Positions 1-36,346 of a stretch of DNA of 36,346 nt are shown one piece after another. Each line of letters starts with the position of its first letter. The first letter of the stretch is position 1. This stretch comes from an uncultured Faecalibacterium sp. (lineage in GTDB: Bacteria > Bacillota > Clostridia > Oscillospirales > Ruminococcaceae), in the NCBI GenBank assembly GCA_934512105.1, contig CAKSWQ010000023.1:1-36346 (forward strand). Direction: 5' to 3'. A program made the translations under genes and the position numbers. Under the pieces are notes generated by a model that had not been told where the DNA came from, ran no database searches, and saw nothing but the letters and a program-made list of their open reading frames with translations.

Positions 1-485
1 GCCAGAGCAAGGCGGTCGGTGCGCTCCTCCAGCATCAGCAGGTACGACCCGGACAGCAGCCGTGCAGCGGCAGCGGCTTTCTGCTGGGGCGTTCCAAATG
101 CAACGCAGTCCGTCAGGTGCTCGATGGTCTCGGTCATGTGGAGAGCTTCCACGAACCGCTCGTCCAGCGGTTCCTCCGGGCTGGCAGGCTTGTAGCACTC
201 CTGCCAGTCGTGCAGCAGGTCAAGATAATCGGTCAGCACCCGCAGGCAGTAAACGATGTCTGCCCGCTGTTCGTCTGTCAGGCCGCGCTTGGCGGTGAGG
301 TCGATGGCATCTCCGTTGGCCCCACAGCCAAAGCAATAATAGTAGGTGTCGTTCAGCTTCATGCTGGGGTCGCTGTCGGAATGGAACGGACAGCACACCA
401 TGCCATGGCGGTCGGGCTCCATGCCGTACATCTCTCCCACCTGCCGAACGGTGATGGCGGACTTGATCTTTTGATATAAACTCAA
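1..485 (-). CDS. CHC2 zinc-finger primase-like protein (3' end beyond window)
   Basis: The minus-strand frame encodes a DnaG-type CHC2 zinc finger near its N terminus: CCPFH, then about 18 residues later YYCFGCG and NGDAIDL. In DnaG this finger binds template DNA. Stand-alone CHC2 proteins of this kind are common replication or transfer accessory genes in Firmicute integrative elements. I chose a TTG start at 485-483 because AAAGGAG lies just upstream and the zinc finger then begins about 30 residues in; no ATG with a binding site precedes it. After the finger the sequence is an acidic helical stretch without a motif I recognise. About 161 codons are visible and the frame is still open at base 1, so the length and any TOPRIM domain cannot be judged. 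It is divergent from the regulator at 936. Confidence 0.75.
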   Translation of the reverse strand, partial: MSLYQKIKSAITVRQVGEMYGMEPDRHGMVCCPFHSDSDPSMKLNDTYYYCFGCGANGDAIDLTAKRGLTDEQRADIVYCLRVLTDYLDLLHDWQECYKPASPEEPLDERFVEALHMTETIEHLTDCVAFGTPQQKAAAAARLLSGSYLLMLEERTDRLAL

Positions 486-880
486 AATTTCTCCTTTGGT
501 CAAAGGTTTTGGCACGGATCATTTTGATCCCTGCCACGTTCAAAGTCACCGGTGTTCCCCAAATGGGAACTTCGGTGAAGCCGGTCTCCCTTGCTGCCTC
601 CCGACAGGAAATCTTTTTGGACTCTGTGTCGGCCCCATGCAGGGCGCTCGCTCCCCCGATGGGAGGTCTTGGCGGTCTGGGCAGTTCGGACGGTCATTCT
701 GTTCTCAAGGTCCTGTTATGAAAGATATTTCAGAGGGCTTTCGCGGGAAGCCCTTAATATGTTCGCTGCTGGGGAGTTACTATGTTTTCTTTCTGTCTAT
801 AGGATAGCACCGCAATGGCCGCTGTGCCGTATATCCAGAAAGCCGGATTTTTGACAAAAAATGCAAAAAATCCAGTCCTC
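486..880. other. Gene-free regulatory stretch with three hairpins
   Basis: I find no convincing gene here; the short open frames lack ribosome binding sites and protein-like composition. It holds three inverted repeats. The first is TGGCA-C-GGATCA-TTT-TGATCC-C-TGCCA at 510-536, just upstream of the primase-like gene. The second is an imperfect CACCGGTGTTCCC / GGGAACTTCGGTG pair at 547-577. The third is AGGGCTT / AAGCCCT at 734-754. None is followed by a clear T-tract, so operators or RNA leader structures fit better than terminators. This is inference. Confidence 0.5.
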
Positions 881-909
881 TGGAAAAACGCTGCTGAAGA
901 TGCTATACT
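881..909 (+). promoter_or_regulatory. Extended -10 promoter of the Xre regulator
   Basis: TGCTATACT at 901-909 is an extended -10 (TGn plus TATACT), with a weak -35 TGGAAA at 881-886 and a 17-bp spacer. It ends 26 bases before the start codon at 936, and GGAGG lies at 924-928. Confidence 0.55.
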
Positions 910-935
910 GAGCAAAAAAGGTCGGAGGTGCGAAG

Positions 936-1781
936 ATGGAAACGAAATTGACGATTGGTGAACGACTGAAAGACCTGCGCGTAGAACGTGACTTGAACCA
1001 GAAAGTCGTTGAAAGTCAGGCTGGAATCCCATCCAGTACACTCTCGACCTATGAGAACGACACGGTAGGCAACGTGAATGTGGCGGCGATTATCAAGCTG
1101 GCCGAGTTTTACGATGTGCAGCCGGAATACCTGCTCTGCCTGACCGACAACAAAAAACGCCCAGATGCAAGTATTCAGGACTTGCATCTGAGCGATGGTA
1201 CGGTGGATATTCTGTTGAAGGACAAGGCACTGAACCACCGGCTGCTTTGTGAGCTGGTGGAGCATCCGGGTTTCCGGCAGCTTATGATGGATCTTGAGAT
1301 ATACGTCAACGGTCTGGTAAGCGACCGCATCCGGGATGCCAACGCCATGTTGGAGGCTATGCGGCAGCTAATCTGCGAGAAGTACGATGCGGAAACCGAT
1401 GTGGAAATGCGTACCTTGCAAGTGGGGCAGCTTGTAGAGGACGAATACTTTGGCCGTACGATCTACGAAGAGTTGTCAGCCATTCTGAAAGATATTCGCA
1501 CCGCCCATATCACAGACGATACCACATCGGACGGTTCTGCCATTGAGCGGGTACGACAGTCCATCGAAAGCGCAAAATCTTTTGAAGGTTCTGCAGAGGA
1601 ACAGCAACTTCGGGCACTGTGCAAACAGGTCGGCAAGGACTTCGATTCCCTGAACAAAGCGGACGTAGCAGCCACCATGCGTATTCTGCGGGAGCTGACC
1701 CCCACGACTACACAGCAGGGGCGTGCGGTGCGAAAGAGCATGGACAAACAACTGCGCGGAAAAACGCGCCGGAAACGGTAA
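936..1781 (+). CDS. Xre-family HTH transcriptional regulator
   Basis: 281 residues. The N terminus (about 6-70) is a Cro/C1-type helix-turn-helix: TIGERLKDLRVERDLNQ, then SSTLSTYENDTVGNVN and IIKLAEFYDVQPEYLL. The remaining 200 residues are an acidic, largely helical region of unknown fold that ends in a basic tail. Regulators with this layout are frequent in Tn1549-like and related integrative elements, where they control transfer or excision genes. That role is inferred from the neighbourhood, since the primase-like gene is divergent. The ATG is preceded by GGAGG with 7-base spacing. A perfect palindrome lies 10 bases past the stop codon (1791-1805) and may be an operator for this protein. 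Confidence 0.8.
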   Translation: METKLTIGERLKDLRVERDLNQKVVESQAGIPSSTLSTYENDTVGNVNVAAIIKLAEFYDVQPEYLLCLTDNKKRPDASIQDLHLSDGTVDILLKDKALNHRLLCELVEHPGFRQLMMDLEIYVNGLVSDRIRDANAMLEAMRQLICEKYDAETDVEMRTLQVGQLVEDEYFGRTIYEELSAILKDIRTAHITDDTTSDGSAIERVRQSIESAKSFEGSAEEQQLRALCKQVGKDFDSLNKADVAATMRILRELTPTTTQQGRAVRKSMDKQLRGKTRRKR

Positions 1782-1790
1782 AGTGGAATC

Positions 1791-1805
1791 GTGTCAAATT
1801 GACAC
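1791..1805. promoter_or_regulatory. Perfect 15-bp palindrome, operator-like
   Basis: GTGTCAA-A-TTGACAC directly follows the Xre gene. The length and symmetry suit an HTH dimer site. No promoter hexamers fit closely around it, so its target is unclear. Confidence 0.4.
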
Positions 1806-2001
1806 AATTCCTCCCGGAAAGGAAAAACGCTGCTGCGGCAGGAAGGAGAACGTACACCATTGGTTCCTCTGAAAGCCTGCGCTGGGTGGGCGGAGACCGT
1901 CAACTGCCATGCCCATCCGCGCATTCTTCTGCCACAGAACAGGTGCTTGCCGGAGCCTTTCGCAGCCCTTTTTCCGCGTCAGCCGGAACCAAGGTGTAAC
2001 A

Positions 2002-2029
2002 CACACGACTTTGCAAGCAAAGTCGTGTG
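2002..2029. repeat. Perfect 13-bp inverted repeat, possible oriT hairpin
   Basis: CACACGACTTTGC and its exact complement are separated by only AA, giving a 13-bp stem. It has no T-tract on either side, so it is not a terminator. The stretch 1806-2116 has no gene I can support. In an integrative element, a long perfect hairpin in a gene-free stretch between a regulator and the cargo is compatible with a relaxase-recognised transfer origin or a cruciform regulatory site. No relaxase is in the window, so this stays a hypothesis. Confidence 0.35.
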
Positions 2030-2116
2030 CCAACGAGCGTTCCGCCGCTCTTTGGATTCTTCCCGGCAGGGCACTGGAAAATGGGGTGCCCTGATGAAAA
2101 CGGTGGATGGTACACA

Positions 2117-2145
2117 TTCACAAACCCCGAAAGGTGTGTTATTAT
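2117..2145 (+). promoter_or_regulatory. Promoter of the methylase-type gene
   Basis: TTCACA at 2117-2122 and TATTAT at 2140-2145 are spaced by 17 bp, with TGTG before the -10. The next gene starts at 2179 behind GGGAGG (2166-2171). Confidence 0.5.
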
Positions 2146-2178
2146 AGTACCATCAACAAATTGAAGGGAGGGCGGCGG

Positions 2179-3075
2179 ATGTTCAGCATTGCAGGAATTG
2201 ACCTGTTGGAGCAGGAACTTTTGGACCATGAACGCACCCTCCTTGAGATTTTGCTTCAGGACAAGACCACCAAGAAAAACATCATCTGGGCAACCGATGA
2301 TTACGCTGAATTGGGCGAACAATACAGCTTCCAGAAGGAGATTCTGCCGGAACTGGTTACAGGCGAACAGGACAGTCTGATCCAGCCCAGAGTGGAAAAA
2401 GCGCTGGAGCACCAGACCAACCGCACCCGTGACAAAGCAGAGGTGTTTACCCCCAGTTGGATCTGCAACGCACAGAACAATCTGGTGGATGAGCAGTGGT
2501 TTGGCAGGAAGGACGTTTTCAACATCCAGAAGGAGATGTTGTGGAAAGCAACGGCTGACAAAATCACCTTTCCGGATGACCGTCAGCACACATGGCAGAA
2601 ATATGTGGATGCACAGCGGCTGGAAATCTCCTGCGGCGAGGCTCCCTATCTGGTAAGCCGCTACGACACCGTAACGGGCGAAACCATTCCCATTTCCCAG
2701 CGAATTGGCCTGCTGGACCGCAAGCTGCGTGTTGTCAGCGAAAACACGGACACCGAAGAAGAATGGTTCACATGGACAAAGCGGGCGTTCCAGAGCGTGT
2801 ACGGCTTTGAGTATCAGGGCGACAGCCTGCTGCTGGCACGGGAAAACCTGTTTGTGACCTTCGTGGAGGTCTACCGGGAACGTTTTGGTAAACTTCCCTA
2901 CCTGCGGCAGATGAAGGCGATCGCCAACATCATTGCGTGGAACCTCTGGCAGATGGATGGAACAAAGTATGTAGTTCCGGGCAGCTGCAGGGAAAACAAA
3001 ATTGAAATTATCAGCTGGTTCGGCAGTGAGGAACAAATTGACCTCTGCCCCGGATGCAAAAAGATGGCGGCATGA
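2179..3075 (+). CDS. Restriction-modification 'subunit M'-type protein
   Basis: 298 residues from the ATG at 2179. An ATG-less extension upstream lacks a ribosome binding site, while GGGAGG sits 7 bases before this start. The middle carries KAEVFTPSWI, which resembles the motif X region of N6-adenine methylases (F.TP..I). It is followed by LEISCGEAPYLVSRYD, which may be a diverged AdoMet motif I. No NPPY catalytic motif is present. The C-terminal third has an aromatic-rich segment (EEWFTWTKRAFQSVYGFEYQGD) and a terminal CPGC pair. Proteins like this sit beside helicase-methylase genes in Firmicute restriction islands, and the partner here is the gene ending at 6425. I infer that it supplies part of a split methyltransferase; it may instead be a specificity or chaperone subunit. 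Confidence 0.6.
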   Translation: MFSIAGIDLLEQELLDHERTLLEILLQDKTTKKNIIWATDDYAELGEQYSFQKEILPELVTGEQDSLIQPRVEKALEHQTNRTRDKAEVFTPSWICNAQNNLVDEQWFGRKDVFNIQKEMLWKATADKITFPDDRQHTWQKYVDAQRLEISCGEAPYLVSRYDTVTGETIPISQRIGLLDRKLRVVSENTDTEEEWFTWTKRAFQSVYGFEYQGDSLLLARENLFVTFVEVYRERFGKLPYLRQMKAIANIIAWNLWQMDGTKYVVPGSCRENKIEIISWFGSEEQIDLCPGCKKMAA

Positions 3076-3085
3076 GGTTCTAATA

Positions 3086-3114
3086 TTTACAGTGCCTGAC
3101 CAACATGGTACAAT
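3086..3114 (+). promoter_or_regulatory. Promoter of the DpnI-type gene
   Basis: TTTACA at 3086-3091 and TACAAT at 3109-3114 are exactly 17 bp apart, 33 bases before the start codon. The endonuclease gene therefore has its own promoter and need not depend on the upstream gene. Confidence 0.65.
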
Positions 3115-3147
3115 AAAAAGCAATATCCGGTGTGAGGGTTTTTGACT

Positions 3148-3909
3148 ATGAACTTGTGTTTTGACCAATCGCTGGGTCTTGGATATAAAAGCAATTCACA
3201 GAAAATCCGTGTAATGAGCGAGAGCTGGGTCAATGATAACATTTTCTGCCCGGTATGTGGGAGCGCTCGACTTTCAAAACTCGAAAATAACCGCCCTGTT
3301 GCAGACTTTCAGTGCCCATCCTGTGGGGAAATCTTTGAGTTGAAGAGCAAAGATGGAAAAATCGGCAGAAAGATATCGGATGGTGCATACGATACCATGA
3401 TAAGCCGCATAACCAGTATGACAAATCCTGATTTATTGGTTATGCACTACTCCTCTTTACAGGTTGTCGATTTGACAGTCGTTCCCAAATTCTTCTTTAC
3501 GCCTACGGTAATCGAAAAGAGAAAACCGTTATCGCCGACTGCCAGACGTGCCGGATGGGTCGGTTGCAATATTTTATATGGAGATATTCCAGAACAAGGG
3601 CGAATCCCTATTATTGAAAACCAAAATTATCGAAGTACGGATTGTATCGTACAAGACTATGCGAGAATTAAACGTCTACAAACGGAGTCTATTGAAAAGC
3701 GAGGATGGCTGTTTGATGTGCTCAACTGTGTGAATGACATCCCTACGAAAGATTTTCACCTAAAAGATATTTATGTATTTGCAGATAAACTGAAGCATCA
3801 GCATCCCGACAACCAAAACATCGAAGCGAAGATTCGTCAACAACTGCAATTTCTTCGGGATAAAGGAATGATTGAATTTCTGGAACGAGGTCATTACCGT
3901 AAGATATAG
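3148..3909 (+). CDS. dpnI: DpnI-type methyl-directed restriction endonuclease
   Basis: 253 residues, against 254 in pneumococcal DpnI, and collinear with it from end to end. The N-terminal catalytic domain has D53 (RPVADF), E64 and K66 (EIFELKSK), matching the PD-(D/E)xK residues of DpnI. The zinc ligands appear as C34/C37 and C56/C59. The segment TARRAGWVGCN and the C-terminal winged helix (KIRQQLQFLRDKGMIEF...GHYRKI) also match the family. DpnI cuts GATC only when its adenine is methylated. I chose ATG 3148 over TTG 3142 because it reproduces the DpnI N terminus exactly. The gene is clearly more AT-rich than its neighbours and has its own promoter, pointing to separate acquisition. It occupies the place where the first part of the following helicase gene should be. 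Family assignment is firm; GATC specificity is inferred. Confidence 0.93.
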   Translation: MNLCFDQSLGLGYKSNSQKIRVMSESWVNDNIFCPVCGSARLSKLENNRPVADFQCPSCGEIFELKSKDGKIGRKISDGAYDTMISRITSMTNPDLLVMHYSSLQVVDLTVVPKFFFTPTVIEKRKPLSPTARRAGWVGCNILYGDIPEQGRIPIIENQNYRSTDCIVQDYARIKRLQTESIEKRGWLFDVLNCVNDIPTKDFHLKDIYVFADKLKHQHPDNQNIEAKIRQQLQFLRDKGMIEFLERGHYRKI

Positions 3910-4001
3910 CGAGGATTCTTTGCTTTCTGACACTGGTAAAACAGGTCATCAAGGCGAACCGCTATACCATTACCATTTCCTGCGGCAAGCTGACCACCGG
4001 C

Positions 4002-6425
4002 GTGACGGTGCCGGAGTGGACGGCTGTGATGATGCTGACCGGGTCGGCAAGCACGGCTGCGTCCGGCTATATGCAGACCATCTTCCGGGTGCAGTCGGCA
4101 GGGGTGCTGGACGGCAAACAGAAGGAACGCTGCTACGTCTTTGACTTTGCCCCGGACCGTGCCCTAAACGTGATTTCTGAGGTCAACCGCATCACCAAGC
4201 GGGGCCGGACCAATGAGGAGCAGAACCGGGTGGCACTGGGCGAGTTTTTGAACTTCTGCCCGGTGATTGCGGTGGACGGCACCCAGATGACGGCATACAG
4301 CGTCTCCAGAATGATGCAGCAGATCAAGAAATTGACGGTGGACAAGGCCATCAAGAGCGGCTTTGACGATGAATCGGTTTACAAGCAAGACACCGGCATC
4401 GTTATGGACGAGGACGATGTGCAGCTGTTCCATACCCTGTCGGACAAGCTCAGCGAGCAGAAAGCAGCCAAAAAGGAAACCAAAGTCCACATCAACCATC
4501 AGGGGCTGACCAACGAGGAATACGACAAGGCTGGTAAAATCTCCAGCAGACCCAAGCGGGAGCGAACCAAAAAGGACGAAGACCTGCTCAAAAAGGTACA
4601 GGAGCAAAAGAAAGAGCGAGAGAAGGTCATTCGACTGTTGCGAAATATCTCCATTAGGCTTCCTTTGCTGATTTATGGTGCTAAGGTTGACTTGACCGAG
4701 AGCATCAAGATGGCCGACTTCATCACGCTGGTGGATGAGGAATCGTGGCAGGAGTTCATGCCCAAAACGGTGGATAAGCCGCTGTTCCGCAAATTGCTGA
4801 AATATTATGATGAAGATGTTGTCATTGGGGCAGGTCTGCGCATCCGCCGCATGGCAAAGGCTGCGGACGAGCTGCCGCCTACCGAGCGTGTGAAGCGCAT
4901 TGCTGAGATTTTCAGTCACTTCCGCAATCCTGACAAGGAAACCGTTCTGACCCCGTGGCGGGTGGTGAACCTTCATCTGAGCAACATGGTGGGCGGCTAC
5001 TGCTTCCTCAACGAGCAGTTTGACCCGCAGGATGTTCTGGAGGAGCCCCGTCTGGTGGATCAGGGGCAGGTCACCGAGGACATCTTCCTCGACCCGGAGG
5101 CACGGATTCTGGAAATGAACTCCAAATCCGGCTTGTATCCCCTGTATATGGCATACAGCCTGTACGCCATGAAGCTGCCCGGCCCGGAGGACAAGCTGCC
5201 GCTGGAGCAGACACAGGTTCTCTGGCAGGAAACCGTGGAGCAGCAGATCTTTGTTCTGTGCAAGACCCGGATGGCAGAAAGCATCACCCGGCGGACGCTG
5301 GTGGGTTATCAGGATTGGACGGTCAACACCACCTACATTCCGCACCTGCTGGAACGGATGGAAAAAGACCCGCAGCGTCTGGCAAAGAAGCTGCAGCGAA
5401 CCGATACATGGGGAAAGGAGGGACAGCCCATGAAATTTGATGCCATTGTGGGCAATCCGCCGTATCAGGAGGATACAGGTGGCGGCAGCGCAGCCAATGT
5501 TGCGGCAAAGCAGGCACGCCCGGTTTATAACCTGTTTGTGGATCAGGCAAAAACCATGCAGCCCCACTATATCTCTATGATTATGCCGGCACGCTGGTAT
5601 GCTGGCGGCATCGGACTGAACGATTTCCGCAATGAGATGCTGAACGATCCGCACCTGATCAGGCTGACGGATTTTGTGAACTCCAAGGACTGCTTCAGTA
5701 CCGTGGATATTGCAGGCGGCATCTGCTATTTCCTGTGGGATCGGGACAAGGAGGAGGTCTGCGAGGTTACAAACGTCAGCGGTCTGGAACGCCATACCAT
5801 GCGGCGCAATCTCAATGAATTTGGGGAGATCTTCATTCGGTCGAATGAATCGCTCTCCATCATCCATAAGGTTCTGAGCCATTCAGAACACTTCCTGACC
5901 GATCGGGTGCAGCCCATTGATGCCTTTGGTTTCCCCTCTGCGGCTCGTGGTGAGAAAGAGCCCTTTGACGGTTGCATTTCCCTTATTCACAGCCAAGGCA
6001 CCGGCTATATTAAGAGAAGCGATGTCAAGAAGAACGCAGAGCTGATCGACAAGTACAAGGCAACGATCTCCATTCTGGTTCCCTGCAATGGTGAGGTTGG
6101 CATTGACCCGTCCAAGGGTTATAAGGCCATCACGACACCCCGGATTGAGGTTCCGGGAGAAGTGAACACCTTCTCCTATCTGGTTCTGGGCGCATTCGAT
6201 ACCGAAGCAGAAATCAAGAACTACAAGCAGTATCTGATGTGTAAGTTTACTCGCTTCATGTTGCGCTTGACCTATTCTTCTATGCACATTGCAAGAGCAA
6301 ACTTTGTCTTTGTGCCCGACCAGGATTTTACAGAAGAATGGACGGACGAAAAACTGTACAAGAAGTACGAGCTGACAGAAGACGAGATTGCGTTTGTTGA
6401 GAGTACGATTAGAGTGATGGAGTGA
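4002..6425 (+). CDS. Helicase-methylase, N-terminally truncated (helicase C-terminal region plus Eco57I-type methylase)
   Basis: The frame is open from 3903, right at the end of dpnI, and GTG 4002 is the first usable start, though it has no clear ribosome binding site. The visible protein begins inside a superfamily-2 helicase: ISCGKLTTGVTVPEW..ML and then GYMQTIFRVQS, resembling motifs V and VI. The Walker A and DEAD-box motifs are absent. A charged linker follows (about 180-210), then a helical region. From residue 477 (MKFDAIVGNPPY) comes an Eco57I-type N6-adenine methylase with the NPPY catalytic motif, continuing to about 807. Intact relatives are usually far longer and carry the whole helicase. 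Without motifs I-III it cannot hydrolyse ATP, so translocation and restriction are probably lost while methylation could persist. An internal ribosome binding site at 5414 may express the methylase alone. Confidence 0.7.
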   Translation: MTVPEWTAVMMLTGSASTAASGYMQTIFRVQSAGVLDGKQKERCYVFDFAPDRALNVISEVNRITKRGRTNEEQNRVALGEFLNFCPVIAVDGTQMTAYSVSRMMQQIKKLTVDKAIKSGFDDESVYKQDTGIVMDEDDVQLFHTLSDKLSEQKAAKKETKVHINHQGLTNEEYDKAGKISSRPKRERTKKDEDLLKKVQEQKKEREKVIRLLRNISIRLPLLIYGAKVDLTESIKMADFITLVDEESWQEFMPKTVDKPLFRKLLKYYDEDVVIGAGLRIRRMAKAADELPPTERVKRIAEIFSHFRNPDKETVLTPWRVVNLHLSNMVGGYCFLNEQFDPQDVLEEPRLVDQGQVTEDIFLDPEARILEMNSKSGLYPLYMAYSLYAMKLPGPEDKLPLEQTQVLWQETVEQQIFVLCKTRMAESITRRTLVGYQDWTVNTTYIPHLLERMEKDPQRLAKKLQRTDTWGKEGQPMKFDAIVGNPPYQEDTGGGSAANVAAKQARPVYNLFVDQAKTMQPHYISMIMPARWYAGGIGLNDFRNEMLNDPHLIRLTDFVNSKDCFSTVDIAGGICYFLWDRDKEEVCEVTNVSGLERHTMRRNLNEFGEIFIRSNESLSIIHKVLSHSEHFLTDRVQPIDAFGFPSAARGEKEPFDGCISLIHSQGTGYIKRSDVKKNAELIDKYKATISILVPCNGEVGIDPSKGYKAITTPRIEVPGEVNTFSYLVLGAFDTEAEIKNYKQYLMCKFTRFMLRLTYSSMHIARANFVFVPDQDFTEEWTDEKLYKKYELTEDEIAFVESTIRVME
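5414..5432 (+). promoter_or_regulatory. Internal ribosome binding site and start before the NPPY domain
   Basis: AAAGGAGGG (5414-5422) lies 7 bases before an in-frame ATG at 5430. Starting there gives a 331-residue protein beginning MKFDAIVGNPPY, the first residues of the methylase motif IV block. The spacing is ideal, but the purines also encode GKEG in the longer protein, so chance is possible. Confidence 0.4.
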
Positions 6426-6510
6426 GGTGAATGGGCAGCACAGGAGGTAATGGACAAGAATGATCGGCCATCCGAATTGAAAAGTAACCTTTAATTATAT
6501 CACATTGAAC

Positions 6511-6562
6511 GGTGAAAAATCCAGTACCATTTTCGTTAAAATAGGGTACTGGATTTTTCGCC
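6511..6562. repeat. 18-bp inverted repeat between methylase and TIR genes
   Basis: GGTGAAAAATCCAGTACC (6511-6528) pairs with GGTACTGGATTTTTCGCC (6545-6562) around a 16-base loop with one G-T pair. It may act as a bidirectional terminator or as a recombination scar. Just upstream, ATG 6450 follows a GGAGG that is only 2 bases away and opens a 14-codon frame, possibly the remnant start of a lost gene. Weak -10-like TATGAT sequences at 6569-6579 may serve the TIR gene. Confidence 0.5.
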
Positions 6563-6627
6563 AAGCACTATGATATGATGATGGCAGGAAAAATAGATTT
6601 TGGATAAAGAATCAGGAGGAACCTCAA

Positions 6628-7413
6628 ATGACCGATTATCAAAAGTTAGAAGCGATCTATAATGAAATTGATACATTGATTGAAAAACGTGTTATGGCTG
6701 AATCCCCTGAATTTGAATCGTGGCATTCAAGAGCTGAACGATTTCTGGTAAATCGTTTTGGACGTGACAGCTATGAGGTAACGGATTTTTCCAATACGTT
6801 GTTTTCACCAACTATGTATGCCATCGGCATGGACAATGTTCTCATAAGAGTCTGTTGCGACGGATTGAAAAAGACAAAAGGTGTTTTCAAGGACTATCTG
6901 ATAGAAATCAAGGAAGAAATGTCAGAAAAAGACGAGAAACTGTCGGAAGATGTACATACGGGTTCGAGCTATCAAAATAACAAAGTATTTGTTGTTCATG
7001 GGCATGATGAAGCACTTAAAGAAAAAGTGGCAAGACTTCTTGAAAAACAAGGGCTTGAAGCAATTATCTTGAGTGAACAGGCTAATAAGGGCAAGACGAT
7101 TATTGAGAAGTTTGAAGAAAATAGTGATGTGGGTGCTGCAATTTGCCTGTTTACTGGTGATGATATTGGAAAAGAAAAAAGTGAAGCCGTAGAGAAGCAG
7201 CGCGCACGACAGAATGTCGTATATGAAGCGGGTTATTTTATGGGAAAACTGGGGCGGGAGAGAGTTATAATGTTAGTAGATGAAGGTATAGAACTTCCGT
7301 CCGATTTACAAGGGGTTGTTTACACAGATTCAGAAAGTTGGAAAACTGAGGTTTTACAAGAATTACAAAGCATTGGCTATGCAATCGACTTTAATAAACT
7401 TTTCAAAAGATGA
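6628..7413 (+). CDS. TIR-like nucleotide-binding effector (PF10137 type)
   Basis: 261 residues. Residues 1-110 are a helical N-terminal region without a motif I recognise. Residues about 118-255 form a TIR-like domain: NKVFVVHGHDEALKEKVARLLE, then ILSEQANKGKTIIEKFEE (which likely holds the catalytic Glu), AAICLFTGDD, the family hallmark RARQNVVYEAGYFMGKLGRERVIML and LPSDLQGVVYTD. This family supplies NAD-degrading effectors of Pycsar (PycTIR) and CBASS (Cap12) systems and also occurs alone. No cyclase gene is present, so the trigger is unknown. AGGAGG lies 7 to 8 bases before the ATG. The gene is AT-rich compared with flanking genes, like dpnI, and sits in the same defence cargo. Domain assignment is confident; NADase activity is inferred. 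Confidence 0.85.
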   Translation: MTDYQKLEAIYNEIDTLIEKRVMAESPEFESWHSRAERFLVNRFGRDSYEVTDFSNTLFSPTMYAIGMDNVLIRVCCDGLKKTKGVFKDYLIEIKEEMSEKDEKLSEDVHTGSSYQNNKVFVVHGHDEALKEKVARLLEKQGLEAIILSEQANKGKTIIEKFEENSDVGAAICLFTGDDIGKEKSEAVEKQRARQNVVYEAGYFMGKLGRERVIMLVDEGIELPSDLQGVVYTDSESWKTEVLQELQSIGYAIDFNKLFKR

Positions 7414-7498
7414 TGAACGACAGAAGGGTTCCATATTTTAAGCTACATACAGGGAACTGTTCATTCCAATAGATGAGAAAGGAAAGGAGGACCCCACC

Positions 7499-9154
7499 AT
7501 GACCGAACAAGCACTCCGCAAAATGATTGCTGCCGGGGAAAGCATCCGGCAGGAGTTTAAGTCGTGGGTGAAGTGCAAGGACTACCGGCAGCGGAAAGAG
7601 CTTGCGGTGAAAAGTGCGGTTGCGCTGGCAAACACAAAGGGCGGCGTTCTGCTGTTTGGCGTGGAAGATGACGGCACCATTACGGGCTGCCCCAAGAGCG
7701 ACCCGCAGGCACTGATGGAAGCCATCTACGATATGACACGGCCCAGCCTGTTTACCGAAATTGAGCCGGTGGAAACCTCTGACGGTGTGGTGCTGGTGGT
7801 ATCGGTGGAGAAGTCCAATTCTCATGTTGCCACCACCGGCGGCATCTATTACAGACGGCTGGGGAATGTGACAAAGCCCGACTACCCGGCAAACGATGTG
7901 TACTCTCCTGCCGATAACCCGGATTTTTCGGCAAAGATCGTGGAGGGCGCAACCGAAAGCGACATTGACCTGCTGGAAGTGTATCGCCTGAAAGAGAAGC
8001 TGCGGATTCGGGATGCAGGCTCTGCCCTGCCGGACTTGGCAGATACCACCTTTCTGGACAACCTGAACCTGATCCGCATGGACAAGGAAGAAGTGCGTGT
8101 GACGGTGGCAGGGCTGCTGTTTGTGGGCAAGGCGGCCGCCATTGCCCGGCTGCTGCCCCAGGCGGAGGTGATCTACCTCCATTACAGCGACGAAGCGCAG
8201 ACGGAATACGACAACCGCATGGATATGCAGGAGCCGGTGATCTCAATTCTGGATAAGCTGACCGAGCGCATCCGCACCTATAACCGCCTGACCAATGTGC
8301 AGGTGGGGCTGTTCCGGCTGGAGGTGTACGATTTCTCCGAAGCGGTTTTTCAGGAGGCTTTGCTGAATGCGCTGGCGCACCGCTCCTATGAGGATATGGC
8401 ACCGATCTACGTCAAGCACTACCCCACAAAGATCGTGATTGAGAACCCCGGCGGCTTTCCGGGGGACATCAACGAAAGCAACATTATCACCCACCAGTCC
8501 ATTCCCCGGAATAAGCTGATCGCCATGACCCTTCAGCACCTGAAGTATGTGCAGCGTTCCGGGCAGGGTGTGGACATCATGTTCCAGAGTATGCTCACTG
8601 AGGGCAAACCCTACCCGGAGTACGCCAGCACGCCCAACTCCGTCCGGCTAACCCTTCGCAGCACGATGGAAAATCAGAACTTCGTGCGTTTTATCGCGGA
8701 GACGCAGGACAGGCGTTCCAAGATGTTCACGCTGTCGGAACTGATGATTCTGCACTATCTGCGGGAGCATCAGAAAATCACCCTGAAGCAGGCGGCAAAG
8801 ACGATTCAGGAAACTGACGACAATGCCCACAAGGTTCTGAATGCTCTCCGGGACGAGGGGCTTCTGGAACTCAACGGCAAGACCTATATGCTGTCCCTCA
8901 AGGTCTACGAAACGGTGAAAACCGACGTGGCCTATGTGCAGGATAAGACGGTCAGCCAGATTCAGGCAAAGGATCGGATTCTCGAATATCTGAAGCATAA
9001 GCCGTCGATTACGAATCAGAAAGCACAAGAACTGTGCGGATACACAAAAGATCAGGCATACCGTATTCTCCGAAAGCTTGTAGAAGAAGGGAAAATTGAA
9101 GTAAAAGGAGCAGGGCGTGGAAGGAGATACTGCTTAAAAGAAAATCAGCGATAA
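7499..9154 (+). CDS. AlbA_2/Schlafen-like ATP-binding protein with winged helices
   Basis: 551 residues. The N terminus (about 15-130) is an AlbA_2 (Schlafen AlbA_2-like) domain: ESIRQEFKSWV, ALANTKGGVLLFGVEDDGTI and YYRRLGNVTKP. The middle carries a GHKL-like HATPase_c_4 domain: FQEALLNALAHRSYEDMAPI, IVIENPGGFP, and the glycine motif RSGQGVDIMF. The C-terminal 150 residues contain two predicted winged helices (ITLKQAAKTIQETDDNAHKVLNALRDEGLLEL and ITNQKAQELCGYTKDQAYRILRKLVEEG). Relatives are usually called putative transcriptional regulators, and many occur in defence islands. It starts 85 bases after the TIR gene behind AAAGGAGG, so the two may be co-transcribed. It may sense or gate the TIR effector, which is my inference. 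Confidence 0.82.
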   Translation: MTEQALRKMIAAGESIRQEFKSWVKCKDYRQRKELAVKSAVALANTKGGVLLFGVEDDGTITGCPKSDPQALMEAIYDMTRPSLFTEIEPVETSDGVVLVVSVEKSNSHVATTGGIYYRRLGNVTKPDYPANDVYSPADNPDFSAKIVEGATESDIDLLEVYRLKEKLRIRDAGSALPDLADTTFLDNLNLIRMDKEEVRVTVAGLLFVGKAAAIARLLPQAEVIYLHYSDEAQTEYDNRMDMQEPVISILDKLTERIRTYNRLTNVQVGLFRLEVYDFSEAVFQEALLNALAHRSYEDMAPIYVKHYPTKIVIENPGGFPGDINESNIITHQSIPRNKLIAMTLQHLKYVQRSGQGVDIMFQSMLTEGKPYPEYASTPNSVRLTLRSTMENQNFVRFIAETQDRRSKMFTLSELMILHYLREHQKITLKQAAKTIQETDDNAHKVLNALRDEGLLELNGKTYMLSLKVYETVKTDVAYVQDKTVSQIQAKDRILEYLKHKPSITNQKAQELCGYTKDQAYRILRKLVEEGKIEVKGAGRGRRYCLKENQR

Positions 9155-9285
9155 AAACGCGCGCCGCGCGATTATTACGCGCAAAGAAACGCGCGATTTT
9201 CTTGGGAATGAACAGAAAATAACTGCAATTCGATAAAAACAGGAATCGCTAATCGCGCGCTAAAACGCGCGCCGCGCGATTAGCG
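9154..9285. repeat. CG-rich direct repeats and a 13-bp stem
   Basis: An identical 21-base unit, AAAACGCGCGC followed by CGCGCGATTA, occurs at 9154-9174 and 9262-9282. The second copy lies partly in a hairpin, CGCTAATCGCGCG (9247-9259) with CGCGCGATTAGCG (9273-9285), followed by GTTTT. Further CGCGCG runs lie between them. It probably terminates the AlbA_2 gene; the repeated unit is unexplained. Confidence 0.55.
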
Positions 9286-9309
9286 GTTTTGCCGCGCGTT
9301 TTCTGTGGC

Positions 9310-9558
9310 TCAATCCTCCAGCCTGCCGTGGTCACACCCCAGCGACAGGTAGTGCTCCATCTCCCCTCTCAGCACCATTTGGGCGTACTCCAAGGGCTTA
9401 TTGTAGAGCAGCCAGTCCAGTTCTGCCCGCTGTGCCGGAGTGTTGCCGTACTCGTCCTCCACGGCGATGCAGTCGATGGAAAGCGCGGTGCCATCCTCGA
9501 ACCGGGCCTCCACCCGGTTGGTGTCCATGTTGTAGCGGCAGGAAAGCAATTTCGTCAT
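9310..9558 (-). CDS. DUF6061-like small acidic protein
   Basis: 82 residues starting at ATG 9558-9556, with GGAGG 8 bases upstream (9571-9567). It begins MTKLLSCRYNMDTNRVEARFEDG and ends CDHGRLED. It resembles the small accessory proteins grouped as DUF6061 in Clostridia; I assign the family from memory of its pattern, and no function is known. There is no signal peptide or membrane segment. It lies at the edge of the element, convergent with the AlbA_2 gene. A second, internally deleted copy of the gene and its upstream DNA occurs at 15166-15365. Confidence 0.65.
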   Translation of the reverse strand: MTKLLSCRYNMDTNRVEARFEDGTALSIDCIAVEDEYGNTPAQRAELDWLLYNKPLEYAQMVLRGEMEHYLSLGCDHGRLED

Positions 9559-9599
9559 ACTAGTATCCTCCAAGACTTGATTTTTGGTGTGCGGTCGCT

Positions 9600-9782
9600 C
9601 GAACCAATGCCGTCAAGTCGTTGTCGGATGAAGTGGTTTTTAGTTTGTCTGGGAGTAAGTGCACGGTTTCTGCACGGTTTCAAAACGTGCAAAAGGTGCA
9701 AATCGTTGCAAAATCGGACAAAGGGTGCAGAAACTCGAAGTTCAAAACCAGCGGTGTATCGAAAAGAAACAACGTTAAAACG
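9600..9782 (+). other. Gene-free element end with recombinase arm-like repeats
   Basis: The 11-base unit TGCACGGTTTC is repeated in perfect tandem at 9660-9670 and 9671-9681, followed by GTGCAAA, GTGCAAA and TTGCAAA-type copies to about 9712. Such short repeats beside an attachment site are typical of tyrosine-recombinase or excisionase arm sites. A plus-strand frame across the block reads like a basic protein tail (VKSLSDEVVFSLSGSK...VSKRNNVKT, stop at about 9782). It could be the remnant C terminus of an integrase, but I cannot confirm that. Confidence 0.4.
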
Positions 9783-9818
9783 TAACTTCCAAAAATTGAG
9801 GGAATCGCCCGGCGTGCT

Positions 9819-9863
9819 CTACGAATCAGTAGGCCGGTGGTTCGAGTCCCTTCCATCGCACCA
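9819..9863 (+). other. 3' half of a tRNA-Arg gene: attachment site
   Basis: The bases fit tRNA numbering exactly from position 32 to the end: CTACGAA (anticodon loop, ACG anticodon), TCAGT, AGGCC, GGTGG, TTCGAGT (T loop), CCCTT, CCATCGC, A, CCA. The 5' anticodon stem, D arm and 5' acceptor are missing, and the T stem GGTGG / CCCTT does not pair, so it is not a functional tRNA. A 3' tRNA fragment followed by a normal terminator is the classic attR left by an element integrated in a tRNA gene. The element would extend leftward from here and the complete tRNA would lie beyond base 1. The broken T stem suggests a crossover between two non-identical tRNA copies. Confidence 0.7.
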
Positions 9864-9870
9864 AACAATG

Positions 9871-9914
9871 AAAATCCGAACCTTTTCTCGATAGGAGAAG
9901 GGTTCGGATTTTTT
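9871..9914 (+). terminator. Terminator after the tRNA-Arg fragment
   Basis: AAAATCCGAACC...TCTC pairs with GAGA...GGTTCGGATTTT around CGATAG, with a T-run to 9914. It is probably the original terminator of the invaded tRNA gene. Confidence 0.8.
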
Positions 9915-10164
9915 GTTTTCTTCGGAAATGAGAATGCCGCGGTTGCGCAGCAATGAAAGCCCCAGTGGGGCTTTTAAGCGGCAGAGCGGTCTTGCGCAAG
10001 CAAGATGGAGGGGCCTCGCCCCGACAAGCTCGGTGGGATTTGCGATAAAGGGTATCATGGATTGCAGGGCACGTCAAGATGGTTTTGCAAATTTTATTGC
10101 AGTAAAGCGGTGATAGTAGGACTTATATTTAACACACGGCAAGAAACAATTTCCGTTTCGCACA
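9915..10164. other. Gene-free structured stretch before the two-component operon
   Basis: No gene is supported. It contains a terminator-like AAAGCCCC-AGT-GGGGCTTTT hairpin at 9956-9975, a CTTGCGCAAG palindrome at 9991-10000 and an AGGGGCC / GGCCCC-like pair. The density of hairpins suggests a dispersed intergenic repeat, which a genome search could confirm. Confidence 0.4.
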
Positions 10165-10193
10165 TTGTAATGTTCGCAGAAAAAACTTATAAT
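10165..10193 (+). promoter_or_regulatory. Promoter of the two-component operon
   Basis: TTGTAA (10165-10170), a 17-bp spacer and a perfect TATAAT (10188-10193). A TGTAGG element at 10205-10210 lies just past the expected transcript start and recurs before the ABC genes. Confidence 0.65.
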
Positions 10194-10240
10194 GCTTTTG
10201 AACCTGTAGGACACACAAAACGCAGAAAAGAGAGGGAATC

Positions 10241-10921
10241 ATGAGAAAACTGTTCCTTTTGGAAGATGATCTGAGCCTGATCAGTGGGCTGACTTTTGCA
10301 TTCAAGAAACAGGGCTTTGCACTGGATACAGCCCGGACGCTGGCAGAAGCCGAGGTGCTGTGGTCAGACAGAAAATATGACCTGCTGGTGCTGGATGTTT
10401 CCCTGCCGGATGGCTCTGGCTTCGATTTTTGCCAGAAGGTGCGGCGCACATCCAACGTGCCGATTCTGTTCCTGACCGCTGCGGATGAGGAAATGAATAT
10501 CATCATGGGACTGGAACTGGGCGGGGATGATTACCTGACCAAGCCGTTCAAGCTGGGTATCCTGCTGTCGCGGGTCAATGCGCTGCTTCGCCGTGCAAAT
10601 GCGTCCGGCGCAGGAGATACCGTGCTGGAATCCAATGGCATCACCGTCCGATTGTTGCAGGGGCAGGCATACAAAAACGGAATCTTGCTGGAACTGACCG
10701 GCGCAGAGTACAAGCTGCTCTGCTTCTTTATGCAGCATCCGAATGCCGTGCTATCCAAGGAACAAATTCTGGATGCACTGTGGGACTGCGATGGGGATTA
10801 CATTGACAGCAGTGCCTTAACAGTGTACATCCGGCGGCTGCGGATGAAGATTGAGGACGACCCCGGCAAACCGCAGATGCTGCTGACCGTCCGCGGCATG
10901 GGCTATAAATGGAATGGGTAA
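10241..10921 (+). CDS. OmpR-family response regulator
   Basis: 226 residues. The receiver domain (1-115) has the acidic pair E8-D9-D10, phospho-acceptor D52 (LVLDVSLPDGSG), T79 and K101 (LTKPF). The winged-helix DNA-binding domain (about 128-224) ends with the usual SALTVYIRRLRMKIE and VRGMGYKW. It is followed 9 bases later by its histidine kinase and then by an ABC ATPase and an FtsX-type permease. That order is typical of BceRS-BceAB or VncRS-Vex-like modules that sense and expel antimicrobial peptides or cell-wall antibiotics. The GAGAGGG binding site is 5 to 6 bases from the ATG. The peptide sensed cannot be told from sequence. Confidence 0.9.
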   Translation: MRKLFLLEDDLSLISGLTFAFKKQGFALDTARTLAEAEVLWSDRKYDLLVLDVSLPDGSGFDFCQKVRRTSNVPILFLTAADEEMNIIMGLELGGDDYLTKPFKLGILLSRVNALLRRANASGAGDTVLESNGITVRLLQGQAYKNGILLELTGAEYKLLCFFMQHPNAVLSKEQILDALWDCDGDYIDSSALTVYIRRLRMKIEDDPGKPQMLLTVRGMGYKWNG

Positions 10922-10930
10922 AGGTGCCGT

Positions 10931-11968
10931 ATGAAAGTATTCGCAAACCGGGAGATCCGGATTTTGTTCTGGGCAGTGCTGGCGGTCTGGGCGGTGGCAT
11001 TGGCGCTCACGCAGGGCATCGTATTGCATACAACGCATGTGTTTTCTTTCGGGTTACTGTTGCTTTTTCTGCTGCTGGGCGGCTGTCTCTGGGGCGCTCT
11101 TTTTCGCTATTTTCAAAGGCAAAACGCGCTTTTGGAACAGGCAGTCCAGCAAATCCAAAGTTGTCTGGATGGCAACCCGGATGCACGACTGGACTGCGAC
11201 CGGGAGGGAGAACTTTACCGTCTGTTTCACTCCGTTAATGCATTGGCGGCAGTTCTGAGCGCACACGCAGACAACGAGCAGCGGGAGAAGCATTTTTTGA
11301 AAAATACCATTGCGGATATTTCGCACCAGCTCAAAACACCGCTGGCGGCGTTGAATATCTACAACGGTCTGCTTCAGGACGAAGCTGTTTCGCCATCGGA
11401 GGTCAAAGAGTTTGCAGACCTGTCCGAACAGGAGTTGGACCGCATCGAAACGTTGGTGCAGAATCTGCTCAAAATCACCCGGCTGGATGCCGGTTCGGTC
11501 GTATTGGAGAAGAAAAACGAAAATGTTGCTGAAATGGTGCAGGACATCGCGCGGCAGTATAACTATCGTGCAGAGCAGGAACAGAAAAAGCTCGTTCTGT
11601 CCGGCTCAGAGGTGGTTACACTTTGGTGCGACCGTGACTGGATGCAGGAAGCTGTGGACAATCTTGTAAAGAATGCCCTTGACCACACAAAGAGTGGAGA
11701 TACGATTCAGGTAGAGTGGAATGCACTGCCGTCCATGGTTCAGATCAAAGTGCGCGACAACGGCAGCGGCATCCACCCGGAAGATTTGTACCATATCTTC
11801 AAACGGTTTTATCGCAGCCGCTTTTCACAGGATACACAGGGCATCGGGCTGGGTCTGCCGCTGGCAAAAGCCGTTGTGGAAGCCCATCACGGCACCATTG
11901 AAGTAGACAGCGAGCTGGGAAAGGGCACGACCTTTACTCTGAATTTTCCGATTCCTACAAAATTGTAG
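10931..11968 (+). CDS. Membrane sensor histidine kinase
   Basis: 345 residues. Two membrane segments near the N terminus (about 10-30 and 37-58) are separated by only a few outside residues, so there is no extracellular sensor domain: this is an intramembrane-sensing kinase. A HAMP-like segment follows, then the H box ISHQLKTPLAAL with H132, the N box DNLVKNALDHT, DNGSGI, the F box IFKRFYR and G box GIGLGLPLAK. Kinases of this shape usually depend on the neighbouring FtsX-type permease to detect their ligand (knowledge from Bce systems). The stop codon overlaps the CCTACAA...TTGTAGG palindrome at 11954-11969. Confidence 0.9.
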   Translation: MKVFANREIRILFWAVLAVWAVALALTQGIVLHTTHVFSFGLLLLFLLLGGCLWGALFRYFQRQNALLEQAVQQIQSCLDGNPDARLDCDREGELYRLFHSVNALAAVLSAHADNEQREKHFLKNTIADISHQLKTPLAALNIYNGLLQDEAVSPSEVKEFADLSEQELDRIETLVQNLLKITRLDAGSVVLEKKNENVAEMVQDIARQYNYRAEQEQKKLVLSGSEVVTLWCDRDWMQEAVDNLVKNALDHTKSGDTIQVEWNALPSMVQIKVRDNGSGIHPEDLYHIFKRFYRSRFSQDTQGIGLGLPLAKAVVEAHHGTIEVDSELGKGTTFTLNFPIPTKL

Positions 11969-11980
11969 GCTGAGTGTAGG
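11954..11980 (+). promoter_or_regulatory. Probable response-regulator site before the ABC genes
   Basis: CCTACAA-AA-TTGTAGG (11954-11969) is a palindrome, and TGTAGG recurs at 11975-11980, exactly 11 bp after the copy at 11964. One-turn spacing suits OmpR-type dimers. A possible -10 TATCCT (12002-12007) lies downstream with no good -35, as expected for an activated promoter. Confidence 0.45.
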
Positions 11981-12069
11981 CTTGCAGTAAGGTTGACGTG
12001 TTATCCTTTTCTGCACAGACAGAGATAATCCGTCTGAATCGAAGGAACCTGCAAAGTGAGGGATACACT

Positions 12070-12753
12070 ATGGAACTATTAGAAGTCAACCATCTCTGCA
12101 AGACCTACGGCAGCGGAGAAACCGCTGTCCATGCGCTGAAAGATGTTAGCTTTTCAGTGCCGAAAGGCGAATATGTGGCGGTCGTTGGCGAATCCGGCTC
12201 CGGCAAAAGCACCCTGCTCAATCTGATTGGCGGACTGGATACGCCGACTTCCGGCAAGGTGCTGATTGATGGCAAGGATGTTTTTGCCATGAAAGACCGG
12301 GAGCTGACGATCTTCCGCCGCCGCAATATCGGTTTTATCTTTCAGGCATTCAACCTCATCCCGGAACTGACCGTAGAACAGAACATCCTGTTCCCGGTGT
12401 TGCTGGACTACCAAAAACCGGACAGAGCATATCTGGAAGAACTGCTGACCGTGCTGAATCTGAAAGACCGGCGGAAGCATCTGCCAAGCCAGCTTTCCGG
12501 CGGGCAGCAGCAACGGGTAGCCATCGGCCGCGCCCTGATGACCCGCCCTTCGCTGATTTTGGCGGATGAGCCGACCGGCAATCTGGACACCCAGAACACC
12601 AGCGAGGTCATTGCCCTGCTAAAAGAAACATCCCGGAAATACGAGCAGACCATCCTGATGATCACCCACAACCGCAGCATTGCGCAGACGGCAGACCGGG
12701 TGTTGCAGGTATCGGACGGCTGCCTGACCGATTTTGGGAGGTGCCGGGAATGA
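12070..12753 (+). CDS. ABC transporter ATP-binding protein (MacB/BceA type)
   Basis: 227 residues from the ATG at 12070, with GTGAGGG upstream; a longer frame to 11998 lacks a binding site. Walker A is GESGSGKST (38-46), the Q loop follows in FIFQAFNLIPELT, the signature is LSGGQQQRVAIGRAL, and Walker B with D loop is LILADEPTGNLDT; the switch His is in ITHNRSI. The DEPTGNLD form places it in the LolD/MacB/BceA branch that drives FtsX-type permeases. Its stop codon overlaps the permease start (ATGA at 12750), indicating translational coupling. It should energise removal of a hydrophobic or peptide substrate at the membrane's outer face. Confidence 0.92.
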   Translation: MELLEVNHLCKTYGSGETAVHALKDVSFSVPKGEYVAVVGESGSGKSTLLNLIGGLDTPTSGKVLIDGKDVFAMKDRELTIFRRRNIGFIFQAFNLIPELTVEQNILFPVLLDYQKPDRAYLEELLTVLNLKDRRKHLPSQLSGGQQQRVAIGRALMTRPSLILADEPTGNLDTQNTSEVIALLKETSRKYEQTILMITHNRSIAQTADRVLQVSDGCLTDFGRCRE

Positions 12754-15092
12754 GCAGCACAGAAATGAAAAGCTATCTGAGCCTGATCCCGATTTCTGCC
12801 AAGGTACGCAGACGGCAGAATCGCATGACCATCCTGTGCATCGTCATTGCGGTGTTTCTGGTCAGTGCTATTTTTAGTGTAGCGGATATGATGCTGCGCA
12901 CCCAAATGAATCGCACAGCAGGAAAAGATGGCAGTTGGCATTTGCAGATTGCCGGAATTACACAGAGTCAGGCAGAACAGCTGGCACAGCAGCCGGACGT
13001 GGTGTGTGCAGGTGTAGGAGCAGTGTTCAATGAGGACGGAGAAGAGGATTACCGCCTGAACGGAAAACGGGTGGTTCTTTACGGTTGTGATGTGCAATTT
13101 CTGCGTGTGAATCGTTCCGTAGACTTTGCGGGGACTTTTCCGGAACATGACGGAGAGGTGCTGCTTGGAAAAGGTGCCGCCCGGATTTTTGGTGTGGCAA
13201 TCGGAGATTCAGTCACGCTGAAGCTGCCAGATGGGCAGAGCCGGACACTGACTGTGACTGGCATCGGCGGTGTGGACGAAAGCTATTACGGAATGCAATT
13301 TGCACTGGTGGATATTTATCTGCCGCAGGAGACATTTGAAGCGCTTCTGACTGGGCAGGGAGAAACTCTGCCGCAGACTGTGTATGATCTGCAGTATACC
13401 AGCGCTGCCAAGGCGGCAAAAGCTCTGCCGCAGCTACGGCAGCAGTATGGCGAGGATGCCGTGCATGAGAATCTGAATGTGATGGGCTCTGCCGGACAGA
13501 GCAACAGCACCGCGTTCCGGACGGTGTACGGCATGGCGGGCGTGTTGTTTGTTCTGGTGCTGCTTGCCGGTGTGCTGATGATCTCCGGTACCATGAACAG
13601 CAATATTGCGCAGCGCACCCGGTTCTTTGGTGTGATGCGCTGTCTCGGAATGAGCAAACAGCAGGTCGTTCATTTTGTCCGGATGGAAGCACTCAACTGG
13701 TGCAGGATTGCGGTCCCGATCGGCCTTGTTCTGGGGACGTTTTCCAGTTGGGCGGTGTGCGGCGCACTGCGGTACGGCATTGGCGGCGAGTTTGCGACAA
13801 CGCCAGTATTACGGTTGAGTACGGGTGGTCTGTGCGCCGGTGTTGTGGTGGGCGTAGTAACGGTGTTGCTGGCGGCACAGGCTCCGGCCAAGCGGGCTGC
13901 AGAGGTCCCGCCTGTGGCGGCGGCTTCCGGGAGTGAACAGGCGGCAGTTGTGCATCATGCAGCGGATCTCAGCTCCGGTCGTACTGAAACTGTACTGGGC
14001 ATATACCATGCCACCGCAAGCAAAAAGAATTGGTTCCTGATTACCGCAAGCTTTGCATTAAGCATTGTGCTTGCACTGGGATTTATCGTTATTTTGCAGT
14101 TTGCTTCTCTGCTGTTGCCAAGTTTAGCACCATGGCAGGCGGATGTGCTGTATAACGGCTATGACAACGAACAGGTGCTGCCGGATACCATGGCGCAGCA
14201 GTTGCGAAGGATGCCCGGTGTTGCACATGTATGGGGCTGTACGGGTCTTGTCCATGTACCTGCCAGCAGCGACCGGAACAATGTCGAGCAGGTCACATTC
14301 TGTTCGTACGATGATTTTATGCTGGAATCCAGCAAAAGCATGGTGGTCAAGGGCAGAATGGCAAAAAACTCCGGCGCAGACAATGAAGTGATGACGATGT
14401 ACAACAAAACAAACCCCATCCGTGTCGGGGATACTATCACTGTGAACGGTGTGCCGCTGACGGTCGTGGGCGCATTCTCACAGGGAATATTTCCGGACGA
14501 TGTGACCATTATTGCGCCGGAAGTACTGTTCCGCCGTGTAGCAGGAGAACAGAATTACAATATGATCGGGGTGCAGCTGGACCGCACCGCCAGTGATGAG
14601 ACCGTGCTGGAGCTGGCAGTTTTTTCCAGTGATCAGATCGTTGTGCAGGATCTGAGGGAGAGCAACCGGCAGGACCGTGGGACCTATTATGCGGCACGGA
14701 TCGTACTGTATGGATTTCTTGCCATTATTGGCAGCATCTCCCTGCTGAACATCGTCAACAGCATTTCCATGAGCGTGTCGGCACGAATGAAGCAGTATGG
14801 CATCCTGCGTGCCATCGGGATGGATGATGCACAGCTGAAACGCATGATCTCTGCCGAAGCTGGCACCTATGCGGTGTCCGGTCTTGTGGTGGGCATTGCG
14901 CTGGGTCTTGTGCTGAATCGGAAGCTGTATATCCTGCTCATCACCCATTATTTCGGTGCAGCGTGGCAGGTGCCGTGGGGCTGTCTTGCCGTGATTGTCG
15001 TAGTCGTGCTGATGGCTGTGGTGCTGGCAGTATATAACCCGGTCAGGCGAATCCTCATGCAGCCCATTACTGCAACCATCAGTGAATTATAA
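12750..15092 (+). CDS. FtsX-family ABC permease with two FtsX domains
   Basis: 780 residues. ATG 12750 overlaps the ATPase stop as ATGA, and GGGAGG (12735-12740) sits about 9 bases upstream; GTG 12741 would leave no spacing. Membrane segment 1 lies at about residues 25-45, followed by a large extracellular MacB-like domain and an FtsX domain near 255-370 (VLFVLVLLAGVLMISGTMNSNIAQRTRFFGVMRCLGM). A central hydrophobic segment (ALSIVLALGFIVILQF), a second extracellular region and a second FtsX domain follow (ISLLNIVNSISMSVSARMKQYGILRAIGM). The repeated topology and the upstream kinase without an outside sensor support a detect-and-export role against peptides or antibiotics. Substrate unknown. 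It ends the operon. Confidence 0.88.
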   Translation: MSSTEMKSYLSLIPISAKVRRRQNRMTILCIVIAVFLVSAIFSVADMMLRTQMNRTAGKDGSWHLQIAGITQSQAEQLAQQPDVVCAGVGAVFNEDGEEDYRLNGKRVVLYGCDVQFLRVNRSVDFAGTFPEHDGEVLLGKGAARIFGVAIGDSVTLKLPDGQSRTLTVTGIGGVDESYYGMQFALVDIYLPQETFEALLTGQGETLPQTVYDLQYTSAAKAAKALPQLRQQYGEDAVHENLNVMGSAGQSNSTAFRTVYGMAGVLFVLVLLAGVLMISGTMNSNIAQRTRFFGVMRCLGMSKQQVVHFVRMEALNWCRIAVPIGLVLGTFSSWAVCGALRYGIGGEFATTPVLRLSTGGLCAGVVVGVVTVLLAAQAPAKRAAEVPPVAAASGSEQAAVVHHAADLSSGRTETVLGIYHATASKKNWFLITASFALSIVLALGFIVILQFASLLLPSLAPWQADVLYNGYDNEQVLPDTMAQQLRRMPGVAHVWGCTGLVHVPASSDRNNVEQVTFCSYDDFMLESSKSMVVKGRMAKNSGADNEVMTMYNKTNPIRVGDTITVNGVPLTVVGAFSQGIFPDDVTIIAPEVLFRRVAGEQNYNMIGVQLDRTASDETVLELAVFSSDQIVVQDLRESNRQDRGTYYAARIVLYGFLAIIGSISLLNIVNSISMSVSARMKQYGILRAIGMDDAQLKRMISAEAGTYAVSGLVVGIALGLVLNRKLYILLITHYFGAAWQVPWGCLAVIVVVVLMAVVLAVYNPVRRILMQPITATISEL

Positions 15093-15097
15093 ACCAG

Positions 15098-15157
15098 AAC
15101 AACAGATGCCCACCAGCGTATGGCGAAAACCATAGGTCGGTGGGCATCGTGTTCTTT
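15098..15157 (+). terminator. Terminator of the ABC exporter operon
   Basis: GATGCCCACC (15105-15114) pairs with GGTGGGCATC (15139-15148), extended outside by GAACA / TGTTC and inside by TATGG / CCATA, then TTTATA. Confidence 0.7.
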
Positions 15158-15165
15158 ATAGGGAC

Positions 15166-15365
15166 TTAATCTTCCAGCCTGCCGTGGTCACACCCCAGCG
15201 ACAGGTAGTGCTCCATCTCCCCTCTCAGCACCATCTGTGCGTACTCCAAGGGCTTGTTGTAGAGCAGCCAGTCCAGTTCTGCCCGCTGTGCCGGGGTATC
15301 CCCATACTCGTCCTCCACGGCGATGCTGTCAAGTCGTTGTCGGATGAAGTGGTTTTTAGTTTGTT
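15166..15365 (-). pseudogene. Internally deleted copy of the DUF6061-like gene
   Basis: The sequence matches 9310-9470 closely from the stop codon through the codons for IAVEDEYG, then jumps to match 9611-9648, the DNA upstream of the intact gene. About 140 bp, including the start codon and the first third of the gene, are missing. The junction lies at GAC(T/G)GCAT, a short repeat present on both sides in the intact copy, so slipped or microhomology recombination explains it. The open frame continues upstream in phase to about 15440 (SAPIFVLFARRLQQIQK), but I see no start with a ribosome binding site. It is best treated as a relic, and as one half of a split repeat flanking 9.65-15.17 kb. Confidence 0.7.
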
Positions 15366-15448
15366 CGATTTTTTGTATCTGTTGCAGTCGTCTGGCAAAC
15401 AGTACAAAAATCGGCGCTGATTTTTGGCGCGGGTTACGCGTTTAACCT

Positions 15449-15484
15449 TTGCCAACAGGCTGGTTCTGTTGTAGGATAGAACCA
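15449..15484 (+). promoter_or_regulatory. Promoter with overlapping operator before truncated lacI and MATE
   Basis: TTGCCA (15449-15454), 17 bp, TAGGAT (15472-15477). The inverted repeat TGGTTCT (15461-15467) / AGAACCA (15478-15484) brackets the -10, as expected for repressor binding. Confidence 0.55.
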
Positions 15485-15511
15485 GAACGGCAACGGAAAG
15501 AAGGTGCAAGG

Positions 15512-15688
15512 ATGGAACAGTCTCGGGTCCGCATTGTGGATATCGCACAGACATTGGGGCTTAGTACCGCTACTGTCTCCAACGTGATCCACGGCAAGAC
15601 GGAAAAACTCTCAGGCGAAACGGTGAAACGGGTGCAGCAGGAACTGGAACGAGAAAGCACAAGGAGGCTGCCATGTCAGACTTTATGA
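15512..15688 (+). pseudogene. Truncated LacI-family regulator, DNA-binding domain only
   Basis: 58 residues. It begins with a typical LacI headpiece: IVDIAQTLGLSTATVSNVIHGKTEKLSGETVKRVQQELER. After residue 47 the sequence turns into a short unrelated tail (ESTRRLPCQTL) and stops; the hinge and about 270-residue sugar-binding domain are gone. The last 16 bases overlap the MATE gene, whose ribosome binding site lies inside it. GAAAGAAGG precedes the ATG. An inverted repeat at 15461-15484 overlaps the promoter and was probably the operator of the full protein. Without the effector domain it cannot sense a ligand and probably dimerises poorly. A deletion joining the start of lacI to the MATE gene is the simplest explanation. 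Confidence 0.72.
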
Positions 15689-17022
15689 GGACCCTTTGCA
15701 AAATTGCCATTCCGGTCACCTTGCAGGGGATGCTGCAAGCCTCCTTTTCCATTGTGGATCAGGTCATGATCGGGCAGCTGGGCGAGGCCGGCATTGCAGC
15801 TGTGGGGCTGTGCGGTAACTTTACCCTTATTTTCTCTGTGATGTCGGGCGCAGTCGGCACAGTTGCCGGTATTCTGATGGCGCAGTTTCTGGGTGCGGAG
15901 GAGCACACCGAGGCATGGCGCAGTCTGGATGTGAGCCTTGTCTGCGGGGGTGTGCTGGCGGTAGGGTTTCTGCTGGCGGCAGGCGGCTTCCCGGCGCAGG
16001 TCTTGGGGCTTTATACGGAAGATGACGCCATCCTCCGCGTGGGGGCGGGGTACTTCCGCATCGTGGCGTTCTCCTATCTGCCCATGGCGGTCAGCACCGT
16101 CCTGTCTGCATGGCTGCGCTGCAAGGAACATGCCGCTGTCCCCTTTTGGGCAAGCCTTGGCGCGGTAGCGGTGAACACCGGGCTGAACTATCTGCTCATC
16201 TTCGGAAAGCTGGGTGCCCCCGCTATGGGCGTTGCCGGTGCTGCCATCGCCACGCTGGTTTCCCAGCTTTTGAACCTGCTTTTGATCTTGATAGGCTTTG
16301 GCCTCTGTATTCAAAAAGAGAGGGAACAGCCCCTCTGGTCCTTGCGGTTTGAGACCCTCACCCTGCGGGCGTATGGCGGCATGATCCTGCCCATCCTTAT
16401 CAGCGAGTTTCTGTGGAGCTTGGGGCAGAATGTGGAATCTGCGGTGTATGGGCATCTGGGCACCGCAAGCCTTGCCGCCTACACCCTTACCAGCCCGCTT
16501 CAAGGGCTTATCATCGGGGCTTTGAGCGGACTGTCCGCAGCTGCCGGGGTGATGGTGGGCAAACAGCTGGGCAGAAAAGACTATGCTGCCGCCTATGCAG
16601 ACTCCAAAAAGCTCATGGCGGCAGGGCTTGTGGGGGCAGTGACGGTAGCGGCGCTGGTGGTCTTGCTGGCGGGGCCTTATACCGGCTGGTATCGCGTAGC
16701 CCCCGGCGTAAAAAGGCTGGGAAAATTGCTGCTGGTGATTTTTGCCCTGTATGCCCCCATCAAGGTGGAAAACATGATCCTTGGCGGCGGCATCCTGCGC
16801 AGCGGCGGCAACACCGGGATCATTCTGGTCATCGACTGTCTGGGAACATGGTGCGTCGGCATCCCCTTGTGCTTGCTGGCTGCCTATGGGCTGCGGTGGG
16901 GCATCGTGGGTGTATATGCCCTGCTCAACGCAGAGGAAGCATTCCGGCTGGTTTTGTCCCTTGTGATGTTCCGCAGGCGCAGCTGGATGGTTAGCCTGTC
17001 TGAGAAACAGAGCGTATCCTGA
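15673..17022 (+). CDS. MATE-family multidrug/Na+ efflux protein
   Basis: 449 residues with about 12 hydrophobic segments in two similar halves. It opens with IAIPVTLQGMLQASFSIVDQVMIGQLGE, the MATE entry signature; the second half repeats it as MILPILISEFLWSLGQNVESAVYGHLG. Family members export cationic drugs or metabolites in exchange for Na+ or H+. AAGGAGG sits 5 bases before ATG 15673. It overlaps the truncated lacI gene and appears to depend on that promoter (15449-15477). The substrate is not predictable. It is followed by a strong terminator. Confidence 0.9.
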   Translation: MSDFMRTLCKIAIPVTLQGMLQASFSIVDQVMIGQLGEAGIAAVGLCGNFTLIFSVMSGAVGTVAGILMAQFLGAEEHTEAWRSLDVSLVCGGVLAVGFLLAAGGFPAQVLGLYTEDDAILRVGAGYFRIVAFSYLPMAVSTVLSAWLRCKEHAAVPFWASLGAVAVNTGLNYLLIFGKLGAPAMGVAGAAIATLVSQLLNLLLILIGFGLCIQKEREQPLWSLRFETLTLRAYGGMILPILISEFLWSLGQNVESAVYGHLGTASLAAYTLTSPLQGLIIGALSGLSAAAGVMVGKQLGRKDYAAAYADSKKLMAAGLVGAVTVAALVVLLAGPYTGWYRVAPGVKRLGKLLLVIFALYAPIKVENMILGGGILRSGGNTGIILVIDCLGTWCVGIPLCLLAAYGLRWGIVGVYALLNAEEAFRLVLSLVMFRRRSWMVSLSEKQSVS

Positions 17023-17052
17023 AGAGCGCAAAACGCCCCTTGTCCGCACCAG

Positions 17053-17102
17053 AAAAGCCTCCCCGGCTTTCCTTCTTGGAAGGGATGCCGGGGAGGCTTT
17101 TT
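17053..17102. terminator. Bidirectional terminator between MATE and opp operon
   Basis: AAAAGCCTCCCCGGC (17053-17067) and GCCGGGGAGGCTTTT (17087-17101) form a 15-bp stem with T-runs in both orientations, serving the convergent MATE gene and oppF. Confidence 0.88.
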
Positions 17103-17169
17103 ATCTGTTAAACGATACCGGAAAGACGCAAAACTGGTTAAAAAACACAGCCCCGTCTTTTATCCGGCT

Positions 17170-18102
17170 TTATTTGCACCACTTGGCAAATTCTTCATCC
17201 GTACACTTGACGTAGTGGCTGCCCTCCACATGGTGGCTGGTGCCTTTGGAATAGTCGATGCCGGAGGTAGCATAGTCATAAGTCTCGGCTACGCGGCGCT
17301 TTTCCACCACCGGGTTCGGCAGCGGAATGGCCGACAGCAGGCTCCGGGTGTAGGGGTGGATGGGGTGCTCGAAGATCTCCTCGGTGGTGCCGGTCTCCAG
17401 CAGATGCCCCAGATGCAGCACACCGATGCGGTCGGAGATGTACTTGACCATGGACAGGTCGTGGGCAATGAACAGATACGCCGTGCCGGTCTCCTGCTGG
17501 ATATCCTTCATCAGGTTGACCACCTGTGCCTGAATGGACACATCCAGTGCCGAGATGCACTCATCTGCGATGATGAGCTTGGGGTTCATGATGAGAGCGC
17601 GGGCGATGCCTACGCGCTGGCGCTGACCGCCGGAGAACTGGTGGGGGTAGCGCTCGGCGTGCTCCGGGGCAAGGCCGACCTTGGCAAGGATCTTTTCCAC
17701 CTTTTCGCGGCGCTCTGCCGGTGTTTTGCACAGATGATGGATATCCAGCCCCTCGCCGATGATGTCCTCCACCTTCTTGCGGGGGTTCAGGGACGCCATG
17801 GGGTCCTGAAAGATCATCTGCATCTGGGTGCGCAGGGTATTGTTCTGCGCATGGGTCAGACGGCCGCTGATATCCTGCCCGTCAAAGGTGAGCTTGCCCG
17901 CAGTGGGGTCATACAGGCGGATGATGCTGCGGCCGATGGTGGATTTGCCCGAGCCGGACTCGCCCACCAGACCGTAGGTCTCGCCGGGGTAAATCTCAAA
18001 GCTGACATCGTCCACCGCCTTGACCGTAAAATTCTTGTTGACGCGGAAATACTGCTTCAGCCCTTCGACCTTCAGCAGCGGGGTCGTGCTCTGTGCTGCC
18101 AT
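17170..18102 (-). CDS. oppF: Oligopeptide ABC transporter ATPase OppF
   Basis: 310 residues. Walker A GESGSGKS (47-54), the Q-loop segment MIFQDPMASLNPRKKV, the signature QFSGGQRQRVGIARAL, and Walker B LIIADECISALDVS; the D-E-C wording is a common Gram-positive variant of DEP. The C-terminal oligo_HPY segment (HPYTRSLLSAIP) is typical of Opp/Dpp ATPases. OppF pairs with OppD to power peptide import at the cytoplasmic face. It starts immediately after the oppD stop (TAAATG), so the two are translationally coupled. It is the last gene of the leftward operon and ends near the 17053-17102 terminator. Confidence 0.93.
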   Translation of the reverse strand: MAAQSTTPLLKVEGLKQYFRVNKNFTVKAVDDVSFEIYPGETYGLVGESGSGKSTIGRSIIRLYDPTAGKLTFDGQDISGRLTHAQNNTLRTQMQMIFQDPMASLNPRKKVEDIIGEGLDIHHLCKTPAERREKVEKILAKVGLAPEHAERYPHQFSGGQRQRVGIARALIMNPKLIIADECISALDVSIQAQVVNLMKDIQQETGTAYLFIAHDLSMVKYISDRIGVLHLGHLLETGTTEEIFEHPIHPYTRSLLSAIPLPNPVVEKRRVAETYDYATSGIDYSKGTSHHVEGSHYVKCTDEEFAKWCK

Positions 18103-19200
18103 TTATTCCGCCTCCTCGATCTTTTTTGCTTCTGCTTTCATGCGGGCAATGCGCTCCTTGAGCTCCGGCGGCATCTCCACCTTGGGGGCACGGGGGTCCA
18201 GCAGCCAGGTTGCCGCGTAGTGGGTATCGCTGATCTTGAACATGGGCGGGTCGATCTCGTCGTCAATGTTCAGTGCAAAGCGGTTGCGGGGTGCAAAGGC
18301 ATCGCCGGGCTTCTCGTGCAGCAGGTTCGGCGGCGAACCGGGGATGGTATACAGACGGTCGTCAGCGGTGTCAAGGTCGGGCATGGCCGACAGCAGACCC
18401 CATGTGTAGGGGTGCTTGGGGTCGTAGAAAATTTCGTCAATGGTGCCGGTCTCCACGATCTTGCCGGCGTACATCACGTCCACATAATCTGCCACCTTTG
18501 CCACAACGCCAAGGTCGTGGGTGATGTAGATGACCGAGATACCGCGCTCCTTCTGGATGCGGCGGATCAGCTCCAGAATTTTGGCCTGAATGGTCACATC
18601 CAGCGCGGTGGTGGGCTCGTCACAGATCAGCAGGTCGGGGTCGCAGGAGAGCGCAATGGCAATGACCACGCGCTGGCGCATACCGCCGGACAGCTGGTGC
18701 GGGTAGTTTTTCATCCGCTTCTCGGCATCGGTGATGCCCACCTCTTCCAGCAGCTCCAGTGCCTTTTTATAGGCTTCCGCCTTGGGCATCTTGAAGTGCC
18801 AGAGCATTCCCTCCATGATCTGCTTGCCGATGGTCATGGTGGGGTCAAGGCTGGTCATGGGGTCCTGAAACACCATGGCGATGCGCTTGCCGTTGATGTG
18901 GCGGCGGATCCACTTTTTGTCCTTTTGCAGCAGATCCACGGTCTCCGGGCTGCCGTCGGCGTGGTGGTAGCTGAACTGGATGCTGCCGCTGTTCACGGTG
19001 GCATTCTTGGCCAGAATGCCCATGGCGGCTTTCATGGTCACAGACTTGCCGGAACCGGACTCGCCCACCAGCGCGACCGTCTCGCCCTTGTACAGGTCGA
19101 TGTTCACGCCGCGGATGGCGTGCACCGGGCCTGCGGTGGTCTTAAAGGTGATATCAAGGTCTCGCACCGACAAGACCTGTTCTTTTTTTGCTTCAGGCAT
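18103..19200 (-). CDS. oppD: Oligopeptide ABC transporter ATPase OppD
   Basis: 365 residues. Walker A GESGSGKS (46-53), [16 protein letters not shown], the signature [16 protein letters not shown] and Walker [15 protein letters not shown] are all intact. The oligo_HPY region ([16 protein letters not shown]...IPGSPPNLL) follows. The C-terminal tail is charged and longer than usual. GGAGG precedes the ATG at 19200. The order oppA-B-C-D-F matches the classical operon, and substrate range depends on OppA. Confidence 0.94.
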
Positions 19201-19213
19201 GGGGTGTTCCTCC

Positions 19214-20317
19214 TTACATACTCTTCATCTTGGGGTCCAGCGCCTCGCGCAGGCCGTCCGCCACCAGGTTGAAGCTGAGCATCAGCAGGCTCATGACCAC
19301 GATGGGCGGGATGATCTGATAGGGGTGGGTGGTGAAGCTGTTGTACAGCTCACTGATCAGGGAGCCCAGCGAGCACTGCGGCACCGGGATGCCCAGACCC
19401 ACAAAGGAAAGGAACGCCTCGGTGAAGATGGCGGTGGGGATGCTGAACATGACCTGCGTGATGATGGGTCCGATGATGTTGGGCAGCACTTCCTTGAAGA
19501 TGATGAAGAAGCTGCCTGCACCCAGCGTGCGGGAGGCCAGAACGAACTCCTGATCCTTCAGCTTGAGCATCTCGGCGCGGGCGATACGGCTCATGCCCAC
19601 CCACTCGGTCAGCATCAGGGCAAAGATGATGGTCACCATGCCGGGCTGCAATACCAGCAGCAGCAGCGTGACGATGACCAGACGCGGGATGCCGTTGGCC
19701 ACTTCCAGAAAGCGCTGCATCACCATATCCACCCTGCCGCCGAAGTAGCCAGAGATCAGGCCGTAGCTCATGCCGATGACCATATCAATGATGGCCGCAG
19801 CCACCGCGATGATCAGGGAGACGCGCGCGCCTTCCCATGTACGGGTCCAGATGTCGCGGCCGTACAGATCGCTGCCGAACCAGTAGTAGACGTCCAGCTT
19901 GTCCTTTTCCTGATAGGCATTGGTCACCTTGGTACCGGTAGTGGTGCTCATCTTTTCGCTGCCGTCCAGAATGCCCAGCCGCTCAATGCCCGGCACGCGG
20001 GGCGCAAAGTTTTTCTGGCTCAGATCCTGCCCGGAGTAGGTGTAGCTGTTCATGCCGGGGCCCAAAACGGCCAGCAGCACGATGACCACAATGAGGACAA
20101 GCCCCAGCACGGCGCTCTTTTTATTGAAAAAGCGGATGAGCGCTTCCTTCCAGAAGTTCTGGGCCGCAAAGTTGGTATCCATGCTGATCTCGTCGTCGTT
20201 GTGCTTGAGGGTAAAATCCTTTTCCGCAAAGGTGTGCTCCGTGTACATTGCATCCACGGCGCTGACAATGGCATCGGCGGTGGATTCTCCGCCCAGCCGG
20301 ATCGCTTTCTCTGCCAT
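19214..20317 (-). CDS. oppC: Oligopeptide ABC transporter permease OppC
   Basis: 367 residues. A cytoplasmic N-terminal extension of about 75 residues precedes the first membrane helix (LGLVLIVVIVLLAVLGPG). A long external loop mentions the family-typical YWFGSDLYGRDIWTR. The BPD_transp_1 domain then follows with the EAA loop near MSRIARAEMLKLKDQEFVLASRTLGAGSFFIIFKEVLPNI. The ATG directly follows the oppB stop codon (TAAATG). It forms the membrane channel with OppB. Confidence 0.93.
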   Translation of the reverse strand: MAEKAIRLGGESTADAIVSAVDAMYTEHTFAEKDFTLKHNDDEISMDTNFAAQNFWKEALIRFFNKKSAVLGLVLIVVIVLLAVLGPGMNSYTYSGQDLSQKNFAPRVPGIERLGILDGSEKMSTTTGTKVTNAYQEKDKLDVYYWFGSDLYGRDIWTRTWEGARVSLIIAVAAAIIDMVIGMSYGLISGYFGGRVDMVMQRFLEVANGIPRLVIVTLLLLVLQPGMVTIIFALMLTEWVGMSRIARAEMLKLKDQEFVLASRTLGAGSFFIIFKEVLPNIIGPIITQVMFSIPTAIFTEAFLSFVGLGIPVPQCSLGSLISELYNSFTTHPYQIIPPIVVMSLLMLSFNLVADGLREALDPKMKSM

Positions 20318-21253
20318 TTAGTTGTCCCCCTTTGCCAAACGAATGCGCGGGTCGATGATGCCGTACAGCAGGTCAACGACCAGCATGATGCCAATGTACA
20401 TGGCGCTGTAAATAAAGCTCAGACCAATGACCACGTTGTAGTCGTTGGACTGGATGGCCGTCACCAGCAGGCTGCCCACGCCGGGGATGGCAAAGATCTT
20501 TTCCACCACCAGCGAGCCGGTCATCAGATCCACGATCAGCGGTGCCAGCACCGTGATGATGGGGATCAGGGCGTTGCGCAGCGCGTGGCGGAAGATCAGC
20601 GCCGGGCCGGAGATGCCCTTGCTCTCGGCCAGCAGCATATAATCGGAATCCAGCACCTCGATCATCTCACTGCGGGTAAAGCGGGCGATGGACGCCATGG
20701 TGAACATGGAAAGCGAGATACTGGGCAGCACGCTGGAGCCAAAGATGTCCTTGGCGGAAAACAGCATGGGGAACCAGCGGAATTTGAAGCCGAAGGTGTA
20801 GCTCAGCGCCAGTGCGAACACATAGGACGGCACCGATACGCCGATGACCGAGATGATGGTGGCGATGGTGTCCACCACAGTATCCCGCTTCAAAGCGGCA
20901 AGGATACCCAGCACCAGACCTACGATCGCACCCAGCGTGACCGCCATGCCGCCCACCTGAATGGAGATGGGCAGACGGGACTGGATGAGCTGGGAGATGG
21001 GCGTATTTTTGGAGATATTGTAGCTGACACCCAGATCGCCCCGGAGCATATTGCCCACATAGCGGAAGAACTGGATATAGATGGGCTGGTCAAGGCCGTA
21101 CTTTGCATACAGGGCTGCACGCATTTCCGGCGTCAGCTTTTCATCATTGAAGGGCGAACCGGGCATCAGCTGCATCAGGATGAACAGCACCAGCAGAATT
21201 GCCAGCAGCGTAAACAGCGAGGTCAGGATTCGCTTGAGCGTATATTTTTTCAC
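20318..21253 (-). CDS. oppB: Oligopeptide ABC transporter permease OppB
   Basis: 311 residues from GTG 21253-21251 (MKKYTLKRILTSLFTLLAILLV), with AAGGGGG upstream. A longer frame to 21337 would run through the terminator stem and is unlikely. Six membrane helices, the family segment LMPGSPF.....LTPE..AALYAKYGLDQP, and an EAA loop (RNALIPIITVLAPLIVDLMTGSLVVEKIFAIPGVGSLL) are visible. It lies 134 bases below oppA, with a terminator between them. Confidence 0.92.
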   Translation of the reverse strand: MKKYTLKRILTSLFTLLAILLVLFILMQLMPGSPFNDEKLTPEMRAALYAKYGLDQPIYIQFFRYVGNMLRGDLGVSYNISKNTPISQLIQSRLPISIQVGGMAVTLGAIVGLVLGILAALKRDTVVDTIATIISVIGVSVPSYVFALALSYTFGFKFRWFPMLFSAKDIFGSSVLPSISLSMFTMASIARFTRSEMIEVLDSDYMLLAESKGISGPALIFRHALRNALIPIITVLAPLIVDLMTGSLVVEKIFAIPGVGSLLVTAIQSNDYNVVIGLSFIYSAMYIGIMLVVDLLYGIIDPRIRLAKGDN

Positions 21254-21325
21254 GTCGGGTGGACCCCCTTTTCCTTCCGGGCTCTCGCGGTCAGTCGTTC
21301 GTCTGCCGCGGACAGGCACAATGCC

Positions 21326-21366
21326 AAAAAGGCGCACAGTGGCTCTTTGCGGGCCACTGTGCGGCC
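21326..21366 (-). terminator. Intra-operon terminator between oppA and oppB
   Basis: On the minus strand, GCCGCACAGTGGC (from 21365) pairs with GCCACTGTGCGCC and is followed by TTTTT at 21330-21326. Partial read-through would give more binding protein than permease, a common arrangement in peptide importers. Confidence 0.8.
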
Positions 21367-21387
21367 TTGTTCAGTGTGCTTTCAGTT

Positions 21388-23091
21388 TTACTCGCTCTTA
21401 GTGGCGTTCTTGTACACGCGGTTCAGTGCCACGGGGTGGAAGTCTACGCCGGTAACGGCAGAGGAGACCATCTCGGCATTGCACTGGCCGTACAGCGGGA
21501 AGATGACCGCCTGCTCCAGAACGATCTGCTCTGCCTCGTACAGGGCAGCCCAGCGGCCCTCGGGGTCGGTGCACAGGTCACCGGTGGTGCACTCGTCAAT
21601 GATGGCATCGTAGTCGGCATCGCTCCACAGACCGTAGTTGTTGGAGTTGCCGGTCACCCACATGCCCAGATAGGTCATGGGGTCGGCGTAGTCGGGGCCC
21701 CAGCGGGTCAGGCCGATCTCAAAGTTGCCGTCCTGCATATCCTGCACGCGCTGCTTCTTGGGCTCCACGGTCAGGTTCAGGGTAAAGCCTGCCAGCGTGG
21801 TCTCCAGCTGCTCCTTGACGACCTGTGCCACCTTCTGGGGTGCATCGTCGGCATCCACCACCATGTTGAAGGTGAAGGAGTCCTTGCCCAGCTCGCTCTT
21901 GGCCTGCTCGTAGTACTCCTTGGCCTTGTCGGCATCATAAGCGCAGAACTCTGCAAACTTGGTCTGGTCGGCGCTGAAATCGCTGCCGTCGGGGCCGGTG
22001 GCGAACTGCGGCGGAACGGCGGTGTAGCAGGGTGCAGAGCCATCCTTCAGCACATCCCCGGTAATGGCGTCACGATCCAGTGCAAAGGTGATGGCCTTGC
22101 GCAGGTTCTCGTTGGCCAGCTCCGGCACACCGTCGATGTTGGGGCTGATGTACCACAGGTAACCGGCACCCACGCTGGTAAATTCGGGATCATCCTTGAC
22201 CTGATCCACCTGTTCGCCGTTCAGCAGGGTCATGTCCAGAGCACCGGTCTGGTAGCTCATCAGTGCCTGCTGGCTGTCCTTGATGACCTGATAGGCCAGA
22301 CCGTCCAGAGCAATCTTGTCGGCATCATAGTAATCGGGGTTCTTTTCCAGCGTAAAGGCAGTAGCAGCGGGCTGGTAATCGGTCAGCTTGAAAGCGCCGT
22401 TGGACAGCACCGTGTCAGGGCTGGTGCCGAAGGTGTCCTTGCAGGTGTTGAAGAAGGCCTCGTTGACCGGATAGAAGGTGGGGAAATACATCAGGCTCAG
22501 GAAATAGCTGACAGGAACGTTCAGCTGGACTTCCAGCGTCTTGTCATCCACAGCAGTCACGCCCAGATCGGTGACGGGCTTCTCGCCTGCAATGATCTCG
22601 GCAGCGTTGACCACCTGACCGATATCAGAAAGCATATAGGAATACTCGGAAGCGTTGGCGGGGTCTACGGCACGCTGCCAGCCAAACACGAAGTCGGCAG
22701 CGGTAACGGCTTCACCGTTGGACCACTTGGCATCGCGCAGGTGGAAGGTGTAGGTCTTGCCGTCCTCGCTGATCTCATAAGTCTCTGCAATGGCCGGGAC
22801 AGCTGCGCCGTCTGCATCCATCTGCATCAGACCGTCGGTGTAGTCGGCGATGACCTCAAAGGAGGTGCCGTCGGTAGCGATCTGCGGGTCCAGCGACTGG
22901 ACCTCGGTCTCCAGCATGATGTTCAGGGTGCCGCCCTTTGCAGTGCCAGCTGCAGAGGAGGCAGTGCCGGAGGCGGAGGAAGCCGCCACCGAGCTGGAAG
23001 AGCCGCCACAGGCCGTCAGAGCCAGCGCTGCGGAGGTGACACCGGCAGCTGCCAGGAAGCTGCGGCGCGAAATACGACGATCGAATCTCAT
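21388..23091 (-). CDS. oppA: Oligopeptide-binding lipoprotein OppA
   Basis: 567 residues. The N terminus RRISRRSFLAAAGVTSAALALTACGG has a twin-arginine-like start and a lipobox (LTAC) with Cys28, so the protein should be a lipoprotein outside the membrane. A Ser/Ala-rich linker follows, then an SBP_bac_5 domain: GGTLNIMLETEVQSLDPQIATDG, YTFHLRDAKWSNGEAVTAADFVFGWQRAVDP and LRKAITFALDRDAI. It captures peptides for OppBCDF. GAGAGGGG precedes the ATG by 7 bases. The upstream leader has two hairpins (23113-23140 and 23157-23203) that may control its expression. Confidence 0.94.
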   Translation of the reverse strand: MRFDRRISRRSFLAAAGVTSAALALTACGGSSSSVAASSASGTASSAAGTAKGGTLNIMLETEVQSLDPQIATDGTSFEVIADYTDGLMQMDADGAAVPAIAETYEISEDGKTYTFHLRDAKWSNGEAVTAADFVFGWQRAVDPANASEYSYMLSDIGQVVNAAEIIAGEKPVTDLGVTAVDDKTLEVQLNVPVSYFLSLMYFPTFYPVNEAFFNTCKDTFGTSPDTVLSNGAFKLTDYQPAATAFTLEKNPDYYDADKIALDGLAYQVIKDSQQALMSYQTGALDMTLLNGEQVDQVKDDPEFTSVGAGYLWYISPNIDGVPELANENLRKAITFALDRDAITGDVLKDGSAPCYTAVPPQFATGPDGSDFSADQTKFAEFCAYDADKAKEYYEQAKSELGKDSFTFNMVVDADDAPQKVAQVVKEQLETTLAGFTLNLTVEPKKQRVQDMQDGNFEIGLTRWGPDYADPMTYLGMWVTGNSNNYGLWSDADYDAIIDECTTGDLCTDPEGRWAALYEAEQIVLEQAVIFPLYGQCNAEMVSSAVTGVDFHPVALNRVYKNATKSE

Positions 23092-23112
23092 AGATGTTTC
23101 CCCTCTCTTTAC

Positions 23113-23203
23113 CGCTTTAGCTTTATACTCCCCTAAAGCGTTGCGTTCTGAAAATACACAAGGGATGTCCGTTCCTCCTTCTGGAACTCTGCACGCCCTT
23201 GTG
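23113..23203 (-). promoter_or_regulatory. Structured 5' leader of oppA
   Basis: Two stems lie between the promoter and oppA: CGCTTTAG / CTAAAGCG (23113-23120 / 23133-23140), and ACACAAGGG / CCCTTGTG (about 23157-23165 / 23196-23203) enclosing GTTCC / GGAAC. They match no riboswitch class that I recognise. Confidence 0.45.
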
Positions 23204-23213
23204 CTATGGCGGC

Positions 23214-23242
23214 ATTATACCGCTCCTTTCCGCAAAAGAAAA
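23214..23242 (-). promoter_or_regulatory. Proximal promoter of oppA
   Basis: On the minus strand, a perfect TATAAT (23219-23214) with a poor -35, TTTTCT (23242-23237), at 17 bp. The transcript would start near 23207. Upstream (23243-23527) I see no gene; a second TATAAT at 23397-23392 lacks a recognisable -35, and an AAAAAATC-CCCC-GATTTTT hairpin sits at 23306-23324. Confidence 0.5.
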
Positions 23243-23527
23243 GGGGTTTTGCAAAATTTGTCCGCGGTATGCGTTCATTTCTGCGGTTTGTCTAACGTAG
23301 CGCCCAAAAAATCCCCCGATTTTTGTACAATTTCATTTCATGAACACATTTCACTTTTAAACAAATACACTTGAAAAATCGTTGTTTTTCTATTATACGC
23401 CTTGATTTTTTGCAGTTCTTTTTGTTTTATAAACTCAGATGCTCGTTTTTCTTTTAGATATAAAACATAGGCAAAACTCAGGTTTTCATTTTGTTGTTGT
23501 CCTTGTGCAGAAGACAGTTGTCAGGGT

Positions 23528-23632
23528 AAAAAGAAGCCGCCGCACAAAACACTGTGCGGCGGCTCCCGGAAGCTGAAACTGTATTCTTAAAAATGAAATT
23601 TCCTTCCAAATAATTATCAAAGGTAATTAACG
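23528..23632 (-). ncRNA. Candidate small RNA or attenuator leader
   Basis: A strong promoter (23639-23666) and a strong terminator (23528-23563) on the same strand bracket about 105 bases without a convincing gene. The unit would produce a short RNA ending in an 11-bp GC-rich stem and T-tract. It lies upstream of oppA in the same direction, so it could instead be the attenuated start of a longer opp leader. No known RNA family is recognisable by eye. Confidence 0.35.
23536..23563 (-). terminator. Terminator of the orphan short transcription unit
   Basis: GCCGCCGCACA / TGTGCGGCGGC, 11-bp perfect stem with a 6-base loop. On the minus strand it is followed by TTCTTTTT (to 23528). Confidence 0.85.
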
Positions 23633-23638
23633 CTGATA

Positions 23639-23666
23639 ATTATATAGAACTGCCCGGGAATGTCAA
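23639..23666 (-). promoter_or_regulatory. Consensus orphan promoter
   Basis: On the minus strand, TTGACA (23666-23661) and TATAAT (23644-23639) are spaced by 16 bp. Both hexamers are perfect. A 9-bp inverted repeat ATAATTATC / GATAATTAT (23610-23618 / 23635-23643) overlaps the -10 and start region. Confidence 0.7.
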
Positions 23667-23696
23667 GCCCTTTTGAAAAAATCGGAGCTGACAAAC

Positions 23697-23731
23697 AAAA
23701 CCGCTCCGGGCGTTCTGCCCGGAGCGGTTTT
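23697..23731. terminator. Bidirectional terminator, probably of the mtlA-ptsH transcript
   Basis: CCGCTCCGGGC / GCCCGGAGCGG (23701-23711 / 23717-23727), flanked by AAAA and TTTT. It is the first strong leftward terminator below ptsH, from which the IS element now separates it. Confidence 0.82.
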
Positions 23732-23808
23732 GCGTTGGGTAGCTTGAGCGAGCGACAACCACCAGCTCCGCTGGTGGAATAAAAACGGCTTTAGCCCTAG
23801 ACAAAGAG

Positions 23809-23868
23809 AAACCTCCCCGTAGAATAGAGTGTGGGTTTGCCAACCACATTCTAGGAACAGGGAGGTTT
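23809..23868 (+). promoter_or_regulatory. Leader stem sequestering the tnpA ribosome binding site
   Basis: AAACCTCCC (23809-23817) is fully complementary to GGGAGGTTT (23860-23868), which contains the tnpA binding site. An inner stem, TAGAAT..TGTGG / CCACATTCTA (23820-23853), closes the structure. IS200 of enteric bacteria is known to repress its transposase by just such an mRNA fold. Confidence 0.65.
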
Positions 23869-23877
23869 ATCTTTGAA

Positions 23878-24357
23878 ATGAAAGATAACAAAGACGTAGA
23901 TAGTTTAAGCCATACCACGTGGAGATGTCAATACCATGTGGTGTTTGCACCGAAATATCGGAGAATGGTAATTTACGGTCAGATCAAAAAGGATATAGGT
24001 CAGATACTGCGCCAGTTGTGCGAACAAAAAGGTATTGAAATCATTGAAGCGGAGGCCTGCCCTGACCATATCCATATGCTGATAAGTTTTCCACCGAAGT
24101 ACAGCATTTCCTACGTCATGGGATATCTCAAAGGAAAGAGCAGTCTTATGATTTTCGACAGACATGCAAATCTGAAGTACAAGTACGGCAATCGGCATTT
24201 CTGGGCCAGGGGATACTTCGTGGATACGGTAGGAAAAAACAAAAAGAAAATCCAAGAGTACATTAAAAATCAACTGCAACAGGACCAGATTGCCGATCAG
24301 TTGAGCCTTAAGGAGTTCGTGGACCCGTTTACGGGTAGCAAGGAAACTAAGGCGTAA
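23878..24357 (+). CDS. tnpA: IS200-type Y1 transposase TnpA
   Basis: 159 residues, close to the usual 150. The metal-binding HUH motif is in CPDHIHMLISFPPK, and the catalytic Tyr is probably the one in the helix KKKIQEYIKNQ near the C terminus. YHVVFAPKYRRMV and FWARGYFVDTVG are family hallmarks. It cuts and rejoins single-stranded DNA at the element's hairpin ends. The reading frame is intact, so the copy may be active. GGGAGG lies about 12 bases before the ATG inside a stem. Confidence 0.93.
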   Translation: MKDNKDVDSLSHTTWRCQYHVVFAPKYRRMVIYGQIKKDIGQILRQLCEQKGIEIIEAEACPDHIHMLISFPPKYSISYVMGYLKGKSSLMIFDRHANLKYKYGNRHFWARGYFVDTVGKNKKKIQEYIKNQLQQDQIADQLSLKEFVDPFTGSKETKA

Positions 24358-24536
24358 ATAAAAGGGCCCCTTGAGGGGCCTGCCACGAGACAGGAATGCA
24401 GTTGGCAGACCCATTCGTGGCCCCTTAAGGGGCTTTGCTAGTATTATGCCCTTCTAGGGCTTACTCAAGCCACCGGCTCAGCCGGTGGTTTTGACTAGCA
24501 GTCTTTATGCAGAATGGGCACAGACAGAGGGAGAAG

Positions 24537-24791
24537 TCATGCGTCCTTGCACAGCTTGGTCAGCTCTTCGATGGCGGCATCCTCGTCCGGGCCATCGGCG
24601 GCGATGGTCACGGTCTCGCCGCACTTCACGGCCAGCCCCATCACGGCGAAGATCTTCTTCATATCGGCAACTTTGCCGTTCTTGGTCATGGTTACCTTGC
24701 TTTCAAAGCCCTTGGCGGCCTTGCTCAGGATGCCGGCGGGACGGGCGTGCAGACCTTCTTTGTCCTGAATGGTGATGTCGATGCTCTTCAT
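24537..24791 (-). CDS. ptsH: HPr-family phosphocarrier with Lys at position 46
   Basis: 84 residues, the standard HPr length. The active-site motif GLHARPAG places His15 for phosphorylation by enzyme I. The regulatory region, usually KSIMGVM with Ser46, reads KKIFAVM here, so position 46 is Lys and cannot be phosphorylated by HPr kinase. It lies 24 bases after mtlA in the same direction and probably serves that transporter. It should carry phosphate to EIIA but be unable to form the CcpA co-repressor; a second ordinary HPr would then be expected elsewhere. Downstream, the IS200 copy separates it from a terminator. Confidence 0.88.
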   Translation of the reverse strand: MKSIDITIQDKEGLHARPAGILSKAAKGFESKVTMTKNGKVADMKKIFAVMGLAVKCGETVTIAADGPDEDAAIEELTKLCKDA

Positions 24792-24815
24792 AAGAATCTC
24801 TCCTTTTTATAGTTG

Positions 24816-26738
24816 TTATTGCAAGTGCTCCAGCACATAGTTCAGATCGGAAGTGGTCTTGAGCTGTTCCAGCGCATCCTCGTCTTCAAGGATCTCGCAG
24901 ACGTTGCCCAGCAGGTCAAGGTGGTCATTGCCGACACCGGCGATGCCGAACACGAGGTAGGCTTTTTCATCGCCGAAGTCCACGCCCTGCGGATATTGCA
25001 GCAGGACAACGCCGGACTTCTTGACGGTGCCTTTCTTCTGGCTGGTGCCGTGGGGGATGGCTACGCCCATGCCCATGTAGGTGCTTACCAGCTTTTCGCG
25101 CTCCACCATGGCATCTGCGTAGGTCTCGTCCACATAGCCGCGCTTTGCCAGCAGTGCACCGGCGGCACGGATGGCCTCTTCCTTGGAGACGGAGGGCAGA
25201 CCCAGCTGGATGTCCTCGGACTGGATCTTCATCACGGAACCGTTGGCTTTGGAAGCCTCGGTCACGGCAGCGGCCAGAGGGGCTACGGCTGCATTGCGCA
25301 GGTCGGAAACGATCTCTTCATTGGCGGCAGCTTCGGCCTTGGCATCCAGCACCGGGGTGGTGGAGGTCAGGGCGTTGTACAACGCATCCAGATGCGGGTC
25401 GGCAAGGAAGTTGTCCAGCGTGATGAGCTGTGCCTGCGGGGCACACTTGGCAGCGCGGTCGGCCAGAACGCGCTGGCAGACCACCACGTCCGCGTCGGCG
25501 GGGATGGTATCCACGCTGGTGTTGGTCACGGTCAGGTCGGGGCGTTCGGCCTTGATGCGGTTGTGGAACTTGGTAGCACCCATGGCGCTGGAGCCCATAC
25601 CGGCATCGCAGGCAAAGACGATCTTGCGGATCTGGCCCACATTTACGGCAGTAGGCTCGGGGATCTCTCCCTTGGCCTGCGCCTTCATCTCTTTCATTTC
25701 GTTCTGGGCATCGGTCAGGCTCTTGGCGTGGCCGGAGGTGGCTTTCAGGATGACCGAGGAAAGGACAAAGGAAACGGCACCGGCAATGACGACGCCCAGC
25801 AGAACGGTGAGGATGGAATCCCGGGGAGCCATTGCCATGTAGGCGATGATAGAACCGGGAGAAGCGGGGCCGGACAGGCCTGCACCGGTCATGGAGTAGA
25901 ACAGGATGGCGCAGAAGTTGCCCACGATGGGGGCGATGATGATCACGGGATTCATCAGGATGTAGGGGAAGTAGATCTCGTGGATGCCGCCCAGCAGGTG
26001 GATGATGACAGCACCGGGAGCGGACTGGCGGGTGGTGTCGTCCTTGCAGAAGAAGCAGTAGGCCAGCAGGATGCCGAGGCCCGGGCCGGGGTTGGCTTCC
26101 AGCATATACATGATGGAGCGGCCGGTCTCAGCGGCCTGACTTGCACCGATGGGGCTGAAGATGCCGTGGTTGATGGCGTTGTTCAGGAACAGCACCTTGG
26201 CGGGCTCAATAAAGATGGACACCAGCGGCAGCAGGCTGTGTGCTACCAGGAAGTCCACACCGGCGGTCAGCACAGTGAGGATGGCGGTCATGAACGGGCC
26301 GATAACGTAGTAACCGAGGATGGCCAGCAGCATACCCAGAATGCCGATGGAGAAGTTGTTGACCAGCATCTCGAAACCGGCGGGGATACGGCCTTCCACC
26401 TTCTTGTCGAACTGCTTGATGACCCAGCCTGCCAGCGGGCCCATGACCATGGCACCCATCAGCATGGTGTAGTCCGAGCCGCAGATGCAGCCCACTACGG
26501 CGATGGCGGCGATGACGCGGCCGCGGTCGCCTGCGATCATTTTGCCGCCCTGCCCTGCAATGAGGATGGGCAGCAGGTAGGTCAGCATCGGGGAGACCAT
26601 GCTGGCCAGCTTTTCGTTGGGGAACCAGCCCGCTTCAATGAACAGAGCGGTGAGGAAGCCCCACGCGATGAATGCGCCGATGTTCGGCATGACCATGCCG
26701 CTGAGGAACTTGCCAAAGCGGGAAACAGCGTTTTTCAT
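24816..26738 (-). CDS. mtlA: PTS mannitol-type transporter EIICBA
   Basis: 640 residues with the same C-B-A order and nearly the same length as E. coli MtlA (637). EIIC (about 1-345) opens with FLSGMVMPNIGAFIAWG and contains NNAINHGIFSP and the substrate motif GGIHEIYFPY (250-259). EIIB carries phospho-Cys377 in FACDAGMGSSAMGA. EIIA carries His563 in VAIPHGTS. It imports a hexitol, most likely mannitol, and releases mannitol-1-phosphate. AAAGGAG precedes the ATG. It has its own promoter at 26847-26875 next to paired operators shared with the divergent regulator. No mannitol-1-phosphate 5-dehydrogenase (mtlD) is in the window. Confidence 0.93.
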   Translation of the reverse strand: MKNAVSRFGKFLSGMVMPNIGAFIAWGFLTALFIEAGWFPNEKLASMVSPMLTYLLPILIAGQGGKMIAGDRGRVIAAIAVVGCICGSDYTMLMGAMVMGPLAGWVIKQFDKKVEGRIPAGFEMLVNNFSIGILGMLLAILGYYVIGPFMTAILTVLTAGVDFLVAHSLLPLVSIFIEPAKVLFLNNAINHGIFSPIGASQAAETGRSIMYMLEANPGPGLGILLAYCFFCKDDTTRQSAPGAVIIHLLGGIHEIYFPYILMNPVIIIAPIVGNFCAILFYSMTGAGLSGPASPGSIIAYMAMAPRDSILTVLLGVVIAGAVSFVLSSVILKATSGHAKSLTDAQNEMKEMKAQAKGEIPEPTAVNVGQIRKIVFACDAGMGSSAMGATKFHNRIKAERPDLTVTNTSVDTIPADADVVVCQRVLADRAAKCAPQAQLITLDNFLADPHLDALYNALTSTTPVLDAKAEAAANEEIVSDLRNAAVAPLAAAVTEASKANGSVMKIQSEDIQLGLPSVSKEEAIRAAGALLAKRGYVDETYADAMVEREKLVSTYMGMGVAIPHGTSQKKGTVKKSGVVLLQYPQGVDFGDEKAYLVFGIAGVGNDHLDLLGNVCEILEDEDALEQLKTTSDLNYVLEHLQ

Positions 26739-26846
26739 TTGTAGCTCTCCTTTTTCACTTGAAAGGCAGGCGGTGCAGCTCCTGTGGCATGGGAGCTGCG
26801 GCCTGCAGATGGTTGTTCGGAGAAGCTTTCGTTTCGTTCTGGCACT

Positions 26847-26875
26847 ATTCTAGCCGATACTGCGCCGGATTTCAA
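26847..26875 (-). promoter_or_regulatory. Promoter of mtlA
   Basis: On the minus strand, TTGAAA (26875-26870), 17-bp spacer, TAGAAT (26852-26847). A GGTGACA half-site starts 2 bp upstream of the -35, which suits an activator. Confidence 0.7.
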
Positions 26876-26876
26876 T

Positions 26877-27035
26877 GGTGACAAGCGGTGGGGCTGTCAC
26901 CGGAGGATGGTGACACCGGTGGGTTGATACGGCAACATTTCCAAGGGATGCGCGGGCGATTTGTGCATATTTGCTGATGCTCCGGGATACAAGACGGGAG
27001 TGCGGAAGCTTTTGTCACCGGGCAATGGTGACAAA
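26877..27035. promoter_or_regulatory. Paired TGTCACC-N7-GGTGACA operators between mtlA and mtlR
   Basis: The palindrome occurs twice with the same 7-bp spacer: 26895-26915 and 27013-27033, the second extended to TTTGTCACC...GGTGACAAA (27011-27035). An extra GGTGACA half-site is at 26877-26883. The region between the genes holds no other gene. The sites probably bind MtlR. Confidence 0.7.
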
Positions 27036-27065
27036 AAACACACAACTTCTTTTCTGCGCCGGGGG

Positions 27066-27095
27066 CTGGCAGACGATGTGTCACTATGTTACAAT
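27066..27095 (+). promoter_or_regulatory. Candidate promoter of mtlR
   Basis: TACAAT (27090-27095) with a partial -35 CTGGCA (27066-27071) at 18 bp. If this is correct, translation must start downstream of about 27102. Confidence 0.4.
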
Positions 27096-29208
27096 AGAAA
27101 CAACGGGTAACTTTCGGGAAAAGGAGAGGATCAACATAGGCGCGGCGCATCTTGAGGAACTGTCGGCAAATGCACGGAAGCTGATCGAGCAGCTGCTCAG
27201 CCTTCCGCAGGGCTGGGTGACGGCGGCAGCACTGGCTGAAAGCATCGGGGTCAGCCGCCGCACCGTGCTGCGGGAGCTGCCCGCCGTGGAGCAGTGGATG
27301 CAGGCCGCCGGGGCACATTTTGTGCGCAACCCCGGCAAGGGTCTGCTGCTGGATGAAGCGCCGGAGCGGCGGGACGCACTGCGCACCCGGCTGAACAGCG
27401 GCGACAAGAAAGAACTTTCCCGCGCAGAGCGGCGGCAGCAGCTTTTGACAAGGCTGCTCAGCGAGCAGGAGCCCTGCAAAACAGCGGCACTTGCACGGGA
27501 GCTTGGCGTTTCGGAAAGCACGCTGTCTGCGGACTTGGATGAGCTTGAGACAAAGCTGCACCCCTACCGGGTGGAGATGTTCCGCCGCCCCGGCGTGGGG
27601 GTCTGGCTGCAGGGGGATGCTTCTTCTTACCGGAGGGTCGTGTCTGCCCTGCTGCGCAGCAGCCTGCCGGAAAAGGAACTGGCAGAGGTGCTCTGCGGAC
27701 GGATGCCGGAAAACACTATTTTCTCGACCCTGCTGGATACAAAAACGGCCGAAAAGGTCTGGGAGGTCTTGCAGCAGTTTGAGCAGGAAGAGCAGCTCCA
27801 TCTGCCGGATGCAGGCTTTCTGGCGCTGGCCATCCACTGCACCCTGACCATTCAGCAGCTGCGGCAGGGCGGCGACAAAGGCAGTGCGCCCCGAGGGCTG
27901 CGCCCGGCGGGCAGCCATGCTGCCCGGCTGGTGGCAGCGCTGAACCGAACCTTCGGACTGACCCTGCCGCCCGAGGAGGCGCAGTATCTGGAATTGTATC
28001 TCGCCGCTTATCTGGGCGCGGAGGATCCTTGGGGCAGCGCACAGGAGATGGAGCTGCGGAATCTGGAAGCCGCCCTCATCCGGGAAATGGAAAAGGCGCT
28101 GCACACAGACCTTTCCGGGTACACCTCCCTGCGGGATGACCTGTACTGCCACCTGCGCCCCATGCTGCTGCGGGTGGAGCAGAATATCCGCACCGAAAAC
28201 CCACAGCTGAACACCATCCGCACCGCCTATCCCGGCCTGTGGAAAGCCACCCGCGCCGCCTGTGATGCGGTGCAGCAGCAATTTGTTCTGCCGGTCATCT
28301 CGGACGATGAAGCAGCCTACCTTGCCATGCATTTTGGTGCGGTGCTGGAGCAGAACGCCGTGTTCCGGCTGCGGCTGCGAGTGGTAGTAGCCTGCCCGCT
28401 GGGCATGGGTTCCAGCCGCTTTCTGGCTTCCCGGCTGGGAAACGAGTTCCCCTCTTTGCAGGTGGAAGGCTGCTGCTCGGTGCGGGAGCTGAACGCCGCC
28501 GACCTGCGTCGGAGAAGGATCGATTTTATCATCTCCACCGTGCCGCTGGAACTGGACTACCCGGCGGTGTGCATCAGCCCTTCCCTGCTGGAACCGGATC
28601 GTGCCGTGCTGAAGGACGCCATCACACGGTACAGCCAGAACAGCCAAGAACCGGAACCGGCGGTGCAGCCTGTGCAGGATACAGAGCGTGCAGGCTCCAA
28701 GCTGCGGTATTATGCACGCCTGACCCGCTCCATGACCGGGCTGCTGGAACAGCTGACCATCCAGCCTGTCAAGGCGCCCGGCAGCCGCGCCGCCCTTATC
28801 CATGCGGCGGCGCAGCTGTTCTGCCCGCAGGAGGCGGACGCCCGGCTGGTGGAGCAGCAGCTCCGCCGCCGTGAATCGCTGGGCGATACCTACATCAAAC
28901 CCCTGTATGCCCTGCTGCTCCATTGCAGGACAAGTGCGGTAAAGGACTGCCGCTTGGGCTATCTGCAAGCGCAGCCGCCGGTCTATGAGCCGGGACGCAT
29001 CGTGCTGGGGGCGCTGGTGCTGCTGGCCCCGGAGGATGGAAACGGCATCCCGGTGGAGGTCATGCAGAATGTCAGCGGCCAGCTGATCGAAACGCCCCGG
29101 CTGATGGAAGCGCTGCGCACCGGCCAGCAGCAGGAGGCGGCAGATCTGCTGGAACAGGGCTTTGACCGTGCCTTTTTTGCGGACTGCAAACCGCCGCACA
29201 CAAAATGA
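27076..29208 (+). CDS. mtlR: MtlR-type PRD-containing transcriptional activator
   Basis: Up to 710 residues from ATG 27076. The best ribosome binding site, AAGGAGAGG at 27121-27129, points instead at an ATA codon at 27136 (690 residues). N-terminal winged helices (WVTAAALAESIGVSRRTVLREL; LARELGVSESTLSADLDELE) are followed by two PRD domains (about 215-410), an EIIB-like domain with VVACPLGMGSS, and an EIIA-like domain with YALLLHCRTSAV. In Gram-positive MtlR proteins, PTS phosphorylation of these domains sets activity according to mannitol supply. It is divergent from mtlA across paired operators, which supports control of mtlA-ptsH. A terminator follows. Confidence 0.85.
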   Translation: MCHYVTIETTGNFREKERINIGAAHLEELSANARKLIEQLLSLPQGWVTAAALAESIGVSRRTVLRELPAVEQWMQAAGAHFVRNPGKGLLLDEAPERRDALRTRLNSGDKKELSRAERRQQLLTRLLSEQEPCKTAALARELGVSESTLSADLDELETKLHPYRVEMFRRPGVGVWLQGDASSYRRVVSALLRSSLPEKELAEVLCGRMPENTIFSTLLDTKTAEKVWEVLQQFEQEEQLHLPDAGFLALAIHCTLTIQQLRQGGDKGSAPRGLRPAGSHAARLVAALNRTFGLTLPPEEAQYLELYLAAYLGAEDPWGSAQEMELRNLEAALIREMEKALHTDLSGYTSLRDDLYCHLRPMLLRVEQNIRTENPQLNTIRTAYPGLWKATRAACDAVQQQFVLPVISDDEAAYLAMHFGAVLEQNAVFRLRLRVVVACPLGMGSSRFLASRLGNEFPSLQVEGCCSVRELNAADLRRRRIDFIISTVPLELDYPAVCISPSLLEPDRAVLKDAITRYSQNSQEPEPAVQPVQDTERAGSKLRYYARLTRSMTGLLEQLTIQPVKAPGSRAALIHAAAQLFCPQEADARLVEQQLRRRESLGDTYIKPLYALLLHCRTSAVKDCRLGYLQAQPPVYEPGRIVLGALVLLAPEDGNGIPVEVMQNVSGQLIETPRLMEALRTGQQQEAADLLEQGFDRAFFADCKPPHTK

Positions 29209-29220
29209 ACCGAAAAACGC

Positions 29221-29262
29221 ACTCCCGGCTTTTGCCTTTTTGGGCAGAGCCGGGAGTTTTTT
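29221..29262 (+). terminator. Terminator of mtlR
   Basis: ACTCCCGGCT / AGCCGGGAGT (29221-29230 / 29248-29257) followed by TTTTTT. Confidence 0.88.
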
Positions 29263-29357
29263 GTTGCTATAACAAGATACCTATTAGAGAACTTTTGGAC
29301 TGAAAATCATGTATCCCAGAAAGTTGGCGAAAACCACCAAAAACATCCTTTGTAATT

Positions 29358-29401
29358 TGTTGAAACAACAGCTTGACAGGGGCGAAAACTGTTGGTATTA
29401 T
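29358..29401 (+). promoter_or_regulatory. Promoter and operator-like repeat of the fruK operon
   Basis: Perfect TTGACA (29373-29378), 17 bp, TATTAT (29396-29401, running into TATAAT at 29399-29404). TGTTG-AAA-CAACA (29358-29370) abuts the -35, and related AACTGTTGG and TTTCAACAG sequences recur downstream. They are candidate sites for the DeoR protein encoded in the operon. Confidence 0.65.
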
Positions 29402-29470
29402 AATGCCAGAGCTTTCGTTTCAACAGTTTCGAGTTTCATAACAACAATCATGAAGGAGGCTGTTGTTCCC

Positions 29471-30400
29471 ATGATCTACACCGTAACATTGAATCCGGCG
29501 CTGGACAAGACCGTTGAGATCCCGAACCTTGCGCTGGACACCGTAAACCGGATCACCAAGATGCGTACCGATCCCGGTGGCAAGGGCATCAACGTCAGCA
29601 AGGTGATCGCAAAGCTGGGCGGGACCAGCAAGGCCATCGGCATTCTGGCCGGTAACAGCGGCAGAGCCATTCAGGACGCACTGGACAGTGAAGGGCTTGC
29701 CCACAACTTCCGTTTCGTGCCCGGCGAGACCCGCACGAACCTGAAGATCATCGACCCGGAAAACCACACCAACACCGACATCAACGAGCCGGGCATCGAG
29801 GTAGACGCCCCGGAGCTGACCGCTCTGCTGTACGACCTGCTGAAGGAACTGAAGCGGGGAGATATCGTGGTGCTGGCGGGCAGCCTGCCCAAGGGTGCCC
29901 CGAAAGACACCTACTACACATGGGTGGAATCCTGCAAAAAGGCCGGGGCAAAGGTCTTTCTGGATGCAGACGGCGAGCTGCTGGCAGAGGGGCTGAAGGC
30001 CGCCCCCTATCTGGTCAAGCCCAACAACGACGAGCTTTCCCGCATGGTGGGACGGGAACTGAAAACGCTGGATGAACTGGCCGATGCCGGTCAGGCGCTC
30101 ATCCGCAGGGGCATCGAGCGCGTTGTGGTGTCCATGGGCGGGCGCGGTGCGCTGTACCTCCACAAGGACAGCGTCATCTACGCCCCGGCACTGAAGGTCA
30201 AGGTAGGCAGCACGGTGGGTGCCGGCGACAGCGTAGTCGCCGCCCTCGCCTACGCCGAGGCGGAAGGGCTCAGCGAAGAAAACACCGTTCGCCTGTCCAT
30301 CGCCACGGGAGCCGCCAATGTGATGTGCAGCGGCACACAGGCCGCAGAGCGCAGCCAGATCGAAGAACTGCTGCCGCTGGTCACCTTCCAGCATCTGTAA
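29471..30400 (+). CDS. fruK: 1-phosphofructokinase (PfkB family)
   Basis: 309 residues from ATG 29471 (MIYTVTLNPALDKTVEI), the standard FruK/LacC N terminus. The in-frame ATG 29450 is also possible; AAGGAGG (29452-29458) is a little far from 29471. PfkB signature 1 is in PGGKGINVSKVIAKLGG, AGSLPKG follows, and signature 2 is STVGAGDSV with the catalytic Asp. The enzyme phosphorylates fructose-1-phosphate to fructose-1,6-bisphosphate; tagatose-6-phosphate kinase is the main alternative. It is the first gene of an operon with the SorE-like dehydrogenase, a DeoR regulator and nagB. No fructose EII is nearby. Confidence 0.87.
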   Translation: MIYTVTLNPALDKTVEIPNLALDTVNRITKMRTDPGGKGINVSKVIAKLGGTSKAIGILAGNSGRAIQDALDSEGLAHNFRFVPGETRTNLKIIDPENHTNTDINEPGIEVDAPELTALLYDLLKELKRGDIVVLAGSLPKGAPKDTYYTWVESCKKAGAKVFLDADGELLAEGLKAAPYLVKPNNDELSRMVGRELKTLDELADAGQALIRRGIERVVVSMGGRGALYLHKDSVIYAPALKVKVGSTVGAGDSVVAALAYAEAEGLSEENTVRLSIATGAANVMCSGTQAAERSQIEELLPLVTFQHL

Positions 30401-30406
30401 AACTTC

Positions 30407-30434
30407 TTGAAAACACAACCGTAACTGTTATAAT
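30407..30434 (+). promoter_or_regulatory. Internal promoter before the SorE-like gene
   Basis: TTGAAA (30407-30412), 16 bp, TATAAT (30429-30434). AAGGAGAG follows, 9 bases before the ATG. It may be a secondary start within the operon. Confidence 0.45.
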
Positions 30435-30451
30435 AAAAGGAGAGTTTCATT

Positions 30452-31726
30452 ATGAAAGTCAAAGCTGTTCGTCTGCACGCCGCCAACGATCTGCGTCTGG
30501 ATACCTTTGAACTGCCGGAGATCAAGGACGATGAGATCCTTGTCAAGGTCGTTTCCGACAGCATCTGCATGTCTACTTACAAGTGCGCCATCCTTGGCAC
30601 CGGCCACAAGCGTGTGCACCCGGATGTGGCCGAGCACCCCGCCATCATGGGTCACGAGTTCGCCGGTGATATCGTCAAGGTGGGCAAGGCGCATCAGGAC
30701 AAGTTCAAGCCCGGCATGAAGTTCACCCTGCAGCCCGCCCTGAACTACAAGGGCACCATGTGGAGCCCCGGCTACTCCTACGAGTTCTTCGGCGGCGATG
30801 CCACCTACTGCATCATCCCTGCCGAGGTCATGGAGCTGGGCTGCCTGCTGGAGTACAAGGGCCGCGCCTACTACGAGGCTTCTCTGGCCGAGCCCATGAG
30901 CTGCTCCATCGGTGCGTTCAACGCCGCTTACCACACCAAGATGGGCGTGTACCATCACGATATGGGCATCAAGAAGGGCGGCAAGCTGGCCATTCTGGCC
31001 GGTGCCGGCCCCATGGGTCTGGGTGCTCTGACCTACGCACTGCACCGTGATGTGCGCCCCGGTATGGTGGTGGTCACCGATATCAACGAGGATCGTCTGG
31101 CCCGTGCGGAGTCCCTGTTCCCCCCGAAGGAGGTCAAGGAGAAGGACGGCATCGACCTGTACTTCGTCAACACCGCCAACATGGCAGACCCTGCTGCCGA
31201 GCTGCGGGAGCTGACCGGCGGCACCGGCTTTGATGATGTGTTCTGCTACGCCCCCATCGCGCCGGTGGTGGAGCTGTCCAGCGCTGTGCTGGGCCGTGAC
31301 GGCTGCCTGAACTTCTTTGCAGGCCCCACCGACAAGCAGTTCAGCGCCAAGATGAACTTCTACGATGTGCACTACAATTCTACCCATGTCATGGGCACCA
31401 CCGGCGGCAATACCGCCGATATGATCGAGTCGCTGGAGCTGACCGCCGCCAAGCGCATCGACCCGGCTGTGATGGTCACCCACATCGGCGGTCTGGACGC
31501 CGCTGCCGAGACCACCCTGAACCTGCCCAAGATCCCCGGCGGCAAAAAGCTGATCTACACCCACCTGACCATGCCCCTTACCGCCCTGACCGATCTGCGT
31601 GCCAAGGGCGAGCAGGACAACGACCCCCGCTATACCGCACTGGCTGACATCGTGGATGCCCACAACGGCCTGTGGTGCCCGGAAGCAGAGGAATATCTGC
31701 TGGCAAACTTCAACCCGGAGGACTAA
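30452..31726 (+). CDS. Zinc-type sugar-phosphate dehydrogenase, SorE-like
   Basis: 424 residues of the medium-chain dehydrogenase family. The N terminus KAVRLHAANDLRLDTFELPEIKDDEILVKVVSDSIC and the blocks HPAIMGHEFAGDIVKVGK and AEPMSCSIGAFNAAYH match L-sorbose-1-phosphate reductase (SorE). AILAGAGPMGLGAL is the NAD(P)-binding glycine motif, and DGCLNFFAGPTDKQFSAKMNFYDVHY closes the pattern. SorE reduces the C2 keto group of L-sorbose-1-phosphate to glucitol-6-phosphate. Here there is no sorbose PTS; the gene follows fruK, and mtlA lies across mtlR. The substrate could be another 1-phosphoketose/hexitol-phosphate pair, such as fructose-1-phosphate and mannitol-1-phosphate. That pairing is my inference. 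Confidence 0.83.
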   Translation: MKVKAVRLHAANDLRLDTFELPEIKDDEILVKVVSDSICMSTYKCAILGTGHKRVHPDVAEHPAIMGHEFAGDIVKVGKAHQDKFKPGMKFTLQPALNYKGTMWSPGYSYEFFGGDATYCIIPAEVMELGCLLEYKGRAYYEASLAEPMSCSIGAFNAAYHTKMGVYHHDMGIKKGGKLAILAGAGPMGLGALTYALHRDVRPGMVVVTDINEDRLARAESLFPPKEVKEKDGIDLYFVNTANMADPAAELRELTGGTGFDDVFCYAPIAPVVELSSAVLGRDGCLNFFAGPTDKQFSAKMNFYDVHYNSTHVMGTTGGNTADMIESLELTAAKRIDPAVMVTHIGGLDAAAETTLNLPKIPGGKKLIYTHLTMPLTALTDLRAKGEQDNDPRYTALADIVDAHNGLWCPEAEEYLLANFNPED

Positions 31727-31774
31727 GCGGAGCGTGCCATGGGACAGGACAAACGCAGACAGGAGGAATCCCCC

Positions 31775-32527
31775 ATGGAACAACGCCGCAACCAGATCGT
31801 GGAGCTGGTGAACCGCAAAGGCAGCATCAGCTTTGCCCAGCTCAAGGAAGCCTTCCCTTCCGTTTCGGAAATGACCCTGCGCACCGACCTGAAAGCACTG
31901 GATGAAGCCCGCCGCGTGGTGCGGGTGCATGGCGGTGTCAAGTCGGTGGAGCAGGTGGTGGGCACCGACGACCTGCTGAGCCGCCGTTCCGCCCGCAATG
32001 CCGAAGCAAAGCAGATCATTGCCGAAAAAGCCGCGGCCCTGCTGCGCCCCAACACCACCCTGTTTCTGGATTCCGGCAGCACCGCCACAGCGGTGGCCCG
32101 CTGCATCCCGGATCAGCCCATGCTCATCTACACCAGCGGTCTGAGCTGCGCCATGGAGCTGGCAAAGCTGGAAAAGCCCCATGTGTCCCTGCCGGGCGGC
32201 AGCCTGAACCGGTTCAGCATGAGCGTCTGCGGTGCGCAGAGCATCCAGACGATGGAGGGCATCAACTTTGATCTGCTGCTGCTGGGTGTGACCAGTTACA
32301 GCCCGGACACCGGTTTTACCTGCGGCGTGGAGGATGAAGCACGGCTCAAGCAGACCGTGCTCCGCCGCTGTGAGCAGAAAGCCGTGCTGCTGGATTCCTC
32401 CAAGATCGGACTGAAAAGCACATTCCATATCTGCGGGCTGTCCGAGGTGGACATCATTATCTCGGACGGAAAGCTGCCCGCAGCGTTTTTACAGGCCTGC
32501 CGGAACGCAGGCGTAACGGTACTATAA
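31775..32527 (+). CDS. DeoR-family sugar-phosphate-responsive repressor
   Basis: 250 residues from ATG 31775, 8 to 9 bases after AGGAGG; a frame extending to 31739 has no such site. The N-terminal winged helix (RRNQIVELVNRKGSISFAQLKEAFPSVSEMTLRTDLKALDEARRVVRVHGG) is typical of DeoR/GlpR. The effector domain is related to sugar-phosphate isomerases (LFLDSGSTATAVARCIP; LLLLGVTSYSPDTGFTC; AVLLDSSKIG). Such proteins usually repress their own operon and release it on binding a phosphorylated sugar. The ligand here is probably fructose-1-phosphate or a relative. Confidence 0.87.
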   Translation: MEQRRNQIVELVNRKGSISFAQLKEAFPSVSEMTLRTDLKALDEARRVVRVHGGVKSVEQVVGTDDLLSRRSARNAEAKQIIAEKAAALLRPNTTLFLDSGSTATAVARCIPDQPMLIYTSGLSCAMELAKLEKPHVSLPGGSLNRFSMSVCGAQSIQTMEGINFDLLLLGVTSYSPDTGFTCGVEDEARLKQTVLRRCEQKAVLLDSSKIGLKSTFHICGLSEVDIIISDGKLPAAFLQACRNAGVTVL

Positions 32528-32540
32528 AAGGAGCGTTATT

Positions 32541-33269
32541 ATGAAGATCATCCGCGCAAAGGATTATCAGGATATGTCCCGCAAGGCGGCCAACATCATC
32601 TCTGCACAGGTCATTATGAAGCCGAACTGTGTGCTGGGTCTTGCCACCGGCGGCACCCCGGTGGGCACGTATGCCCAGCTGGTGGACTGGTATAACAAGG
32701 GCGACTTGGATTTCTCCGAGGTCACCACCGTCAATCTGGACGAGTACCGCGGCCTGCCCAAGGAGCATCCCCAGAGCTACTGGTATTTCATGAACGAGAA
32801 CCTGTTCAGCAAGGTCAACATCGACCCGGCTAAGACCAACCTGCCGGACGGCACGAATCTGGACACCGCCGCCGAGTGTGCCCGTTACAACGGCATCATC
32901 CACAAGCTGGGCGGCATCGACCTGCAGCTGCTGGGCATCGGCCCCAATGGCCATATCGGCTTCAATGAGCCGGGTCAGGCTTTTGAGCTGGAGACCCACT
33001 GCATCGACCTTGCTCCCACCACCATCGAAGCCAACAAGCGCTTCTTTGACGGCAACGAAGCCCTCGTGCCCAAGCAGGCCTATACCATGGGCATCAAGAC
33101 CATCATGCAGGCACGCAAGGTGCTGGTGGTAGCCAACGGCAAGGCCAAAGCACAGGCCGTCAAGGACGCCGTGACCGGCCCTGTGACCCCCGCCTGCCCC
33201 GGCAGCATCCTGCAGCTGCACCCGGACTGCATCCTTGTGGCAGACGAGGAAGCGCTGAGTCTGCTGTAA
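32541..33269 (+). CDS. nagB: Glucosamine-6-phosphate deaminase
   Basis: 242 residues, the short Firmicute form. ATGGTPVGTY binds phosphate, NLDEYRGL holds Asp67, and GIGPNGHIGFNEPG holds His138 and Glu143 of the ring-opening site. It converts glucosamine-6-phosphate to fructose-6-phosphate and ammonia. It starts 13 bases after the DeoR gene behind AAAAGGAG and ends the operon. Another deaminase/isomerase of the same fold acting on a different 6-phospho-amino sugar is possible given the DeoR context, but the active site is NagB-like. Confidence 0.9.
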   Translation: MKIIRAKDYQDMSRKAANIISAQVIMKPNCVLGLATGGTPVGTYAQLVDWYNKGDLDFSEVTTVNLDEYRGLPKEHPQSYWYFMNENLFSKVNIDPAKTNLPDGTNLDTAAECARYNGIIHKLGGIDLQLLGIGPNGHIGFNEPGQAFELETHCIDLAPTTIEANKRFFDGNEALVPKQAYTMGIKTIMQARKVLVVANGKAKAQAVKDAVTGPVTPACPGSILQLHPDCILVADEEALSLL

Positions 33270-33324
33270 ATTCCTAAAGCCAATCTCTTCATTTACCATA
33301 ACTTTGCACAAGATCCAACCCAAG

Positions 33325-33370
33325 CACAGAAAAGGCCGGGCCCATTCAAACGGGTCCGGCCTTTTCTGTG
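33325..33370. terminator. Bidirectional terminator after nagB
   Basis: CACAGAAAAGGCCGGGCCC / GGGTCCGGCCTTTTCTGTG (33325-33343 / 33352-33370), a 19-bp stem with one G-T pair, serving nagB and the convergent lacI-type gene. Confidence 0.85.
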
Positions 33371-33492
33371 TACAGCGCTGGGCTGATCTCCTGCGCTGCT
33401 CCACATCCACGATTTTTGCAAAAGAATACTAAAAATCGTTCGTTTTTTCTGCACAAGGCGGTTCTGCTTCTCTGAAAAGAGAGGATGTTTTA

Positions 33493-34518
33493 TCAGACCT
33501 CCGGCGGCGGGCAGCAGCTCTCCCGCGGGATGAGCTTGTGCGGCACGATGATCTTTGTTGCCAGAAGGTTCGGGTTCTCGATGTGGTTGATGGTCTGGCT
33601 GGCAGCCTCCATGCCCAGCTGGTAGGGGTTGACGTCCACGGTGGTCAGCTGCGGGCTGGTGATACGGGAGAACAGGGAGTTATTGAAGGACACGATGGAC
33701 AGGTCCTTCGGGACGCGCAGTCCCAGCTTGCCGCAGAACTGTTCCAGCACCACGGCAAGGATATCGTCGCTGACCAGCATGGCGGTGGGGTGGTCCGGCG
33801 CGGTGAGCAGGGCTTTCAGCGCCCCCTCGTAGGCATCGTTCAGGGTGTTGACCTCCACACAGTCCTCTTCCCGGGGGGTGATGCCGTGCCTGAGCAGGGA
33901 CATCTGGTAGCCCCGTTTGCGCTCTGCGGAAAACAGCATGGCGTTGCTGACCCCGAAATATGCAATGCGGCGGTGGCCCATCTCATAAAGGTAATCGGTG
34001 GCTTCCTCCCCGGCAAGGGCGTTGTCGTTGTCGATGTAGATGGTCTGGTTGGCGGACTGCGCCGCCTTGCCCACAATGACATGGAGCAGCCCCTCATTGC
34101 GCAGATACGCCGCCACCGGGCAGTCCTTTTTGGAATAGAGCAAAATAAAGCCGTCTGCCTGTGCGTTGGCCACCATGCTCTGGATGGCGTCCAGCACCTC
34201 GGCATCGTCCTGCCCGGTGATGACCGTGTTCACATACCGCCGCTGGTTGCAGAACTGCCCGATGCCGCGGATGATCTCCAGATGAAAGGCGTTTTCGTAG
34301 ACATCCCGCTGGGAGGAGGGCAGAATGATGCCGATGGTCTTGGAAAAAGCCTCCACCGGCTCGGCCTCAAAATTCGGCTCATAGCCCAGCTGTGCCATGA
34401 TGCGGCGCACCCGCTCCTTGGTCTCCCGGCTGATGGAAGGGCTGTCTTTGCAGGTGCGGGACACCGTGGAGGGCGAGACCCCCGCTGCCGCTGCGACATC
34501 CTTGATGGTAACTGCCAT
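33493..34518 (-). CDS. LacI-family transcriptional regulator
   Basis: 341 residues. The headpiece TIKDVAAAAGVSPSTVSRTCKDSPSISRETKERVRRIMAQLGYEPN is typical, and a periplasmic-binding-protein-like effector domain follows (TIGIILPS..., GFILLYSKKDC, MGHRRIAYFGVS, AMLVSDDILAV, SFNNSLFSRITSPQLTTVDVNPYQLG). The pattern is closest to MalR-type regulators of alpha-glucoside or other PTS sugars. It is divergent from the EIIC-EIIB gene, over which its operators lie. The terminal CCPPPEV tail is unusual. GGGAGG precedes the ATG. Confidence 0.9.
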   Translation of the reverse strand: MAVTIKDVAAAAGVSPSTVSRTCKDSPSISRETKERVRRIMAQLGYEPNFEAEPVEAFSKTIGIILPSSQRDVYENAFHLEIIRGIGQFCNQRRYVNTVITGQDDAEVLDAIQSMVANAQADGFILLYSKKDCPVAAYLRNEGLLHVIVGKAAQSANQTIYIDNDNALAGEEATDYLYEMGHRRIAYFGVSNAMLFSAERKRGYQMSLLRHGITPREEDCVEVNTLNDAYEGALKALLTAPDHPTAMLVSDDILAVVLEQFCGKLGLRVPKDLSIVSFNNSLFSRITSPQLTTVDVNPYQLGMEAASQTINHIENPNLLATKIIVPHKLIPRESCCPPPEV

Positions 34519-34547
34519 AGTCTGTTCCTCCCTGATATAGTAGTTCT

Positions 34548-34576
34548 ATTGTAAGGCCGTTTGCACGCGATGTCAA
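34548..34576 (-). promoter_or_regulatory. Promoter of the LacI-family gene
   Basis: On the minus strand, perfect TTGACA (34576-34571), 17 bp, TACAAT (34553-34548). Confidence 0.75.
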
Positions 34577-34700
34577 TGTTTGCGCACGAAATTGCGTAAA
34601 CTGTGCAACGCTGCGCCTGCGTACCTTCGCCAATTTCCACAAAGAATCTTTTGCACGGTTGTAGAAAACGTAGAAAGTTTATTTTTTACTCAGAAAACTC

Positions 34701-34756
34701 TTGTAAAAATTGCAGAGTTGGATTATTCTTGTTGCGTAAAGTAGTGCAAACGCAAC
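34701..34756 (+). promoter_or_regulatory. Promoter and LacI operator of the PTS gene
   Basis: TTGTAA (34701-34706), 17 bp, TATTCT (34724-34729). Directly after the -10, GTTGCGT (34731-34737) and ACGCAAC (34750-34756) form an inverted repeat, and similar TTGCGT, TGCAAC and TTGCGC words recur from 34580 to 34790. Repression by the divergent LacI protein is likely. Confidence 0.6.
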
Positions 34757-34802
34757 GCAACGCTTGCACAAAACGATGCAAAAAGGAATAAGGAGGAACA
34801 TC

Positions 34803-36346
34803 ATGGCAACAACAAAAGCGGCCCCGGGTAAAAAGGGGCTCATCAACTTCGACTTCTTACAGAAGCTGGGCAAGGTGCTGATGACGGTCATCGCCGTCAT
34901 GCCGGCTGCCGGTCTGATGATCAGTCTGGGCAAGCTGGTGCAGATGGGCGGCGGCGACATCGCAGCAGTCATGACCATCGGCACCACGATGGAGAACATC
35001 GGCTGGGCGGTCATCAATAACCTGCACATCCTGTTCGCTGTCGCCATCGGCGGCAGCTGGGCAAAGGAGCGTGCGGGCGGTGCCTTTGCCGCCGTGCTGG
35101 CGTTCGCCCTCATCAACGTCATCACCGGCAACATCTTCGGTGTCACCAGCGCCATGCTGGCAGACCCCGACGCTGTGACCCACACCCTGTTCGGGCAGGA
35201 GATCGCCGTCAACGGCTACTTCACCTCCGTACTGGGCGCCCCGGCGCTGAACATGGGCGTGTTCGTAGGCATCATTGCCGGTTTTGTGGGCGGCGTGGCT
35301 TACAATAAATACTACAACTTCCGCAAGCTGCCGGATGCGCTGGCTTTCTTCAACGGCAAGCGCTTCGTGCCCATGGTGGTCATTGCCTACTCGGTGGTCA
35401 TTTCCATCGTGCTGTCGCTGTTCTGGCCTGTGGTCCAGACCGGCATCAACAACTTCGGCATCTGGATCGCCAACTCTTCCGAGACCTCTCCCGTTCTGGC
35501 TCCGTTCATCTATGGCACGCTGGAGCGTCTGCTGCTGCCCTTCGGTCTGCACCACATGCTGACCATCCCCATGAACTACACCTCCTTCGGCGGCACCTAC
35601 ACCATTGCTACCGGCGTCAATGCGGGCAGTCAGGTATTTGGTCAGGACCCGCTGTGGCTGGCATGGGCCAACGACCTCATCAACTTCAAAAAGGCCGGTG
35701 ATATGGCCGCCTACAACAACCTGCTGGCTACCGTCACCCCCGCCCGCTTCAAGGTGGGTCAGATGATCGGTGCCACCGGTCTGCTGCTGGGCATTGCACT
35801 GGCCATGTACCGCCGGGTGGATGCCGACAAGCGTGCAAACTATAAGTCCATGTTCATCTCCACCGCACTGGCTGTGTTCCTGACCGGCGTTACCGAGCCG
35901 CTGGAATTCATGTTCATGTTCTGCGCCATGCCGCTGTACATCGTGTACGCACTGCTGCAGGGCTGCGCCTTCGCCATGGCGGGCGTCATCCATCTGCGCC
36001 TGCACTCCTTCGGCAATCTGGAGTTCATCACCCGCATCCCCATGTCCCTGCAGGCGGGTCTGGGCGGCGATATCATCAACTTTGTGATCTGCGTGGTGGC
36101 GTTCTTCGTCATCGGCTACTTCGTGGCCTACTTCATGATCGGCAAGCTTCAGCTGGCAACGCCGGGTCGTCTGGGCAACTATACCGATGATAATGCAGAC
36201 GATTCTGCTGCCGCCGCAAAGACCGAGAAGAAGGCCAACAAAAAGGTTGACAACGGTCAGGCTGAGCGTATCATCGCCCTGCTGGGCGGCCGGGAGAACA
36301 TCGTGCTGGTGGACGCCTGCATGACCCGTCTGCGCGTTACCGTGAA
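34803..36346 (+). CDS. PTS transporter EIIC-EIIB, glucose family (3' end beyond window)
   Basis: At least 514 residues; the frame is still open at the window end. ATG 34803 follows AAGGAGG at 34791-34797. EIIC has about ten membrane segments, with VIAVMPAAGLMISLG near the start, the family motif LLPFGLHHML, and TGVTEPLEFMFMF (GVTEP loop). A charged linker (DSAAAAKTEKKANKKVDN) leads to an EIIB domain whose phospho-Cys is in VDACMTRLRVTV. This layout is shared by MalX, PtsG and NagE types. The neighbouring LacI/MalR-like regulator points to an alpha-glucoside or glucose, while nabG-type neighbours would fit an amino sugar; nagB lies 1.5 kb upstream. The substrate is open, and an EIIA domain, if fused, would lie outside. 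Confidence 0.88.
   Translation, partial: MATTKAAPGKKGLINFDFLQKLGKVLMTVIAVMPAAGLMISLGKLVQMGGGDIAAVMTIGTTMENIGWAVINNLHILFAVAIGGSWAKERAGGAFAAVLAFALINVITGNIFGVTSAMLADPDAVTHTLFGQEIAVNGYFTSVLGAPALNMGVFVGIIAGFVGGVAYNKYYNFRKLPDALAFFNGKRFVPMVVIAYSVVISIVLSLFWPVVQTGINNFGIWIANSSETSPVLAPFIYGTLERLLLPFGLHHMLTIPMNYTSFGGTYTIATGVNAGSQVFGQDPLWLAWANDLINFKKAGDMAAYNNLLATVTPARFKVGQMIGATGLLLGIALAMYRRVDADKRANYKSMFISTALAVFLTGVTEPLEFMFMFCAMPLYIVYALLQGCAFAMAGVIHLRLHSFGNLEFITRIPMSLQAGLGGDIINFVICVVAFFVIGYFVAYFMIGKLQLATPGRLGNYTDDNADDSAAAAKTEKKANKKVDNGQAERIIALLGGRENIVLVDACMTRLRVTV

Follow-up and report, generated by a model that had tools for sequence, protein, structure and literature searches.

A dpnI cassette in place of the front of a helicase-methylase gene and the end of its M subunit gene in Faecalibacterium

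The window, a stretch of 36,346 nucleotides from an uncultured Faecalibacterium sp. (contig CAKSWQ010000023.1), carries on its forward strand a truncated M subunit gene of an old restriction-modification (R-M) locus at 2179-3075 (the ORF is listed from 2107), dpnI at 3148-3909 and, at 3927-6425, ORF2, the remnant of a helicase-methylase gene with a listed GTG start at 4002. PADLOC assigns M to MTase_II (6.4e-119), and the remnant was placed by alignment to the intact relative L002 of F. longum. NCBIfam gave neither M nor dpnI a usable name.

The 253-aa product of dpnI is a predicted methyl-directed endonuclease with a catalytic domain (DpnI, PF06044, 1.5e-74) and a winged-helix domain (DpnI_C, PF17726, 7.5e-34) in Pfam. 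It is an mREase_II in PADLOC (1.6e-94) and aligns end to end with R.DpnI of the PDB (4esj/4kyw, 1.2e-70). The product keeps the active-site residues D53, E64 and K66, which an earlier note on this DNA had listed as conserved. W137 and G139 align with the methyl-pocket residues W138 and G140 of DpnI, which are named in PMC4117772. The gene has a GC content of 41.6%, against 52.2% in M and 53.5% in ORF2, and a third-position GC of 42% against 67-69% in the neighbouring genes, in line with the lower GC that the note had reported. dpnI itself is constrained, with dN/dS of 0.055-0.091 in three pairs.

A sequence scan found the promoter-like site TTTACA-17-TACAAT 5' of dpnI at 3086-3114 on the forward strand. 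The two hexamers, 17 bp apart, recur in all three dpnI alleles seen, which favours the earlier claim of an own promoter, but the scan found two such patterns where 2.0 were expected and so gives no count above chance. At the other end of the gene, the stop codon (3907-3909) lies inside the open frame of ORF2, which is open from 3903, as had been noted.

A scan of genome contigs yielded five related loci. In two of them, L002 and L005 (F. prausnitzii CNCM I 4541), the same M gene is followed by an uninterrupted helicase-methylase gene of 1362 and 1365 aa, respectively, which overlaps the end of M and encodes ResIII and Eco57I domains. In the distant L003 and L004 (34% identity) the gene is likewise complete (1337-1338 aa), with M downstream. 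A T5orf172 domain (GIY-YIG-type) lies at the N-terminus in L003 and L004 above the cut-off (9.6e-7 and 1e-8) and scores 19.5 bits in L002, slightly under the 20-bit cut-off; we regard it as a predicted nuclease-like domain. A PDB sequence search with the intact helicase-methylase gave no match.

The loci with intact alleles were those that the earlier note had proposed to look for, and alignment to them gives the borders of the replacement. The borders were located by blastn against L001, L002, L005 and L007. Relative to L002, homology ends at 3061 (M residue 294) and restarts at 3927 (helicase residue 531), positions that chance matches make uncertain by a few bases. The segment at 3062-3926 on the forward strand, 865 bp long, has no counterpart in the intact alleles and stands in place of 1692 bp, L002 3430-5121. 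The tail of M, the ribosome-binding site of the helicase gene, the GIY-YIG-like N-terminus and helicase motifs I-III were lost with it. ORF2 corresponds to intact residues 531-1362. The earlier proposal that dpnI had replaced the front half of the gene is borne out, with two corrections: the replaced segment spans about 3062-3926, and the damage extends to the M gene upstream. The window M follows the intact allele over residues 1-294 and then has KMAA and a stop, instead of reaching the intact length of 332.

The missing front was not found elsewhere. When intact residues 1-555 were used in tblastn, only residues 521-555 were recovered in the window at a meaningful E-value, and the front half was also absent from the whole genomes of the other two dpnI strains (G001 and G005). 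dpnI occupies the same place in F. hattorii (L001) and in G005 (L007/L008), and the left joint lies at the identical position, with the same foreign sequence, in the window, L001 and L008. Since this left border recurs in F. hattorii and L008 and two relatives are intact, the replacement is real and common to several genomes. That the gene naturally starts at this point, or that the arrangement is an assembly artefact, is practically inconceivable: we found no point in its support, the near and the distant relatives carry the whole front, and the same arrangement occurs in two further genomes, in one of them on a 2.8-Mb contig. Neither of the two findings that the earlier note had named as refuting its proposal was thus encountered.

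L001 and L008 share one right joint; the window has another, and its edge at 3910-3926 on the forward strand has no match of more than 12 bp among 103 sequences compared. L001 lacks L002 3430-4646, then matches over 37 bp and then shows another gap of about 154 bp, made up of 140 unmatched bp and 14 bp of overlap where the ends meet. L008 has both deletions and a further in-frame loss of about 717 bp (702 bp unmatched plus a 15-bp overlap). The dpnI protein ends in RKI in the window and in RKLL in L001 and L008. Such differences would be expected if the window dpnI had been exchanged for, or acquired apart from, the L001/L008 gene in the same slot, as would the dS of dpnI: the window and L001 differ by 0.43 in this gene, but by only 0.13 in M, and the dpnI genes of L001 and L008 differ by 0.12. 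Independent events would hardly yield the same left joint, foreign sequence and promoter, and a later allelic exchange inside the cassette may have taken place; we consider two acquisitions very unlikely. As the dS of dpnI exceeds that of M, one event with simple inheritance afterwards does not account for the data: either an old cassette has had its flanks homogenised, or the cassette itself has been exchanged.

An inspection of split relatives, from genomes of the same family, indicated how the old methylase may have been composed. In L095 the CGEAP and NPPY motifs lie in one protein of 647 aa adjoining an 1102-aa helicase, and in L096 CGEAP is in a protein of 320 aa and NPAY in a second one of 342 aa, adjoining a 1098-aa helicase. 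The two parts belong together there as in the window, with the helicase, of about 1100 aa, encoded separately; unlike the window, neither locus has dpnI, and the helicase gene is complete in both. Because of this motif layout, M, which would supply the cofactor motif, and the end of ORF2, with NPPY and the recognition part, probably form one methylase in the window system. ORF2 comprises the motif V/VI region, a linker, an Eco57I-type methylase part with NPPY (motif IV) and a target-recognition part; Eco57I methylase is its sole Pfam domain. CGEAP (residue 152 of the window M) and NPPY both remain in the window and in L001. Pfam gave no D12/Dam match for M or ORF2, a PDB search with M gave a single irrelevant weak match, and in Foldseek nothing matched the model of M at E ≤0.001 (top, BrxX at 0.56).

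The earlier note had held that the methylase half was kept as a working partner of the nuclease. Against this, M is cut. In an alignment of 44 sequences, the lost M tail contains the invariant W311 and H301, G303, Y305, D310 and R312 at a conservation of at least 90%, and an AlphaFold2 model of M gives residues 291-320 a pLDDT of about 90, with strands at 307-310 and 315-318. As modelled, the tail removed by the replacement is a folded part of the protein, and a complete M subunit as in the intact L002-type system is absent from the window. In L008, one of the three dpnI alleles, the frame of M breaks at the CGEAP motif and a piece inside the gene is missing, although dpnI is intact. The start signal of the helicase gene has also gone. 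The duplex energy with the anti-SD sequence is -12.0 kcal/mol for the intact gene in L002 and -11.2 kcal/mol in L005; it is -1.7 kcal/mol at the ORF2 GTG at 4002 and -1.9 kcal/mol in L001 and L008, against a local background mean of -3.3 kcal/mol. Internal starts at 4026-4032 reach -6.9 kcal/mol, close to the -6.1 kcal/mol of dpnI itself, so weak translation of ORF2 is possible.

The substitution pattern is less one-sided. The dN/dS of ORF2 is 0.059 for the window against L001 and 0.065 against L002, similar to that among intact alleles, and 0.117-0.164 for L008 against the three others; that of M is 0.086 for the window against L001. There is no stop in the window ORF2, although neutral divergence should bring about 4.7 of them per 0.05. 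ORF2 singletons in L008 (5 N/14 S against 18 N/83 S, p 0.36) indicate no significant relaxation. M singletons in the window show a weak excess of amino-acid changes (5 N/13 S, the other three together having 0 N/17 S; p 0.045), and the M gene of L001, also a dpnI allele, shows none. These ratios speak against simple decay. Divergence along ORF2 is, however, a mosaic (84-99%), so the ratios may date from before the replacement or reflect exchange with intact alleles. ORF2 of L001 (F. hattorii APC922/41-1) is nearer to intact L002 (F. longum CLA-AA-H243; dS 0.10) than to the window (0.27), and recombination with intact alleles blurs the timing. L001 and L002 have the same recognition part, and their ORF2 proteins are 98% alike.

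Relatives of ORF2 tell against reading too much into an open frame. Among the 120 matches listed (7999 scored), 39 relatives are 682-708 aa long with 44% coverage, and the seven short forms fetched (P0127, P0130, P0134, P0138, P0139, P0152 and P0164) lack the conserved SKSGLYP stretch, from which we conclude that in this family a long frame can stay open after function is lost. An active methylase half was rejected as a necessary inference from the open frame, given these decayed forms. In P0121 and P0185 deletions have fused M to the helicase, and the metagenome clusters P0173, P0189, P0196 and P0235 begin exactly at the L001-type joint with a different recognition domain.

A working hybrid, in which truncated M and ORF2 methylate a motif other than GATC as an orphan or self-marking activity and DpnI restricts Gm6ATC DNA, has to be weighed against these data. 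The open ORF2 frame with its low dN/dS, the retained CGEAP and NPPY motifs and the candidate weak starts would fit it, and the four clusters with another recognition domain would mean that such alleles keep exchanging specificity. That exchange may be recombination with intact alleles, and the loss of the M tail and of the helicase start signal, the broken M gene of L008 and the 682-708-aa relatives stand against a working enzyme. We regard the hybrid as unlikely, while giving it some weight. The two differing specificities that the earlier note had required need not be assumed, as a dpnI host requires only unmethylated GATC. A broader variant, in which a single methylase still acts on a non-GATC motif, swaps its recognition domains and can have either dpnI or the nuclease-helicase front as its exchangeable effector module, seems distinctly improbable; if true, one locus would switch between cutting unmethylated and methylated foreign DNA.

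The reading that we prefer, and think probable, is a stand-alone methyl-directed nuclease beside a disabled R-M remnant left by the dpnI cassette replacement. A cassette with its own promoter would have entered the two-gene R-M locus in an ancestor of at least three Faecalibacterium-type alleles, displacing the end of M and the front with the GIY-YIG-like domain and helicase motifs I-III. DpnI would now act alone, cutting incoming Gm6ATC DNA, and would be harmless because the host presumably does not methylate GATC. The old system would have lost restriction and, as M is truncated and the second gene has no start signal, most likely methylation too. The remnant would then have shrunk further by lineage-specific deletions and recombined with intact alleles.

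In a genus sample of one genome per species, dpnI occurs in 2 of 31 genomes, both times at the present locus. The helicase-methylase is matched in 13 of the 31; four of these (G001, G002, G003 and G005) have the present locus at 83-100% identity, and the remaining matches reach at most 49%. Family-wide, dpnI matches, some of them partial, were found in 20 of 396 genomes and M matches in 13. The surroundings of dpnI, read from ORF lists in 8 of the other 18 dpnI genomes, showed the order M-dpnI-methylase in none, and among these 8 M was matched only in G393, partially and on another contig. A protein collection contains dpnI relatives with 96% (P0001) and 95% (P0002) identity, and the 2041 member sequences of P0002 indicate that the cassette is common in metagenomes. 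Viral contigs scanned with ORF2, dpnI and the helicase front contained no relative and no match to the left-joint pattern, a DNA search of plasmids gave no match, and tblastn of dpnI recovered six plasmid records, all below 60% identity, and three phage records, all partial.

A D12 (Dam-type) methylase occurs in 7 of the 31 genus genomes and in neither G001 nor G005, the dpnI genomes, a sample of two that proves nothing. PF01555 methylases are present in all four genomes searched, so host GATC methylation could still occur. The D12 methylase of G002 was rejected as a sign of GATC methylation in an intact strain, as it adjoins an EcoRV-family nuclease.

Similar take-overs have precedents. In Neisseria, a relative of DpnI called drg ('dam replacing gene') is described in PMC4269198 as a low-GC gene within dam that truncates dam in some strains, and other strains keep dam intact. 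The window resembles drg in that a methylation locus has one of its genes cut short by a low-GC gene of the dpnI type, and differs in that drg truncates dam, whose product the nuclease would cut. The window, by contrast, has lost the nuclease-like and helicase front together with the tail of M, in an R-M system lacking Pfam D12/Dam matches. Pneumococcal strains, according to PMC3573125, have either DpnI, which cuts methylated DNA, or DpnII, which cuts unmethylated DNA; there whole systems alternate, whereas the window dpnI has displaced stretches of two genes, with fragments of both left behind. Type ISP enzymes (LlaGI, LlaBIII), as PMC4666363 presents them, have a nuclease-like N-terminus, an SF2 helicase, a methylase and target recognition in one chain, a layout that the intact allele shares. 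It differs from them in a T5orf172/GIY-YIG-like instead of an Mrr N-terminus and in a separate M subunit, and the window differs further in lacking the N-terminus and the first helicase motifs. Our literature search found no title or abstract describing dpnI within a helicase-methylase locus, and we make no wider claim.

The take-over of a helicase-methylase locus by dpnI is a new form of the drg and DpnI/DpnII precedent. Its base-level borders show a way for a methyl-directed nuclease to occupy an R-M locus, in which a single cassette does away with the restriction gene's front, the last part of the modification subunit and the intervening start signal. Intact and dpnI alleles coexist in one genus. 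Together with Neisseria drg and a locus in G354, the window suggests that methylation loci are a recurrent landing place of dpnI cassettes.

The gene slot behind the helicase-methylase remnant is a variable cargo site, as it is filled by a gene for a TIR-domain protein (CAP12-PCTIR, 2.6e-40; PADLOC PDC-S35, 2.5e-95) in both the window (6628-7413) and genome G005 (locus L008, 12574-13359), whereas the same slot holds a DUF3800 gene in F. hattorii and a DUF2971 gene in F. longum.

The intact alleles of F. longum (L002) and F. prausnitzii CNCM I 4541 (L005) are otherwise similar, but the recognition part behind the NPPY methylase motif (L002, 6664-7533; L005, 9468-10340) is exchanged between them. 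Further types of this part are found among P0170, P0173, P0192 and P0240 of the protein collection. F. longum also carries an EcoRV-family nuclease (6.1e-118) adjoining a D12 methylase (L077, 1208-3003).

In the protein collection, the M proteins P0258, P0259 and P0282 each stop directly behind the residues NLF, and P0258 by itself represents 1768 members; such proteins are possibly a second common disrupted allele. At locus L097 (2582-8830), tandem M-type genes of 335 and 316 aa, the products of which both contain the CGEAP motif, are followed by a 1345-aa helicase-methylase.

Damaged methylase genes adjoining dpnI may be a recurrent arrangement. The gene order in genome G354 (L069, 5500-8300, minus strand) is D12 methylase, dpnI and PF01555 methylase. 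This dpnI shares ~65% identity with that of the window. The D12 methylase ahead of it is DpnM-like (PDB 2dpm match, 3.2e-53) with an apparently truncated end, and the PF01555 methylase lacks its own start. Genome G178 (L071, 5378-6843, minus strand) has a 232-aa PF01555 methylase directly after dpnI.

A CHC2 zinc-finger primase fragment is encoded at 3-515 of the window on the minus strand. ORFs judged by eye to be mobilisation-, primase- and serine recombinase-like lie upstream of the locus in F. hattorii (L001, 960-4244) and G005 (L008, 6873-8429), a possible sign that the island is mobile.
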